A stretch of 64,000 nucleotides of DNA from Massilia putida. GTDB lineage: Bacteria > Pseudomonadota > Gammaproteobacteria > Burkholderiales > Burkholderiaceae_D. Shown piece after piece: positions 1 to 64,000 of this stretch (its first letter is position 1; the number at the start of each line of letters is the position of its first letter). Both the position numbers and the translations under genes were made by a program. A model generated the notes under the pieces. That model was not told where the DNA came from. It worked only from the letters and a program-made list of their open reading frames with translations, and ran no database searches. The stretch is taken from assembly GCF_001941825.1 (NCBI RefSeq), contig NZ_CP019038.1, positions 2,666,001 through 2,730,000 of the forward strand, given 5' to 3'.

Positions 1-635
1 CGAATCGAGAACGTGGAATCGAACGGTCCGGTGCTGCCACGCAGGCGCCAAACCGCGACCAACGTCGCAAACACATATTGAACGATCAGAAGCCAAAGTA
101 CCTTTTCGATACTGACCGTGCCCAGCGCCGCCAGCAGCGCGACGCTGGACAAATAAATCACCGCCACCATCATATTCAGCGTTTGTACCGCGACGGTCCG
201 TCGCCCCGCTTCACCAACCTGGCCGACGGTCTGCCAAACCTGCTGTTGCATGAAGGACGCGACGAACGCGAGCACCACCAAGCCGCGGTCGTGTCCGATC
301 CATACTTTGTCGAACACACTTTGTGGAAGCAACAAGCCGAGCAGGAGCAGCGCAACAAAAAATTGACACGCCAGCCAGCCAAAATACAGCAGGTAAAACG
401 CCCAGCTTCGGGTGCGTTGCGACAGGAACGTGAAGAAAGCTGTCGATCCGCCCATGTCCAGCAACGGCCGAAGCGCGATAAAACTCCCGAGCAGGAACAT
501 CAGATCGCCATAGGCGGATGGCCGCAATGCACGCGCGATGACGAGGCCGGTCGCAAATGTTATCGCGGCCCGCACGACGTTCGAGCCGATCGAAATCAGC
601 AATCTGGTTTTGACGGATACGGAATGAGCGCTCAC
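1..635 (-). CDS. Wzx-like polysaccharide flippase, 3' part outside the window
   Basis: Translating the minus strand from a GTG at 635 gives an open frame of about 211 residues that runs off the left edge without a stop. It starts VSAHSVSVKTRLLISIG and continues as a string of hydrophobic segments separated by short charged loops, with an early segment ending in the ATGLVIARALRPSAYGDLMF type of sequence common in O-antigen and polysaccharide flippases. A GGAG lies about 8 nt upstream, and the start is 3 nt after the stop of the gene at 639-2438, so it is translationally coupled to the polysaccharide operon. The expected role is flipping lipid-linked repeat units across the inner membrane. The family call rests on the membrane pattern and context and could also fit a related MATE/MOP exporter. 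Confidence 0.75.
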   Translation of the reverse strand, partial: MSAHSVSVKTRLLISIGSNVVRAAITFATGLVIARALRPSAYGDLMFLLGSFIALRPLLDMGGSTAFFTFLSQRTRSWAFYLLYFGWLACQFFVALLLLGLLLPQSVFDKVWIGHDRGLVVLAFVASFMQQQVWQTVGQVGEAGRRTVAVQTLNMMVAVIYLSSVALLAALGTVSIEKVLWLLIVQYVFATLVAVWRLRGSTGPFDSTFSI

Positions 636-638
636 CTG

Positions 639-2438
639 TTACTCCGGCTGAGCGTCGGCAAGCACCGCGATGCAACGGTCAAGTTCGGCCTGCCACACGG
701 CGATTGCGTCCGCATCGGTATGGGCGAAGCGCGCACGGAACGTGGCGACGGCCCGTTGCCGCGCAGGCTTATTCCACCACGCGGCGACATCATGCTGGAT
801 CGCATTGACAGCCGCTGCTGCGGCTTCCGGACTGTCGAACAGAATGCCGGCTTCGCGCAACTGCGCATAGCTGTCCACGGCTTCAGGGCGCAATTCATTG
901 GCCCCATGATCCCAGAACAGGATGGTTGGAATACCCGCAGCGAGCGCTTCGATGAACGTCGTGGACAAATGGTCGCAGATATAAAGCGCGCAATGATCCA
1001 GGCTTTGCTGGAAAGACACATCCCAGCTTTCGACCTGCAGTTCCGGGAACTCATCACGCAAGCGTTCAGCCACACCCCAGCCGGTATCTTCCCGGTGCGG
1101 ACGAAGACGCAACTGCCGGAATACATTCCGATCAAGGCTGGCTGCGAAACGCTGCTGCCAGTCGAGGTAGCGCTTGAAATCACCGGGTGTCCAGGGGAAT
1201 TGCACCAGATAGCGCGGCATCGTCGTGGCCACCCATAGCATGCCCGATTTAGCCGATGCGTCCGCGCTCGGGCCACGCCCGATCAACTTGGGTGCCGGCA
1301 TCGGAACGACGCATGCCGGCCTCCCCTCTCGCTTCCAACCCCAGGTGAAGTAGCGGTCCACGATCGCGGTTTCATGGTCCTCGCTCGGCATCGATGCCAG
1401 CGCACCATAGTTGCCGCCGTGTTGGCATCCAAGTAGCACGGCCCCCCGTTCAGCCATCGCCGCCGACCACTGCTTGAACACCTCGTCGTAGTACCAGGCG
1501 TTGGCGCTGAACACGGCAGTCACCCGCTTTGGAAAATTACCCCGGGCGGCCTTGCCGATGTCGCCATAAATTTCGACAAGGGACTTGGGCAAATCCCCGG
1601 GCAGAAGCGTTGCGATGCAACGCTCGAACTCGGCGTCGCCGAACGGCAGGCCCTGCAGCCGATCGCGTAGCGCCGGCTGCACCGGGCAATCGGAGAATTC
1701 GCCCGATGCGCCGAGCACCGGCAGGACGCGACCGGGACGGCTGGAAGCAAGCGACGCGAGCACGGATTTCGAGAAATAGGAATCCTTCAGAAGCACGGAA
1801 CGACAGATACGCGAGGCCGCACGCGCATACGACCGGCTTGCGATCCTGGCCGCGGTCTGCTTCCATGAAGGCTCGCTCGCCTTCACATATTGGACTCGCT
1901 GCGTTATGTCGCCGCCGCCCTGGCGGAACTTCAGACCCAAGGCGCTCAAAAGGCGGCTGTAGATCTGAAGATTGTAAGTATCTTCAATCAGGTAGGCGGC
2001 AAAGTCGTGCGTGCTTGCGGGCACGACATGTGCGCTCTCGGCCAGGACGATGGTGTCGAATCCTGGATATTGTGCGAGCGCCATCTTGAGACTGAGGTAG
2101 CGCTCGAACAATGCAGAAATGTAGACATGCAACCACGGTCCAGCGACGATGCGCCAATAGCGGAGACTGTGAGATTGACCATGCAACCCGTTAAGCGCCT
2201 CTGCCAGGACCGGCAAGATCCGCTCGTAGCATGCATGCACCTGATGGTAGGCTTCCTTGGCTGCGCCTTCCGACATGAATGGATCCGGCATGAGTTGCCC
2301 GTCCAATTGCTGCCACGACCGCTTGCGCTCATGCAGCAGGCACCACGGGCCAAGGAATACGATGGGTTTGGAGGTATCCCAGAACTCTTCCAACGCAGTA
2401 GTAGCAAGGAAGACCTCTTTTTCCCGGTTTCTCGACAT
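639..2438 (-). CDS. LIC12162-family putative transferase
   Basis: A 599-residue soluble protein resembling the LIC12162 family of surface-polysaccharide loci. Visible marks are the N-terminal FLGPWCL segment, a central stretch with CQHGGNYG, and a C-terminal part (FIEALAAGIPTILFWDHGA) that looks like the donor-binding half of a GT-B glycosyltransferase. The biochemical function of the family is not established to my knowledge; a transferase acting on the nonulosonic acid made by the neighbouring genes is an inference. The ATG at 2438 was chosen over a TTG at 2456, since neither has a clear Shine-Dalgarno and the ATG gives the MSRNREKEVFLATTAL start. It follows pseI by 38 nt and precedes the flippase by 3 nt. 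Confidence 0.8.
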   Translation of the reverse strand: MSRNREKEVFLATTALEEFWDTSKPIVFLGPWCLLHERKRSWQQLDGQLMPDPFMSEGAAKEAYHQVHACYERILPVLAEALNGLHGQSHSLRYWRIVAGPWLHVYISALFERYLSLKMALAQYPGFDTIVLAESAHVVPASTHDFAAYLIEDTYNLQIYSRLLSALGLKFRQGGGDITQRVQYVKASEPSWKQTAARIASRSYARAASRICRSVLLKDSYFSKSVLASLASSRPGRVLPVLGASGEFSDCPVQPALRDRLQGLPFGDAEFERCIATLLPGDLPKSLVEIYGDIGKAARGNFPKRVTAVFSANAWYYDEVFKQWSAAMAERGAVLLGCQHGGNYGALASMPSEDHETAIVDRYFTWGWKREGRPACVVPMPAPKLIGRGPSADASAKSGMLWVATTMPRYLVQFPWTPGDFKRYLDWQQRFAASLDRNVFRQLRLRPHREDTGWGVAERLRDEFPELQVESWDVSFQQSLDHCALYICDHLSTTFIEALAAGIPTILFWDHGANELRPEAVDSYAQLREAGILFDSPEAAAAAVNAIQHDVAAWWNKPARQRAVATFRARFAHTDADAIAVWQAELDRCIAVLADAQPE

Positions 2439-2476
2439 AACGGATCCAAAGAACAATCAGATACTGCGACCGCCGC

Positions 2477-3535
2477 TCAATCGGCCAGCAATGCGAACGT
2501 AAGGGCGGTATTGGCCGCGATATCCATCGCCGCTTTTTTTCCGATAACGTCTTCGAGGAACTTGGGCGCGAGGCCAAAACCGGGGCGCACGCTACGTACC
2601 GCATCGGCGGTGATCACATCGCCCTGCTTGAGATCCTTGACGATGTACAAGGAACGGCGGAACTGGGCATTGCCCTGTTCGCTCGACTTGCGGCCGTAAT
2701 CCACCTGGCCCAAGGCAAGCCATGCGGTTTTACTTCCGTGGCACAGGTGGGCCATTTCGGCCGGCTCCAGCGAGAAGCTGTCATCGGGACCGCCGCCATT
2801 GCGGTCGAGGGTGAAGTGCTTTTCGATGATCGACGCGCCCATCGCCACGCTTGCGATGGCGGTCGTGTTATCCAGCGTGTGATCGGACAGGCCAGTGACC
2901 AGGCCGAAGCGCGCGATCATGTCAGGGATCGTCCGCAGGTTGTAGTCCTCGGCCGGGGCCGGATAACCGCTCACGCAATGCAGGATCGCCAATTCCTTAC
3001 AGCCGCCCTCGCGTGCCGCGTTGATCGCTTCCTCGATCTCTTCCGCGTCGGCCATGCCGGTGGAGATGATCATCGGCTTGCCGGTGCCGGCAACGTACCT
3101 GATCAACGGCAGGTCGACCGCCTCGAACGAGGCTATCTTATATGCTGGGGCGTTCAGGTCTTCCAGCAAATCCACTGCGGTGGTGTCGAACGGCGAGCTG
3201 AAAATGGAAATGCCCAGCTTACGCGCATAATCGAACAGGGGCGCATGCCATTCCCATGGCATGTGCGCCTCCTCATACAGCTCATACAACGTCCGCCCAT
3301 CCCACAACCCTCCGCGAATGCGGAAGTCCTCATGTTCGCTCTTGAGTGTGATCGTGTCTGGACGATAAGTCTGAAGCTTGACCGCATCCGCGCCGGCCTG
3401 CTTCGCCTTTTCGATGATGGCCATCGCCGTTTCCATTCGACCATTATGGTTGGCCGAAAGTTCGGCGATCACATACGGCGGGAAATCAATACCGATGTTG
3501 CGACCGGCGATTGCCACTTTAGGATTGATCGACAT
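2477..3535 (-). CDS. pseI: Pseudaminic acid synthase (NeuB family)
   Basis: 352 residues. PseI condenses 6-deoxy-AltdiNAc with phosphoenolpyruvate to give pseudaminic acid in the cytoplasm. The N-terminal two thirds are a NeuB-type TIM barrel (VIAELSANHNG near residue 25, AVKLQTY, ISTGMA, LHCVSGYPAP, GLSDHT, IEKHFTLDRN), and the last 60 or so residues are an antifreeze-like SAF domain (RRSLYIVKDLKQGDVIT). Length and domain order are normal. The GGPDDSFS segment after the HFTLDR motif fits pseudaminate rather than sialate synthases. It sits 25 nt after pseH in a tight minus-strand operon. Confidence 0.93.
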   Translation of the reverse strand: MSINPKVAIAGRNIGIDFPPYVIAELSANHNGRMETAMAIIEKAKQAGADAVKLQTYRPDTITLKSEHEDFRIRGGLWDGRTLYELYEEAHMPWEWHAPLFDYARKLGISIFSSPFDTTAVDLLEDLNAPAYKIASFEAVDLPLIRYVAGTGKPMIISTGMADAEEIEEAINAAREGGCKELAILHCVSGYPAPAEDYNLRTIPDMIARFGLVTGLSDHTLDNTTAIASVAMGASIIEKHFTLDRNGGGPDDSFSLEPAEMAHLCHGSKTAWLALGQVDYGRKSSEQGNAQFRRSLYIVKDLKQGDVITADAVRSVRPGFGLAPKFLEDVIGKKAAMDIAANTALTFALLAD

Positions 3536-3560
3536 GATGTGTTATTCCTATTCTCTTCTC

Positions 3561-4091
3561 TTACAAGCAGGCCTGCCATTCACGTTGCAGCAGACCAAAG
3601 CAGATAACGTCGTGGTAGCGCTCTTCGTCGTGATGCTGGTCGCGCAGCACGCCCTCCTGACGGAACCCGAGCGCCTGGTGAAAGCGCAGCGACTTCGTGT
3701 TGTAGGCCAAGACCTGACCGCACACTTTATGCAGGCCGAGGCGGTCAAATGCGTAATGCAGCGTGGCCCGTCCCAGGCGGCGACCGGTACCCGCGGGGGC
3801 GCCTGGCGCAGCATAAAAACCCCAATCCGCGATCCCACCACTCCCGAGTTCCCCAAGGTTGACGAACCCGGACGCCTGCCCGTCCGCTTCGAACACCAGC
3901 AAATGCCTGCGCGGATCCTGGCTCGCGCGCTCGAACCATTGCCGGTGCTGCTCTAAGCCAATCTCTTGACGGGTATACATGTAGCGACGGACATCTGGAT
4001 GATTTCTCCACGCCAACACCAGTTCGAGGTCTGCATGGATCATCGTGCGCAGGGTATCCAAGACTCCCGCCTTCGGGTTGCTTTCCATCAC
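3561..4091 (-). CDS. pseH: PseH-type GNAT acetyltransferase
   Basis: 176 residues, one GNAT fold. It should acetylate the C4 amine of UDP-4-amino-4,6-dideoxy-AltNAc using acetyl-CoA, the third step of pseudaminate synthesis. The acetyl-CoA site is seen as GTGRRLGRATLHYAF, followed by LGLHKVCGQVLAYNTKSLRFHQALGFRQEG, typical of the RimJ/PseH branch. The start overlaps the stop of pseG by 4 nt, which supports both the start and coupled translation. A RimJ-like acetyltransferase of other specificity cannot be excluded by sequence alone, but its place between pseG and pseI makes PseH the best call. Confidence 0.87.
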   Translation of the reverse strand: MMESNPKAGVLDTLRTMIHADLELVLAWRNHPDVRRYMYTRQEIGLEQHRQWFERASQDPRRHLLVFEADGQASGFVNLGELGSGGIADWGFYAAPGAPAGTGRRLGRATLHYAFDRLGLHKVCGQVLAYNTKSLRFHQALGFRQEGVLRDQHHDEERYHDVICFGLLQREWQACL

Positions 4092-5170
4092 ATCCCCAGC
4101 GCGTGCAACAGGCGCTCTACGCCGTGTCCATCGACTAAAGCGCTGGCGGCGTCGCTGATCTGGCGCAGACGGTCGGGTTGCATGACGTCCGTCAATGCCG
4201 CAGGTAAGCGCCGGGGTATATCGCCCACATGGCCCAACAACAGCGCGGCGCCGACATCATCAAGGGCGGCCGCGCTGGATTCCTGGTTGGCGGCCAGGAT
4301 AACCATCAATGTCGGCAACCCGAGACAACAGCGTTCCCATGAAGTGCTGCCGGCGGCGCCGATCGCCATATCGCTGTCGGCCATGCGCTCAGCCATGTCC
4401 GAAATGTTGACCAGTACCTCAGTTGCCCAGGACATCCGAGTTGCGAATGCCTGCACCTCGGCGATCCAGGGCGCCTGCATGCCCATGACCACGCTGATGC
4501 GGCAGTCCGGTGGCAAGTCTGAAGCGCACAGGGCTGCCAGTACTGCCCCGGTCGCATTTGGCTGATCCACTCCGCCCATATTGACAAGGATGTGTCGCAA
4601 TGTCGCGCCGTTCCGGCGCGCCAGGCTGACCGGGCGCAGTCGGGCAAACTCAGGCCGCAACAATGCATAGGCCGGCCCCGCCAGCACGCTGCAGCCGTCA
4701 GGCACCAGTGCACTGTAATGGGCTGCGGCCCGCCCGAGATTCTGGTCGACCAGCAGATCACACGCGTGGGTGCGGTCCGCCAGGTCATCGATGACCAACA
4801 GTCTCGTACCCGCGACCGAGACGAAGCGCTCCCAACGCTCGTCGAGCGCGTAGTGGTCGAGCACGATCCAATCCGGCTTCATTGTCACTGCCAGTGCACG
4901 GGTTCGTTCCGCGTCGCTCTCCCAGGTGCACCCCAGCCAGGACGCATGCACAGGACCGTCGTCGTCGGGCGGCGCCGCATGACCGGCAACAAGCGCAGTC
5001 ACCTCGAACCCGCGCTGGCGCACCAATTCGATGAGATGTCCATCGTGTTTGCGGCTGACGAAATGACAAGACACGCCGCGCGCGCGCAGTGCGGTCGCCA
5101 GCGTCAGGCAGCGCATGATGTGCCCACTGCCAATCGAGACAGAAGCGTCTACGCGGAACAGGAACTTCAT
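4088..5170 (-). CDS. pseG: UDP-2,4-diacetamido-2,4,6-trideoxy-altrose hydrolase
   Basis: 360 residues. PseG removes UDP from UDP-6-deoxy-AltdiNAc, giving the free sugar used by PseI. It is a GT-B fold hydrolase; the N-terminus MKFLFRVDASVSIGSGHIMRC is the signature of PseG/SpsG, and the C-terminal half carries LVNMGGVD and GAAGSTSWERCCLGLPTL, the UDP-binding loop. A longer reading from 5251 would overlap the preceding gene and adds sequence unlike the family, so the ATG at 5170, 5 nt after the fusion gene, is taken. Its 3' end overlaps pseH by 4 nt. Confidence 0.93.
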   Translation of the reverse strand: MKFLFRVDASVSIGSGHIMRCLTLATALRARGVSCHFVSRKHDGHLIELVRQRGFEVTALVAGHAAPPDDDGPVHASWLGCTWESDAERTRALAVTMKPDWIVLDHYALDERWERFVSVAGTRLLVIDDLADRTHACDLLVDQNLGRAAAHYSALVPDGCSVLAGPAYALLRPEFARLRPVSLARRNGATLRHILVNMGGVDQPNATGAVLAALCASDLPPDCRISVVMGMQAPWIAEVQAFATRMSWATEVLVNISDMAERMADSDMAIGAAGSTSWERCCLGLPTLMVILAANQESSAAALDDVGAALLLGHVGDIPRRLPAALTDVMQPDRLRQISDAASALVDGHGVERLLHALGM

Positions 5171-5175
5171 CTGGC

Positions 5176-7203
5176 TCAGTTCAGACGCTTGAAACCCGCG
5201 TGGCAAACCGGGCCCTTGAGCAGGCTCATCACATCGCGCCCCTCTTCGCATTCTTTGATCAAGCCGAAGATCGGATCCAGCTCGGCAAAGAAGCGCTCGA
5301 CCACATCGGGCGTATGGGCAGTGCTTACGTAAACGCTATTACCTGCCAGGTAACCCTTAGCCAGCATTTCCTGAGTGATTAATGTCTTGTATGCAAGGGC
5401 GTTCTCGCTTTGGAACGAGAATCCGGTGAGCGCGGGCAGGCCCCAATGGTCGATCTTCAAGCCGTTCTTGTCGGCCAATTGCTGCCATTTTTCGCGGATC
5501 TGCAAGCCGGTATTGGTAATCGTCTCCCAGGACTTGGTCCGCTCCATCACGTCGAGCGTACGGAGTGCGGCGGCCGGGCCGATCCGCTCCGTCCAGAACG
5601 TGCTACTGATGAAGGTGGACTGCGCCGCCTCCATGACTTCCCTACGGCCGATCGTTGCGGTGATTGCATACCCGTTGCCCAGCGCTTTGCCGAACATGGC
5701 CATATCCGGCTCGACGCCGTACAGCTTATGCAGGCCGCCGAACGCCTGACGGAAGCCCGACGTACATTCGTCGAAGATCAGTACGATTTTGCGTTCGGTA
5801 GCAAGTTTACGCACTTTTTGAAGGAAGTTGTCTTCGGGCCCTTTATTCCGCACGACCTCCATTTTGATAACACCAATGTCGTGGGTATTAACCAACGCTT
5901 CCAGCTCGGCGTAGTTATTGTAATTAAATGGGAACACCGTGCCGCGCAAGTTCTGCGGCACGCCGGCTGGATCTAGGCCCGGAAGCAGGTGGCCGGCCAG
6001 GTTCTGGTCGTCGCCCAGGTTGGCCGACAGGTACCAGTCATGCCAACCATGATAGCCGCACACAGCAACCTTATCGCGACCTGAGGCTGCTCGTGCGATC
6101 CGGATTGCGATCGCGTTGGCCTCGCCCCCCGACCGGGCCAAGCGCACCATGTCGGCCCAGGGGTGGAGTTCGATCAGCTTTTCAGCAAGATAAACCTCTT
6201 CTGGGCAGTTGAAAGTAGACATATTGCCATCGGCAACAACTTGCTGTACCGCTGCATCGACTTCCGGGTGACCGTAACCAAGGGTGTTCGTGCCGATGCC
6301 CATGATGGACATGTCGGTGTACTCCTTGCCATCGAGGTCCCAGACTTTGCACCCCTTGCTCTTGCTGAAATATGCAGGCCACTGCTCCGGCAAGAACATT
6401 TCTGCACGTTTTGACAGCAACATATTGCCGCCCGGAATTACTTGTTTAGCACGTTTCCACAGTTTTTGGCCGGCGCTCATGCTAGCTCCTTCATTTCTAA
6501 TTATTTGCTGGTTAGCTTCAAACAATTCCGGATGAGTTTGACGTAATTTCAGGACTTGTTGCCAGGTTATGTCGGTTCGGTACGAAAAGTGTGCAAATAC
6601 CTTGCGGATTACCTCCAGATCAGCAGGTTCGTCAACAGTCCAGCGCAGCGCTGACAAGTCCTCGTCATTTACCATGCATCCCTTGCTGAAGCATGTTTGC
6701 TCGCGTAGATAGGGAGTCACATGCTCGCGATCGAATGGTTTGTCAGTCTCACGTGCGGCGCGGGCAAGCGCGGCATATTTAAACACTTCGATATCGAGCC
6801 CGTCAGGAAAAGTGGGCGGCGCAACGTTGCTGAAATAGTCGACTTGAGCCTGTTTGAAACGACGTATCGCCTCATCCACCAGTGCTGGATCGACCAAGGG
6901 GCAATCTCCCGTAATGCGTACGATCACATCCGCTTCGACCTGCTCTGCTGCACATAAAAAGCGGTGCAATACATCGTTCTCACTGCCCTGTATGCAGCGG
7001 TAGCCCAGCGCACGAACATGTTGTGCCAGTGGCAAATTACGCGGATCTTCCGACGTCGCGACTACAATTTCATCAACCTCGACAGCGCCCGCAAGACGCC
7101 CGAGCAGCAATTCGATCATTGGCTTGTCGCCAATGAGCTTCATGACCTTGTTCGGCAGACGCGTCGAGCCCATGCGAGCTTGAACAATAGCAACAATTTT
7201 CAT
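5176..7203 (-). CDS. SpsF-like cytidylyltransferase fused to class III aminotransferase
   Basis: 675 residues with two complete domains. Residues 1 to about 235 are an SpsF/NeuA-like nucleotidyltransferase (VQARMGSTRLPNKVM, VRITGDCPLVDP, DREHVTPY). Residues 242 to 675 are a class III PLP aminotransferase like glutamate-1-semialdehyde aminomutase: IPGGNMLLSKR near 256, SGGEANAIAIRIAR near 358, the FDE aspartate D478, and the PLP lysine K506 in MFGKALGNGYA. Inside the frame, directly before M242 (ATG at 6480-6478), there is an AAGGAG at 6491-6486 with 5 nt spacing, so the second domain may also be made on its own. The domains suggest CMP activation plus an amination of the sugar; the substrate is unknown. 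It lies 3 nt after the aldo/keto reductase and 5 nt before pseG. Confidence 0.88.
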   Translation of the reverse strand: MKIVAIVQARMGSTRLPNKVMKLIGDKPMIELLLGRLAGAVEVDEIVVATSEDPRNLPLAQHVRALGYRCIQGSENDVLHRFLCAAEQVEADVIVRITGDCPLVDPALVDEAIRRFKQAQVDYFSNVAPPTFPDGLDIEVFKYAALARAARETDKPFDREHVTPYLREQTCFSKGCMVNDEDLSALRWTVDEPADLEVIRKVFAHFSYRTDITWQQVLKLRQTHPELFEANQQIIRNEGASMSAGQKLWKRAKQVIPGGNMLLSKRAEMFLPEQWPAYFSKSKGCKVWDLDGKEYTDMSIMGIGTNTLGYGHPEVDAAVQQVVADGNMSTFNCPEEVYLAEKLIELHPWADMVRLARSGGEANAIAIRIARAASGRDKVAVCGYHGWHDWYLSANLGDDQNLAGHLLPGLDPAGVPQNLRGTVFPFNYNNYAELEALVNTHDIGVIKMEVVRNKGPEDNFLQKVRKLATERKIVLIFDECTSGFRQAFGGLHKLYGVEPDMAMFGKALGNGYAITATIGRREVMEAAQSTFISSTFWTERIGPAAALRTLDVMERTKSWETITNTGLQIREKWQQLADKNGLKIDHWGLPALTGFSFQSENALAYKTLITQEMLAKGYLAGNSVYVSTAHTPDVVERFFAELDPIFGLIKECEEGRDVMSLLKGPVCHAGFKRLN

Positions 7204-7206
7204 GTC

Positions 7207-8163
7207 TTAATTGTGTTTCGGCCACAAAGCCGGATTCAGTATTGCGGGGTCATCGATAGCAAATTGAGCGAAATCGATGCGCGGGACAGGTGGGAAAGAC
7301 GCAAACAATTGTTGAAGTTGGGCCACCGATTCAACACCAACGATCACTCGGTCGATTTCGGGAATACCTAACAGGAAGTGCAGTGCCGCATGGGCCGCAC
7401 TGATCCCGGCCGTACCTGCGATCGAATGAAATTGATCGAGTACTGGCTTGACCTGATCAAAATACGAATTCAAATTTAGCGGATCGGCCAATAACAGGCC
7501 CTGAAGAAATGATGAGCGTACGTGAATCCTGACACCGGCGGCAGCCAATCGAGCCAGGGCGCCGGACGTCAGTGGCCGCTGATCGAGCACGTTCATTGGC
7601 AGTTGCACCAGATCCATCGGAAACTTCACATGGATTTGCTCGGCAATTTCGCCACTGTAGACAGACACACCGATGTGGGCGACTCGTCCTTCGTCTTTAA
7701 GCTTAAGCATTTCTTCGTAAAGACGCTCACCGCCAGGGGCCAGCAAATTCGGAGCGTGGTGGATCAGCAATCCGTGCAAGCTTGGCGTACGCAAAAGGCG
7801 CAGTGACTGCTCAAACGCCGAGCGTAGTGTCCGCGCATCGTGCTCAGTGATCGCAGCATCGGAAAAACGAGGGGTTTTCGTGATGATTTCGAACGTCTGA
7901 AGGCGCTCACCACAAGCTCCCAGCGCCATTTCCGAATCGCCGTATAAGTGGGCAGTATCAATACACGACAATCCAAAATCGCGAGCTTGCTCAAGGATTT
8001 TTGCCAGCTCTACATCCGACGGTTTGCCATCTACGTTGAAGCGGCCATAATTCATGCCGAACTGGGCTGCCCCCAGCCCACAACGGCCGAGCAGTGTAGC
8101 GTCTGCGGATCTTTGCCAATCGATCATGCGTGATTCAAGACGCAGTTCGTAGATACGTTGCAT
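7207..8163 (-). CDS. Aldo/keto reductase family protein of the nonulosonate locus
   Basis: 318 residues, one AKR (beta/alpha)8 barrel. The catalytic tetrad can be read: the Asp and Tyr in CIDTAHLYG, the Lys in IITKTPR and the His in GLLIHH. GVSVYSGEIAEQI and the C-terminal RVIVGVESVAQLQQLF are the NADPH-binding region. It is not one of the six canonical pseudaminate enzymes, so in this operon it suggests an extra redox step on the sugar or on a substituent; that is inference from context. The ATG at 8163 is used; a TTG directly before it and an ATG at 8127 are alternatives, none with a convincing Shine-Dalgarno. Confidence 0.85.
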   Translation of the reverse strand: MQRIYELRLESRMIDWQRSADATLLGRCGLGAAQFGMNYGRFNVDGKPSDVELAKILEQARDFGLSCIDTAHLYGDSEMALGACGERLQTFEIITKTPRFSDAAITEHDARTLRSAFEQSLRLLRTPSLHGLLIHHAPNLLAPGGERLYEEMLKLKDEGRVAHIGVSVYSGEIAEQIHVKFPMDLVQLPMNVLDQRPLTSGALARLAAAGVRIHVRSSFLQGLLLADPLNLNSYFDQVKPVLDQFHSIAGTAGISAAHAALHFLLGIPEIDRVIVGVESVAQLQQLFASFPPVPRIDFAQFAIDDPAILNPALWPKHN

Positions 8164-8171
8164 CAACGTGT

Positions 8172-8816
8172 TTAAAGAAAGTCAGACAAACCACTTTCAA
8201 CAAGGGCCTTGACGTTTTCGTAATCTGATGGGTAGTCGACAGTGATGCGATACTTATTCAATGGCTGATCGCCAGCAACGTTGCAGACGAGCGGAGAGCC
8301 TTCGAGAGCACGCCGAATAAAGGGCGTTACGTGCTCACGGTCATAGGGGTCAACCGCGCAGCGTTGCGCTTCCTCGAGGATCGCTCGCGAAAATACCTCG
8401 ACATCCATACCTCGCGGATACGTACGCTCGATCGTATTGCTGACAAATTGCAAATCTCGGGACGTTAAATATGTACCGATAACACGGTCCACGATGGCGG
8501 GGTCAATGAGTGGACAATCCGCCGTCACACGCACCACGACGTCCGCACAGGTGTATTTGGCCGCAGCTGCATATCGCGACAGAACATCCTCTTCACTTCC
8601 GCGAAAGACAGCGACTGCCTGTGATTCACAAAAACTTACAATAGCGTCATCGTCAGGGGCCGCCGAAGTCGCAACTACAATCCCATCGGCACGATGCACC
8701 TGACGGAGGCGATCAATCAAATGCCCAAGCATAGGCCTGCCTGCCACAGGCATCAGGGCCTTACCTGTCAGACGCCGTGAACCCATTCGCGCCTGAACAA
8801 TCACAACTACTTTCAA
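8172..8816 (-). CDS. SpsF/PseF-like CMP-sugar cytidylyltransferase
   Basis: 214 residues, a single nucleotidyltransferase domain. The N-terminal nucleotide loop is VQARMGSRRLTGKALMPVAG, the metal-site region is VRVTADCPLIDP, and DREHVTPFIRRALE follows. This is the SpsF branch (Bacillus sps operon) rather than the classic PseF/NeuA form, but directly after pseB and pseC it is the natural candidate for making CMP-pseudaminate. The start overlaps the stop of pseC by 4 nt. A second SpsF domain is fused to an aminotransferase two genes on (5176-7203), so which one activates pseudaminate is open. Confidence 0.85.
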   Translation of the reverse strand: MKVVVIVQARMGSRRLTGKALMPVAGRPMLGHLIDRLRQVHRADGIVVATSAAPDDDAIVSFCESQAVAVFRGSEEDVLSRYAAAAKYTCADVVVRVTADCPLIDPAIVDRVIGTYLTSRDLQFVSNTIERTYPRGMDVEVFSRAILEEAQRCAVDPYDREHVTPFIRRALEGSPLVCNVAGDQPLNKYRITVDYPSDYENVKALVESGLSDFL

Positions 8817-9976
8817 CGAAGCATCTCCGCAAGAGCATCAATCACGCGGTCCTGATTGCTGAAATCCAAACCCGAATACATGGGCAGACTGATGGCTTCG
8901 GCATAATATTGTTGCGCCTGCGGAAACTCATCGCCCCTGAATCCCAATTTGCGGTAATAAGGCTGCGTGTGTACTGGAATATAATGGAGGTTTACGCCGA
9001 TGCCGCGCGCACGTAACGCGTCAAACACTTCCCGATGAGTATGTTTGAGCGCGTTTAATTGAAGGCGGATGACGTACAGATGCAGCCCCGAGTACGTGTC
9101 GGGTAATTGGTAGGGAAGCGTTACCGGTAAGTCAGCTAATAAGCGGTCGTACCGGCGCGCTAGCGCATGACGCGCCGCGACGAATTCGTCCAACCGATGC
9201 ATCTGGCTCACACCTAGCGCTGCCTGCAAGTCCGTCATCCGGTAGTTGAAGCCCAACTCAATCTGCTGATAGTACCAGGGCCCGTCGGCCGCATGCGTCA
9301 TCTGTGCCTCGTCGCGCGTAATGCCGTGGCTGCGGTAGAGTGCCATTTTTGCCGCAAGGTCGGCATCATTGGTCACGGCCATGCCGCCTTCTGCGGTGGT
9401 CACAATTTTTACTGGATGAAAGCTGAATACCGTGATATCGCTGTAGCGGCAGTTGCCCACCGGTTCGCCAAGGTAACGCCCCCCGATTGCATGCGACGCA
9501 TCTTCAATGATGCCAAATCCATATTGCTGACCGAGCGCATGAATTGCCGCCATGTCGCAGGGTTGGCCGCACAGGTGCACGGGAATGACTACCTTCGGCA
9601 ACTTCCCGACACGTGCCGCTTCGGCCAGTTTGCTCGCCAAGCAGTCGACATCCATATTGTAAGTACGTGGATTAATATCGACGAAATCCACCTCGGCGCC
9701 GCAATAACGAGCACAATTCGCACTGGCAACGAAAGTGATCGGCGTCGTCCAGACGATATCGCCCGGTCCTACGCCGAGTGCGAGGCAGGCAATATGCAGG
9801 GCACTCGTGGCGCTATTCACCGCCAGCGCGTGCTTTGCGGAACAATATTCGGCCACACTCCGTTCAAAGGCCGGTACCGCCGGGCCCTGGGTAAGGAAGT
9901 CCGACCGCAATACCGAGACAACAGCCTCGATATCCGACTCAGAAATATCCTGTCGACCGTAGGGAATCATGCTCAT
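8813..9976 (-). CDS. pseC: UDP-4-amino-4,6-dideoxy-N-acetyl-altrosamine transaminase
   Basis: 387 residues, DegT/DnrJ/EryC1 family PLP aminotransferase. PseC aminates the 4-keto sugar made by PseB, with glutamate as donor. Seen motifs: IPYGRQDISESDIEAV at the start, AVNSATSALHIACLALGVGPGD, IEDASHAIGG, the PLP lysine in FSFHPVKIVTTAEGG, and LGFNYRMTDLQAALG. Length is normal. The pseB stop and the pseC start share one base (TGATG). With pseB ahead of it the PseC call is firm. Confidence 0.94.
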   Translation of the reverse strand: MSMIPYGRQDISESDIEAVVSVLRSDFLTQGPAVPAFERSVAEYCSAKHALAVNSATSALHIACLALGVGPGDIVWTTPITFVASANCARYCGAEVDFVDINPRTYNMDVDCLASKLAEAARVGKLPKVVIPVHLCGQPCDMAAIHALGQQYGFGIIEDASHAIGGRYLGEPVGNCRYSDITVFSFHPVKIVTTAEGGMAVTNDADLAAKMALYRSHGITRDEAQMTHAADGPWYYQQIELGFNYRMTDLQAALGVSQMHRLDEFVAARHALARRYDRLLADLPVTLPYQLPDTYSGLHLYVIRLQLNALKHTHREVFDALRARGIGVNLHYIPVHTQPYYRKLGFRGDEFPQAQQYYAEAISLPMYSGLDFSNQDRVIDALAEMLR

Positions 9977-10986
9977 CAGATGCTATGGTTCGGATCGACG
10001 TGATCCTTGATTAACTGCCGCAAATCCGGGACGCTCAAAAAGTGCTCGTTCGTGCCGCTGTCATAGCTGAAGCCGGGTGGCACCGCCTTGCCGCCCATAT
10101 CGGCACAGTATTGCTGCAACGTATATGCACCGCTCATCGGAAGAATTGCATAATACTTGCCAATATCTACCGTGTTAAAACTGTCGCTGGCAGTGATCAT
10201 TTCCTCGTGAATTTTTTCACCAGGACGCACGCCGATAATCGGACGCTCACATTCGGGGCCGACCGCTTCCGCCACGTCGACGACACGATACGACGGGATC
10301 TTCGGAACCAATACTTCGCCACCCCAGGCATGTTCCAGCGACCACAACACCATGTCCACGCCCTCCTGCAGACTGATGTTGAAACGAGTCATCGCCTCGT
10401 CCGTGATCGGCAATACACCGGTAGCACGGCGCTCCAGGAAAAACGGGATAACGGAACCGCGGCTACCCATTACGTTCCCATAACGCACCACGCTGAAACG
10501 AATATCGCGATGTCCCTTGATATTATTAGCGGCAACGAACAATTTGTCCGAGCACAGCTTGGTGGCGCCGTACAGATTGATGGGTGCGGCGGCCTTGTCG
10601 GTCGACAACGCCACGACACGGTGCACATTGCTGTCCAAGCAGGCTTCGATCAAATTTTGCGCGCCCAGGACGTTCGTCTTGATGCATTCGAAAGGATTGT
10701 ATTCAGCCGCCGGCACCTGTTTCAAAGCCGCAGCGTGAACGACGACGTCGATACCCTCGAGTGCGCGACGCAGGCGTGCCTCGTCGCGCACGTCTCCGAT
10801 AAAGTAACGGATACCTTTATATTTGCTTTCCGGGAATTCCTGTGCCATTTCGAACTGTTTCAGTTCGTCGCGGGAAAAAATAACCAGACGCTTGATGTCG
10901 GGGTAACGCTGAAGCACCGTGCGCACAAACGCTTTGCCAAAAGATCCGGTACCACCGGTAATCAGGATCGACTTATCGTTCAACAT
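9976..10986 (-). CDS. pseB: UDP-GlcNAc 4,6-dehydratase (inverting)
   Basis: 336 residues, short-chain dehydrogenase fold with NADP site ITGGTGSFGKAFV at the N-terminus. PseB starts the pathway by 4,6-dehydration and C5 inversion of UDP-GlcNAc. Characteristic FlaA1/PseB segments are VIFSRDELKQFEMAQEF, DVVVHAAALKQVPAAEYNP, STDKAAAPINLYGATKL with the catalytic lysine region, and RYGNVMGSRGSVIPFF. It lies 66 nt after wzz, the widest gap inside this operon apart from the one between wzz and wza, and is coupled to pseC by the TGATG overlap. Confidence 0.95.
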   Translation of the reverse strand: MLNDKSILITGGTGSFGKAFVRTVLQRYPDIKRLVIFSRDELKQFEMAQEFPESKYKGIRYFIGDVRDEARLRRALEGIDVVVHAAALKQVPAAEYNPFECIKTNVLGAQNLIEACLDSNVHRVVALSTDKAAAPINLYGATKLCSDKLFVAANNIKGHRDIRFSVVRYGNVMGSRGSVIPFFLERRATGVLPITDEAMTRFNISLQEGVDMVLWSLEHAWGGEVLVPKIPSYRVVDVAEAVGPECERPIIGVRPGEKIHEEMITASDSFNTVDIGKYYAILPMSGAYTLQQYCADMGGKAVPPGFSYDSGTNEHFLSVPDLRQLIKDHVDPNHSI

Positions 10987-11052
10987 AAATGTATTCCAAA
11001 AAATTAAAATCTTCGAAGTTCAGAGTGCAAGGATTCTTTCGCGACAAACGGA

Positions 11053-12282
11053 TCAGCGGCTTTTCCAACGCAGATTCTTGCGCAAGTCCATCAGGCGCTG
11101 ATGCTCCTGCGAGCCGACGCGACTCGCGACCCCATCCTTCCATTCCTTGTAAAACGCCCTGCACACCGCAATAAATCCGGCAATCAGCGCGCCCAAAAAG
11201 ACCATGATGGTACGTTTGGGCTTGCTCTTGCGATCGGGCTCGACGGCTTTATCCAATATCTGAAGTACGCCCCGGTCTTTAGCCTCGTCAAGCTTAGCGA
11301 TTTCAAACTGCTTCGCCAAAACTTCGAAAATTGCCTCGTTGTATTTTACGTCTCGCAACTTTCGAACATACTCAAGACCGACTTCCGGCATGCGGCTCGT
11401 TGCCACACCAATATCGCCTTTACCTGCGTTAACGCCCGTCTCGGCTTTGCTCAACTGAGCGCGCAGCCCATTAAGTTCTTCCTGCAAGCGTATATATTCA
11501 GGGTTATTTCCGGTGGCAAAGGTGCGCATGGCGCCGAGTTGAACTTCCTTTGCCGCAATTTGAGCTCGCAAGTTTGCTGCTGCGACAATAAGGACCTCAG
11601 CCTGACCTTCCGGCCGGATCAATCCAGTTTTCTCCTGAACTTTTTTAAGCGCCACCTCCGATTCCGCGAGGTTGAGTTTCGCCTGCTTCAATTGCTGTTC
11701 GAAGAAAACCCGCCGCTGCGCTGCGTCGCTCAACGCAAGCTCAGACATCAGTCGCTGTAGCTCTTCCACATATCCATTAGCAAGGCCGGCGGCACGCTTT
11801 GGATCAGTGTCGTCGACGTCAATGCTTATCAAGCCGTCTTTTCCCGCAGCGAAAGTACTAACGCCGGCCAACACTTTAAGGGTATCGCTGTGGAATGTGG
11901 TTTCATAAACCCGGTCGAGCTCGAACCTCTTGATCAAGCGATCGCCGACAGTACGACTACCGAGCATTCCAACATAGATGTCGGCGGGATTCTTAATCCC
12001 GAGAGAATTGCCTGCCAAGCCACCCAATGATCCCAATTGCCCAAGTATCATGGTTGCGGCCGACTGGGACTGCTGAGGTGGGAGAATTTTTGCCGAGGCG
12101 GTATAGATATTTGGCATCGCCATGCTGATACCGGCAACCAAGGCCGCGGCAACCAGGGTGGTGCCAATAATTGATTTCTTATATTTAGCAATGACAACAA
12201 GAAGATCGAGGATATGAATATCCTCCTCTTCGTGTTGCGATTGATCTTGCCTTGCTTTCATACCTACTTGCTCAGACATCAT
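11053..12282 (-). CDS. Wzz/Wzc-type chain-length determinant protein
   Basis: 409 residues. Inner-membrane polysaccharide co-polymerase that sets chain length in Wzy-dependent assembly. A short charged N-terminus is followed by a first membrane segment at about 38-58 (IIGTTLVAAALVAGISMAM), the Wzz motif YTASAKILPPQQS, a long periplasmic coiled-coil region around 180-330, and a second membrane segment near 365-390 (TIMVFLGALIAGFIAVC) preceded by the usual Pro-rich KSKPKRT. There is no kinase domain. Two adjacent ATG codons (12282 and 12279) follow a GAGAG; the first is used. It lies between the export gene and pseB. Confidence 0.9.
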   Translation of the reverse strand: MMSEQVGMKARQDQSQHEEEDIHILDLLVVIAKYKKSIIGTTLVAAALVAGISMAMPNIYTASAKILPPQQSQSAATMILGQLGSLGGLAGNSLGIKNPADIYVGMLGSRTVGDRLIKRFELDRVYETTFHSDTLKVLAGVSTFAAGKDGLISIDVDDTDPKRAAGLANGYVEELQRLMSELALSDAAQRRVFFEQQLKQAKLNLAESEVALKKVQEKTGLIRPEGQAEVLIVAAANLRAQIAAKEVQLGAMRTFATGNNPEYIRLQEELNGLRAQLSKAETGVNAGKGDIGVATSRMPEVGLEYVRKLRDVKYNEAIFEVLAKQFEIAKLDEAKDRGVLQILDKAVEPDRKSKPKRTIMVFLGALIAGFIAVCRAFYKEWKDGVASRVGSQEHQRLMDLRKNLRWKSR

Positions 12283-12347
12283 TACTCTCAGGATCTAGGG
12301 TTGCCACGTGCGCCAGTTGAAGTGGCGATTACGAAGGGCGATTACGA

Positions 12348-14261
12348 TCAGCCTTTCAACACCTTCAAGCCAGCCGCGCCGAGTCCGAACTGATAAAAGA
12401 TCGTGGTCCATTCCTTGAACGACTGGATCCAGGAGCCGTGTTCGATCTTTTCCGGCACGATGACAGTATCGCCAGGATTGACAATGTCGCCACCCAAGCC
12501 ACTAGAAAACCAGCCTGAGCTGTGATTGCTCTTGGCAGTACCGTCGGCCCGAATCACGTATGTTTCATCCTTGTCGGCAGAATTTGTATAGCCGCCTGCA
12601 AGCGCAAGGTAGTCGCTAACCGTGCGACGAGGACGATACACGATCGAATTGGCCTGATAAACAGCGCCAACAACCTCGACCGTGCCCGGTTTGCGTGGAA
12701 TGTAGACGGTATCCCCATCCTGCAATGGCAAATCAGGTAAATCCTTCACTTGCGCATTACTGTCGGCCAGTTCGAGAACGATCCTGCCCTCTGCTTTCAC
12801 TTGCCTCATGCGTTGCGCAACCCGGCGCTGACGTTCGATTTCAGCGTTGACGGCCGCGACGTTACTCTGATCAGAAGTGTGCGCCAGCCGCTCCGCAGCC
12901 GCGTTATCCAGATCATGCTCGAAGCGGTCGGCAGCCTCGTTCAACTTGATCTGCTGGGAACGCCGTACCGATTCGCGCACCAGACGGGTGGCGAATAAAT
13001 ATCCATTTTCAGTCGGGCCGCCGAGGCGTGCGATCAGTTCGCGCAGCGTCTCGCCTTTGCGAAGCTCGAACACACCGGATTGCTTGACTTCACCGGAGAC
13101 TTTGACATATTCGCGTTGGATTTGAATCTGAACCGGTACGGCGCCTGGGGAAAACACACGCAGGATGTCGGCCGGACGTACTGGGATTGGAGCGAGTCTC
13201 TGTGCCAACGCCTGGTTATCAGCTGACAGCTCGGCCACAGTTTGGTAGCCGTTGTTAACACTTCGCTCAACGACAATCGGCTTGCCTTCAGCACTCGAAT
13301 CGAATCCGCCGGCCCAGCGCACGACGTCGGCCAAGGACGATTGACCCTTCAATTCGAAGATCGCCGGTTGCTTTACATCCCCGGTCAGAGCAACAAGCGG
13401 ACCCACTTCAGGGATATAAATCAGATCGCCGTCACGCAGCGGCACATCCTTGCTCTTGTCGCCGTTGACCAGCATGTCATACAGGTCGAGCGTGGTGACC
13501 ACCTGATTTCCACGTTTCAATTGAATGTTTCGCATGGTGCCCGACGGATCCGGCCCGCCAGATGCAAATAACGCATTCAAAAGTGTACTCATCGCGCTCA
13601 AGGTATAAGTCCCGGGACGCGCTGCGTGGCCGGCCACGTAGATCTGCACGGCACGCGACTGCGCGATACTCACCGTGAGTTCAAAATTCTTGAATACCTT
13701 CGAGACCGCATTGGTCAGGTAGGCCTGCAGATCGCGATATTTGACACCCGCAACGTTTACGCTCCCAACGCGTGGAATATTGATGGCGCCGCGTCGATCG
13801 ACCGTGACCGTCACATCCATATCCATCATGCCCCAACCACGAATCTGCAATTCGTCACCGGTACCGATCGTATAGTCAGGATTGACAGGTGCCGAGTCAA
13901 GTGGCGCGAACGTAGTCGGCACATCCGCAAATAATCCGGCGCCAAAAATCGTCAGGTTCTTCCCGGTGACGGCCGTTGCATAAACCTCGAAAGCCCCTTT
14001 TTCAGAAGGAGCCGACTTGGCCGGACGGGTAAGAATTGGTGCGGGCTGCCTTGAAACAGCGTCGCGCGATGTACCGGCGTTAGAGTTTCGCGGGGAGGCA
14101 ATCACCGGCAAGCTTGAATTATTTGCCGGCAGAGGTTGCAGTGCGGCACCAACTGCAGATTGATCCTGCCCCATCGCTTGTGCTGAGCACATCTGGCCGA
14201 AGCCCAAACAACCTATTACCAGCAGGGTTTTCAAGGAGTTGACGAAATTTCGCTTTTCCAT
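12348..14261 (-). CDS. Wza-type polysaccharide export protein with SLBB domains
   Basis: 637 residues. Outer-membrane export channel or its periplasmic partner for the polysaccharide. An N-terminal signal peptide (hydrophobic LLVIGCLGFGQMCSAQA) is followed by a Poly_export domain (PVNPDYTIGTGDELQIRGWG, NIPRVGSVNVAGV) and several SLBB repeats (VYVAGHAARPGTYTL type, VSGEVKQSGVFELRKGE, VEVVGAVYQANSIVYRP). It is longer than E. coli Wza and closer to the multi-SLBB proteins of the EPS family. The ATG at 14261 has an AAAGAAGAG just upstream, while the in-frame ATG at 14285 has none, so 14261 is preferred. First gene of the operon as seen here. Confidence 0.9.
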   Translation of the reverse strand: MEKRNFVNSLKTLLVIGCLGFGQMCSAQAMGQDQSAVGAALQPLPANNSSLPVIASPRNSNAGTSRDAVSRQPAPILTRPAKSAPSEKGAFEVYATAVTGKNLTIFGAGLFADVPTTFAPLDSAPVNPDYTIGTGDELQIRGWGMMDMDVTVTVDRRGAINIPRVGSVNVAGVKYRDLQAYLTNAVSKVFKNFELTVSIAQSRAVQIYVAGHAARPGTYTLSAMSTLLNALFASGGPDPSGTMRNIQLKRGNQVVTTLDLYDMLVNGDKSKDVPLRDGDLIYIPEVGPLVALTGDVKQPAIFELKGQSSLADVVRWAGGFDSSAEGKPIVVERSVNNGYQTVAELSADNQALAQRLAPIPVRPADILRVFSPGAVPVQIQIQREYVKVSGEVKQSGVFELRKGETLRELIARLGGPTENGYLFATRLVRESVRRSQQIKLNEAADRFEHDLDNAAAERLAHTSDQSNVAAVNAEIERQRRVAQRMRQVKAEGRIVLELADSNAQVKDLPDLPLQDGDTVYIPRKPGTVEVVGAVYQANSIVYRPRRTVSDYLALAGGYTNSADKDETYVIRADGTAKSNHSSGWFSSGLGGDIVNPGDTVIVPEKIEHGSWIQSFKEWTTIFYQFGLGAAGLKVLKG

Positions 14262-15554
14262 TCTCTTCTTTACCTGGGACACCATCGCAACTACGCACGC
14301 ATCAATCTAAATATTGCTTTGAGGCGCACCTGTAATGAACTGCATAAGCTATAAAACATTTATAGCGGAACCAAACTGCACTCGATGACACATCGGATAG
14401 GACTGAGGGATATCCGACCGACGAACAAAAATCTGTCGCCAAACTTTAGGAGCAAAATATCCTTGGGTTACTCTTCGCATCTCAGCAAAAAACTCACAAC
14501 TCAGGCTTTCTTTACAGCTCTCAATACCGCCCGGAGATAAAACGTGGCACTAAAAATATGCAAAACCGAGATGATTCTGCATTTCGGATACGCCAGGATT
14601 TTGCAACCGGATTATTCATTTAACAGCGATGCAGCTCAGATCGGCCGGCATCCGTTGTCAATTAGGCAGCAATAACTGGAGATACTTGTTCCATATCGGC
14701 ACTTCCGCCGCATAGGGTACTCTTCGCCCTCAGAAAAACCGAAGCACTTAAAGTATCAAGGAAAGCAACGAAGTATTGAGAACCCGCAGAGAGACCCAGA
14801 TGGACTGGAACGCACACCTAAGAGACCGACTCTATATGCCTAAGTTAGCCCACCATTCTACCTGATAGCACCAAGGTTAGGAATCTTTTGTTGGGTATAT
14901 GCCGCCACAACACGTTGGGTAGCTCGAGACTCCAGTACATACACAACGCAGGTGAAACCCAACTTTGGACGCTCGTGACGACACTCAAGAGACGATGGAT
15001 GCGCTGTTCATGATATTGCCAGAAGGCATTTGAGGCGTGATTTTTTGATAGAATTAATGAAAAAGTTATTATGCAAGAAATAACGCCATGTGCATTTCAT
15101 TATATTGGTTTTGACAACAAAAAAACGCGATATGCAAGCTCTGAAAACGAGATCGCGCTAAATTTTGCCGTGCTACCTTTTATAACCCTGCAATTTTCCG
15201 CTTGATGGTCTACTGATGAGCAACGCTGGACTTGCGGTGAATCGGCCTATCCGTGATTTAAGCACCGGAGTCGATGCTCTGCTATCAAGGTGTATGCAGT
15301 GCAGCACTTCCGGCGCGGTTATCCGATAGGTAACACGAGGTCACCGCGCCCATCTAGTCGACGATGTCGCAACTGTCATCAGCGGCAGCTTCCTTGATGC
15401 CTTCCACACGCGTTCCGGCACGGCTCCACCGTCACCGCTCGAGCCCGCCCCTGCGCATAGACCGGCTCCAGCTGCCGACAACGTCCACATCTGACCATTC
15501 GATTGGCGTACCAGACCGAGACTAAGAAAGCCGGGATACCAAAACCTGCTGAAT
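14262..15554. other. 1.3 kb stretch without a gene, upstream of the polysaccharide operon
   Basis: No convincing coding frame on either strand; the composition is clearly more AT-rich than the core genome to the right, with runs such as those around 15040-15180. It should contain the promoter of the wza operon (minus strand). The only strong local symmetry found is the inverted repeat at 14348-14366. A 97-codon frame at 15379-15672 overlaps rsuA and has no family resemblance. The region may be a relic of a lost gene or a large regulatory region. Confidence 0.6.
14348..14366. repeat. Perfect 8-bp inverted repeat, possible operator of the wza operon
   Basis: GCTATAAA-ACA-TTTATAGC, a perfect dyad with a 3-base centre, 86 bp upstream of the wza start codon at 14261 and within AT-rich sequence. 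The symmetry and position fit a binding site for a dimeric regulator overlapping the promoter; as RNA the hairpin would be weak because of its A-T pairs. No regulator gene is seen nearby, so the function is inferred. Confidence 0.4.
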
Positions 15555-16271
15555 TCAGCCCGGCACCAGCAGATCCAGTTGCTCCTGCTCCAGATAACAC
15601 CACTCCCCTTCGTGCAGACCCAACGAGTCGAGCGTCAGTCCGCCGATTTGCGAGCGATGCAAGGCCGCGCAATGGTTGCCGGCCGCAGCCAGCATGCGCT
15701 TAACCTGGTGATATTTCCCCTGCTCCAGCGCGATCTCCAGTTGATGATCGCCCCGCTGCACGCACGACTGGACCGCCAGCGGCGCAGGCTCGTCGTGCAA
15801 TTGCACGCCGGCCAGCAACTGGTCCACGAGCGCCTGGGTGACAGGGTCCTGGGTCGTGGCCTGGTAGACCTTGGGAATATGGCGCTTGGGTGAAGACTGC
15901 GCGTGAATGAAGGGGCCGTCGTCCGACATCAGCAGCAGGCCTGTCGTATCGTGATCGAGCCGTCCGACAGGTTGGACGTCACGCCACGTGAACTGCTCCG
16001 GAAGCAAGGTGAGGACGCCGGGATGGTGACTGGGCTTGCGCGAACACTCGAAGTTGGACGGTTTGTTTAAGGCGATATAGACGTGCTCGCGATATGTCCA
16101 TTCTTCGTCGAAGACGGTCAGCACGAGACCGTTCGTCTCCACCAAGGTCTTGTAATTGTCGTGGACTTCGCCGTTGATCGTGACGTCGCCGTCCTCGATC
16201 AAGGCCCGGCAATACTTGCGCGTACCAAAGCCTTGCGATTGGAGAACGCGGTCGAGGGATAGTTTACTCAT
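15555..16271 (-). CDS. rsuA: RsuA-type 16S rRNA pseudouridine synthase
   Basis: 238 residues. It makes a pseudouridine in 16S rRNA (U516 in E. coli numbering). An N-terminal S4 RNA-binding domain (LDRVLQSQGFGTRKYCRALIEDGDVTING) is followed by the catalytic domain with the aspartate motif VGRLDHDTTGLLLM, then KVYQATT and the C-terminal GKYHQVKRMLAAAGN. The reading frame is open further upstream to 16307, but the ATG at 16271 (MSKLSLDRV) gives the normal family start. RluE/RluF-like relatives exist, but length and S4 domain favour RsuA. It stands alone, convergent with nothing obvious. Confidence 0.87.
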   Translation of the reverse strand: MSKLSLDRVLQSQGFGTRKYCRALIEDGDVTINGEVHDNYKTLVETNGLVLTVFDEEWTYREHVYIALNKPSNFECSRKPSHHPGVLTLLPEQFTWRDVQPVGRLDHDTTGLLLMSDDGPFIHAQSSPKRHIPKVYQATTQDPVTQALVDQLLAGVQLHDEPAPLAVQSCVQRGDHQLEIALEQGKYHQVKRMLAAAGNHCAALHRSQIGGLTLDSLGLHEGEWCYLEQEQLDLLVPG

Positions 16272-16491
16272 GGGGCGAGACTGTAGCAGAAGGATTGCAA
16301 GCGTCAAAGTTCAGCAATCCGGCGGTTTCAACTCGAAGCAAGAACTCGTTTGACACATCTCAAGAATTGACTGTGTCCCGTTGATACACTGAAACCTGAT
16401 TAGGAATCGACCTACAGTTACTGCGTGTAGGACTAAAGGTGGGCCGCACCATCTGGCACATCAGATCGAAAACCCCAACCACGAGGCAAAA

Positions 16492-16995
16492 GTGCAGATC
16501 GAAAAAAAACAGAACCACAGCACCCCGTCTTCGTTCGCAGCCAAAAGCAGCGGGACGAAGGTGGCCCAAGAATATGCCGCAACCTTCCCAACCCGGCTTG
16601 CGCTGGCGCGCTGGACGCGCGGTGGTGACATCCCTCATGTACATTGTTTCGAACACCAGTTACCGATGCGCGCCGCGTGGTACGAGCAGGCACAACGCCG
16701 TTTCCAGGCCTGGCTCGAGTCCGGCGGCTTTCATGAGCCTGAGCCGGGTTGTCTTGATAGCGTTATCGCCGAGGCAGCACAACAAGGCGACAAGAACACT
16801 TTGCTCAGCAAGAAGGTCGTCGTGCATGGCGGTCCGCGGTCGGTCTCCCGGACAACGGACGCGTCGGCAGCAAACGGGGCGGTACGCGAAGACGGCGGCG
16901 ACACCCGGCATCGTCAGACTGCGTCGGACATGGCATCGCATTTTCCTGACATGAAATCGTTTCCAGACACCCCCGGCAGCGAGCGCCAAAAATGA
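16492..16995 (+). CDS. Hypothetical protein, 167 residues
   Basis: No family recognised. The frame begins with GTG at 16492, preceded by a GAGG at 16483-16486 with good spacing, and its TGA stop is directly followed by a strong hairpin at 16996-17019; both support a real gene. Residues 30-80 look like a folded, aromatic-rich part (FPTRLALARWTRGG, PMRAAWYEQAQRRFQAWLES) while the C-terminal half is polar, Ser/Ala/Gly-rich and probably disordered. No signal peptide or membrane segment. Base composition is lower in GC than sppA to the right. An accidental frame remains possible. Confidence 0.4.
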   Translation: MQIEKKQNHSTPSSFAAKSSGTKVAQEYAATFPTRLALARWTRGGDIPHVHCFEHQLPMRAAWYEQAQRRFQAWLESGGFHEPEPGCLDSVIAEAAQQGDKNTLLSKKVVVHGGPRSVSRTTDASAANGAVREDGGDTRHRQTASDMASHFPDMKSFPDTPGSERQK

Positions 16996-17019
16996 AAACG
17001 ACGGCGTAGGCCGTCGTTT
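16996..17019. terminator. Bidirectional hairpin between convergent genes
   Basis: AAACGACGGC-GTAG-GCCGTCGTTT: ten perfect base pairs and a four-base loop. On the minus strand it is followed by a T-rich run, fitting a terminator for the sppA operon about 200 nt downstream of its stop; on the plus strand it begins one base after the stop codon of the 167-residue gene. Confidence 0.75.
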
Positions 17020-17219
17020 CCTTCCCGATTGGGACTCCAGCTTGAGGAATTGAATTCTCTCGAAACCGCACGGATGCGGGTCTGAAGCGGATCCGGCAAC
17101 GTCAAGAACAGGCTGGTTTGCGTGACGTTCGCGCCGAAACAGCTACACACCAACTATAGACTACCGCCCGTAAGTTTCAAGCCAAATATTGAGACTGATC
17201 AGTTGTTCAATGCCCGTGC

Positions 17220-18221
17220 TCAGCGCAAGCTGGGTACGGCACCCCGATACATCGAATGGACCGCACCGGCGCCGACCGACGCGCCAAATTTCTTCAGCAC
17301 CCGTTCCGGCAAACCTTCGTGTGCCGTGTAATCGATGATGTCTTCCGCCTTCACGACCTCGCGCGCGACCGTGTCCACGGTGCCGAAGCCATCCGCCAGC
17401 CCCATCTCGACCGCCTTTGCGCCAGTCCAGTAGAGGCCGGAGAAAATTTCCGGGTTTTCCTTGAGGCGCTTGCCGCGGCCGGCGCGCACGACGGCGATGA
17501 ATTGCTCGTGGATCTCATTGAGCATTTCGAGCGCATGCTGCTTCTGCTTGTCGGACTGCGGACTGAACGGATCGAGGAAGCCCTTGTTCTCACCGGCCGT
17601 CAGCAGCCGGCGCTCAATGCCGAGCTTGTCCATCAGGCCAGTGAAGCCGAAGCCGTCCATCAATACACCGACAGACCCGACGATACTCGCCTTGTTGACA
17701 TAAATCTTGTCGGCCGCCGCGGCGATGTAATAGCCGCCCGATGCGCAGATCTCGTCCACGACCACGTACAGGGGCTTGTTCGGATAGCCCTTCTTGAGAC
17801 GCTGGATCTCATCGACGATGATGCCGGCCTGCACCGGGCTGCCGCCCGGACTGTTGATGCGCAGGACAACGGCTGCCGAGCCCGGGTCGGAAAACGCCTT
17901 GTTCAGCGACGGGATCACGGTGTCGGCAGCGCCGCTGCCTTCGTCCTCGATGGCGCCGTCGATCTCGATCAAGGCGGTGTGGCGGCCCAGCGCCTCAATG
18001 TCCGAACTACCGAAGTTGAAATCGAAATAAGCCCAGATCGCGAAAAATGCGAGCAAAAGAAAGGATAGTTTGAAGAAGATGCCCCAGCGGCGGGCGGCGC
18101 GCTGTTCACGCACGGTCGCGAACACGAGACGCTCCAGGGTCTCGCGTTCCCAATTGCTGAAGGTCGCCGGAGCGGCCGTTCGGTTGTCGTTCGGATTGTC
18201 GTTCCTGGTGTTGTCGCTCAT
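17220..18221 (-). CDS. sppA: Signal peptide peptidase SppA/S49 family protease
   Basis: 333 residues, the short single-domain form. Inner-membrane serine protease thought to cut left-over signal peptides. A cytoplasmic N-terminus is followed by one membrane segment at about 47-67 (WGIFFKLSFLLLAFFAIWAYF) and the S49 domain. RINSPGGSPVQAG near 122 is the oxyanion region, the likely nucleophile is S161 in ICASGGYYIA, and the general-base lysine is probably K213 in GENKGFLDPF. It is the last gene of the rluC-gph-Rieske-sppA run, with 16 nt to the Rieske gene. The hairpin at 16996-17019 lies downstream. Confidence 0.92.
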   Translation of the reverse strand: MSDNTRNDNPNDNRTAAPATFSNWERETLERLVFATVREQRAARRWGIFFKLSFLLLAFFAIWAYFDFNFGSSDIEALGRHTALIEIDGAIEDEGSGAADTVIPSLNKAFSDPGSAAVVLRINSPGGSPVQAGIIVDEIQRLKKGYPNKPLYVVVDEICASGGYYIAAAADKIYVNKASIVGSVGVLMDGFGFTGLMDKLGIERRLLTAGENKGFLDPFSPQSDKQKQHALEMLNEIHEQFIAVVRAGRGKRLKENPEIFSGLYWTGAKAVEMGLADGFGTVDTVAREVVKAEDIIDYTAHEGLPERVLKKFGASVGAGAVHSMYRGAVPSLR

Positions 18222-18237
18222 AAATACCTGGTGATGA

Positions 18238-18636
18238 TTACCCCGTGTGGCTGTCGGTCAGGCCGGGACCCGTCGGACGGATGTGCTGGTCCGGCTGCCA
18301 GTAAATGCGGTTGTCGGCTTCGCGCACGACGATCGGCCGCAGCTTGCCGCCGCGGCAAGGTCCACCCGCGCAGATGCCGCTTTCCGGTGCGTAGATGGCG
18401 CCATGTGTCGAGCACATCAGGTAAAGCTTGCCGGACTCGAAAAACTCGCCCTTGAACCAGTCCAGTTCGATGGGTACGTGGGCGCAGCGGTTCAGGTAAG
18501 CGTAGATCTTGCCGCGAAAACGCACGACGAAGCCGGTCGCATCCTCGCCGAATGCACGCACCGGGAACCGGATGCCCTTGCCGCCCTCTTCGACGGTGGC
18601 CGCTTCGCAGATATAGACGTCTTCGGTGCCGCTCAT
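18238..18636 (-). CDS. Rieske (2Fe-2S) domain protein
   Basis: 132 residues. A small soluble Rieske ferredoxin-like protein. The cluster ligands are visible as CAH in NRCAHVPIELDW and CSTH in LMCSTHGAIY, followed by CAGGPCRGGKLRPI. No oxygenase catalytic domain is attached and the redox partner is unknown. The frame is open to 18699, but the ATG at 18636 overlaps the gph stop by 4 nt (ATGA) and gives a proper domain start, so it is preferred. It lies between gph and sppA. Confidence 0.88.
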   Translation of the reverse strand: MSGTEDVYICEAATVEEGGKGIRFPVRAFGEDATGFVVRFRGKIYAYLNRCAHVPIELDWFKGEFFESGKLYLMCSTHGAIYAPESGICAGGPCRGGKLRPIVVREADNRIYWQPDQHIRPTGPGLTDSHTG

Positions 18637-19292
18637 GCGTTCTCGACCAGCCATTGGTGCAGCTCCGGCACGTTCTTCGCCGTGAAGACGGGATGACATG
18701 CCTGCAATTGCTGGACCGGATGGGCGCCATACTCGACGGCGATGCCGGAGGCGCCGGCATTGTTTGCCATAAGCAAGTCATGCGTCGTGTCGCCGATCAT
18801 AACGGTACGTCGCATGTCCTGGCCGAGTTCCCTTGTCAATTCTTGCAACATTGCAGGGTGCGGTTTGGAAAATGTCTCGTCCGCGCAACGGGTTGCGTCG
18901 AACAGGGAAAGCAGGCCCGCCGCGTTCAGAGCGCGGTTCAAACCGACCCGGCTTTTGCCTGTCGCAACCGCCAGGAAATAGCCCTGCTGAGACAGCTCAT
19001 CCAGCATTGTCCGCACGCCCTGGAACAGGACGAGCTCATGGTCCTTCGTCAGGAAGTGGTAGCGATAGCGCTCGACCATGCGCGGATACATGGCCGGGTC
19101 AATATTCGGCATGACCGCTTGCATGGCTTCGCCCAGGCCAAGACCGATCACATGCGAGGCCGCGGCATCGCTCGGTACGGCCAGGCCCAGGTCCTTGGCT
19201 GCGGACTGTATACATTTGACGATGGTGGCGGTGCTGTCCATCAGCGTGCCGTCCCAGTCGAAGACAATCAGATCGAATTGCTTTCTTGCCAT
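18633..19292 (-). CDS. HAD-family phosphatase, phosphoglycolate phosphatase-like
   Basis: 219 residues, HAD subfamily IA. Motif I is VFDWDGTLMDS with the nucleophile aspartate near residue 11; motif II falls in LAVATGKSRVGL; motif III lysine in SKPHPAML; motif IV in VMIGDTTHDLLMA. The cap lies between residues 20 and 90. It is often annotated gph, but the real substrate is not shown by sequence; it could be a general housecleaning phosphatase. Downstream of rluC by about 100 nt and coupled to the Rieske gene. Confidence 0.85.
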   Translation of the reverse strand: MARKQFDLIVFDWDGTLMDSTATIVKCIQSAAKDLGLAVPSDAAASHVIGLGLGEAMQAVMPNIDPAMYPRMVERYRYHFLTKDHELVLFQGVRTMLDELSQQGYFLAVATGKSRVGLNRALNAAGLLSLFDATRCADETFSKPHPAMLQELTRELGQDMRRTVMIGDTTHDLLMANNAGASGIAVEYGAHPVQQLQACHPVFTAKNVPELHQWLVENA

Positions 19293-19392
19293 GTCTCCCG
19301 GCGCTCGTGGCGCCGGCTCCTCATTTCCGCCTGCAAAAAACCGGACCGCCGGCAGGATCTGCCGCTGGCGGGACCGGGTTCCGGTTGGCGCG

Positions 19393-20415
19393 TTATCGAT
19401 TGGTGGTGCGTGTCTTAAGTTCCTGCGCTGGCCCCAAGCTTACCAAGAAACGCTCGCATTCCGCCGGCAACGGGGCCTTGAGGGTCAACGGCTTGCCCGT
19501 CTCCGGATGCTGGAACGTGATCTGGTAGGCGTGCAGGAACATGCGACGCAATGCGCCGCGCGCGTCCGTTGCCTTCTGAAGCTGCTTGTTGAGTGCAAAA
19601 TCGCCGTATTTCTCGTCACCGAGGATAGGAAAGCCACTCGACGCCAGGTGCACGCGGATCTGGTGCGTGCGGCCCGTCTTGAGTTCCGCCTCGAGCAGCG
19701 CGTAGTCCTGCCACTTGCGCACCAGATTGAACACGGTGTGCGATTCCTGGCCGCCGGCCTGCACGACGACGCGGCGTTCGCCGTCGGGCGTCGTGTATTT
19801 ATGCAGCGGCAACTTCACGTGCTGGCGCGGATTGCGCCAGTCGCCCGCGACCATGGTCAGGTAGCGCTTGTCGGTCTTACCGTCGCGCATTTGCTCGTGC
19901 AAGCTCGTCAACGCGGAACGTTTCTTTGCGAGCAACAGCAACCCGGACGTTTCGCGGTCCAGGCGGTGCACCAGTTCCAGGAATTTCGCGTCCGGCCGTG
20001 CAGCGCGCAATTGTTCGATAACGCCGTACGACACGCCCGATCCGCCGTGCACGGCCACACCGGCCGGCTTGTCGATCACGAGCAGGTGGGTGTCCTCGTG
20101 CACGATGGCAAACTCTGCGCCGGGAACGGTGGCGGCGCCAGCGGGCCGCTCGGCCATGCGCACGGGCGGGATACGGACGATGTCGCCCGTCGCCAGGCGG
20201 TATAACTGATCGATACGCCCCTTGTTCACACGCACTTCGCCGGAGCGAAGGATGCGGTAAATGTGGCTTTTGGGAACACCCTTGCAGACGCGCAGCAGGT
20301 AATTATCGATGCGCTGGCCCGCTTCTTCCTCGGTGATTGTGACAAACTGAGCAGTGGCAGGGGGGCGGCTATCTGTCTGTGATGAAGGGGGAACAACATC
20401 GTTTTGCATGGTCAT
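19393..20415 (-). CDS. rluC: 23S rRNA pseudouridine synthase RluC
   Basis: 340 residues. It modifies U955, U2504 and U2580 (E. coli numbering) of 23S rRNA. An S4 domain near 38-80 (GQRIDNYLLRVCKGVPKSHIYRILRSGEVRVN) is followed by the RluA-type catalytic domain with the aspartate in ELVHRLDRETSGLLLLAKK and the later TGRTHQIRVHLAS and PILGDEKYGD motifs. The frame is open to an ATG at 20454, but that ATG lies on a likely -10 element, so ATG 20415, which follows GGGAAGA, is preferred; ATG 20409 is also possible. Divergent from rne. Confidence 0.92.
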   Translation of the reverse strand: MTMQNDVVPPSSQTDSRPPATAQFVTITEEEAGQRIDNYLLRVCKGVPKSHIYRILRSGEVRVNKGRIDQLYRLATGDIVRIPPVRMAERPAGAATVPGAEFAIVHEDTHLLVIDKPAGVAVHGGSGVSYGVIEQLRAARPDAKFLELVHRLDRETSGLLLLAKKRSALTSLHEQMRDGKTDKRYLTMVAGDWRNPRQHVKLPLHKYTTPDGERRVVVQAGGQESHTVFNLVRKWQDYALLEAELKTGRTHQIRVHLASSGFPILGDEKYGDFALNKQLQKATDARGALRRMFLHAYQITFQHPETGKPLTLKAPLPAECERFLVSLGPAQELKTRTTNR

Positions 20416-20456
20416 TCGCTCTGTCTTCCCAGAAATTCTCTCTAAGTCCTTCATTT

Positions 20457-20485
20457 TGAATATATAATCGACAGGCGGCGGTCAA
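20457..20485 (-). promoter_or_regulatory. Candidate sigma-70 promoter of rluC
   Basis: On the minus strand TTGACC (20485-20480) and TATTCA (20462-20457) are 17 nt apart; overlapping TATATT gives a 15-nt spacing. The site lies 40 to 70 nt upstream of the chosen rluC start and argues against the longer rluC reading. Confidence 0.45.
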
Positions 20486-21303
20486 ACCTCTGCTGGTGTA
20501 AGAATTAAAACGATATTTTACACAGGGGCGTCTCCATCGGCCCCGCCAAAATGCAAATTCGATGGAAAAAAAAAGGAATCCCGAAACCGGCGCAAGCGGC
20601 AGCATTGTCGCGGCATCGCAGCGACAATGCGAAAGCGCAGCGGCGGATTTCACGGGATTTCTAGACGTGTACGCACATTCCTGTGCGAACCTGGGTTGCA
20701 CCGCAGTTGCAATCGGGTAGCCGCACAGGATGCAGGATTGGATTGTTTGGAATTTTAAGGATAAGTACCGGCAAGCCGGCCCCAGGGTCGGCTCGCCGGG
20801 TGATGGTGTCGATAACGCTTGCCGTTTCGCCCGACCTGAAGTTAGAACCTCGAAGCCGTCGTGAGCGGTAGTAGTGTTGTTGGAGACAGTGATCCGGGAA
20901 GGTCATGCAGGTGCGCGGCGCGCACCGCCATCTTCAAGGTCCGGATCGCGCCCTGGCAGCATCGCATTGCCCGGCTGTTCCGGGGTTCCACAGGCAGCTA
21001 TCGCGCTCTGGAATCAAGGCTGATATTCGCCTGATTCGCCGGCCGGTATGCATGCCGACTGAAAGTCTGGCTGCGTCGCACCGCTTGCCTGCCCTGCGCC
21101 GCCCCGATCGGGCCGCCCGGGCCGAGCAAGACGTTCGTGCGCGCGGCAATTACGTTCGACGCCACTGCGCCCTGTGGCCGGCAAAGCCGTGTCACGCCGC
21201 GGGCATACCACCGCCAACACTCCCTTCCCGCGTACATCCCTGTACTTTCGCCGCTCTGTATAAGACGGCATGAAACGGCCCACGGGTCGCGGAGTTCATA
21301 AAA
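20486..21303 (+). other. Long upstream region and probable leader of rne
   Basis: More than 800 bp between the rluC promoter and the rne start codon with no gene of recognisable family. RNase E of enterobacteria controls its own mRNA through a long 5' leader; a long leader here would fit the same logic, but no specific conserved element was recognised. A TTGGAT / GATAAG pair near 20735-20765 is a weak promoter candidate. GGAG lies 8 nt before the rne ATG. Several GC-rich palindromic stretches, for example near 20773-20800 and 20912-20930, could fold. Confidence 0.5.
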
Positions 21304-24300
21304 ATGAAACGTATGTTGTTTAACGCTACGCAGCAAGAGGAGCTGCGCGTAGCGATTGTCGACGGCCAGAAACTGATCGACATCGATATCGAGACCGCTG
21401 GTCGTGAACAGCGCAAATCAAATATCTACAAAGGCGTCATCACCCGCATCGAACCCTCCCTCGAAGCCTGCTTCGTCAGCTATGGCGAAGAACGCCACGG
21501 CTTCCTCCCCTTCAAAGAAGTTGCCCGCTCCTATTTCCGCGACGGCGTCGACGTCCGTAACTGCACGATCAAGGAAGCCCTGCGCGAAGGCCAGGAAATC
21601 ATGGTCCAGGTGGAGAAGGAAGAGCGCGGCAACAAGGGCGCGGCCCTGACCTCGTTCATCTCGCTGGCCGGCCGCTACCTGGTCCTGATGCCGAACAATC
21701 CGCGCGGCGGCGGCGTGTCGCGCCGCGTCGAAGGCGAAGAACGCCAGGAATTGCGCGAGACGATGGACAAGCTGGACCTGCCGCAGGGCATGTCCGTCAT
21801 CGCCCGCACCGCCGGCATCGGCCGCACGGTCGAAGAACTCCAGTGGGACTTGAATTACCTGATGCAACTGTGGCGCGCGATCGAAGGCGCCGGCAAGTCG
21901 GCCCCGGGTCCGTTCCTGATCTATCAAGAGTCCTCGCTGGTCATCCGCGCCATCCGCGACTATTTCCAGCCTGACATCGGCGAAGTCCTGATCGACACGG
22001 ACGAAATCTTCGACCAGGCCCAGCAGTTCATGAGCCACGTGATGCCCGACATGGCGCACCGCGTGAAGCGCTACACGGACGACGTGCCGCTGTTCTCCCG
22101 TTTCCAGATCGAACACCAGATCGAAACCGCGTATTCGCGTACCGTCCCGCTGCCGTCCGGCGGCGCGATCGTGATCGACCACACGGAAGCCCTCGTCTCC
22201 ATCGACGTCAACTCGGCCCGCGCCACCCGCGGTTCGGACATCGAGACCACCGCCTTCAACACCAACTGCGAAGCGGCCGACGAAGTGGCCCGCCAGCTGC
22301 GCCTGCGCGACCTGGGCGGCTTGATCGTCATCGACTTCATCGACATGGAAGTCGCCAAGAACCAGCGCGAAGTCGAACAGCGCCTGAAGGATGCCTTGCA
22401 CCATGACCGTGCACGCGTCCAGATGGGCAAGATCTCGCGCTTCGGCCTGATGGAATTGTCGCGCCAGCGCCTGCGTCCGTCGCTGTCGGAAGGCTCGCAC
22501 GTGACGTGCCCGCGCTGCTCGGGCACCGGCCACATCCGCGACACGGAATCGTCCGCCCTGCAGGTGCTGCGCATCATCCAGGAAGAAGCGATGAAGGAGA
22601 ACTCGGCCGCGATCCACGTCCAGGTCCCGGTCGACGTCGCCGCGTTCCTGCTGAACGAAAAGCGCGGCGAAGTGCTCAAGATCGAGACACGCCACCGCAT
22701 CGCGGTCATCCTGATCCCGAACAAGCACCTGGAAACCCCTCACTACAAGCTCGAGCGCATCAAGCACGACGATCCGCGCCTGGACGACACCGGCGCCAGC
22801 TACACGCTGGCCGAGTCGGCCGACACGGACATGGCCTACGCCAAGCGCCAGAAGGAAGAAGCCAAGCCGCGCCAGGAAGCCGTCGTCAAGACCATCACCC
22901 CGGCCCAGCCGGCACCGATGGTCGACCGCCAGCCGGCCAAGCCGGTCGAGGCACCGGCGCCCGCCTTGGCCGCCGCTGTTCCGGTCGCACCGCCTGCGGC
23001 GGAAGGTTTCTTCGCCAAGTTGCGCAACTTCTTCTTCGGCCGTCCAGTCCCGATCGCACCGCCGCCCGCGCCGGTCGCACCGCCCAAGCCCGCTGAAGCA
23101 ACTCCGGTTGCCGGCGAGCGCGGCGAGCGCAATGGCCGCGGCCAGCGCAATGCCCGCGGCGGCCGCAACGGCGCCGGCACCGGTAAAAACCGCGCCGAGC
23201 GCGAAGACCGCGAACTGAAATCCGCAGGCGCCGAGGAAGGCGCCAAGCCGGTCGAGACCGAAGGCAAGCCGGCACGTCCGCCGCGCCAGCCGCGTCAACC
23301 GCGCGAAGCCCGCGAGCCGCGCGAGCAGGCGGCCGTCACCGCCGACGCCCAGCCGCAAGCCCCGCGCGGCGAACGCGCGGAACGTGGCGAACGTCCGGAG
23401 CGCGGCGAGCGTCCGGAACGCGCACCGCGCCAGCCGCGCCAGCCGCGCGAGGCCGGTGAACGCACCGAACGCGCCGAGCGCGCACCGGTCGCCGAAGCCA
23501 AGAGCGAAGAGCTGAACGCGGCCCAGGCCGTGGCGGCCCAGGCGGCCATCACGCTGGCCGGCGAGCCGGAGATCCCCGAGGCGCTCAAGCCGGTGACGTC
23601 GACGCCGGTGACGACCGCCGAGGCGGCGACCGCCGGCCCGAACGCCGATGAATTCGAGACGGACGCGCAGGGCGACGAACCGCGCCGCCGTCGCCGTCGT
23701 GGCGGACGCAACCGCAACCGCCGCGACCGCGACCAGATCGAGGGCGCCGAGCACGAGGCCATCGAGGGCGAGGCCGCCCCGGCCTTCGCGCCGGTGGCCG
23801 ACGAGGAAGCGGCCAAGGTCCAGGCAGAAGCGAAAGCTGCGAAGGTCAATCGCGACGGCGACCGACCTGAGGCGAAACCCGCCAAGGCTGTTGCACTGGG
23901 CCCGTGGCCGTTCCCGACCACGGAATCGGTCAAGGCCGCCGCTGTGAAAGCCGCCGCCGAACAGGCTGCGGCCGAGCAGGCGGAAGCCGCCCGTGTCCAG
24001 GCTGAGCAGGCGAAGGCCGAGCAGGAGCGGCTCGAGGCTGCCCGTGCAGCGGCGCCGGCCGAGACGGCCGTGCAAGCCGAGCCGGCCGTCGAGGCAGGCG
24101 CGGCCGCCCAGACGCCGTGGCCGTTCCCGACCACCGAGTCGGTCACCGCCGCCGTGGCGCACAAGGCCGAGCAGGATGCCGCCGCACAGCCGGCCGAAGT
24201 GCCGGTGCCGGCTCCCGCTCCGGTTCCGGCTCCGGTCGAGGCTGAGCAAGCCGCCGTCGCGCCAGCGCCGGTCGCCGCTGCACCGGCACCGGTTGCCGCC

Positions 24301-24483
24301 GCCAACCTGAACGAACTGCTGGAGAAAGCCGGCCTGACGCTGGCGTCGACGGATCCGGAAAAGCTGCGCGCCGCCCAGGAAGCGGCCGCGCAGGTGGAAC
24401 AGCCGGTCCGTCCGCGCCGCACGCGCAAGCCGGCGCCGCCGCCGGTCAACGAGCCGCTGATCCAGGTGGATACGCGTCAGTAA
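21304..24483 (+). CDS. rne: Ribonuclease E
   Basis: 1059 residues. Essential endonuclease for mRNA decay and rRNA/tRNA processing, and scaffold of the degradosome. The N-terminal half (about 1-500) is catalytic: S1 domain near 35-120 ([23 protein letters not shown]), catalytic aspartates in [14 protein letters not shown] and LIVIDFIDM, and the zinc-link cysteines in CPRCSGTG. The C-terminal half is disordered: Arg/Glu-rich stretches around 590-730, an [17 protein letters not shown] block near 800 that should bind RNA, then Ala/Glu/Pro-rich sequence to the end. The motif [10 protein letters not shown] occurs twice, near residues 866 and 938. Two tandem hairpins follow the stop. Confidence 0.97.
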
Positions 24484-24509
24484 GCACGGCGACGTCTCGA
24501 CGTGAAAAG

Positions 24510-24554
24510 GGGAGCTTCGGCTCCCAAAAAGGAAGCCCCCGGCTTCCTTTTTTT
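24510..24554 (+). terminator. Tandem hairpins, terminator of rne
   Basis: A first hairpin GGGAGC-TTCG-GCTCCC (24510-24525) is followed after AAAAA by GGAAGCC-CCC-GGCTTCC (24531-24547) and a run of seven T. The second is a classic factor-independent terminator; the UUCG tetraloop makes the first very stable. Confidence 0.92.
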
Positions 24555-24762
24555 CTTTGCTAAAATGACAGCGTCGAAAAAGGCAGGATCGTTTTTGGTA
24601 AGCCCGATCCCTTCGCGCTCAGCGAGCCGCGAAGTTCTGTTCCATGCGTTCGCGCATGAGTACCCGCGACGAACCGTCCGGCGCCCTTGCGCCCAACGGG
24701 TTCGTTCGCGCGTGCCTGATCTTGGCAATCGTCCCGAGCGAGCCCACTCATCGGAGCATGCC

Positions 24763-25131
24763 ATGCAACTCAACCATCTCGACCTTCCCGTCCCCGACGT
24801 CGCGGCCACCGCCGCCTTCTTCACGACCCATTTCGGCTTCCGCCTGTGCGAGACGCGCGGCAACAACGGTTTCGCCCTGCTCCTGGGCACGGGCGGGTTC
24901 GCGCTCGTCCTCACGCGGCGCCGCGGCGCCGAGGCCCAGGACTTTCCGGACACGTTCCACATCGGCTTCCTCGTCGAGTCCGAAGCGGCCGTGCATGCGC
25001 TCCACGCGCGGCTGCAGGCGGCAGGCGTGCCGGATCTGCCGCCCGTCTCGTTCCAGCGCGGCGCGACGCTGTTCTATGTGCACGCGCCGGGCGGGGTGCT
25101 CGTGGAAGTGAGCCATCGCTCATCCGTTTGA
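24763..25131 (+). CDS. VOC (glyoxalase/bleomycin resistance) family protein
   Basis: 122 residues, one VOC module of paired beta-alpha-beta-beta-beta units. MQLNHLDLPVPDVAATAAFFTTHFGF is the usual start with a potential metal-ligand His at position 5, and LFYVHAPGGVLVEVSH near the end carries the expected second half with a metal Glu. The substrate cannot be told: glyoxalase, dioxygenase-like and resistance proteins share this fold. The frame is open far upstream, but ATG 24763 with CGGAGC 6 nt before it is the only start that fits the domain. It stands alone between rne and chrA. Confidence 0.85.
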   Translation: MQLNHLDLPVPDVAATAAFFTTHFGFRLCETRGNNGFALLLGTGGFALVLTRRRGAEAQDFPDTFHIGFLVESEAAVHALHARLQAAGVPDLPPVSFQRGATLFYVHAPGGVLVEVSHRSSV

Positions 25132-25175
25132 TGCGTGTAAGATGAGCAACCCGATCAACGTCCTGCTCATCCGCC

Positions 25176-26492
25176 TTGTCCGACCTGCCCTTCCGCAACG
25201 CCCTGCGCTACTGGCTCAAATTGGGGTTCATCAGCTTCGGCGGCCCGGCTGGACAGATCGCCATGATGCATGCCGAGCTCGTCGAACGCCGGCGCTGGAT
25301 TTCCGAGCGGCGTTTCCTGCACGCGCTGAATTACTGCATGCTGCTGCCGGGACCGGAAGCGACGCAGCTCGCGATCTACATCGGCTGGCTGCTGCACCGC
25401 GTGCCGGGCGGGATCGCGGCCGGTGTGTTGTTCGTGCTGCCGTCGCTGCTGGTCCTGATCGCGCTGTCGTGGATCTACATGGCGTGGGGCCACCTGCCCG
25501 CCATCGCCGGCATCATGGACGGCATCAAGCCGGCCGTCGTCGCCATCGTGCTGGCGGCGGCGTGGCGCATCGGCAGCCGCACATTGAGAAATGGCCTCTT
25601 GAACAGCGTCGCGCTGGCCGCCTTCATCGCCATCGACGTGCTCGGCGTGCCGTTTCCGCTGGTCGTGCTGGGCGCGGCGCTGGTCGGGATGATCGGCGCG
25701 CGGCTGCGGCCGGCGCTGTTCGAAGTGAACGGCACCCACGCGGCCACGCCGGACGGATCGCCTCACCCGCCGGCACTGATCGACGACGCGACCCCGACGC
25801 CGGCCCACGCCCGCTTCAGCTGGCGCCGCCTGGCCACGGTCGGCATCGCCGGCTGCGCCATCGGATGTGCGGGCTGGGGCGCGCTCGCATTCGCCTGTGG
25901 CCCGGACGGCGAACTGCCGCGCATGGCCGCATTCTTCGGCAAGATGGCGCTGATGACGTTCGGCGGCGCCTATGCCGTGCTGCCCTACGTCGTGCAGCAG
26001 GCCGTGGAGCACTTTCACTGGCTCGACGCGGCCCAGATGATCGACGGCCTCGCGCTGGGCGAAACGACGCCGGGTCCGTTGCTCATGATCGTCGCCTTCG
26101 TCGGCTTCGTGGGCGGCTGGACCCACACGCTGTTCGGCCCCGGCGCGCGCTTCCTGGCCGGTGCGGCGGCGGCCTGCGTGGCGACGGCGTTCACGTTCCT
26201 GCCGTCGTTCGTGTTCATCCTGGCGGGCGGGCCGTTCGTCGAGTCCACGCGCGGCGACGTGCGGCTGACGGCGCCGCTCACCGCGATCTCGGCGGCCGCC
26301 GTCGGCGTCATCGCGAGCCTGGTCGTGTTCTTCGGTGCCCACGTCTTTTTCGTGCACGGCGCGCCGCGTCCCGACGCGATCGCCATCGGCGCGGCGGCCG
26401 CGGTGGCGTTATTGCGCTACAGAACGGGGACCATCAAGACCATCCTTGCCTGCGCCCTGGCCGGCCTTCTGCTATCTTATTGGCATGGCTGA
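25176..26492 (+). CDS. chrA: Chromate efflux transporter ChrA
   Basis: 438 residues, the long CHR form with two homologous halves. Inner-membrane exporter of chromate, driven by the proton gradient. Each half has the CHR signature: [14 protein letters not shown] near 17 with [16 protein letters not shown], and [18 protein letters not shown] near 260 with [21 protein letters not shown]. About ten hydrophobic segments are seen. The only usable start that keeps the family N-terminus is the TTG at 25176. The 3' end overlaps moaA by 8 nt, which is unusual company for a chromate pump. Confidence 0.9.
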
Positions 26493-27603
26493 AAAAATCA
26501 TCATGATGGCCGACGCGCGCGCGCCCGCGCTGGCCGTCCCCGACACGCTGGAGACACCGAACGGCCTGCTCGCCGACGCCCTCGGGCGTCCCCTGCACGA
26601 CCTGCGCATCTCGGTCACGGACCGCTGCAACTTCCGCTGCGTGTACTGCATGCCGAAGGAAGTCTTCGACAAGGACTACGCTTACCTGCCCCATGCGGCC
26701 CTGCTGAACTTCGAAGAGATCGCGCGCGTGGCGCGGTTGTTCGTCGCCCACGGCGTCGAAAAGATCCGCCTGACCGGCGGCGAACCGCTGCTGCGCAAGA
26801 ACCTGGAGCGCCTGATCGAACAGCTGCGTGCCATCGAGACGCCGTCCAGCCGCCCGCTCGACCTCACGCTCACCACCAACGGCTCGCTGCTGGCGCGCAA
26901 GGCGCAGACGCTGAAGGATGCTGGCCTCGACCGCGTGACGGTCTCGCTGGACGCCATCGACGACGCCGTGTTCAAGCGCATGAACGACGTCGACTTCGCC
27001 GTCTCCGACGTGTTGGAAGGCATCGACGCCGCGCATGCCGCCGGCCTCGGTCCCATCAAGGTCAACATGGTCGTCAAGGGCGGCATGAACGACGACCAGA
27101 TCCTGCCGATGGCGCGCCACTTCAAGGGCACGCCGGCGATCCTGCGCTTCATCGAATACATGGACGTGGGCGCGTCGAACGGCTGGAACATGGCGGAAGT
27201 CGTCCCGTCGCGCGAGGTCGTGCGGCGCATCGCGGCCGAGATGCCGCTCGAACCGGTCAGCGCCAATTACGCGGGCGAGACGGCCGAACGCTGGCGCTAT
27301 GTCGACGGCACGGGCGAAGTCGGCATGATCTCCAGCGTGACGCAAGCCTTCTGCCGCGACTGTTCGCGCATCCGCCTGTCCACCGAGGGCAAGCTGTACA
27401 CGTGCCTGTTCGCCACGCGCGGCCACGACCTGCGCGAGCTGCTGCGGGCGGGACGCACGGACGAGGAGATGCAGACGGCCATCGCCCGGCTCTGGCGCGC
27501 GCGCGACGACCGCTATTCCGAGACGCGCACCGTCAACACGGCGGGCCTGTCGCCGCGGGCGGCGAGCGACAAGAAAATCGAAATGTCCTACATCGGCGGA
27601 TAA
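26485..27603 (+). CDS. moaA: GTP 3',8-cyclase MoaA (molybdenum cofactor)
   Basis: 372 residues, radical SAM enzyme that starts molybdenum cofactor synthesis by turning GTP into 3',8-cyclo-7,8-dihydro-GTP. The SAM cluster motif is CNFRCVYC within [30 protein letters not shown] follows; the second C-terminal cluster is formed by [18 protein letters not shown]; the protein ends in Gly-Gly as MoaA should. The ATG at 26485 overlaps chrA; ATG at 26503 or 26506 are alternatives. It is followed after 4 nt by mobA-moeA, giving a small Moco operon. Confidence 0.95.
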
Positions 27604-27607
27604 CCAT

Positions 27608-29479
27608 ATGAGCAAGGAATCCATCAGCGGCCTGATCCTCGCCGGCGGCCGCGGCACGCGCATGGGCCACGTCGACAAGGGCCTGCAGCCGTTCGGCGGC
27701 ACCACGATGGCGGCGCATGTGCTGGCGCGCCTCGAACCGCAGGTCGCGACGGTCGCCATCAACGCCAATCGCAACCTGGACGCCTACGCGGCCTATGGCG
27801 TGCCCGTCTGGCCGGACGACACGCCGGACTACGCGGGCCCGCTTGCGGGCCTGCAGGCGGGGCTGCGCCGCTGCGCGACCACGTATCTGCTCACGGCGCC
27901 GTGCGATTCGCCGTTCCTGCCGGCCGACCTGGCCGAACGCCTGGAGGGCGGGCTGCGCGCGAACGACGCCGACCTCGCCGTCGCCGTCACCGAGGAAGAC
28001 GGCCGGCGCCAGGTCCATCCCGTGTTCTGCCTGCTGAAAGCCAGCCTGGAACCGGTGCTGTCGGCCTACCTGGACGGCGGCGGGCGGCGCATGGATGGCT
28101 GGTACCCGCAGATCAAGGTGGCCGAGGTCGTGTTCGACGATGCCGACGCCTTCCGCAACATCAACACGCTGGACGAGCTGCGCCAGCTCGACACGAAGCC
28201 GTCCGCGCCGCGGCTGGCCGACGTCGTCAGCTGTTTGTCCGCGTACGATCCGGACGCCCTGCCCGTGCGCGACGCCCAACGCATCATCCGCGAATTCGTC
28301 ACGCCCGTGCGCGCGACGGAGATGGTGGCGTTGCGCGCCGCGCTGGGCCGCGTGCTCGCGGCCGACATCACCTCGCCGATCGACGTGCCGTCCCACGACA
28401 ACTCGGCGATGGACGGCTACGCGCTGCGCGGCGCCGACCTGCCGGCGGACGCGCCTGCGCGCCTGCGCGTGATCGGCACGGCGTACGCCGGCCGCCCCTT
28501 CGGCGGCGCGCCGCAACCGGGCGAATGCGTGCGCATCATGACGGGTGCCGTGATGCCCGCCGGCTGCGACAGCGTCGTGCCGCAGGAATTCGTCAGCGTC
28601 GAGGACGACACGATGATCATCGCGCCGGGCACCATCCGCGCGGGCGACAACCGCCGCCTGGCCGGCGAAGACCTCAAGGCCGGCAGCGCGGCCCTCCGCG
28701 CCGGGAAGATCGTGCGGCCGGCCGACCTCGGACTGCTCGCGTCGCTGGGCGTGGCGGAAGTGCCCGTGCAACGCCGCCTGCGCGTGGCGTTCTTCTCGAC
28801 CGGCGACGAACTGCGCTCGATCGGCCAGCCGCTGGACGAGGGTTGCGTCTACGACAGCAACCGCTACACGATCTACGGCATGCTGCAGCGCCTGGGTTGC
28901 GACCTGATCGACATGGGCGTGATGCGCGACGATCCGCGGGCGCTGGAACAGGCCTTGCGCGACGCGTGCGAGAACGCCGACGCCATCATCACGTCGGGCG
29001 GCGTCTCGGTCGGCGCGGCCGATTACACGAAGCAGATCATGGCGCGGCTGGGCGACGTCACGTTCTGGAAGATCGGCATGCGCCCGGGCCGCCCGCTGGC
29101 CTTCGGCCGCATCCACTCGAACGGCCGCAGCGCCTTGTTGTTCGGGCTGCCGGGCAATCCGGTGGCGGTGATGGTGTCGTTCTACTTCTTCGCGCGCGAC
29201 GCGCTGCTGCGCATGATGGGGGCCGATGCGCCCTTGGCCCTGATGCGCGCGCGATCGAACGCCACGATCCGCAAGAAGCCGGGCCGCACGGAATACCAGC
29301 GCGGCTTGCTCGAGCGCGACGCGGACGGCCAGCCGACCGTCACGATCACGGGATCGCAGGGGTCGGGCATTCTGCGCTCGATGTCGGAGGCGAATTGCAT
29401 GGTGGTGCTGCATGATGAGCAGGGAACCGTGCAGGCCGGCGACATGGTCGACGTTTTATTATTCGAGGGTTTGATTTGA
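27608..29479 (+). CDS. Fused MobA-MoeA molybdenum cofactor enzyme
   Basis: 623 residues, two enzymes in one chain. Residues 1-195 are MobA, which attaches GMP to Mo-molybdopterin: LILAGGRGTRMGHVDKGLQPFGG, TAPCDSPFLP, FRNINTLDEL. Residues from about 203 are MoeA, which inserts molybdate: DNSAMDGYALRG, RIMTGAVMPAGCDSVVPQE, FSTGDELRSIG, DAIITSGGVSVGAADY, GLPGNPVAV. The two are joined by only a few residues and no ATG or Shine-Dalgarno lies at the junction, so this looks like a true fusion rather than two overlapping genes. All expected motifs are intact. A 14-bp hairpin follows. Confidence 0.93.
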   Translation: MSKESISGLILAGGRGTRMGHVDKGLQPFGGTTMAAHVLARLEPQVATVAINANRNLDAYAAYGVPVWPDDTPDYAGPLAGLQAGLRRCATTYLLTAPCDSPFLPADLAERLEGGLRANDADLAVAVTEEDGRRQVHPVFCLLKASLEPVLSAYLDGGGRRMDGWYPQIKVAEVVFDDADAFRNINTLDELRQLDTKPSAPRLADVVSCLSAYDPDALPVRDAQRIIREFVTPVRATEMVALRAALGRVLAADITSPIDVPSHDNSAMDGYALRGADLPADAPARLRVIGTAYAGRPFGGAPQPGECVRIMTGAVMPAGCDSVVPQEFVSVEDDTMIIAPGTIRAGDNRRLAGEDLKAGSAALRAGKIVRPADLGLLASLGVAEVPVQRRLRVAFFSTGDELRSIGQPLDEGCVYDSNRYTIYGMLQRLGCDLIDMGVMRDDPRALEQALRDACENADAIITSGGVSVGAADYTKQIMARLGDVTFWKIGMRPGRPLAFGRIHSNGRSALLFGLPGNPVAVMVSFYFFARDALLRMMGADAPLALMRARSNATIRKKPGRTEYQRGLLERDADGQPTVTITGSQGSGILRSMSEANCMVVLHDEQGTVQAGDMVDVLLFEGLI

Positions 29480-29515
29480 ACGATTGAATGCGGTAGGCAC
29501 GCCGCATTCAATCGT
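29480..29515. terminator. Hairpin shared by convergent mobA-moeA and rmuC
   Basis: ACGATTGAATGCGG-TAGGCACG-CCGCATTCAATCGT: fourteen perfect base pairs with an 8-base loop, beginning with the last bases of the mobA-moeA stop region and covering the rmuC stop codon. There is no T-run, so it may act as a 3' end stabiliser for both mRNAs as much as a terminator. Confidence 0.65.
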
Positions 29516-30833
29516 CGCCATCGACGTTCGACGCACCCAACATCAACTGCGCCGCCTCGCTCGGCAACGCCTCCACCGACTTGAGCTTGCGCGCCATCTG
29601 GCGGCTGCGCACCTCGGCGCTTTCGATGTTCTTCGCGGCGCGTTCCAAGGTCAGCTTGGTCTGCGCCAGCACGTCGCCGAACTTGCCGAACTCGGTCTTC
29701 ACGGCGCCCAGCACCTGCCACACTTCGGACGAGCGCTTTTCCAGCGCCAGCGTGCGGAAGCCCATCTGCAGGCTGTTGAGCAGCGCCGCCAATGTCGACG
29801 GCCCCGCGATCGTCACGCGCAACGTGCGCTGCAGCTCGTCGGCCAGACCGGGGCGGCGCATCACTTCGGCGTACAGGCCCTCGGTGGGCAGGAACAGGAT
29901 GGCGAAATCCGTCGTCGCCGGCGGCGCGAGGTATTTGTCGCAGATGGTTTTCGCCTCGCCGCGCACGGCGCGTTCCAGCTCCGCGCCCGCGCGCGCGACG
30001 CCGTCGGCATCGCCCTGGTCGGCCGCTTCCAACAGGCGTTCGTACTGCTCTTTCGGGAACTTGGCGTCGATGGGCAGCCACAGCGGAGGACCGCCGTCGA
30101 CGACGCCCGGCAGCTTGATCGCGAATTCCACCCGCGCGTTCGAGCCGCGTACCGTCTCGACGTTCTTGGCATACTGGTCGACGGTGAGCACCTGCTCGAG
30201 CAGCATCTCGAGCTGCACTTCGCCCCACGTGCCGCGCGTCTTCACGTTGACGAGCACGCGCTTCAAATCGCCCACGCCCACGGCCAGCTGCTGCATCTCG
30301 CCCAGGCCCTGGTGCACCTTTTCCAGGCGGTCGGACACCTGGCGGAACGATTCCGTCAGCCGCGTCTCCAGCGTCGCGTGCAGCTTTTCGTCGACGGTCT
30401 GGCGCATCTCCTCGAGACGCTTGGCGTTATCGCTCTGCAGGTCGCGGATCTTCGTCTCGAGCGTCGCGCGGATCTCCAGCATGCGCTGCGCGTTCGATTC
30501 CGTCAGGTTCGCCAGCGCGCCGTTCAAGGTGTCGGAAAAACGCTTGAGCGCGCGCGCCTGTTCCTCGCGGCCGCCCTGGGAATTCAACTGGATCTGATGG
30601 CGCATGCCGTCCAGCTGCTGCACGGTGGCGGCCTGGTTTTGCGCGAGGTGCGCGGCCAGTTCCTGGCGCGTGGACTGTGCGCTGTTCTGCAATTCCTGGC
30701 GCAGCTCGCGCTCCAGGCGTTCGAAGGCGTGGCGCTCGTCGCCGCCACGCCGCGCACGCGTCAACAGGACGACCTGCAGGCCGAGCACGGCCAGCAGCGC
30801 CACCGCAAGCACGATGAATTCGAGGGTCGACAT
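29508..30833 (-). CDS. rmuC: DNA recombination protein RmuC
   Basis: 441 residues. RmuC limits recombination at inverted repeats in E. coli; its C-terminal domain belongs to a nuclease-like fold. One N-terminal membrane segment (EFIVLAVALLAVLGLQVVLL) is followed by a long coiled coil (about 30-190, rich in Gln/Glu/Arg) and the RmuC domain with GTWGEVQLEMLLEQVL, LPIDAKFPKEQYERLLE, TDFAILFLPTEGLYAEV and AGPSTLAALLNSLQMGF. Length is normal. It reads toward the convergent Moco operon and is 16 nt downstream of the globin gene. Confidence 0.94.
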   Translation of the reverse strand: MSTLEFIVLAVALLAVLGLQVVLLTRARRGGDERHAFERLERELRQELQNSAQSTRQELAAHLAQNQAATVQQLDGMRHQIQLNSQGGREEQARALKRFSDTLNGALANLTESNAQRMLEIRATLETKIRDLQSDNAKRLEEMRQTVDEKLHATLETRLTESFRQVSDRLEKVHQGLGEMQQLAVGVGDLKRVLVNVKTRGTWGEVQLEMLLEQVLTVDQYAKNVETVRGSNARVEFAIKLPGVVDGGPPLWLPIDAKFPKEQYERLLEAADQGDADGVARAGAELERAVRGEAKTICDKYLAPPATTDFAILFLPTEGLYAEVMRRPGLADELQRTLRVTIAGPSTLAALLNSLQMGFRTLALEKRSSEVWQVLGAVKTEFGKFGDVLAQTKLTLERAAKNIESAEVRSRQMARKLKSVEALPSEAAQLMLGASNVDGDD

Positions 30834-30849
30834 CTGTGTCAGTGCGCGC

Positions 30850-31287
30850 TCAGTGTGGTCGATTCCGCATCCAGTCCGCCGTCTGATAAAAGGATTGCAT
30901 CAGCGCGAGGCGCAGGTCGTAGTCGTAGCCGAGATCTTCCAGCGCCATCGCCATGCAGCGCAGCCACTGGTCGCGCTCGGACGTGCCGATCGCGAACGGC
31001 AAGTGACGCGCGCGCAGCATCGGATGGCCGTAGCGTTCGATGAAGAGGTTCGGCCCGCCCATCCAGCCGGACAGGAACATGAACAGCTTGTCGCGCGAGC
31101 TGTCGTTGGGGACGGGGTGCATCGCGTGGATGCCGGCGAAATCCGGCTCCAGTTGCATCAGGTCGTAGAAACGGTCGACCAGTTCGCGCAGGCGGGTTTC
31201 GCCGCCGATGATCTCGTACAGGCTGCGGGTCTCTTCCTGCGGTTCCTGCGCGTCCTGGGAATCTTGGGGTGCATGGGTATCGGACAT
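30850..31287 (-). CDS. Group II truncated hemoglobin
   Basis: 145 residues. A 2-on-2 globin of the trHbO type, probably handling oxygen, NO or peroxide. After a Gln/Glu-rich 20-residue tail come YEIIGGETRLRELVDRFYDLM, FLSGWMGGPNLFIERYGHPMLRARHLPFAIG (proximal His in RARHLPF) and the conserved Trp in RDQWLRCM. In operon order with rmuC, 16 nt apart; a functional link is not evident. Confidence 0.92.
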   Translation of the reverse strand: MSDTHAPQDSQDAQEPQEETRSLYEIIGGETRLRELVDRFYDLMQLEPDFAGIHAMHPVPNDSSRDKLFMFLSGWMGGPNLFIERYGHPMLRARHLPFAIGTSERDQWLRCMAMALEDLGYDYDLRLALMQSFYQTADWMRNRPH

Positions 31288-31324
31288 TCATCCATGATAG
31301 CGCAACGCACGCACCACGGGTATG

Positions 31325-33856
31325 TCAGGCCTCCCGTAAGGTCTGCAACGGTGGCTGCCGCAACACATTACGCAACCCGAGCCAGCCGCCGACGAGCGCA
31401 CACACGGCCCCCACGACCAGCCCCGCGACCCACACCTGCGGATCGAACGTCCATGGAAACTTGAATTGGTATGTGGCCAACGCCCAGCCCAGCGCCGCCG
31501 CGCCCGATGCCGCCAGCAGGCCGGACAAGCCGCCGACCAGCACGAACTCGATGCGCTGCGCCTGCGCCAGCTGGCCGCGCGTGGCGCCCAGCGCGCGCAG
31601 CAGGCCCGCTTCGCGCGTGCGCTCGGCCTGCGATCCCATCAGCGCCGCGTACAGCACGAGCACGCCCGAGGCCAAGGTGAACAGGAACAGGAATTCCACG
31701 GCGACGACGACCTGGTCGAGCACTTCCTGCACCTGGCGGATGATGCCGCTGACGTCGATGACGGTGAGGTTCGGCCACGCGCGCGTCAGCGTGTTGGCCA
31801 GCCCGATGCCGCGCGCCGGCAGGTGAAACGCCGTCATGTACGTCGTCGGCGCGCCCTCCATCGCGGCCGGATTGATGATGACGAAGAAGTTGGCGCGCAT
31901 CGATCCCCATTCCAGCTTGCGCAGGCTCGTGATCTTCGCGTCGACGATCTGGCCGCCCATATCGAAGCGCATCGTGTCGCCCAACCTGAGGCGCAGCGTG
32001 TTCGCCAGACCCTGCTCCACGGACGCTTCCGCCACGCCCGGCGCGTCGCGGTACCAGCGGCCTTGCACGATCTCGTTCGACGCCGGCAGGTCGTTCGTGG
32101 ACGACAGGTTGAATTCGCGCTCGGCAAGGCCTTTCGCACGCTCGTCCGTGTACGTGGTCGCCGTGACAGCGTTGCCGTTCACGGCGACGAGGCGGCCGCG
32201 GATCATCGGGTACAAGGTGACGTCGCGCACCCCGGCCGCGCGGATCGTGCGTGCGACGCCGTCGCGCTGGTCGGGCTGGATGTTGATGATGAAACGGTTC
32301 GGCGCATCGGGCGGCGTGGCCAGGCGCCAGGCCGCCATCAGGTCGCCGCGCACGACGGTCAGCACGAGCAGCGCCATCAGGCCCAGCGACAGCGACACGA
32401 TCTGCACGACCGTCGCGCCGGGACGCCGCTGCAGCGACGTGATCGCGAAACGCCAGCCCTGGTGGCGGAACGCGCCGCGCAGGCGGCGCAAGCCGAAGAG
32501 CGCGAGCCAGCCGACGAGCGCGAACAGGCCGAACGCGCCGCCGAAGCCGCCGGCCGTGAGCAATGCGAGCTGCAGGTCGCCGGCTTGCCACAGCAGCAGG
32601 CCGGCGAAGACCGCCGTACCGAGGCCGTACGTGGCCAGCGCGAGCGGCTTCGGCGCGGCCTGCTCGCGCCGGATCACGCGGTTGTGCGGCACGTTGCGCA
32701 GCTGCAGGACCGGCGGCAGCGCGAAGCCCACGAGCAGCAGCATGCCGGTGGCGACGCCTTGCAGCGCGGGCAGCGGCGACACGGGCGGCAGCTCGGCGGG
32801 GATCAGGCTCTTGACCATTTCGAGCAGCACGAAGTGGGCGCCGAAACCGACGAGTACCCCGAGCACGCTGCCCGCGAGGCCGACGATGGCGAATTCGATG
32901 AGGAACAGCAGCCCGACCTCGTTCTGCGTCATGCCGAGGCAGCGCAGCATGGCGCAGGCGTCCAGGTGGCGCTGCATGAAGCGGCGCGCGGCCATCGCGA
33001 CGGCCACCGCGGCCAGCATCGCCGACAGCAGGCCGACGAGCGACAGGAAGCGCTCGGCGCGGTCGATCGTCGAGCGCATCTCGGGGCGGCCGTTTTCCAG
33101 CGTCTCGATGCGCACGCCGCGCACGTTGTCGCTGGCGATGCGCGCACGCAGCCAGCGCTCGTAATCCGCGACCGCGGCCTGGTCGTCGGGCGACTTCGCC
33201 GCCACCTGCATGCGGTACGTCACGCGCGCATAATTGTCGACGAGGCCCGTGGCTTTCAGGTCGGCCAGCGCCAGCATCACGCGCGGCGCGAAGTTGGCGA
33301 ACGACGCGCCGCGGTCCGGTTCCGAGGCGATCAGGCGCGCGACCTTGAAGCTTTTATCGCCCAGCTGGATCGTCGAGCCGACCTTGATCCGCAGCGGCGG
33401 CAGCAGGTTGACGTCGACCCAGACCGTGCCGGGGGCCGGCGTGTCGTGCGTGATGTCGCCGAGGGCTTCGCTGGCATCAATCGGACTCGTCGTCACGCGC
33501 ATGGCGCCGCGCAGCGGATAGCCCGTCGACACGGCCTTCACGGACGCCAGCAACGCCTGCGACGCGTCGCCCTGCCCCGCCTGCGCCATGCTGGGAAACG
33601 TCACCGTATCGGCCAGCACCAGGCCGCGCCGCGCCGCTTCATCGCGCCAGTCCTGGGACAGCGGCTGGTCGGCGTTCACGAGCAGGTCGGCGCCGAGCAG
33701 CTGGCGGGCGTCTCGGTTCAGGCCAGCGCGCATGCGGTCGACGAAGAAGCCGACGGCTGCCAGCGCCGACACCGCGACCACCAGCGCCACCAGCAGGAAG
33801 CGCAGTTCGCCGGCGCGCCAGTCGCGTGCGGTCATGCGCAGGGATTGGCTCAGCAT
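31325..33856 (-). CDS. FtsX-like ABC transporter permease, YbbP type
   Basis: 843 residues with about ten membrane segments and two large periplasmic regions, the layout of YbbP-type permeases that work with an ABC ATPase on lipids or lipoproteins. Start MLSQSLRMTARDWRAGELRFLLVALVVAVSALAAVGFFVDRM; a central membrane bundle with FLSLVGLLSAMLAAVAVAMAARRF, and a C-terminal FtsX domain ending in the LRALGATRGQLAQAQ coupling-helix motif. The frame is open to 34471, but that part lies on top of the adenine deaminase gene; ATG 33856, 5 nt after that gene, is correct. No ATPase (YbbA) gene is in the window, which is unusual. Confidence 0.88.
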   Translation of the reverse strand: MLSQSLRMTARDWRAGELRFLLVALVVAVSALAAVGFFVDRMRAGLNRDARQLLGADLLVNADQPLSQDWRDEAARRGLVLADTVTFPSMAQAGQGDASQALLASVKAVSTGYPLRGAMRVTTSPIDASEALGDITHDTPAPGTVWVDVNLLPPLRIKVGSTIQLGDKSFKVARLIASEPDRGASFANFAPRVMLALADLKATGLVDNYARVTYRMQVAAKSPDDQAAVADYERWLRARIASDNVRGVRIETLENGRPEMRSTIDRAERFLSLVGLLSAMLAAVAVAMAARRFMQRHLDACAMLRCLGMTQNEVGLLFLIEFAIVGLAGSVLGVLVGFGAHFVLLEMVKSLIPAELPPVSPLPALQGVATGMLLLVGFALPPVLQLRNVPHNRVIRREQAAPKPLALATYGLGTAVFAGLLLWQAGDLQLALLTAGGFGGAFGLFALVGWLALFGLRRLRGAFRHQGWRFAITSLQRRPGATVVQIVSLSLGLMALLVLTVVRGDLMAAWRLATPPDAPNRFIINIQPDQRDGVARTIRAAGVRDVTLYPMIRGRLVAVNGNAVTATTYTDERAKGLAEREFNLSSTNDLPASNEIVQGRWYRDAPGVAEASVEQGLANTLRLRLGDTMRFDMGGQIVDAKITSLRKLEWGSMRANFFVIINPAAMEGAPTTYMTAFHLPARGIGLANTLTRAWPNLTVIDVSGIIRQVQEVLDQVVVAVEFLFLFTLASGVLVLYAALMGSQAERTREAGLLRALGATRGQLAQAQRIEFVLVGGLSGLLAASGAAALGWALATYQFKFPWTFDPQVWVAGLVVGAVCALVGGWLGLRNVLRQPPLQTLREA

Positions 33857-33861
33857 GGTCG

Positions 33862-34935
<1,074 letters not shown>

Positions 34936-35189
34936 TCATTTCACTGGAGAATTCCAGGGTATATCGCTGCGCCATACGCGTGCGCCACTGCTTAGCAAGA
35001 TGGTGCACTATTTACTTACCAATTAATAAACACGATTGTGGCTGACGGGATCAAGAATCCTGTTTGGAAATCATGTCGATATTACCAAAACAGGTGTAAA
35101 GACAATGTTCGCAATCCTATTTAAAATGGTTATTTTCTTATTTGTTTCAATGACTTAGCAAAACGACGCACAAGTGCACGACACTGTTT

Positions 35190-35218
35190 TGACTTCGAGA
35201 ACTAATAGGCAGATAATA
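35190..35218 (+). promoter_or_regulatory. Sigma-70-like promoter of prkA
   Basis: TTGACT (35190-35195), 17-nt spacer, GATAAT (35213-35218). Transcription would start near 35225, leaving a leader of about 265 nt before the prkA ATG. No GG-N10-GC sigma-54 element was seen in the 600 bp gap although the E. coli homologue responds to nitrogen starvation. Confidence 0.65.
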
Positions 35219-35264
35219 AATTTCATAAGCGTAAGAAGACGCTCTCAGCGGGCGCTAACAAACC

Positions 35265-35490
35265 GGCGAGGGACCTCGCCACCAGCGCGGATCCACGAAC
35301 AGCGGGCTCCACGAGGTCCCGGTGAAACCGGATGAAAACAAAGAACATCGCCCTTCGTTTTGTGTCAGATCTTCTGACCCCAAAACAGACGGCGACCCCA
35401 ACAAGAACACCTGCCAAAACCGGGGCTTGGGCGGCCATCCTAGTAGGCCGCCGGACAGTGATCAGTGTTAGCACATTAGAGGACATTCAC
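35265..35490 (+). ncRNA. Hairpin-rich 5' leader of prkA, candidate cis-regulatory RNA
   Basis: Five helices can be drawn. GGCGAG-GGAC-CTCGCC (35265-35280) competes with a longer pairing of GGGACCTCG (35270-35278) to CGAGGTCCC (35312-35320). CCGGT-GAA-ACCGG (35319-35331) follows, then GTCAGA-TCT-TCTGAC around 35363-35378, and GGCGGCC paired to GGCCGCC around an ATCCTAGTA loop (about 35430-35452) some 25 nt before the AGAGGA Shine-Dalgarno. The mutually exclusive first pair is what a switch would need. An ATG at 35332 is in frame with prkA and would add 53 residues, but it has no good ribosome site. No known riboswitch class was recognised. Confidence 0.45.
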
Positions 35491-37413
35491 ATGACCATTT
35501 TTGATAACTACGCAGCCCGCTATGAGCGTACCCGGGAAGAGGAATACTCCCTGTCTGAGTACCTTCAGCTTTGCAAAAAAGATCCCCTGACTTACGCCAG
35601 CGCTCCCGAGCGCATGCTGGCCGCAATCGGCGAACCCACCCTGGTCGACACCCGCCTCGACCCGCGCCTGTCGCGCATCTTCGCCAACAAGGTCATCAAG
35701 GTTTATCCCGCTTTCCGTGAGTTCTACGGCATGGAGGAAGTGATCGAACAGGTCGTTTCCTATTTCCGTCACGCGGCCCAGGGCCTCGAAGAGCGCAAGC
35801 AGATTCTTTATCTGCTGGGACCGGTCGGCGGCGGCAAATCGTCCATCGCGGAAAAACTGAAGCACCTGATGGAACAGGTGCCGTTCTATGCGCTGAAAGG
35901 CTCGCCGGTGAACGAATCGCCGCTCGGCCTGTTCAACGAGGAAGAGGACGGCGCCATCCTCGAAGAAGACTACGGCATCCCGCGCCGCTTCCTGCGCGCG
36001 ATTCCGAGCCCGTGGGCCGTGAAGCGTCTGCACGAATACGGCGGCGACATCAACAAGTTCCGCGTCGTCAAACGCTATCCGTCGATCCTCAAGCAGGTCG
36101 CGATCTCGAAGACGGAACCGGGCGACGAAAACAACCAGGATATTTCTTCGCTGGTCGGCAAGGTCGACATCCGCAAACTGGAAGACTACGCGCAGGACGA
36201 TCCGGATGCGTACAGCTATTCCGGCGGCCTGTGCCTGGCGAACCAGGGCCTGATGGAATTCGTCGAGATGTTCAAGGCGCCCATCAAAGTGCTGCACCCG
36301 CTGCTGACGGCGACGCAGGAAGGCAATTACAAGGGCACCGAGGGCTTCGGCGCGATCCCGTTCGAAGGCATCATCCTGGCGCACTCGAACGAATCGGAGT
36401 GGAAGACCTTCCGCAACAACCGCAACAACGAGGCATTCCTCGACCGTATCTATATCGTCAAGGTGCCCTACTGCCTGCGTGTGTCGGACGAGATCAAGAT
36501 CTACGACAAGCTGCTGCGCAATTCCTCGCTGGATAAAGCGCCATGCGCACCGGGGACGCTGCGCATGATGGCCCAGTTCGCGATCCTGTCGCGCCTGAAG
36601 GATCCGGAAAACTCGAGCATCTATTCGAAGATGCTGGTCTACGACGGCGAGAACCTCAAGGACACCGATCCCAAGGCCAAGTCGCTGCACGAATACGTCG
36701 ACTATGCCGGCGTGGACGAAGGCATGAACGGCCTGTCGACCCGCTTCGCCTTCAAGATCCTGTCCAAGGTCTTCAACTTCGACAATACCGAAGTGGCGGC
36801 GAACCCGGTGCACCTGCTGTATGTGCTGGAACAGCAGATCGAGCGCGAGCAATTCCCGGGCGAGACCGAGCAGCGCTACATGTCGTATATCAAGGAGCAC
36901 CTGGCGAACCGCTACGTCGACTTCATCGGCAAGGAGATCCAGACGGCCTACCTGGAAAGCTATTCCGAGTATGGCCAGAACATCTTCGACCGCTATGTCA
37001 CGTTCGCCGATTTCTGGATCCAGGACCAGGAATTCCGCGATCCGGACACGGGCGAGAGCTTCGACCGCGAGACGCTGAACGCCGAGCTCGAGAAGATCGA
37101 GAAGCCGGCCGGCATCTCGAACCCGAAGGATTTCCGCAACGAAATCGTCAACTTCGCGCTGCGCGCACGGGCGACGAACGGTGGCAAGAATCCTGCGTGG
37201 ACCAGCTATGAGAAGTTCCGCACCGTGATCGAGAAGAAAATGTTCTCGAATACCGAGGAACTGCTGCCGGTGATTTCGTTTAACGCGAAGGCCAGTGCCG
37301 AAGATGCAACCAAGCACGCCGACTTCGTTGCCCGTATGGTCGAAAAAGGCTATACGCCGAAACAGGTTCGTTTGTTATGCGAGTGGTACTTGCGCGTACG
37401 CAAGTCCTCATAA
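35491..37413 (+). CDS. prkA: PrkA-family serine protein kinase (YeaG)
   Basis: 640 residues, close to E. coli YeaG. PrkA combines an AAA+ ATPase part and a C-terminal kinase-like part and works in starvation and stationary-phase responses. Walker A is GPVGGGKSS near residue 110; further family segments are LYLLGP, FPKRYPSILKQ-like VVKRYPSILKQVAIS, the GLMEFVEMFKAPIKVLHPLLTATQEG block, NGLSTRFAFKILSKVFNF and a Lys-rich end. The ATG at 35491 with AGAGGA 8 nt upstream was chosen. First gene of prkA-yeaH-spoVR, the same trio that is coregulated in enterobacteria. Confidence 0.96.
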   Translation: MTIFDNYAARYERTREEEYSLSEYLQLCKKDPLTYASAPERMLAAIGEPTLVDTRLDPRLSRIFANKVIKVYPAFREFYGMEEVIEQVVSYFRHAAQGLEERKQILYLLGPVGGGKSSIAEKLKHLMEQVPFYALKGSPVNESPLGLFNEEEDGAILEEDYGIPRRFLRAIPSPWAVKRLHEYGGDINKFRVVKRYPSILKQVAISKTEPGDENNQDISSLVGKVDIRKLEDYAQDDPDAYSYSGGLCLANQGLMEFVEMFKAPIKVLHPLLTATQEGNYKGTEGFGAIPFEGIILAHSNESEWKTFRNNRNNEAFLDRIYIVKVPYCLRVSDEIKIYDKLLRNSSLDKAPCAPGTLRMMAQFAILSRLKDPENSSIYSKMLVYDGENLKDTDPKAKSLHEYVDYAGVDEGMNGLSTRFAFKILSKVFNFDNTEVAANPVHLLYVLEQQIEREQFPGETEQRYMSYIKEHLANRYVDFIGKEIQTAYLESYSEYGQNIFDRYVTFADFWIQDQEFRDPDTGESFDRETLNAELEKIEKPAGISNPKDFRNEIVNFALRARATNGGKNPAWTSYEKFRTVIEKKMFSNTEELLPVISFNAKASAEDATKHADFVARMVEKGYTPKQVRLLCEWYLRVRKSS

Positions 37414-37416
37414 AGG

Positions 37417-37592
37417 AAACCTGCACTCCGCGCAGTGTTTGCTTCGCGGGGGCGTGAGAAACCGTGGCGGACGGAAGCACAGGTGGCCGAGAAGCGCAGC
37501 CGTACTTGCGGTACGGCGAGCATCGCAGGCCGCCTGTGCGACGCGCAGCAGGTTTATCACGCCCCCCACTAAAGCGCGTTAATATGTGGGGG
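37417..37592 (+). ncRNA. Structured prkA-yeaH intercistronic element with possible pseudoknot
   Basis: Perfect complementary pairs: AAACCTGC (37417-37424) with GCAGGTTT (37548-37555); GGGGGCGTGA (37448-37457) with TCACGCCCCC (37557-37566); CACAGGTGGCC (37478-37488) with GGCCGCCTGTG (37528-37538, one G-U); and GCCGTAC (37499-37505) with GTACGGC (37511-37517). The first two cross, which defines a pseudoknot. The CCCCCAC at 37563-37569 can instead pair with GTGGGGG at 37586-37592, so two folds exclude each other. The yeaH Shine-Dalgarno lies about 35 nt further on. Could be a switch, an mRNA-processing element, or a dispersed genomic repeat. Confidence 0.5.
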
Positions 37593-37639
37593 ACCGGGAA
37601 GGAATCCGGCCCGCCGCGAATTTCAGCAGGAGGCCTGTT

Positions 37640-38911
37640 TTGACTTACCTCATCGACCGACGCTTGCAGGGCAAGAACAAGTCTGCGGTCAACCGCGAAC
37701 GATTCTTGCGTCGCTATAAGGCGCAAATCAAGGATGCGGTGGGCCGGGCGATCAAGGGTCGCTCGATCACCGACGTTGAAAATGGCGAGAAAGTTTCGAT
37801 TCCCGTCAAGGATGTGAGCGAGCCGCATTTCGGGCACGCACATGGCGGTGTCTGGGAAACCGTCAACCCCGGCAATACCGAATACCAGAAAGGCGACACG
37901 ATCAACCGTCCCCGCGGCGGTGGCGGCGGCGCCGGACGCGGCAAGGCCGGCAACAGCGAGCAGACGACCGAAGACGATTTCATCTTCGAGCTCAGCCGCG
38001 AAGAATTCATGAACTACTTCTTCGAAGACCTCGAGCTGCCGAATATGGTCAAGACGCAGCTGACCCAGGTCGTCGAATACAAGAACCAGCGCGCCGGCTA
38101 CAACATCTCCGGCACACCGTCGAACATTCACGTGCTGCGCTCCCTGCGCGGCGCGCTCGGCCGGCGCATCGCGGTGGGCGGTCCGTCCCGCAAGCAACTG
38201 ACGGCGCTCGAACACCAGTTGCGCGATCTGCAGGAGCAAGGGGTGGAGGATGACGACCCCATCGTGCTGGACCTCAAGCACAAGATCCACCACCTGCACA
38301 CGCGCCTGCTGGCGATCCCGTTCATCGATCCGATCGACCTGCGCTACAGCAACCGGATCAAGATCCCGAAGCCGTCCACGGCGGCCGTCATGTTCTGCAT
38401 CATGGACGTGTCCGGATCGATGGACGAAAGCCGCAAGGACACCGCCAAGCGCTTCTTCATCCTGCTGTACCTGTTCCTCAAGCGGGTCTACGAACACATC
38501 GACGTCGTCTTCATCCGCCACCACACGGCCGCGGCCGAGGTCGACGAAAACGAGTTCTTCCACTCGCGCGAATCGGGCGGTACCGTCGTGTCGTCGGCGC
38601 TGCACCTGTTGAACAAGGTCATCAGCGAGCGCTACAGCAATGGCGACTGGAACAGCTACGTGGCGCAGGCCTCGGACGGCGACAACTGGGACAACGATTC
38701 CGTGCTGTGCAGGCAGATCCTGACCAATGCGATCATGCCCAAGGTCCAGTACTACACCTATGTCGAGATCACCGACGGACCGCCCCAGAACCTGTGGGAA
38801 CAGTACGCCGAGGTGGCGGCCACGCACCAGAACTTCGCCATGCAGAAGATCGTGACGCCGGCCGACATCTACCCGGTGTTCCGCGAATTGTTCAAGAAGC
38901 AGCCCAAGTAG
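37640..38911 (+). CDS. yeaH: YeaH, DUF444 von Willebrand A-like protein
   Basis: 423 residues, near the size of E. coli YeaH. The N-terminus TYLIDRRLQGKNKSAVNRERFLRRYK and the Gly-rich low-complexity stretch near 90-105 are typical; the C-terminal half has a VWA-like domain with the metal-site motif DVSGSMDES. It is a partner of PrkA in stress response; the biochemical role is unknown. The start is taken as TTG at 37640, which has a strong AGCAGGAGG 6 nt upstream; the ATG at 37586 in the same frame falls in the structured element and has none. Confidence 0.92.
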   Translation: MTYLIDRRLQGKNKSAVNRERFLRRYKAQIKDAVGRAIKGRSITDVENGEKVSIPVKDVSEPHFGHAHGGVWETVNPGNTEYQKGDTINRPRGGGGGAGRGKAGNSEQTTEDDFIFELSREEFMNYFFEDLELPNMVKTQLTQVVEYKNQRAGYNISGTPSNIHVLRSLRGALGRRIAVGGPSRKQLTALEHQLRDLQEQGVEDDDPIVLDLKHKIHHLHTRLLAIPFIDPIDLRYSNRIKIPKPSTAAVMFCIMDVSGSMDESRKDTAKRFFILLYLFLKRVYEHIDVVFIRHHTAAAEVDENEFFHSRESGGTVVSSALHLLNKVISERYSNGDWNSYVAQASDGDNWDNDSVLCRQILTNAIMPKVQYYTYVEITDGPPQNLWEQYAEVAATHQNFAMQKIVTPADIYPVFRELFKKQPK

Positions 38912-38922
38912 CGAGGCCCGCT

Positions 38923-40449
38923 ATGCCAAGAGACCCCAACAACCCGCGCGCCCTGCCCGAGCAGTCCGAATGGACGTTCGACCTGATCGAGCAGGCGCAC
39001 GAGGAAATCCGCCGGGTGGCCAGGAAGTTCGGCCTGGACACCTACCCCAACCAACTCGAGATCATCACGGCCGAGCAGATGATGGACGCGTACACGTCCG
39101 TCGGCATGCCCGTGTCGTACAACCACTGGTCCTTCGGCAAGCATTTCCTGACGACGGAAAAGAGCTATAAGCGGGGCCAGATGGGGCTCGCCTATGAAAT
39201 CGTCATCAACTCGAATCCCTGCATCGCTTATCTGATGGAGGAAAACAGTCTGACGATGCAGGCGCTCGTGATCGCGCACGCGGCCTATGGCCACAATTCC
39301 TTCTTCAAAGGCAATTATCTGTTCCGGACCTGGACCGATGCCGACGCCATCGTCGACTATATGGTCTTTGCGAAGAACTATATTGCCGAGTGCGAACAGC
39401 GGCACGGCATCGACGCCGTCGAAGAGCTGCTCGATTCCTGCCATGCGATCCAGAATTATGGCGTCGACCGCTACAAGCGGCCAGCCAAGCTGTCGGTCGC
39501 GCAGGAAGCGGCGCGCCAGAAAGAGCGCGAGGAATACATGCAGTCGCAGGTCAACGAGTTGTGGCGCACCCTGCCGCGGCGCGAGGAACAGATCAAGGAC
39601 CAGCCGCCGCCGCGCTTCCCGCCCGAGCCCGAGGAAAACCTGCTCTACTTTATCGAGAAGTACGCGCCGCTGCTGGAACCCTGGCAGCGCGAACTCGTCA
39701 GAATCACGCGCAAGATCTCGCAGTATTTCTATCCGCAGCGCCAGACCCAGGTCATGAACGAGGGCTGGGCGACCTTCTGGCACTACACGATCTTGCAGGA
39801 ACTCTATAAAGAAGGGATCGTCGGCGACGGTTTCATGCTGGAATTCCTCCAGAGCCACACGAACGTCGTCTACCAGCCGCCGGCCACCAGTCCTTATTAC
39901 AACGGCATTAATCCCTATGCGCTCGGGTTTGCGATGATGACGGACATCAAGCGTATCTGCGAAGACCCGACGGACGAGGACCGGGTCTGGTTCCCCGACA
40001 TCGCCGGCAGCGACTGGCTCAAGACCCTCGATTTCGCCATGCGCAACTTCAAGGACGAGAGCTTCATCGCCCAGTACCTGTCGCCCAAGCTGATCCGGGA
40101 ATTCCACTTCTTCGCCGTACTGGACGACGACCGCAGCGACAAGCTGACGATTTCGGCCATCCACGACGAGGCCGGGTACCGCTACGTGCGCCAGCAGCTG
40201 GCCGATCAATACAATATCGGCAACCGCGAGCCGAACATCCAGGTCTGGCAAGTCAACACGCGGGACGACCGGGCGCTCACGCTACGTCATACACAGTTCC
40301 AGCGCCGCCCCCTGAACCAGCAGGCGCATGAGGTTCTCAAGCACGTCGCACGTCTTTGGGGGTTCGATGTGCGCCTCGAGACCGTTGACCCATCCGGGCG
40401 TGTCGTCAGCAGCCTGGAGTGCCGCCGCGAGAAGCGCGCACGTTACTGA
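38923..40449 (+). CDS. SpoVR family protein (YcgB)
   Basis: 508 residues, similar to E. coli YcgB. Mostly alpha-helical soluble protein of unknown biochemistry, linked to sporulation cortex in Bacillus and to the PrkA/YeaH stress module in proteobacteria. Family signatures: WTFDLIEQAHEEIRRVARKFGLDTYPNQLEI, NHWSFGKHF, AYLMEENSLTMQALVIAHAAYGHNSFFKGN, QVMNEGWATFWHYTI, GINPYALGFAMMTDI. ATG 38923, with GCGAGG upstream, lies 11 nt after the yeaH stop. A terminator follows. Confidence 0.95.
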   Translation: MPRDPNNPRALPEQSEWTFDLIEQAHEEIRRVARKFGLDTYPNQLEIITAEQMMDAYTSVGMPVSYNHWSFGKHFLTTEKSYKRGQMGLAYEIVINSNPCIAYLMEENSLTMQALVIAHAAYGHNSFFKGNYLFRTWTDADAIVDYMVFAKNYIAECEQRHGIDAVEELLDSCHAIQNYGVDRYKRPAKLSVAQEAARQKEREEYMQSQVNELWRTLPRREEQIKDQPPPRFPPEPEENLLYFIEKYAPLLEPWQRELVRITRKISQYFYPQRQTQVMNEGWATFWHYTILQELYKEGIVGDGFMLEFLQSHTNVVYQPPATSPYYNGINPYALGFAMMTDIKRICEDPTDEDRVWFPDIAGSDWLKTLDFAMRNFKDESFIAQYLSPKLIREFHFFAVLDDDRSDKLTISAIHDEAGYRYVRQQLADQYNIGNREPNIQVWQVNTRDDRALTLRHTQFQRRPLNQQAHEVLKHVARLWGFDVRLETVDPSGRVVSSLECRREKRARY

Positions 40450-40456
40450 CTCTCCT

Positions 40457-40487
40457 GCCCGCGCTGCTCGGCGCGGGCATTTTTTTC
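40457..40487 (+). terminator. Terminator of the prkA-yeaH-spoVR operon
   Basis: GCCCGCGC-TGCTCG-GCGCGGGC (40457-40478) with eight G-C-rich pairs, followed by CA and a run of seven T. Lies 7 nt after the spoVR stop. Confidence 0.93.
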
Positions 40488-41019
40488 TTCCATCCTGTTG
40501 ACACCCTCCTCCCCTTGTGATGTAGTTCAACTAACAGCTGACGTCGTTAGTGAGCCATATCAATCACCGGTATCCGCATAAGATCTTGTTATGGCCAACC
40601 CCTCTGATCTAGGGGGAAAACCGTTTCAACAGTACGCACTTATGCACGGAATTTCGATATAGTTAGCAGAAACGCCACGATGATTTCGTATGATATTTGC
40701 TGATTTGCAAAAATTTACATGGAAAATTCGGCATTTTGGCGTCGGCCGCTTTATTTTCCACACATTACGAAAGGGGCCCCACCACATTGCAAAACAACTA
40801 ACTTCCACCTCCATCGGCACGCCTGCGCCTGTTCCATATTGATGACTTTTCTTGCCTGTTTTTACAGACAAAAAGCCTCTCTTTGAGGGTGTAAAAATGT
40901 ATGTGCAAAAAAGAATTCGTAGGTATAATTCGCCGATGTCCCGGATGCGGCTCTTAGCTTTTTGTCGTGTTTTGTGGGTTTGGTAGCAACAAAAAAAGGT
41001 TGGTATTGGAGAAAGCAGG
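40488..41019 (+). promoter_or_regulatory. AT-rich 530-bp gap with the promoter of the tonB operon
   Basis: No gene found; a 148-codon minus-strand frame here has no protein-like composition. A TATAAT -10 box is at 40924-40929 with a poor -35, about 90 nt before tonB. The AT-richness from 40500 to 40920 is striking against the neighbours and could hold iron-dependent (Fur) control, but no clear 19-bp Fur box was identified. GGAGAAAGCAGG precedes the tonB ATG. Confidence 0.5.
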
Positions 41020-41682
41020 ATGAATTTTTCGCATGAGAAGAACCCCGGGAAGAATTTGACTGGTATCGCCATTGTCGTCGTCTTGCACCTGATCGTTGCT
41101 TACGGGATCGTCACTGGTCTCGGCAAAAAGATGATCAGCAAGGTGACCGAGGCAGTGGAGACCAAGATCGTTGAAGACGTAAAACCGCCGCCACCTCCGG
41201 AGACGCCGCCACCGCCGCCGCCGCCGGAAATGAAGGCGCCGCCTCCGCCGTTCATCCCGCCGGTGGAAGTGCAAGTGCAGACCCCGCCGCCGCAGCAGAA
41301 TGTGATCGCCAACGCGACGCAGACGAAACCGGCGACGAACGAAATCATCAAGGCACCGCCGGCACCACCGAACGCGCCCCCGGCAACCAAGCCGGCCGGC
41401 CCGGCCCGGACCCCGGCAGTTGCAGACTTCAATACGTGCTCGAAGCCGGAGTATCCGAAATCGTCGCTGCGTAACGAAGAAACGGGTGTGTCGACGATCT
41501 CGTTCCTGATTGGTGCGGACGGCGGCGTGAAGGATTCCAAGGTCACGAAGTCCAGCGGCTTCCGCGACCTGGATAAGGCTGCTCAGCTGGCACTGGGCAA
41601 GTGCCGGTTCAAACCGGCAACTGAGAACGGCCAGGCCATCGAGTCCTGGCAGCCGGTACAGTACGTCTGGACGCTGGAATAA
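41020..41682 (+). CDS. tonB: Energy transducer TonB
   Basis: 220 residues. TonB carries proton-motive energy from ExbB/ExbD to outer-membrane receptors. One N-terminal membrane anchor (about 13-31, GIAIVVVLHLIVAYGIVTGL, containing the His expected in TonB anchors), a Pro-rich periplasmic spacer near 53-85 with runs of five to seven prolines, further Pro/Ala sequence to 130, and a C-terminal TonB domain (KPEYPKSSLRNEETGVSTISFLI). Two cysteines flank that domain (FNTCSKPEYP and LGKCRFKPA) and might form a disulfide. First of four energy-transduction genes. Confidence 0.94.
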   Translation: MNFSHEKNPGKNLTGIAIVVVLHLIVAYGIVTGLGKKMISKVTEAVETKIVEDVKPPPPPETPPPPPPPEMKAPPPPFIPPVEVQVQTPPPQQNVIANATQTKPATNEIIKAPPAPPNAPPATKPAGPARTPAVADFNTCSKPEYPKSSLRNEETGVSTISFLIGADGGVKDSKVTKSSGFRDLDKAAQLALGKCRFKPATENGQAIESWQPVQYVWTLE

Positions 41683-41765
41683 CCAGAGGCAGCGTATCGT
41701 CTCAACGCAAGATTTTCGTTGTCATTAGTTCAGCGAACTGTTCATTTTAAATTTTTGGAGGAAGC

Positions 41766-42701
41766 ATGTTTAAGAATACCCGTTTGTCCGCTACCGTTGC
41801 GGCTCTCCTGTTCTCGGTCACTGCGGCATCGGCACTGGTGTCCGCTCCGGCCTTCGCCGACGCTCCGGCTTCGGCAGCAGCGAGCGCCCCGGCAGCGGCA
41901 CCGGCGGCTGACGCAGCAGCACCGGCAGCCGACGCTGCCGCTTCGGCACCGGCAGCGGCTCCGGCAGCTGGCGGCGAAGCCAAGAAAGAAGAAGTCGAGA
42001 ACCCGTTCGGCCCCGCGGCTGTGTGGAACGGCGGCGTCGTGTCGCGCGGCACGCTGATCATCCTGGCGATCATGTCGATGGGTTCCTGGTACATCATGAT
42101 CACCAAACTGATCGACCAGATGAAGATCTTCAAGCAGTCGAAGGAAACCAACCAGAAGTTCTGGAAAGCCCCGTCGATCGCCGCAGGCTCCGCTCAACTG
42201 ACCGACGGCTCGCCGTTCCGCTTCATCGCTGAAACCGGCACCAAGGCAACCCAGCACCACGACGGCGCTCTGCTCGAGCAGATCGACCTGTCGACCTGGG
42301 TGACCATGCAGATCCAGCGCGCCGTGGACAAAGTCCAGTCGCGTCTGCAGGATGGCCTGTCGTTCCTGGCAACCGTCGGCTCGACCGCACCGTTCATCGG
42401 TCTGTTCGGTACCGTCTGGGGTATCTACAACGCACTGACCAACATCGGTATGACCGGTAACGCATCGATCGACAAGGTCGCAGGTCCGGTGGGTGAAGCA
42501 CTGATCATGACCGCATTCGGTCTGTTCGTCGCAGTTCCGGCCGTTCTGGGCTACAACTGGCTGGTCCGTCGCAACAAGGCGGCAATGGAAGACGTCCGCT
42601 CGTTCGGCGCTGACGTGCACTCGGTCCTGATCTCGGGCGCAATGCACACCTCGGAAGCTGCACGTGCTCAAGGCGCCAGCACCGCTAAAAAGGTTGGCTA
42701 A
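41766..42701 (+). CDS. exbB: ExbB proton channel with signal peptide and Ala/Pro-rich extension
   Basis: 311 residues. MotA/TolQ/ExbB family proton channel subunit. Unlike short ExbB proteins it has a cleavable-looking signal (1-31, ending SAPAFA) and a 40-residue Ala/Pro-rich periplasmic linker (32-70), then three membrane segments at roughly 95-115, 200-222 and 240-268. The last two hold the channel motif LATVGSTAPFIGLFGTVWGIY and GPVGEALIMTAFGLFVAVPAVLGYN. A TGGAGGAAG ribosome site precedes it. Followed after 3 nt by exbD. Confidence 0.94.
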   Translation: MFKNTRLSATVAALLFSVTAASALVSAPAFADAPASAAASAPAAAPAADAAAPAADAAASAPAAAPAAGGEAKKEEVENPFGPAAVWNGGVVSRGTLIILAIMSMGSWYIMITKLIDQMKIFKQSKETNQKFWKAPSIAAGSAQLTDGSPFRFIAETGTKATQHHDGALLEQIDLSTWVTMQIQRAVDKVQSRLQDGLSFLATVGSTAPFIGLFGTVWGIYNALTNIGMTGNASIDKVAGPVGEALIMTAFGLFVAVPAVLGYNWLVRRNKAAMEDVRSFGADVHSVLISGAMHTSEAARAQGASTAKKVG

Positions 42702-42704
42702 ACC

Positions 42705-43133
42705 ATGAGCATGAGTGTTGGCTCCGATAGCGGAGATGAAGATGCAGTGATGTCAGAGATCAACACCACGCCCCTCGTGGACGTGATGCTGGTTCTTCTG
42801 ATCATCTTTCTGATCACCAGCCCGGTTGTCCTCCACCTGCAGAAGATTAACCTGCCGATCGAGACCAACCAGGTTGTCAAGACCACGCCGGAAGACGTGA
42901 ACATCGTCGTCAACAAAGATGGCGAGATGTACTGGAACCAGAAGCAGCTGAACAACACCGACGAACTGTTCGAATTCCTGGCCAAGGAATCGGTGAAAGT
43001 CCCGCAGCCGGAAGTGAAGATTCGTGGCGACCAGCAAACCCGCTACGAAGCCATCGGCAAGGTGCTCTACACGGCCCAGCGTGCCGGGATTCAGAAGGTC
43101 GGTTTCATCACCGAACCGCCTGATAAGGGCTGA
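42705..43133 (+). CDS. exbD: ExbD biopolymer transport protein, first copy
   Basis: 142 residues. A single N-terminal membrane segment with the proton-carrying aspartate in INTTPLVDVMLVLLIIFLI, then a periplasmic domain ending YEAIGKVLYTAQRAGIQKVGFITEPP. It works with ExbB and TonB. A second, distinct exbD follows; the two differ in the spacer and in the periplasmic domain. Starts 3 nt after exbB. Confidence 0.95.
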   Translation: MSMSVGSDSGDEDAVMSEINTTPLVDVMLVLLIIFLITSPVVLHLQKINLPIETNQVVKTTPEDVNIVVNKDGEMYWNQKQLNNTDELFEFLAKESVKVPQPEVKIRGDQQTRYEAIGKVLYTAQRAGIQKVGFITEPPDKG

Positions 43134-43152
43134 TCCTTCAGGACACAACCCG

Positions 43153-43187
43153 CCAGCGTGATAGTGGTTGCACCGCTATCACGCTGG
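43153..43187 (+). promoter_or_regulatory. Perfect 12-bp hairpin between the two exbD genes
   Basis: CCAGCGTGATAG paired with CTATCACGCTGG around an 11-base loop, without a T-run. It sits 20 nt after the first exbD and 26 nt before the second. It probably sets the relative amount of the two mRNA parts by blocking decay or ribosomes, rather than ending transcription. Confidence 0.6.
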
Positions 43188-43212
43188 TTCCCAAGATTTG
43201 AAAGGAAACACC

Positions 43213-43644
43213 ATGGGTATGAACGTTGGTTCGTCCGGTGCTAAATCAGCCGATCCGGAACCGATGATGGAAATGAACATGACGCCGCTGATCGACGTCA
43301 TGCTGGTGCTGATCATCATGATGATCATCACCATTCCAAAACAAAACCATTCGGTTAACTTGAATATGCCGGTTGGCAATCCGCCGCCGCCGACCAAGGA
43401 ACCGGTAGTGATCACGATCGACGTGGACTTCGACGGTACTATCCTCTGGGATAACACCCCGGTTCCGGATCGTGCCACTCTCGAAGCAAAGCTGGCCAAC
43501 GTGGCAGCCCAACCTGATCAGCCGGAAGTGCATCTGCGTCCGAACAAGCTGGTCGAATACAAGGTTGTCGCTGGCGTGATGGCATCGGCCCAGCGTCTTG
43601 GCGTGACCAAGATCGGCATGGTCGGTAACGAACAGTTCCAGTAA
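43213..43644 (+). CDS. ExbD biopolymer transport protein, second copy
   Basis: 143 residues. Same fold as the first copy: membrane segment with the key aspartate in NMTPLIDVMLVLIIMMIITI, then a periplasmic domain with YKVVAGVMASAQRLGVTKIGMVGNEQF. The ATG at 43213 follows AAAGGAAA. Two ExbD proteins with one ExbB are known from Xanthomonas and other groups, where one copy serves only part of the TonB receptors. Which role applies here is unknown. Confidence 0.93.
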   Translation: MGMNVGSSGAKSADPEPMMEMNMTPLIDVMLVLIIMMIITIPKQNHSVNLNMPVGNPPPPTKEPVVITIDVDFDGTILWDNTPVPDRATLEAKLANVAAQPDQPEVHLRPNKLVEYKVVAGVMASAQRLGVTKIGMVGNEQFQ

Positions 43645-43655
43645 ATCGCTTTGGC

Positions 43656-43688
43656 TATAATGAACACGGCAGGGTTTCCCTGCCGTGT
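43656..43688 (+). promoter_or_regulatory. TATAAT box followed by an 11-bp hairpin before the TPR gene
   Basis: TATAAT at 43656-43661 (poor -35) is followed at once by ACACGGCAGGG-TTT-CCCTGCCGTGT (43664-43688), then TATTTT. The hairpin with a short T-rich tail could end the tonB-exbD transcript, with the TATAAT serving a separate promoter. The TPR start codon is 26 nt beyond the hairpin. Confidence 0.5.
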
Positions 43689-43714
43689 CTATTTTGAATG
43701 AAAGAATTTCGCTA

Positions 43715-44947
43715 ATGTCCAAATTCCGCCTCGCACATCTCGGCCTCGTTCTGGCCGCACTCGGATTCACCGCCGCTGCACCGGTCGTCGGCCTGGCTCC
43801 CGCCTACGCGGCTGAGACCCTTCGCCCGGAAATCGGCAAGCCTCTGCAGGAAGCCCAGCAGCTGATGAAATCGGGCAAGAACAAGGAAGCCATGGCCAAG
43901 CTGCGCGAGCTCGACAAGGTCGGCGGCAAGTCGGCGAACGAAACGTACCTGATCGAACGCACCCGCGCCGGTGCCGCCTCGGCTTCCGGCGACTACGAAG
44001 CCGCCGCCAAGGCCTTCGAATACCTGATCGGTTCGGGCAAGCTGTCGGCCGCTGAAAAAGCCCAGTTCTCGGAAGGCCTGATCGGCATCTACATGCGTGC
44101 CGGCGACCTCGGCAAGGCCAACGCCGCCATCGAACGCCAGCTCAAGGAACACGACGATCCCAAGCTGCGCGCCTACCTGATGCAGAACTATTACAAGCAG
44201 GGCAACATCAAAGCCCTGGAAGAAGAACTGCGTTCCGCCGAGAAGAACGGCCGTCTGAGCGAAGACCAGCTGGGCATGCTGGCCAACATCCAGCTCAAGA
44301 AGAACGACAAGGCTGGCTACGTCAACACCATCGAAAAACTGGCTGCCAACTATCCGAAAGCCCAATACTGGACCGACCTGCTGAACCGTGTGCAGGGCAA
44401 GCCGGGTTTCTCGGGTCGCCTGTCCGTGGACGTCTACCGTCTCAAGCTGGCCAACAACCTGATGAAGAAGCCGAGCGAGTTCATGGAAATGGCCCAGCTC
44501 GTGCTGCAGGCCGGCGCACCGGCTGAAGCCCTGAAGGTCATCGACAAAGGCTACAAGGCAGGCGCACTGGGCACCGGCCCGGACGCCGCCCGTCACCAGC
44601 GCCTGAAGGACCTGGCCGAGAAGACCCTGGCCGACCAGAACAAGAACCTGGCCGCCACCGAAGCCCAGCTGACCAAGGACGGCAACGACGACGGCCTGGC
44701 CTCGCTGGGTTACGCACTGGTCCAGTCGGGCCAGGTCGACAAGGGCCTGAAGATGATGGAAGCCGCTTCGAAATCCAAGGACCTGAAGCACCCGGAAGAC
44801 GTCAAGCTGCACCTGGGTGAGGCGTATGCCGTCGCCGGCAAGAAGTCGCAGGCCATCAGCACGCTGAAGTCCGTCGGCGGTACCGACGGCACGGCGGATC
44901 TGGCCCGTTACTTCATCATGGCGATCAACAAGCCGATCTCCGGCTAA
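43715..44947 (+). CDS. Secreted tetratricopeptide-repeat protein of the tonB cluster
   Basis: 410 residues. A signal peptide (1 to about 32, ending PAYAAE) and then tandem helical TPR-like repeats (AQQLMKSGKNKEAMAKLRELDKV, ASGDYEAAAKAFEYLIGSG, AGDLGKANAAIERQLKEHD). Periplasmic; it may be a scaffold for the TonB system next to which it is found. No enzyme domain. ATG 43715 gives the signal peptide directly; a GTG at 43685 lies inside the hairpin and is less likely. A strong terminator follows. Confidence 0.85.
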   Translation: MSKFRLAHLGLVLAALGFTAAAPVVGLAPAYAAETLRPEIGKPLQEAQQLMKSGKNKEAMAKLRELDKVGGKSANETYLIERTRAGAASASGDYEAAAKAFEYLIGSGKLSAAEKAQFSEGLIGIYMRAGDLGKANAAIERQLKEHDDPKLRAYLMQNYYKQGNIKALEEELRSAEKNGRLSEDQLGMLANIQLKKNDKAGYVNTIEKLAANYPKAQYWTDLLNRVQGKPGFSGRLSVDVYRLKLANNLMKKPSEFMEMAQLVLQAGAPAEALKVIDKGYKAGALGTGPDAARHQRLKDLAEKTLADQNKNLAATEAQLTKDGNDDGLASLGYALVQSGQVDKGLKMMEAASKSKDLKHPEDVKLHLGEAYAVAGKKSQAISTLKSVGGTDGTADLARYFIMAINKPISG

Positions 44948-44992
44948 GCCATCCCTGCTCCACGCATGCCGGCTACCCACGGGTGGCCACAT

Positions 44993-45027
44993 AAAGCGCA
45001 GCCCGCTCACGCCGGCTGCGCTTTTTT
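44993..45027 (+). terminator. Terminator of the TPR gene
   Basis: AAAGCGCAGCC-cgctcacgcc-GGCTGCGCTTT, eleven pairs, followed by TTT. It ends the tonB cluster before ribF. Confidence 0.93.
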
Positions 45028-45050
45028 CTAGGGTGCACGACTTGCCGTCC

Positions 45051-45112
45051 ACGCATTCAACGTACATCTGAACTGTCGCGGCCAGTTTTGAAGCCGGTCG
45101 AACGCGTGGACA
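45051..45112. repeat. Imperfect inverted repeat with a dispersed GCGTGGAC core
   Basis: GTCCACGCATTC near 45051-45062 faces GAACGCGTGGAC near 45101-45112 with one mismatch, about 38 bases apart. The same core (TTGAACGCGTGGACGGC) recurs near 52759-52775 in another gap, which suggests a REP-like dispersed family. Confidence 0.5.
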
Positions 45113-45207
45113 GCGGCGCTGGTCACCCTACCAGCCAAGTCATTGCGCTGTGCAACATGTCCTTTGCCGTATAATCTGGTATTTCGCCTAGAAGCACGAA
45201 CCATCCC

Positions 45208-46179
45208 ATGAAGGTATTTCGCGGACTTCCCAACGACAGGGCACGCGCGCCTTGCGCACTCACGATCGGCAACTTCGACGGTGTCCACCGCGGGCACCAG
45301 GCACTGCTGGCCCACGTGACAGCGAACGCCCGCCGCCTCGGGCTGGAAGCCGCCGTGATGACCTTCGAACCCCATCCGCGCGAATATTTCGCCCAGCGTA
45401 GCGGCGATATGTCAAAGGCGCCGGCGCGTATCGCCAACCTGCGCGACAAGCTCGAATCGCTGGGCAATGCCGGCGTCGACCGCGTCATCGTCGAGCACTT
45501 CAACGAGCATTTCGCGTCGATGTCGCCGGAAGAATTCACCGAGCGCGTGCTCGTCGAGGGCTTGCACGTGAAATGGCTGATGGTCGGCGACGACTTTTGC
45601 TATGGCGCCCGCCGCGCCGGCAACGTCGCCCTGCTGGCCGAGGCCGGCAAACGCTACGGCTTCGAAGTGCACAGCCTGCCGGCCGTGCTGCACGACTCCA
45701 CCCGGATCTCGTCCTCGGCCGTGCGCGCCGCCCTCGCCGCCGGCGATTTCGACGCCACGCGCGCCCTGCTCGGCCACCCGTATTCGATGTCCGGCCACGT
45801 GATCCATGGCCAGAAGCTGGGCCGTACGCTCGGCTTCCCGACCTTGAACCTGCGCGTGGCGCACCGCCCCGCGCTGGCCGGCATCTTCGTCGTGCAGGTG
45901 CACGGCCTCGCCGATCAGCCGCTGCCGGCCGTCGCCAGCCTCGGCGTGCGTCCGACCGTCGAAGACGCCGGCCGCATGCTGCTGGAAGTCCATATCTTCG
46001 ACTGGGCGCAGCCGTGCTACGGCAAGCTCGTGCGCGTGGAATTCCTCGCCAAGCTGCGCGACGAGGAAAAATACGTCGACCTCGCTACGCTCACGGCCGC
46101 CATCGAGTGCGATGCCCAGCAGGCTCGCGCCTGGTTCGCGCGGCGCGCCGGCGCCCTCACGGCCACCGACCGAATTTGA
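45208..46179 (+). CDS. ribF: Bifunctional riboflavin kinase / FAD synthetase
   Basis: 323 residues. It makes FMN and FAD from riboflavin. The N-terminal adenylyltransferase (about 1-180) has [16 protein letters not shown] and FEPHPREYF and [16 protein letters not shown]; the C-terminal kinase (190-310) has [20 protein letters not shown] and [27 protein letters not shown] at 45170-45175 lies 33 nt before the ATG; no FMN riboswitch precedes it. Head of the ribF-ileS-lspA run common in proteobacteria. Confidence 0.96.
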
Positions 46180-46267
46180 CCGGGACTTCCGCGGTCTCAT
46201 GTCCGCCAACGGCGCCCGCGCGCCGTCCCGTCGTCACGAACAACAGCAGTCCACTTTAGAAATCACC

Positions 46268-49156
46268 ATGTCCGATACCAAGCAAGGCCAAAAAGGCCAA
46301 CAAGGCAACAAGAAGCCGGAGAGTAAATACCCGGTCAACATGACCGACACCCCCTTCCCGATGCGTGGCGACCTCGCCAAGCGCGAACCGGGCTGGGTCA
46401 AGCAATGGCAGGACAAGAAGATCTACCAGCGCATCCGCAAGGCGGCCGCCGGCCGTCCGAAATTCGTCCTGCACGACGGTCCGCCGTACGCGAACGGCGA
46501 CATCCACCTCGGTCACTCTGTCAACAAGATCCTCAAGGACATGGTCGTGAAATCGCGCACCATCGCCGGCTTCGACGCACCGTATGTGCCGGGCTGGGAC
46601 TGCCACGGCATGCCGATCGAGATCCAGATCGAAAAACTGTACGGCAAGAACCTGCCGACGGCCGAGGTGCTGCAAAAGGCCCGCGCCTACGCGCTCGAGC
46701 AGGTCGACCGCCAGCGCACCGGCTTTATCCGCCTGGGCGTGCTGGGCGAGTGGGAGAATCCGTACCTCACCATGAACTTCAGTAACGAGGCCGACGAACT
46801 GCGCGCCCTCGGCACGATGCTCGACAAGGGCTATGTCTACCGCGGCCTGAAGCCCGTGAACTGGTGCTTCGATTGCGGCTCGGCGCTGGCCGAGGCGGAA
46901 GTGGAATACCAGGACAAGCGAGACCCGGCCATCGACGTCGGCTTCCCGTTCGCGGAAAGCGACAAGCTGGCGCAGGCGTTCGGCCTGCCCGCGCTGCCCG
47001 CGGGCGACGGTTTCATCGTGATCTGGACGACGACGCCGTGGACGATCCCGTCGAACCAGGCGCTGAACGTGCATCCGGAAGTGACGTACGCGCTCGTGAA
47101 AGCCGATCGCAACGGCAGCCCGGTGCTGCTGATCGTGGCGAAAGACCTGGCCGAAAGCGTCCTGCAGCGCTACAAGCTGGAAGGCGACGTCGTCGCGACG
47201 ACCACCGGCGACAAGCTGGGCGGCATCCGCTTCAAGCACCCGCTGCACGCGGCCGATCCGTTCTACGACCGCACGTCGCCCGTCTACCTGGCCGAGTACG
47301 TGACCACCGACAGCGGCACGGGCGTCGTCCACTCGGCCCCGGCCTACGGCCTGGAAGACTTCCAGTCGTGCAAGGCGCACGGCATGAAGGACGACGAGAT
47401 CCTGAAGCCGGTGATGGGCGACGGCCGCTTCGCGAGCACGCTCCCACTGTTCGGCGGCATGACCATCTGGGAAGCCAGCAAACCGATCTGCAATGCCTTG
47501 AGCGAAGCCGGCGCCCTGTTCGAACTCAAGATGTTCGACCACAGCTATATGCACTGCTGGCGCCACAAGACGCCGATCGTCTACCGCGCGACGAGCCAGT
47601 GGTTCGCCGGCATGGACATCAAGCCGAAGGACGGCGGCCCCACCCTGCGCGAATCCGCGCTGGCCGGCATCGCCGAGACGCAATTCTTCCCCGACTGGGG
47701 CCAGGCGCGCCTGCAAGGCATGATCGCCAACCGTCCGGACTGGACCCTGTCGCGCCAGCGCCAGTGGGGCGTCCCGATGGCCTTCTTCCTGCACAAGGAG
47801 ACCGGCGAGTTGCATCCGCGCAGCTTGGCGCTGCTGGAGCAGGTGGCCAAGCTGATCGAGGAAGGCGGCATCGAGGCCTGGCACAAACTCGACCCGCGCG
47901 ACCTGCTGGGCGATGAAGCCGCGATGTACGAAAAGAACCGCGACACGCTGGACGTGTGGTTCGACTCCGGCACGACGCACCAGACCGTGCTGCGCGGCTC
48001 GCACGCGCAGCAGTCGCACTTCCCGGCCGACCTGTACCTGGAAGGCTCGGACCAGCACCGCGGCTGGTTCCACTCGTCGCTGCTGACGTCGTCGATGCTG
48101 AATGGCGCACCGCCGTACAAGGCGCTGCTGACGCACGGCTTCACGGTGGACGAGCATGGCCGCAAGATGTCGAAGTCGCTCGGCAACGTGCTGTCACCGC
48201 AAAAGATCAGTGACACGCTGGGCGCCGACATCCTGCGCCTGTGGGTCGCATCGACCGACTACACGGGCGAACTGGCGCTGTCCGAAGAGATCCTCAAGCG
48301 CGTGACGGAAGCCTACCGCCGCATCCGCAACACGCTGCGCTTCCTGCTCGCGAACACGTCGGACTTCGATCCGGCCAAAAACGCCGTGCCGGTGGCCGAG
48401 CTGATCGAGATCGACCGCTACGCCATGGCCGAAACGGCGCGCCTGCAGGCGGACGTGGCGAAGCACTTCGAGCGCTACGAATTCCACCCGGTCGTCGCGC
48501 GCCTGCAGAACTTCTGCTCGGAAGACCTGGGCGGCTTCTACCTCGACATCCTCAAGGACCGCCTGTACACGACCGGCGTGAACTCGCATGCGCGCCGCTC
48601 GGCGCAGACCGCGCTGTGGCACATCGCCCACGCGCTGCTGCGCATCATGGCGCCGATCCTGTCGTTCACGGCCGAGGAAGCATGGGCCGTGTTCGCGGGC
48701 GAGCAGGCTTACAAGGACAGCGACGAAACGATCTTCACGCAGACGCTGTGGACGTTCCCGCAGATCGGCGACGCCGGCGCCCTGCTGGACAAGTACGCGC
48801 TGCTGCGCGCCGTCCGCGCCGACGTCACCAAGCAGCTGGAAGAAGTGCGCGCATCCGGCGCGATCGGCTCGTCGCTGCAGGCGGAACTGGTCATCAAAGC
48901 CGCCGGCGACAAATACGCGACGCTGGCCAGCCTGGACGATGACCTGAAGTTCGTGTTCATCACGTCGCAGGCCGCCGTCGAACAGGTACCGGACGCGTCC
49001 GCGGAAGCCGTCACGGTGACGCCGTCCGATGCCGCCAAGTGCGAGCGCTGCTGGCACTACCGCCGCGACGTCGGCCACGACCCCGCGCACCCTGGCCTGT
49101 GCGGCCGCTGCACGAGCAATCTGTTCGGCAGCGGGGAAAGCCGCCGCTTCGCCTGA
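46268..49156 (+). CDS. ileS: Isoleucyl-tRNA synthetase
   Basis: 962 residues, class I synthetase that charges tRNA-Ile and edits Val. HIGH-type motif in [16 protein letters not shown] near residue 80, CP1 editing domain around 190-420 ([15 protein letters not shown]), the KMSKS loop in [10 protein letters not shown] near 635, an anticodon-binding helical domain, and a C-terminal zinc site [12 protein letters not shown]...CGRC. The frame is open upstream inside ribF; ATG 46268 (MSDTKQGQ) fits the family. Followed by a terminator-like hairpin before lspA. Confidence 0.97.
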
Positions 49157-49166
49157 TGCACGCACC

Positions 49167-49192
49167 ACCCGGGCCACGCGGCCCGGGTTTTT
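49167..49192 (+). terminator. Hairpin with T-run between ileS and lspA
   Basis: ACCCGGGCC-ACGC-GGCCCGGGT and four more T. It lies in a 54-bp gap and probably reduces rather than abolishes read-through to lspA, since no separate promoter is obvious. Confidence 0.8.
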
Positions 49193-49210
49193 CACTTCAC
49201 GACCATCGAC

Positions 49211-49732
49211 ATGGCCAGCAAAAAAAAACCAACATTCTCCGCCGTCTCGTCCCGTTCGGGTGGCAGCCTCACCCCATGGCTCGGCATCGCCTTCATCGTC
49301 ATCCTGCTCGACCAGATCAGCAAGATCACCATCACGCGCACCTTCGGGCTTGGCGAGGAGAAGCCGATCACGGGCTTCTTCAACCTGGTGCTTGCGTATA
49401 ACAAGGGCGCGGCCTTCAACTTCCTGTCCGACCAAAGCGGCTGGCAGCGCTACCTGTTCGCCGGCATCGCCATCGCGGCCGTCGCCTTCATCATCTACCT
49501 GCTGCGCAAGCACGCGGGCCAGCGCATGTTCTGCTGGGCGCTCGCGCTGATCATGGGCGGCGCACTGGGCAACCTGATCGACCGCATCGTGCACGGCCAC
49601 GTGATCGACTTCCTCGATTTCTACTGGCGCGGCCTCGGTCACTTCCCGGCCTTTAACATCGCGGATACCGCCATCTCGATCGGCGCCTTTTTGTTCATCA
49701 TCGATGAACTGCGCCGCGTGAACAAGCATTGA
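49211..49732 (+). CDS. lspA: Lipoprotein signal peptidase (signal peptidase II)
   Basis: 173 residues with four membrane segments. It cuts the signal of diacylglyceryl-prolipoproteins at the lipobox cysteine. The two catalytic aspartates are in [23 protein letters not shown] and [24 protein letters not shown] is the usual first periplasmic motif. The N-terminal tail ([17 protein letters not shown]) is longer than in E. coli. Followed 19 nt later by coaBC. Confidence 0.96.
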
Positions 49733-49751
49733 ACCCATCGCGGAGGATTCC

Positions 49752-50978
49752 ATGAGCATGGACCTGAAGGGCAAGAAGATCGTCCTCGGCCTGTCCGGCG
49801 GGGTCGCCTGCTACAAGGCTGCGGAACTGTGCCGCGCGCTGACGAAGGAAGGCGCGCACGTGCAGGTCGTGATGACCGAGGCGGCCACCCACTTCATCGG
49901 CACCGTGACCATGCAGGCGCTGTCCGGCCGCAGCGTCTACACGGACCAGTGGGACGGCCGCATCCCCAACAACATGGCGCACATCGACCTCACGCGCGAT
50001 GCCGACGCCATCCTCGTCGCGCCCTGCTCGGCCGACTTCCTGTTCAAGCTCGCGCACGGCGCCACCGACGACCTGCTGTCGACGCTGTGCCTCGCGCGTC
50101 CGCACCACGTGCCGCTGCTCGTGGCGCCGGCGATGAACGTCGAGATGTGGGAAAAGGCACCCACGCAGCGCAATGTCGCCCAGGTGCGGGCGGACGGCGT
50201 ACGCATCCTCGGCCCCGCGGCCGGCTCGCAGGCCTGCGGCGAGACAGGCATGGGCCGCATGCTGGAGCCCGACGAACTGCTCGACGAACTCGTCGCCTCG
50301 TTCCAGCCCAAGCTCCTGGCAGGAAAACGCGTCCTGATCACGGCCGGCCCGACCTATGAAGCGATCGATCCCGTGCGCGGCATCACCAATCTGTCCTCCG
50401 GCAAGATGGGTTATGCGATCGCGCGCGCCGCGCGCGAGGCGGGCGCCGAGGTCACGCTCGTCTCCGGCCCGACCGCGCTGCCGACGCCGCACGGCGTGCG
50501 CCGCATCGACGTGCAGAGCGCGCGCCAGATGCTGGACGCCGTCATGCAAGCCGTCTCCGGCCAGCACATCTTCGTGGGCGTGGCGGCCGTCGCCGACTGG
50601 CGCGTCGACAATGCCAGCGCGCAGAAGATCAAGAAGGACGGCAGCGGCGACGCTCCGCAGCTGCACTTCACGCAGAACCCGGACATCCTCGCAAGCGTGG
50701 CCGCGACCACGTCGCTGAACGGCTGGCCGTATTGCGTCGGCTTCGCGGCCGAATCCGAGAACCTGATCGAATACGGCGCCGTCAAGCGCGAGAAAAAAGG
50801 CATTCCTCTGCTCGTGGGCAATATCGGCCCGCAGACGTTCGGGCAGGATGAGAATGCGATCGTGCTGTTCGACGAAAGCGGCCACACGGTGCTCCCGCGC
50901 GCGACCAAGCTGGAACTGGCGCGCCAGCTCATCTCCGAGATCGCCAAGCGGCTGGAACAACGTTCGCTGCTGGCCTGA
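49752..50978 (+). CDS. coaBC: Bifunctional phosphopantothenoylcysteine decarboxylase / synthetase
   Basis: 408 residues. Two steps of coenzyme A synthesis. The CoaC half (1 to about 185) has the flavin site [14 protein letters not shown], the PAMNVEMW motif and the redox cysteine in [13 protein letters not shown]. The CoaB half (190-400) has [25 protein letters not shown] and the conserved lysines in [24 protein letters not shown] precedes the ATG. Dut follows, as in many proteobacteria. Confidence 0.96.
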
Positions 50979-51010
50979 ATCATCCCAAGTATCCGACACA
51001 CCGAAGCTCC

Positions 51011-51460
51011 ATGAAGAACATCGACCTGAAAATCCTCGACCCGCGCATGAAAGACTTCCTGCCGGCCTACGCCACCGCCGGCAGCGCGGGCCTCGACCTG
51101 CGCGCATGCATCGAGGCCCCCCTGACCATCGAGCCCGGCCAGACCGTGCTCGTGCCCACCGGCCTCGCCATCCACATCGGCGATCCGGGCTATGCGGCCA
51201 TGATCCTGCCGCGTAGTGGGCTCGGCCATAAGAACGGCATCGTTCTGGGTAATCTGGTAGGCTTGATCGACTCCGATTACCAGGGCCAGTTGATGGTCTC
51301 GACCTGGAATCGCAGCCAGTCGACGTTCACGTTGCAGCCGATGGACCGGTTGGCGCAGCTGATCGTGGTGCCTGTCCTGCAGGTGGGTTTCAACGTCGTG
51401 GAGGATTTCGCAACGAGCGACCGGGGCGCAGGAGGATTCGGCTCCACCGGCAAACATTAA
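51011..51460 (+). CDS. dut: dUTP diphosphatase
   Basis: 149 residues, trimeric dUTPase. All five motifs are visible: [49 protein letters not shown] and the C-terminal [10 protein letters not shown]. It clears dUTP and makes dUMP. Between coaBC (32 nt) and the lipoprotein gene (12 nt). Confidence 0.97.
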
Positions 51461-51472
51461 TATGAGGAGCAC

Positions 51473-52570
51473 ATGACCGGACATCTTCGTCAGCGCCCCG
51501 CGGGCTTCAAGGTATCCGCGCTGGGCATCGCCGCAGCCCTGCTGCTGTCGGCCTGCGCCACGCAGGCACCGCGCGCGCCAGGCACCACGCCGCGCATCAC
51601 CGAACGCCACGTGGAAGCCCCTGCCCTGAGCCCGCAGATGGCCGCCGCCGCCGACACCCTGACGAAGATGGCAGGCCTGCAGGACCGGTTGTACAAGGTC
51701 GCCGCGCCCCTGCTGATCCAGAATGCCGAATTGTGCAAGGGCCAGGCCCGCAACCTGCTGGGCTTCACGGCGAAGAACCGCTGGTCCTACCCGGGCGAAT
51801 ACAACGAAGCCGCCCACGTCGCCTTCGGCATGGACGAACACCTGCAGGTGACGGGCGTGCTGGCCGGCAGCGGCGCCGCGCGCGCGGGCCTGCAGACGGG
51901 CGACGTCCTGCTCGCCGCGGGCGGCAAACCACTGCCGACGGGAGAACATGCCTTGTCCCAGGCCGGCGCCATCTTCGCCAAGATCATCGCGTCGCAGGCC
52001 AGCCTGCCGATGACGGTCGAACGGCGCCAGAGCGAGCGCCAGCTGACGATCCCCGTCACGCGCGCGTGCGCCTTCGCGATCGAACTGGGCAACTCGGACA
52101 ACGTCAACGCGTACGGCGACGGCTCGCGCGTGCTCGTCACGCGCGGCATGATCAACTTCACGCATGACGACGACGAACTGGCCTTTGTGCTGGCCAGGAC
52201 GATGGCCCACAACATGCTGGGCCACCCGGCCGCGCAGCGCAACAGCGCGACGATCGGCAGCATCATCGACAACCTGAAAAGCATCACGCCCGACACGTCG
52301 ATGCTGATCGGCAGCGGCGGCATCAAGGCGATGCCGGCGGAAGCCGACGCCGCGGCCGACCGCCTCGGCATCTACCTCGCCGCGCGCGCCGGCTACGACG
52401 TCAAGGATGCGCCCGCGTTCTGGACGCGCCTGGCCGAGACGTATCCGCCGAGCGTGTTGAACGGCTACAGCGCCAATCATCCGGCGCTGCCGCAGCGCTT
52501 GGCGGCCGTGGAAAAGGCGGTGGGGGAAATCAAGGCGAAACGGTCCGCGAAGAAGCCGCTGGTGCCGTGA
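51473..52570 (+). CDS. M48-like lipoprotein with PDZ domain and degenerate zinc site
   Basis: 365 residues. A lipoprotein signal ends at the lipobox LLLSAC with Cys28. A PDZ-like domain lies near 110-190 (GVLAGSGAARAGLQTGDVLLAAGGKPL). The C-terminal part has the M48 peptidase layout, but where HExxH is expected it reads RTMAH (242-246), keeping only the second His, and the downstream EADR is AADR (294-297). So two of three zinc ligands and the catalytic Glu are gone, and the protein is probably not an active protease. It may serve as a chaperone or scaffold at the envelope. 12 nt after dut. Confidence 0.8.
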   Translation: MTGHLRQRPAGFKVSALGIAAALLLSACATQAPRAPGTTPRITERHVEAPALSPQMAAAADTLTKMAGLQDRLYKVAAPLLIQNAELCKGQARNLLGFTAKNRWSYPGEYNEAAHVAFGMDEHLQVTGVLAGSGAARAGLQTGDVLLAAGGKPLPTGEHALSQAGAIFAKIIASQASLPMTVERRQSERQLTIPVTRACAFAIELGNSDNVNAYGDGSRVLVTRGMINFTHDDDELAFVLARTMAHNMLGHPAAQRNSATIGSIIDNLKSITPDTSMLIGSGGIKAMPAEADAAADRLGIYLAARAGYDVKDAPAFWTRLAETYPPSVLNGYSANHPALPQRLAAVEKAVGEIKAKRSAKKPLVP

Positions 52571-52597
52571 CCGCGCAACGATTCGCGTGATCGACGA

Positions 52598-52615
52598 GGG
52601 CCGCGTGTGCGGCCC
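52598..52615 (+). terminator. Hairpin after the M48-like gene
   Basis: GGGCCGC-GTGT-GCGGCCC, seven G-C pairs, followed by a modest T-rich stretch (CTTATTTT). Confidence 0.6.
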
Positions 52616-52670
52616 CGCTTATTTTCGCGTGGGCTCGTTTCATTTGAGCCCCCGGCCTCAAATGCCCGCC

Positions 52671-52744
52671 CTGCCCGCAACGCCGACGTAGGTTCGGCAC
52701 CCGTGCCCACGCGTCCAGGCAGCCGCAAATAAGCCCGCCGCCAG
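52671..52744 (+). repeat. Direct repeat, copy 1
   Basis: A 74-base unit repeated at 52789-52863 with a handful of differences. It contains the dyad GCCGAC-GTAGG-TTCGGC and CCCACGCGTCCAG. No coding frame. Together with the GCGTGGACGG stretch between the copies it resembles REP-like dispersed elements. Confidence 0.75.
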
Positions 52745-52788
52745 TCCGTTCCGCGCCGCTTGAACGCGTGGACGGCGAGCCGTCCACT

Positions 52789-52863
52789 CTGCCCGCAACG
52801 CCGACGTAGGGTCGGCACCCCGTGCCCACGCGTCCAGCCAGCCGCAAATCGGCCCGCCGCCAG
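52789..52863 (+). repeat. Direct repeat, copy 2
   Basis: 75-base second copy, with a perfect GCCGAC/GTCGGC dyad where copy 1 has one mismatch. The piece between the copies (near 52759-52788) contains GAACGCGTGGACGGC and its partial reverse GCCGTCCAC, the core also seen at 45051-45112. Confidence 0.75.
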
Positions 52864-53001
52864 CAGCACCTCCGCGCTTTTTGTATCATTACCAATTCCT
52901 CCGTCCCGTCGCGCAATTCGAGCGCAAGAAACGGGAAGGCGGAGGATGCCCGCGCGCCCTATCATCCGGCGCCGGCCCGACCTGATACCGATCCAGGAAC
53001 C

Positions 53002-53898
53002 ATGAACACTGCCAACCTCCTGCGCCTCATCGTGCTTGCCGCCATCTGGGGCGGCTCCTTCCTCTTCATGCGCATCTGCGCGCCGACCTTGGGCCCCGCG
53101 GTGCTGATCGAATTCCGCGTGCTGTTCGCGGCGCTGTTCCTGGCCGCCGTCGGCGTCGTCCTCAAGAAGCGCCTCGACCTGCGCGCGCACTGGAAGCACT
53201 ACTTCATTCTCGGCTTCTTCAATTCGGCGTTCCCGTTCCTGCTGTTCGCGTTCGCGGCGCGCACGTTGCCGGCGTCCGTGCTGGCCGTGCTGAACGCCAC
53301 CGCGCCGATGTGGGGCGCGCTGCTCGGCGCCGTCTGGAGCCGTCAGGCGATCCGCGCGCGCACGGCGCTGGGCCTCGTGCTGGGCACCGTCGGCGTCGCG
53401 CTGCTCGTCGGCTTCGACCACGCGACGAGCCGTCCCGGCGCCGGCCTCGCCGTCGCCGCCGCGCTGGTGGCAGCCTTGAGCTACAGCGTCGCGAGCCTGT
53501 ATGCGCGCACCGCGAAGAGCGTCGAGCCGTTCGCCAACGCGCACGGCACCATGTGGACGTCCGCGCTGATGGTGCTGCCCGCCCTGCCCCTGTTCCCGCC
53601 CGCCGGGCTGCCTTCCGCCGGCATCGTCGGCGCCGTGATCGCGCTGGGCGTGCTGTGCAGCGGCATCGCCTACATCCTGTACTTCAAGCTGATCGAGCAG
53701 GTCGGCACGACGTCCGCCCTCACCGTCACGTTCCTGAGCCCCGTCTTCGGCATCCTGTGGGGCCGCCTGTTCCTCGGCGAGGCGATCGGCTGGTACACGA
53801 TCGTCGGCTCCGCCATCGTGCTGGTCGGCACCGCGTTCGTCACCGGCTTCACGCCCCGCTTCGGCCGCGCCGCGCCGGTGCAGGCATGCGGCAAATGA
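53002..53898 (+). CDS. EamA-family (DMT) transporter
   Basis: 298 residues with ten membrane segments in two EamA repeats (about 1-135 and 145-290). The start LLRLIVLAAIWGGSFLFMRI and the IEQVGTTSALTVTFLSPVFGILWGRLFLGE segment are typical. Exporter of an unknown small metabolite. The frame is open upstream to 52822 through the repeat region; ATG 53002, with CCAGGAACC before it, matches the family start. The stop overlaps the next gene by ATGA. Confidence 0.9.
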   Translation: MNTANLLRLIVLAAIWGGSFLFMRICAPTLGPAVLIEFRVLFAALFLAAVGVVLKKRLDLRAHWKHYFILGFFNSAFPFLLFAFAARTLPASVLAVLNATAPMWGALLGAVWSRQAIRARTALGLVLGTVGVALLVGFDHATSRPGAGLAVAAALVAALSYSVASLYARTAKSVEPFANAHGTMWTSALMVLPALPLFPPAGLPSAGIVGAVIALGVLCSGIAYILYFKLIEQVGTTSALTVTFLSPVFGILWGRLFLGEAIGWYTIVGSAIVLVGTAFVTGFTPRFGRAAPVQACGK

Positions 53899-54773
53899 AC
53901 CGCCACACGATCGCGCTGCCGGCCGGCTATCGCCACACGGACGCCTTCACCTTCCACGGCCGCGACGCCGATGCGCTGGCCGAACAAGTCGATACTGACG
54001 CCGGGCGCATCCGCAAAGGCGTGCTGCTGGACAGCGTGCCGACCGTGCTCGACATCACGCTGCACGCGGACCGCGCCGAGTGCGTCGTCGCCAGCGACGG
54101 CGCAGCCCCGATCGAGGCCGTGCACGACGCCCTCGCGAACATGCTGGGCCTGCGCATCGACCCTGCGCCGTTCGAGCAGGCGGTGCGGGACGATCCGCTG
54201 TTCGGGCCCCTCGTCGCGCGCCAGCCGGGCCTGCGCGTGATCCAGTCCGCCACCGTGTTCGAAGCGCTGACGTGGGCCATCATCGGCCAGCAGATCAACC
54301 TGCCGTTCGCGATCGCGCTGCGCCGCACGTTCGTCAAGCTGGCCGGACGCGTCCATTCGAGCGGCCTGTGGTGTTATCCGGAAGCGGCCGACGTGGCCCG
54401 CCTCGACATCGAGCAACTGACCAGTCGCAAGTTTTCCGGCGCGAAGGCCGAGACGCTGCTGCGCTTCGCCCGCCTCGTGGCCGATGGCGCGCTGTCGCTG
54501 GACCGCACGGCCGATGCAACCGGCGTGAGCGAGCGCCTGCTCGCGGTGAAGGGCATCGGTCCGTGGACCGTCAACTATGCACTGCTGCGCGGCTGGGGCT
54601 ATGCGGATTGCTCGCTGCACGGCGACGTGGCCGTGCGCAATGCCATCGGCCGCCTGCGCGGCACGGAACGTCCCGACATGCGCGAGGCCGAAGCATTTCT
54701 CGAAGCCTATCGCCCGCACCGCACGATGGCCGCGGCGTATCTCTGGGCCAGCCTGAACCAGCCGGCCGGCTGA
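53895..54773 (+). CDS. AlkA-type DNA-3-methyladenine glycosylase
   Basis: 292 residues. Base-excision enzyme removing alkylated purines. An N-terminal AlkA-like domain is followed by a HhH-GPD domain: IIGQQINLPFAIALRRTF, the hairpin LLAVKGIGPWTVNYALLRGWG and the catalytic aspartate in CSLHGDVAVRNAI. It lacks the Ada methyltransferase part and has no cysteine cluster. The ATG overlaps the EamA stop (ATGA), so the two are likely cotranscribed; an ATG 9 nt earlier is possible. Confidence 0.9.
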   Translation: MNRHTIALPAGYRHTDAFTFHGRDADALAEQVDTDAGRIRKGVLLDSVPTVLDITLHADRAECVVASDGAAPIEAVHDALANMLGLRIDPAPFEQAVRDDPLFGPLVARQPGLRVIQSATVFEALTWAIIGQQINLPFAIALRRTFVKLAGRVHSSGLWCYPEAADVARLDIEQLTSRKFSGAKAETLLRFARLVADGALSLDRTADATGVSERLLAVKGIGPWTVNYALLRGWGYADCSLHGDVAVRNAIGRLRGTERPDMREAEAFLEAYRPHRTMAAAYLWASLNQPAG

Positions 54774-54863
54774 CGCAACCGCAACGCATGTCTTGTGCCG
54801 CCACAAGGCACGGGCGCTCCGCTTGTCCAGACTGCCCGTAGACGGACTCGAGCGGAGGTAGTC

Positions 54864-55886
54864 ATGAAAGCGAAGACATGCATGGCGGCCATGCTGATGG
54901 TGCACGCCGCCCTGGCCCAGGCCGACACCATCGACCCCGACAACCACGGCGCGTATCTGTCGCTCGCCTTCGGCAACGGCCGCATCTACGGCGGCAACGC
55001 GAGCGGCTACCGCTGGATGCGCGGGCGCACGTTCGAAGTCCGCGCCGGGCGCCAGCAGGACGACGTGTTCGGCCTCGCCCTGCCGCCCGGCTGGACCATG
55101 CGCATCGACTTCGTCCATTACAACGAAGGTCATCCGGACAACAACCACCGCGACGGCTTTGCGCTGCAATGGCTCGCAGTACACCGCTTGTCCCGCATGT
55201 GGACGGGCGAACTGGGCGTGGGCCCGTACCTGAGCATGAACACCACCGAGATCGCGACGCCGACGGGTAACACGCAGATCGACGACGCGCGGCTCGGCGC
55301 GCTCATCAGCGTCGGCCTGCGCCTGGCCGTACCCGGACCGTCCGGCACGCACGTGCGTCTCGGCTACAACCACGTGGCCATGCACACCGTGCACCGGTCG
55401 GACGCGCTCGTGCTGGGCATCGGACGCCAGTTCGGCCCGGCCGAGCCCGCGCCCGACGTCGTGCCGGACGGCCGGCTGTGGCTCGGCGGCACGTTCGGCA
55501 CGTCGATCACGAATATGGCGGGCACCCATGGCGCGCATGCGGGCGTGCTGGAGGCGCGGCAGTATGCCGAGCGCTGGGGCATCGGCTATAAATTCCTGTT
55601 CGAAGGCGACGACGGCGCGCGCGTCGACCGGCGCGGGATCGCGGGCCAGCTGTGGTATGTGCAGCCCGCGACGCCGCGCTTGTCGATGAGCGCCGGCCTC
55701 GGCCCGTATTTCGCGGCGAACCGGCGCGACGGCAACCGCACGGCCACGGATCTTCTGATCAGCTTCCAGGCCGAACGCGCGTTGTCCGCGCGCACGCGGG
55801 CCATCATCAACTTCAACCGCATCAAGACCTTTCGCAAGACGAACGACCGCGACCTGTTCCAGATCGGCCTGCTGCAACGTTTTTAG
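54864..55886 (+). CDS. Putative outer-membrane beta-barrel protein
   Basis: 340 residues. No named family recognised. A signal peptide (1-21, ending AALAQA) is followed by alternating amphipathic strands rich in Gly and aromatic residues, and the chain ends in Phe (IGLLQRF), the usual mark of BAM substrates. Lipid A deacylase PagL-like and other small barrel families share this general pattern. GCGGAGG precedes ATG 54864. It stands alone, convergent with the DUF1851-like gene 2 nt away. Confidence 0.7.
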   Translation: MKAKTCMAAMLMVHAALAQADTIDPDNHGAYLSLAFGNGRIYGGNASGYRWMRGRTFEVRAGRQQDDVFGLALPPGWTMRIDFVHYNEGHPDNNHRDGFALQWLAVHRLSRMWTGELGVGPYLSMNTTEIATPTGNTQIDDARLGALISVGLRLAVPGPSGTHVRLGYNHVAMHTVHRSDALVLGIGRQFGPAEPAPDVVPDGRLWLGGTFGTSITNMAGTHGAHAGVLEARQYAERWGIGYKFLFEGDDGARVDRRGIAGQLWYVQPATPRLSMSAGLGPYFAANRRDGNRTATDLLISFQAERALSARTRAIINFNRIKTFRKTNDRDLFQIGLLQRF

Positions 55887-55888
55887 TC

Positions 55889-56305
55889 CTACCCCAGCCA
55901 GCGCGGCAGGCCGTCGAACTGCTGCGCGCCTTCGCCAGAAAAACGGATCAGCTCGTGCAAGGGCACCATGGCCAGGTTGTCGCGCCCGTAGTGCCCGCCC
56001 AGCGCGCTGGGTATTTTCAGACAATACTTGCGCCCGGCCGTGAGGGGCCCCAACGTCGTCTCGGCCAGGCGCACCTGATCGGGCATATACCAGCCGTCGA
56101 GGAATTCCTGGTTGTACGACAGCGCATCGAGGGCGGCGCGGTCTTCGGCCACCGGTTCGCAACGCAGGTCTTGCGGCGACAGGCGCCAGTACATGCCGTC
56201 CTCGTCGCGGACGATCAGATTGCCGAAGGCGTTCTCGCCCAGCACCTCGACGGCGTGGAGGCCGGTCCAGCCCCACGCCTCGTTGATGTCTTCCACAGTA
56301 ATCAT
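55889..56305 (-). CDS. DUF1851 / Tdi1-immunity-like protein
   Basis: 138 residues, small soluble protein. The pattern FGNLIVRDEDGMYWRLSPQDLRCEPVAED resembles DUF1851 proteins, a group that includes immunity proteins of type VI effectors (Tdi1). No effector, VgrG or other type VI gene is nearby, so it would be an orphan. The family call is by pattern only. The stop is 2 nt from that of the convergent outer-membrane gene. Confidence 0.6.
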   Translation of the reverse strand: MITVEDINEAWGWTGLHAVEVLGENAFGNLIVRDEDGMYWRLSPQDLRCEPVAEDRAALDALSYNQEFLDGWYMPDQVRLAETTLGPLTAGRKYCLKIPSALGGHYGRDNLAMVPLHELIRFSGEGAQQFDGLPRWLG

Positions 56306-56423
56306 TCGTTAGCTCCGCTTTCAACGCACACGGAGACTTCGACCGGGCCGGGCGGCGCGCGTTGCAGGGAATGCGGGCATGGTTGAGACGGGTCGAACGG
56401 GCGAACCCGGCCGGCCCAAAACG

Positions 56424-56459
56424 AAAAAGCCGCTGATCCGGAACAGGATCAGCGGCTTT
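56424..56459 (-). terminator. Terminator of the tRNA-fMet gene
   Basis: On the minus strand AAAGCCGCTGATCC-TGTTCC-GGATCAGCGGCTTTTT, fourteen pairs and a T-run, starting 7 nt after the tRNA 3' end. Confidence 0.95.
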
Positions 56460-56465
56460 GGAATC

Positions 56466-56542
56466 TGGTTGCGGGGACAGGATTTGAACCTGTGACCTTC
56501 GGGTTATGAGCCCGACGAGCTGCCAGACTGCTCCACCCCGCG
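56466..56542 (-). tRNA. Initiator tRNA-Met (CAT)
   Basis: 77 nt on the minus strand, encoding its own CCA end. The anticodon loop is CTCATAA flanked by GGG and CCC pairs in the anticodon stem, and the acceptor end starts with C facing A72; both are the marks of the formyl-methionine initiator tRNA. TTCAAAT of the T loop is present. Confidence 0.97.
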
Positions 56543-56713
56543 TCTGATGCTTTGCATTATACGCACCTTCGGCACTTTAGGCAATCGCGGTTCTCCGACT
56601 CCCCGCGATCGCAGCATAAGCTGCCTTTCGCGCCGTGCGAATCGCAGGCGGATTGCGGCACAAGGGGGCCGATACAATGGTAAAGTAAAGGCAATTCAAT
56701 TCATCCGTTTCCT

Positions 56714-57298
56714 ATGAAATTCTGCTCCGAGTGCGCCCACCCGCTCACGGTGGCCATCCCCGAAGGGGACAACCGTCCGCGTTTCGTGTGCACCAATTGC
56801 GGCACCATCCATTACCAGAACCCGAAGATGGTGATCGGCTCGATCCCCGTGTGGGAACAGGACGGCGAACTCAAGGTCCTGCTGTGCAAGCGCGCCATCG
56901 AGCCGCGCTACGGCTACTGGACGCTGCCGGCCGGTTTCATGGAAAACGGCGAGACCACGAGCGCCGCCGCCTTGCGCGAGACCGAGGAGGAAGCCGGCGC
57001 CAACGTCGAGCTGGGCAATCTGTTCACCTTGCTGAACGTCGTGCACGTGCACCAGGTCCATATGTTTTATCTGGCGCGCCTCGTCGACCTCGATTTCGCG
57101 CCGGGCATCGAAAGCCTGGACGTGCAATTGTTCAGCGAAAACGAGATCCCCTGGAGCGACCTGGCCTTCCCCACCATCCGCACGACGCTCGAACTGTTCT
57201 TCGCCGACCGTGCGAAGATGCGCGAAGGCCGCGGCACCTACGGATTCCACACGCACGACATCACGGGACCGATGCGCCCGCCCGTCCAACCCGACTGA
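56714..57298 (+). CDS. Zinc-ribbon Nudix hydrolase
   Basis: 194 residues. An N-terminal four-cysteine zinc ribbon (CSEC and CTNC) is followed by a Nudix fold with the full box [22 protein letters not shown]. Related to NudC-like and ADP-ribose-type pyrophosphatases, but shorter than NudC, so the substrate is open. It is 10 nt before aat, with which it probably forms an operon. Confidence 0.9.
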
Positions 57299-57308
57299 CC
57301 GCCTGACC

Positions 57309-58031
57309 ATGATTCCCTGGCTCGAGGCCCATACGCCGTTCCCCGACGTGTCCGAAGCGTTGACGACCGACGCTCCGGGCCTGCTCGCGGCCGGGGCGGA
57401 CCTCTCGCCGCAGCGCCTGCTGCAGGCATACCGGAACGGCATCTTCCCGTGGTTTTCCGAAGGCCAGCCGATCCTCTGGTGGAGCACCGATCCGCGCATG
57501 GTGCTGTACACCGACCGCTTCAAGATCAGCGACAGCCTCAAAAAAACCTTGCGCAAGATCGAGCGCAGCCGCCAGGCGGGCGGGCCGTGGGTCGTGCGCT
57601 TCGACGGCGCCTTCGAGGCCGTGATGCGCGCCTGCGCCGCGCCCCGCAAGGACGGGCCGGGCACGTGGATCTCGGAAGACATCATCGCCGGCTACACGGG
57701 CCTGTTCCGCATGGGGTACGCGCACTCGTCCGAGGTGTGGCTGGACGGCGAGCTGGTGGGAGGCGCTTATGGCGTGTGCATCGGCCGCATGTTCTATGGC
57801 GAATCGATGTTCGCGCGCGTGCCGGACGCCTCTAAAGCGGCGCTGGCCTACCTGGTCGCCTTCTTGCGCAGCCACGGCGTGACGATGATCGACTGCCAGC
57901 AGGAGACGGGCCACCTGGCCTCGCTGGGCGCCGTCCCGATCCCGCGCCGGGAATTCCTGCAGCACTTGCGCTGCGCGATCCAGGAACCGCCCATCGAACG
58001 GTGGGAAGTCGCGTCACCGTTGACCACCTAA
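57309..58031 (+). CDS. aat: Leucyl/phenylalanyl-tRNA--protein transferase
   Basis: 240 residues. It adds Leu or Phe to N-terminal Arg/Lys of proteins, marking them for ClpAP (N-degron pathway). Family blocks: [74 protein letters not shown] and [23 protein letters not shown] 57309 is the family start. Followed by bpt, the partner transferase. Confidence 0.96.
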
Positions 58032-58092
58032 CGGTGCGCGGCGCCGTCTTTGGCTACAATGGGTTCCACACACGTCGTTCCGAGAGCTTTGC

Positions 58093-58821
58093 ATGACGCA
58101 CCTGAATGATCTGCCATTTTCCACGCTGCAGTTCTATACCACGGCACCGTATCCTTGCAGCTACCTCGACGCACGCCAGGCCCGTTCGCAGGTCGCCACC
58201 CCGTCGCACCTGATCAATGCGGACGTGTATTCGGAACTCGTGCGCAACGGCTTCCGCCGCAGCGGCATCTTCACGTACCGCCCGTATTGCGACGGCTGCC
58301 GGGCCTGCATCCCCGTGCGCGTGGCCGCCGAGCGCTTCACGCCCAACCGCAGCCAGCGGCGCGCCTGGAAGCGCCACGACGACCTGACGGCCATGGTCGC
58401 CAACCTGTCGTTCTCCGACGAGCACTATGCGCTGTACCTGCGCTACCAGACCACGCGCCACGTGGGCGGCGGCATGGACCAGGACAGCCGCGACCAGTAC
58501 GCGCAATTCCTGCTGCAGAGCCGCGTCAACACGCGCCTCGTGGAATTCCGCGAGCCGGACGGGCTGCTGCGCATGGTCTCGATCATCGACGTGCTGTCGG
58601 ACGGCCTCTCGTCCGTCTACACGTTCTTCGACCCCGACGTGCCGGGCGCCTCGTTCGGCACGTACAACGTGATGTGGCAGATCGGCCAGGCGCGCGAGCT
58701 GGGGCTGCCCTACGTCTACCTGGGCTACTGGATCGAACAGAGTCCGAAAATGGCGTACAAGATCAATTTCAGGCCGCTGGAAGCTCGTATTGACGGCGTG
58801 TGGGGTGTGCTGGACCGTTGA
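58093..58821 (+). CDS. bpt: Aspartate/glutamate leucyltransferase Bpt
   Basis: 242 residues. It transfers Leu to N-terminal Asp or Glu, the second bacterial N-degron enzyme. Blocks: [42 protein letters not shown] with the CxxC region, and [25 protein letters not shown]. Related to eukaryotic Ate1. Between aat and pyrD. Confidence 0.96.
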
Positions 58822-58888
58822 TGGGCGGAGAAAGTGCGGCGTTGCTTCCACACAAGGTAAAATGTCGCGAATTCTCGATTAGGCCACC

Positions 58889-59932
58889 ATGTCCGACAAA
58901 CTCCTGTACGCCCTCGCCCGTCCCCTGCTCTTCTCCCTCGATCCCGAAACGGCCCACAACGTCACCCTGCCCGCCCTGCGCCGCGCGGCGGCCCTGGGCC
59001 TGACGGGCATCGTCAGGAAGCCGAAGCCGGATCCGCGCACGGTCATGGGCATCACGTTCCCGAACCCGGTCGGCCTGGCCGCCGGTCTGGACAAGGACGG
59101 CGCGTACATCGACGGCCTGGCCGCCCTCGGCTTCGGCTCCATCGAGATCGGCACCGTGACCCCGCGCGCCCAGCCGGGCAACCCGCGCCCGCGCATGTTC
59201 CGCCTGCCGGCCGCGCGCGGCATCATCAACCGCATGGGGTTCAACAACGGCGGCGTCGACGCCTTCGTCGCCAACGTCCAGGCCTCGCGCTTCTACCAGG
59301 AACGCCAGGGCGTGCTGGGCCTGAACATCGGCAAGAACGCCGACACGCCCATCGAACGCGCCGCCGACGATTACCTGGCCTGCCTGCGCAAGGTGTACCC
59401 GTACGCCAGCTACGTCACCGTCAATATTTCGTCGCCGAATACGAAGAACCTGCGCCAGCTGCAGGGTGCGTCCGAACTGGATGCCCTGCTGTCGCAGCTG
59501 AAGGAAGAACAGTCGCGCCTGGCCGACAAATACGGCCACTACGTGCCGCTGGCGCTGAAGATCGCGCCGGACGTCGATGGCGACCAGATCCGCAACATCG
59601 GCGGCGCCCTCGTCCGCCATGGCATCGACGGCGTGATCGCCACCAACACGACCTTGGCCCGCCGCGACGTGGAAGGCATGCGCCACGCGGCCGAACAGGG
59701 TGGCCTGTCGGGCGCGCCCGTGTTCGAACAGTCGAACATCGTGATCCGTGCGCTCAAGGCCGAAGTCGGCGACGCCGTGCCGATCATCGGCGTGGGCGGC
59801 ATCCTGAGCGGACGCGATGCGAAGGCCAAGATCGATGCGGGCGCCCAGCTCGTGCAGCTGTACAGCGGCCTGATCTACCGCGGGCCCGCGCTCGTGCGCG
59901 AGTGCGCGGACGCGCTGCGTGGGCAGCGCTGA
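58889..59932 (+). CDS. pyrD: Dihydroorotate dehydrogenase (quinone), class 2
   Basis: 347 residues. It oxidises dihydroorotate in pyrimidine synthesis and passes electrons to ubiquinone; membrane-bound through its N-terminal helices. FMN barrel motifs: [76 protein letters not shown] and [13 protein letters not shown]. The Ser in NISSPNT is the class 2 catalytic base region. Confidence 0.97.
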
Positions 59933-59969
59933 AAGAGCGTTTGCTCATGCACGTCGTCCCCGCGGAGGC

Positions 59970-59994
59970 GGGATAGCGCCCCCGGCGCTATCCC
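59970..59994. terminator. 11-bp hairpin between convergent pyrD and cysB
   Basis: GGGATAGCGCC-CCC-GGCGCTATCCC, perfect, in the 95-bp gap. It is preceded by CGTCCCCGCGGAGGCGGG, itself nearly palindromic, as in repeated intergenic elements. No T-run on either side. Confidence 0.6.
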
Positions 59995-60027
59995 CAAGTA
60001 TGGCGTTGGTTTACGTAGCCGGGACGC

Positions 60028-60960
60028 CTACTCCGCCGCCACCGGATGCAGCGCCTTCTCGATATCCGTCTTGGTAAATCCCTGCGCGAAGCGCTCGATG
60101 AAGTCGTAGGCATACGCGCGCAGGTACGCACCGCGGCGCACCGCAAGACGCGTCACGTTCGGCGCGAACAGGTGCGACGATTCGATCGCGCGCAGCCCGC
60201 GGTCGCGGCCGTGGTCGAACGCCATCGAGGCGACGATGCCCACGCCCATCCCCAGCGACACATACTGCTTGATGACGTCCGAATCCATCGCCGTCAGCAT
60301 GATGTCCGGGCTCACGCCCGCGGCGGCGAACGCGGCATCGATGTGGCTGCGGCCCGTAAAACCGACGTCGTACGTGATCAGCGGGAATTCGGCGAGGTCC
60401 GACAGCTTGATCGGCGACTGCTGCAGCAGCGGATGGCCATCCGGCACGACGACGAGGTGGCTCCAGCGATAGCACGGGAACGACACGAGGTCGGGGAACG
60501 TCGACAGGCCCTCGGTCGCGATGCCGATGTCGGCGCGGCCCGACAGCACCCATTCGGCGATGTGTTCCGGCGCGCTCTGCTGCAGGGCGATGCGCACGTT
60601 CGGGAAGGCCGTGCGGAACGCCTGCACGACCTGCGGCAGCGCGTAGCGCGCCTGCGTGTGGGTGACGGCGACGGTGAGCGTGCCGCTGTCCTGCGCGGCG
60701 TATTCGCTGCTGGCCTGCTGCAGGTTCTCGGCCTCCACGAGCAGGCGCTCGATGATTTTCAGGATGCCCTTGCCGGGATCGGTGAGCCCGGTCAGGCGCT
60801 TGCCGTTGCGCTCGAAGATCACCACGCCCAGCTCGTCCTCCAGTTCGCGGATCTGGCGCGACACGCCCGGCTGCGACGTGAACAAGGCATTGGCCACGTC
60901 GGTCAGATTGAAATTGCGGCGCGCGGCTTCGCGCACCGAACGCAACTGCTGGAAATTCAT
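60028..60960 (-). CDS. cysB: CysB-type LysR transcription regulator
   Basis: 310 residues. An N-terminal winged helix ([45 protein letters not shown]) and a C-terminal effector domain with [11 protein letters not shown], the inducer-binding segment of CysB/Cbl. It activates sulfate assimilation genes in response to N-acetylserine or related signals. The start overlaps the cysA stop by 4 nt, so the regulator is encoded last in the operon it very likely controls. Cbl-like specificity for sulfonates is an alternative. Confidence 0.92.
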
Positions 60961-62030
60961 ATGTCCGCTCCCTGATCAACAAATACGTGCATGCGCTTGG
61001 GTTTCACCAGCAGCGTCTCGCCGTCGCGCAGTCCCAGTTCGCGGTAGCGCTCGTTGGGGATGACGGCCTCGATGATCTGGGCATTGTCGGCGCGCTCCAG
61101 GTCCAGCTGGGCCAGCGGGCCGATCGCGTGCGCGCGGCGCAGTTTGACGGCGACGCCCTCGCCTCCCGCCACATAGCGCTCGACGTCGAGGTCGTGCGGA
61201 CGGACGTAGGCGATGCCTTCCCCGTTCTTGACGTCCGCGTACTGCGGCGCGTGGAACGTGGCGTCGCCGCTGGCCAGCACGCCGTCGTTCACGCGGCCGT
61301 GGAACAGGTTGACGTTGCCCAGGAAGCCGTAGACGAACGGCGAGGCCGGGTGGTTGTAGACGTCGCTCGGCGTGCCCAGCTGCTCGACGTGCCCCTTGTT
61401 CATCAGGACGATCTGGTCCGCCACTTCGAGCGCCTCTTCCTGGTCGTGCGTGACGAAGATCGACGTCACGTGCAGTTCGTCGTGCAGCTGGCGCAGCCAG
61501 CGGCGCAGTTCTTTCCGCACCTTGGCGTCGAGTGCGCCGAACGGCTCGTCCAGCAGCAGTACGCGCGGCTCCACGGCGAGGGCGCGCGCGAGCGCGATGC
61601 GCTGGCGCTGGCCGCCGGACAGCTGCGGCGGATAGCGGTCGGCGATCCAGTCCAGCTGCACGAGCTCCAGCAGCTTCTTGACCTTCTCGCGGATCTGCGC
61701 TTCCGACGGGCGCTCGCGGCGCGGTTTCACACGCAGGCCGAACGCGACGTTCTCGAAGACGGTCATGTGCTTGAACAGCGCGTAGTGCTGGAACACGAAG
61801 CCGACCTGGCGCTCGCGCACGTGGCGTGCCGAGGCGTCGTCGCCATCGAGCAGCACGCGGCCCGCGTCGGGGAACTCGAGGCCGGCGATGATGCGCAAGA
61901 GGGTCGTCTTGCCGCAGCCGGACGGGCCCAGCAGCGCCGTCAGCTCGCCGTCGGCAAACTTCAGCGACACGTCGTCCAGGGCCGTGAACTGGCCGAACTG
62001 CTTGCGGATATGTTGGACTTCGATCGTCAT
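60957..62030 (-). CDS. cysA: Sulfate/thiosulfate ABC transporter ATP-binding protein
   Basis: 357 residues. Walker [13 protein letters not shown] near 38, signature [16 protein letters not shown], Walker [21 protein letters not shown] and the H-loop in [18 protein letters not shown]-terminal regulatory TOBE-like domain follows. It powers sulfate import with CysT and CysW. One-base gap to cysW. Confidence 0.96.
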
Positions 62031-62031
62031 G

Positions 62032-62949
62032 TCATTGCTCCGTGGTGTGGTCCTGCACGCTGGCCTTCTGGGCCTGGTGCATGCGCCATTCGATAAAGGT
62101 TTTCACCGCCAAGGTCACGAGGGCCAGCAGGGCCAGCAGCGACGCGATCGCGAACGCGGCCATGAAGTTGTATTCGTTGTAGAGGATCTCGACCTGCAGC
62201 GGCATCGTGTTCGTCTCGCCGCGGATGTGGCCGGAGACGACGGACACCGCGCCGAACTCGCCCATCGCACGGGCATTACACAGGATCACGCCGTACAGCA
62301 GGCCCCACTTGATGTTCGGGAGCGTGACCTTGAAGAAGGTCTTCCAGCCGGACGCGCCCAGCACGAGGGCTGCCTCTTCCTCTTCGCTGCCCTGCGCCTG
62401 CATCAGCGGGATCAGTTCGCGCGCGACGAACGGGAACGTGACGAAGATCGTCGCGAGCACGATGCCGGGCACGGCGAACAGGATCTTGATGTCGTGGTCC
62501 ATCAGCCACGGGCCGAACCATCCCTGCGACCCGAACAGCAGCACGTAGATCAGGCCCGCGATCACGGGCGACACCGAGAACGGCAGGTCGATCAGCGACA
62601 GCAGGATGCTCTTGCCGGGGAAGTCGAACTTGGCGATGGTCCACGCGGCGGCCACGCCGAACACGAGGTTCAGCGGCACGGCGATGCCGGCGGCGGTGAA
62701 CGTCAGCCGGATGGCCGACAGCGCGTCCGGATCGAGGACGGCTTCCTTGTACGTGTCCCAGCCCTTCTTGAGCGCTTCGGTGAACACGGCCACGAGCGGC
62801 ACGAACAGGAACAGCGTGAGGAAGACCAGCGCCACAAAGATCAATGCGTAGCGCACCCAGCCCGGCTCCAGCGTGTTGGTGGCCTTGCGCGGCGCATTGG
62901 CGACCACGGCAGCCTTGTCTTTCAGGTGATTGTCGAGGACGGCACTCAT
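62032..62949 (-). CDS. cysW: Sulfate ABC transporter permease CysW
   Basis: 305 residues, six membrane segments. The EAA coupling loop reads [61 protein letters not shown] is the CysW signature. The N-terminal 28 residues before the first segment are longer than in E. coli. Starts 1 nt after cysT. Confidence 0.95.
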
Positions 62950-62950
62950 G

Positions 62951-63793
62951 TCACTTCCCCGCGCGCTTGCGCGCCCAGGCCTGCAGCAGGTTGATGGCCA
63001 GCAGAAGCGCGAACGAGGCGACCAGCATCACGACGGCGATGGCCGTGGCGCCCGTGTAGTCGTACTGCTCCAGCTTGGTGATGATGAACAGCGGCGTGAT
63101 CTCGGACACCATCGGCATGTTGCCGGCGATGAAGATGACGGAACCGTATTCGCCGGTGGCGCGCGCGAACGCGAGGGCAAAGCCCGTCATCAGCGCGGGC
63201 ACGACGCTCGGCAGGATCACGCGGGTGAACGTCTGCCACGGGCTGGCGCCCAGGCTCGCGGCCGCCTCTTCCAGCTCGCGTTCCGCGTCTTCCAGCACCG
63301 GCTGCACCGTGCGCACGACGAACGGCAGGCCGATGAAGGTGAGCGCGATGACGACGCCCAGCGGCGTGAACGCGACCTTGATGCCGGCTTTCTCCAGGTA
63401 CTGGCCGATCCAGCCGTTGGACGAATACAGCGCCGTCAGCGTGATGCCGGCGACGGCCGTCGGCAGCGCGAACGGCAGGTCGACCAGGGCGTCGACGAAG
63501 CGTTTGCCGGGGAACTGGTAGCGCACGAGCACCCACGCGACGATGCCGCCAAACACGACGTTGATGGCGGCGCCGATGAGCGCGGCGCCGAAGCTCAGCC
63601 GGTACGACGCCATCACGCGCGGCGACGAGACGGCGCTGACGAACGCATCCCAGCTCATCGTGAACGTCTTGAGGAAGATCGCCGACAGCGGGATCAGCAC
63701 CAGCAGCGCCAGATAGAAAATCGTGAACCCGAGCGAGAGCCCGAAGCCGGGTATCACCCGGTTGGCGCTGCTGCGCGACAGTAAAGTGGTCAT
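62951..63793 (-). CDS. cysT: Sulfate ABC transporter permease CysT (CysU)
   Basis: 280 residues, six membrane segments. [26 protein letters not shown] at the start, the EAA loop [50 protein letters not shown], and [19 protein letters not shown]. First gene of the operon as seen; no sulfate-binding protein gene (sbp or cysP) is in the window, so it should lie to the right or elsewhere. Confidence 0.95.
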
Positions 63794-63914
63794 CGTACGC
63801 CTTATTACAATTTCTTCTAACGGATCGAAATAATCTCATCAGAATGACATATTGCAAACGAAGCATTCCTCATTTGCATAGAAGATTCCCGTATTAGCAG
63901 ACCCAAAAAGCAGG
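63794..63914 (-). promoter_or_regulatory. Upstream region of the cysTWA-cysB operon
   Basis: 120 AT-rich bases. On the minus strand TTGCAA is followed after 17 nt by ATTATT, a fair promoter; further T/A-rich half-sites around it are the kind of sequence CysB binds, but no precise site can be assigned. Confidence 0.45.
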
Positions 63915-63936
63915 AAAGGCGCCTTGCGGCGCCTTT
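63915..63936 (-). terminator. Terminator of the gene at the right edge
   Basis: AAAGGCGCC-GCAA-GGCGCCTTT on the minus strand, nine pairs, followed by CCTGCTTTTT. It lies 12 nt after the stop at 63949. Confidence 0.85.
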
Positions 63937-63948
63937 CATCGGTTCAGC

Positions 63949-64000
63949 TCAGTGGAGCAGCTTGACCGCCACTCCTGCCAGCGTCATCGCCAGCACGCCC
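63949..64000 (-). CDS. C-terminal end of an unidentified gene
   Basis: Minus-strand reading gives GVLAMTLAGVAVKLLH and TGA (63951-63949), followed by a terminator. The residues are hydrophobic and look like the last membrane segment of a small integral membrane protein. Too short for a family call. Confidence 0.55.
   Translation of the reverse strand, partial: GVLAMTLAGVAVKLLH

Follow-up and report, generated by a model that had tools for sequence, protein, structure and literature searches.

A cytidylyltransferase-aminotransferase fusion in a Massilia pseudaminate operon: candidate for C8 amination of a nonulosonic acid, with a putative internal translation start

KdnA and KdnB of Shewanella oxidise and then aminate an ulosonic acid before its CMP activation, which is the order of events proposed here, whereas they belong to other enzyme families than those of the present locus and act on an eight-carbon acid. 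The accessible part of PMC3210612 names their sugar as 8-amino-Kdo and reports an 8-amino nonulosonic acid in the LPS of Flexibacter maritimus. In Acinetobacter prophages, EpaA (542 aa), which joins a CTP_transf_3 domain to an Aldo_ket_red domain, converts pseudaminic acid (Pse) to 8-epi-Pse together with the SDR EpaB (PMC12053666, accessible part). Two kinds of cytidylyltransferase (CT) fusion are already known from the accessible parts of their sources. The Pse cluster of Vibrio B9-25K2 has an SpsF-like CT joined to an aldo-keto reductase (AKR) after PseC, followed by a dehydrogenase, and the text consulted names no aminotransferase of the kind described below (PMC7371886); in phosphonate synthesis, Treponema denticola PntC-AEPT combines an N-terminal CT with a C-terminal aminotransferase, and the CT activates the amine handled by the fused domain (PMC6697681). 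The latter resembles the present fusion in domain architecture and has a LicC-like CT, an AEP transaminase and a phosphonate substrate. O-antigen loci of Legionella pneumophila sg6 and sg12 carry PseG, a class III aminotransferase, CT, AKR, DegT, CapD and NeuB as separate genes (PMC3694923, accessible part). Within the accessible portions of the open-access literature on nonulosonates, 8-amino acids, AKR and SpsF, we found no function assigned to this aminotransferase.

In a stretch of 64,000 nucleotides from Massilia putida (the window), a single ATG-started minus-strand frame of 675 aa encodes a CT followed by a class III aminotransferase (AT) (Table 1). The fused CT exhibited a score of 113 bits against CTP_transf_3 (PF02348, residues 4-188, cut-off 22.6), and its residues 1-232 match structure 6oew_A (E 3.9e-36); the AT scored 143.3 bits against Aminotran_3 (PF00202, residues 277-602, cut-off 30.5), and K506, presumably the PLP lysine of the family, is invariant in an alignment of 54 fused proteins. 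The PF00202 score and the conserved K506 identify the AT, at sequence level, as a class III (fold type I) aminotransferase. A second, free CT scored 99.8 bits against PF02348, and we take both CTs to be SpsF-like, the name also used for the Vibrio enzyme. By profile the free CT is not a PseF (TIGR03584, 21.4 bits, cut-off 205.7), and for the fused CT this profile is absent from the 25 listed of the 73 matching families.

Table 1 Coordinates of the fusion gene, its internal start and the surrounding operon in the window
Feature	Position	Strand	Basis
CT-AT fusion gene, 675 aa	5176..7203	-	ORF list and Pfam
N-terminal CT domain including linker RNEGAS, residues 1-241	6481..7203	-	PF02348; 6oew_A match
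C-terminal class III AT, residues 242-675	5176..6480	-	PF00202; K506 invariant
AAGGAG, Shine-Dalgarno-like	6486..6491	-	5 nt (CTAGC) before ATG
Internal in-frame ATG, residue 242, start of possible free AT	6478..6480	-	Sequence
PseB	9976..10986	-	TIGR03589 522 bits, cut-off 407.8
PseC	8813..9976	-	TIGR03588 574 bits, cut-off 423.5
Second, free CT	8172..8816	-	PF02348; 42% identical to fused CT
AKR, KidO-like, below KidO cut-off	7207..8163	-	PF00248; NF011432 158 of 244 bits
PseG	4088..5170	-	TIGR03590 316 bits, cut-off 153.6
PseH	3561..4091	-	TIGR03585 129 bits, cut-off 93.1
PseI	2477..3535	-	TIGR03586 508 bits, cut-off 340.3
LIC12162-family transferase	639..2456	-	TIGR04331 536 bits, cut-off 225

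Reading from 10986 down to 639, the minus-strand gene order is PseB, PseC, free CT, AKR, CT-AT, PseG, PseH, PseI and LIC12162-family transferase, and PseB, PseC, PseG, PseH and PseI all exceed their NCBIfam equivalog cut-offs. The 675-aa ORF, its two Pfam domains and these Pse profiles confirm an earlier note, made from the sequence and its open reading frames, that had described two enzymes sharing one frame within a pseudaminate operon. PseG is listed from 5251, and its start is likely the ATG at 5170, judged by its position after the stop of the fusion; AKR is listed from a TTG at 8166, with an ATG at 8163, and no clear Shine-Dalgarno (SD) sequence lies ahead of it. Among nine operon proteins scanned, none matched adh_short_C2, the profile sought for an EpaB-like SDR, and adh_short was matched by PseB only; Rfam at gathering scores gave no match between 600 and 16500.

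Pse carries nitrogen at both C5 and C7 and ends in a methyl group at C9, which leaves C8 and C4. We propose, with confidence evenly balanced between acceptance and doubt, that the operon makes Pse, that AKR and AT exchange its C8 hydroxyl for an amine, that a CT activates the product, and that the inner start adds free AT. Specifically, PseB, PseC, PseH, PseG and PseI would build pseudaminic acid for later tailoring; AKR, paired with one CT as in EpaA, would turn the free hydroxyl at C8 into a ketone; at this carbon the class III AT would place an amine; and the CT fused to it would form the CMP sugar of 8-amino-8-deoxy Pse for the surface polysaccharide. In the close clade defined below, the AAGGAG and ATG at the domain border would let ribosomes supply extra AT chains beside the fusion. 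The assignment of each CT to its sugar is presumptive.

The choice of C8 is made by analogy: because EpaA sets a precedent at this carbon (PMC12053666, accessible part), CT-AKR fusions occur, and an 8-amino acid has been reported, we propose AKR as the enzyme that forms the 8-ketone and AT as the one that forms the 8-amine. In the same-genus genome G034, a 537-aa CT-AKR chain (L124:8173-9786 (-)) lies directly before CT-AT, and a 566-aa CT-AKR fusion is present at L041:3337-5037, with Asn and Gln alternating along its linker; in the window (7207-8816 (-)), the counterparts of the G034 chain, the free CT and AKR, are separate ORFs whose frames differ, with eight bases between them. These domains, fused in G034 and adjacent in the window, are likened to EpaA by domain content. 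The systems differ further in that the partner of EpaA is an SDR, which the AT fused to a second CT would replace here, and in that the window genes lie inside a Pse operon. AKR residues D70, Y75, K97 and H136, which we take to be the catalytic tetrad, are invariant in eight of eight aligned proteins; a search of the window AKR against a phage collection gave no match. The AKR-CT-AT module recurs by sequence across loci, and a further amination of the nonulosonic acid appears to be the best reading of this neighbourhood. Possible counter-evidence comes from Legionella sg6/sg12, if its AT is orthologous: a title in the reference list of PMC3694923 (accessible part) refers to a non-1-serogroup polymer of a nonulosonic acid without a third amine.

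We then consider how widely the fusion occurs. Full-length fusions were found in 3 of 101 genomes of a first sample, the window's own included, and AT homologues occurred at E<=1e-90 in the order (7 of 399 genomes) and the phylum (9 of 398) and at E<=1e-120 in the family (8 of 392) and the class (6 of 369); the window's genome is part of each of these four samples, which overlap. A scan of genome contigs gave 588 relatives among at least 592 pattern matches, and the titles of the best 80, which were kept, name Proteobacteria, Chlorobi, Bacteroidota, Cyanobacteria, Verrucomicrobia, Firmicutes, archaea and CPR bacteria, many being metagenome bins whose taxon labels may be wrong. Adding the loci obtained by the genome searches brought the number inspected to 95. 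Fifty of these are fused, and in 22 a CT gene adjoins the AT outside its frame (special cases among the 22 are L089, with a broken frame, and L117, with a different CT). The fusion and the separate neighbours, both of which the earlier note had suggested seeking in related genomes, are thus widespread. A plasmid search showed two distant full-length fusions. In L089 (a Devosia bin), the CT-AT frame is disrupted around 10000, through assembly error or decay.

The earlier note had also likened the gene to two genes merged by loss of a stop codon. A merger in this direction is possible rather than established: the fused label requires nine changes on the AT tree (computed without L089, whose frame is broken, and L101, which is cut short), and one case is an apparent later separation. 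In G478 (L117/L123), the closest of the separate cases, a free-standing AT starts at the ATG corresponding to the internal one, which AAGGAG precedes at an unchanged distance of five nucleotides, and a stop codon lies within an apparent leftover linker. Because this AT is nested inside the fused set (support 87 on a quick tree, 99 for the enclosing 46-row set), a later separation, with the former inner site now serving as the gene's start, is the more likely course. Separate genes make up the deep branches of the AT tree, which come from Bacteroidota, Firmicutes and archaeal bins, so an ancestor with separate CT and AT is plausible. Identities to a same-genus genome are higher for AT (87%) than for its neighbours CT (66%), AKR (69%) and PseG (50%). 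We also observed an unfused AT retaining a piece of the linker in Rhodoferax (L042) and, in two genomes (L123:5294-6735 and L004:1-1483), a different CT gene next to a gene that by eye looks methyltransferase-like, both beside the AT; in G478 they lie upstream of it.

At the domain border, the AAGGAG (6491-6486) that the earlier note had placed five nucleotides ahead of an in-frame ATG (6480) is indeed there. Among the 1778 ATGs of the window (both strands), three have AAGGAG at -16 to -4, the internal ATG being one of them, and among ten operon start sites compared only the internal start has it. By eye, GGAG precedes the free CT and AGGA lies before PseI, farther upstream; no SD is visible by eye before the fusion gene's own start.

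We compared the junctions of 47 fusions (L119, L120 and L122, at 34% AT identity, were left out). A 5-base SD core precedes 19 of 31 junction ATGs vs 20 of 736 other in-frame ATGs in the same genes. The linker follows R[N/D]xGx in 42 of the 47 and reads RNEGA in 24; since conservation as Glu-Gly-Ala would by itself favour an SD-like string through the protein, the codon of the glycine was tested. This codon is GGA in 23 of 43 fusions, where 9.4 are expected from the genes' own codon usage (P = 1.2e-6), and in 20 of the 31 ATG-bearing fusions (6.3 expected, P = 1.5e-8), whereas other Glu-Gly pairs of these genes have it in 8 of 43 cases. These P values assume independent loci and the loci are related, a kinship shared by the control of other conserved Gly columns; in this control, the junction had the highest GGA share overall (first of 37 columns), in the ATG set (first of 42) and at AT identities of at least 77% (first of 46), but came 17th of 33 columns when only the 11 ATG loci under 77% were counted. 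Similarly, AAGGAG is present in 17 of 26 fusions at or above 77% AT identity and in 1 of 21 below. The GGA excess was repeated in ten later loci, nine of them fusions: 6 of these 9 have GGA where 1.6 would be expected (P = 0.0012), against GGA at 2 of 8 other Glu-Gly pairs, and with L130 and L133 dropped as copies of L055 and L047 (L134 being separate and uncounted), the count was 5 of 7 (1.2 expected, P = 0.0017).

These results suggest that in the close clade the internal site exceeds a by-product of the protein sequence and is conserved beyond the codon-usage expectation, in keeping with the conservation among close relatives on which the earlier note's proposal depended. In the distant fusions, the site has decayed. 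A chance SD in the close clade is ruled out by the GGA excess, the SD-core contrast and the AAGGAG conservation.

Of the competing explanations, the one that keeps the most weight, at somewhat under an even chance, is that only the fusion is made and that AAGGAG either is a relic or merely reflects the conserved linker together with the gene's history; it concerns the internal start alone and is compatible with the proposed chemistry. The conservation of the linker as protein agrees with it, as does the single AAGGAG among the distant fusions, and the junction has no start codon in 11 of the 47 fusions (5 of these 11 with an unconserved linker). A synonymous shuffle of SD pairing to the 16S tail likewise gave a weak result (Fisher P = 0.038 in the ATG set; 0.11, the 11th percentile, for the window's own pairing energy). 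Against a fusion-only product stands the GGA excess of the close clade, seen relative to the genes' own codon usage, to other Glu-Gly pairs and to other conserved Gly columns, and repeated in the new loci. Across fusions, start codon and AAGGAG correlate (P = 0.033), with independent tree pairs too few for confirmation. Folding predictions leave most of AAGGAG unpaired in the window and in L031, with partial pairing in G034, and put the internal ATG of the window and of L031 into a weak stem; in these three, no start-region fold stands out from its shuffles. From the conserved site we infer that in the close clade ribosomes can also start inside, giving a free AT beside the fusion.

We next consider where the AT acts. 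The neighbourhood was scored by tblastn with the window proteins, a search that may undercount fast-evolving genes, in 42 well-flanked loci, the catabolic group excluded. A PseI/NeuB-family gene and a CT of this type were each found in 38 loci, AKR in 36, PseB and PseC in 34 each, PseG in 18 and PseH in 13 (not detected: AKR in 6, PseC in 8, the PseI-type gene in 4, CT in 4). PseC scores above its cut-off here and was detected in 34 of 42 loci, so a separate enzyme is usually available for C7 amination; the AT as a replacement for PseC in this operon is ruled out by the PseC present above cut-off. Where PseC is missing, the AT could in principle serve the hexose stage.

This bears on a doubtful alternative, to which we still grant some weight, that the AT acts elsewhere, at C4 of the nonulosonic acid or on a hexose precursor before condensation. 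C4 also bears a free hydroxyl; for the hexose stage, L060 and L108 have the series PseB-CT-AT-NeuB, where neither PseC nor AKR was detected, and a close PseC is lacking from several fused loci that carry an RmlD-type reductase. The PseC equivalog in the window and its frequency across loci argue against action at another position or stage, as do the AT relatives that adjoin lyases handling the finished acid (described below) and, for the position, the EpaA precedent at C8 (PMC12053666, accessible part).

The RmlD-type loci are seven (L049, L050, L056, L057, L058, L059 and L080), each with a fused CT-AT, an RmlD-type reductase and a distant NeuB (28-33%). PseG was undetected in all seven by tblastn, and a close PseC is absent in six, L057 having one of 62%. 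If the reductase replaces PseC, these loci probably represent a 7-hydroxy nonulosonic acid branch in which the AT is kept.

No other operon gene was seen in 12 of the 95 loci. In six of them (L061, L063, L064, L066, L068 and L077), the AT adjoins a peptide-type ABC transporter and a NanA-like lyase, an apparent pathway, as judged from gene content, for uptake and breakdown of nonulosonic acids. The L064 lyase passes the NCBIfam N-acetylneuraminate lyase cut-off (294 vs 281), the L068 lyase is under it (248), and a NanK-like kinase in L064 is below its own cut-off. Some of the six operons also carry a PhyH-family dioxygenase, a second DHDPS-family protein, a class IV aminotransferase or an MlrC-type protein. 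L069 has five neighbours in common with L068, and its contig ends before the transporter-lyase part; of the other loci without operon genes, L062, L070 and L113 are short, and L081 and L095 differ. On the tree, the label 'catabolic' covers ten loci without an operon-gene match, L095 (which is within the 42) and L113 being labelled 'other'. All six lyase-operon ATs fall in the 46-row set together with 35 fused ATs (SH-aLRT 99). Because they are nested among fused ATs, the common substrate is likely the finished nonulosonic acid and not a UDP-hexose, and on this evidence the AT would act on a nonulosonic acid.

The reaction type can be weighed in the same way. It is rather improbable that the AT is an isomerase, moving or inverting an existing amine in the manner of glutamate-1-semialdehyde aminomutase or the class III racemases. 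The best-scoring named profiles for the AT are indeed glutamate-1-semialdehyde aminomutases, class III racemases are among its solved relatives, and the Legionella locus of similar genes comes without a reported third amine (PMC3694923, accessible part). However, none of the 25 listed of the 73 matching profiles reaches its cut-off, the PRK06209-type aminomutase profile NF004856 giving 241.5 bits over the whole AT against a cut-off of 486; the solved relatives also include an aminopentol aminotransferase and a C-6' aminotransferase, and the ketone required by a transaminase could come from the AKR partner. We consider it hardly credible that the AT is an ordinary HemL (haem synthesis) paralogue fortuitously fused: several database names do read 'glutamate-1-semialdehyde 2,1-aminomutase', but the HemL equivalog TIGR00713 gives 185.7 bits against a cut-off of 527.3, the window's genome has another AT homologue elsewhere (36% identity), and a PseI/NeuB-family gene accompanies most well-flanked loci. 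Profile scores below cut-off and the Pse context rule out a haem aminomutase identity, and the nonulosonate context that the earlier note had seen for the AT is upheld over haem synthesis.

Extended beyond this operon, the preferred reading of AKR and AT as a C8-aminating pair becomes more tentative, possible rather than probable: paired CT-AKR and CT-AT proteins would make 8-amino sugars from Pse and related acids in many phyla, environmental bacteria would have recruited the same AT for breaking such sugars down after uptake, and the gene of one clade would make both fused and free AT. If true, this would be an undescribed branch of nonulosonate metabolism. For an AT family of at least 8000 proteins, whose names, where given, often read as haem-pathway aminomutases, this would mean a part in the synthesis of amino-rich sialic-acid-like sugars and, in other bacteria, in their breakdown, and the enzymology of 8-amino nonulosonic acids would become testable. 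Furthermore, the gene allows comparison between lineages in which an internal translation start at a fusion border has been retained, has been lost or has apparently been put to use again.

Beyond PseB there are two further ORFs, of 409 aa (11053-12282) and 645 aa (12348-14285), which by eye resemble polysaccharide chain-length and export proteins.
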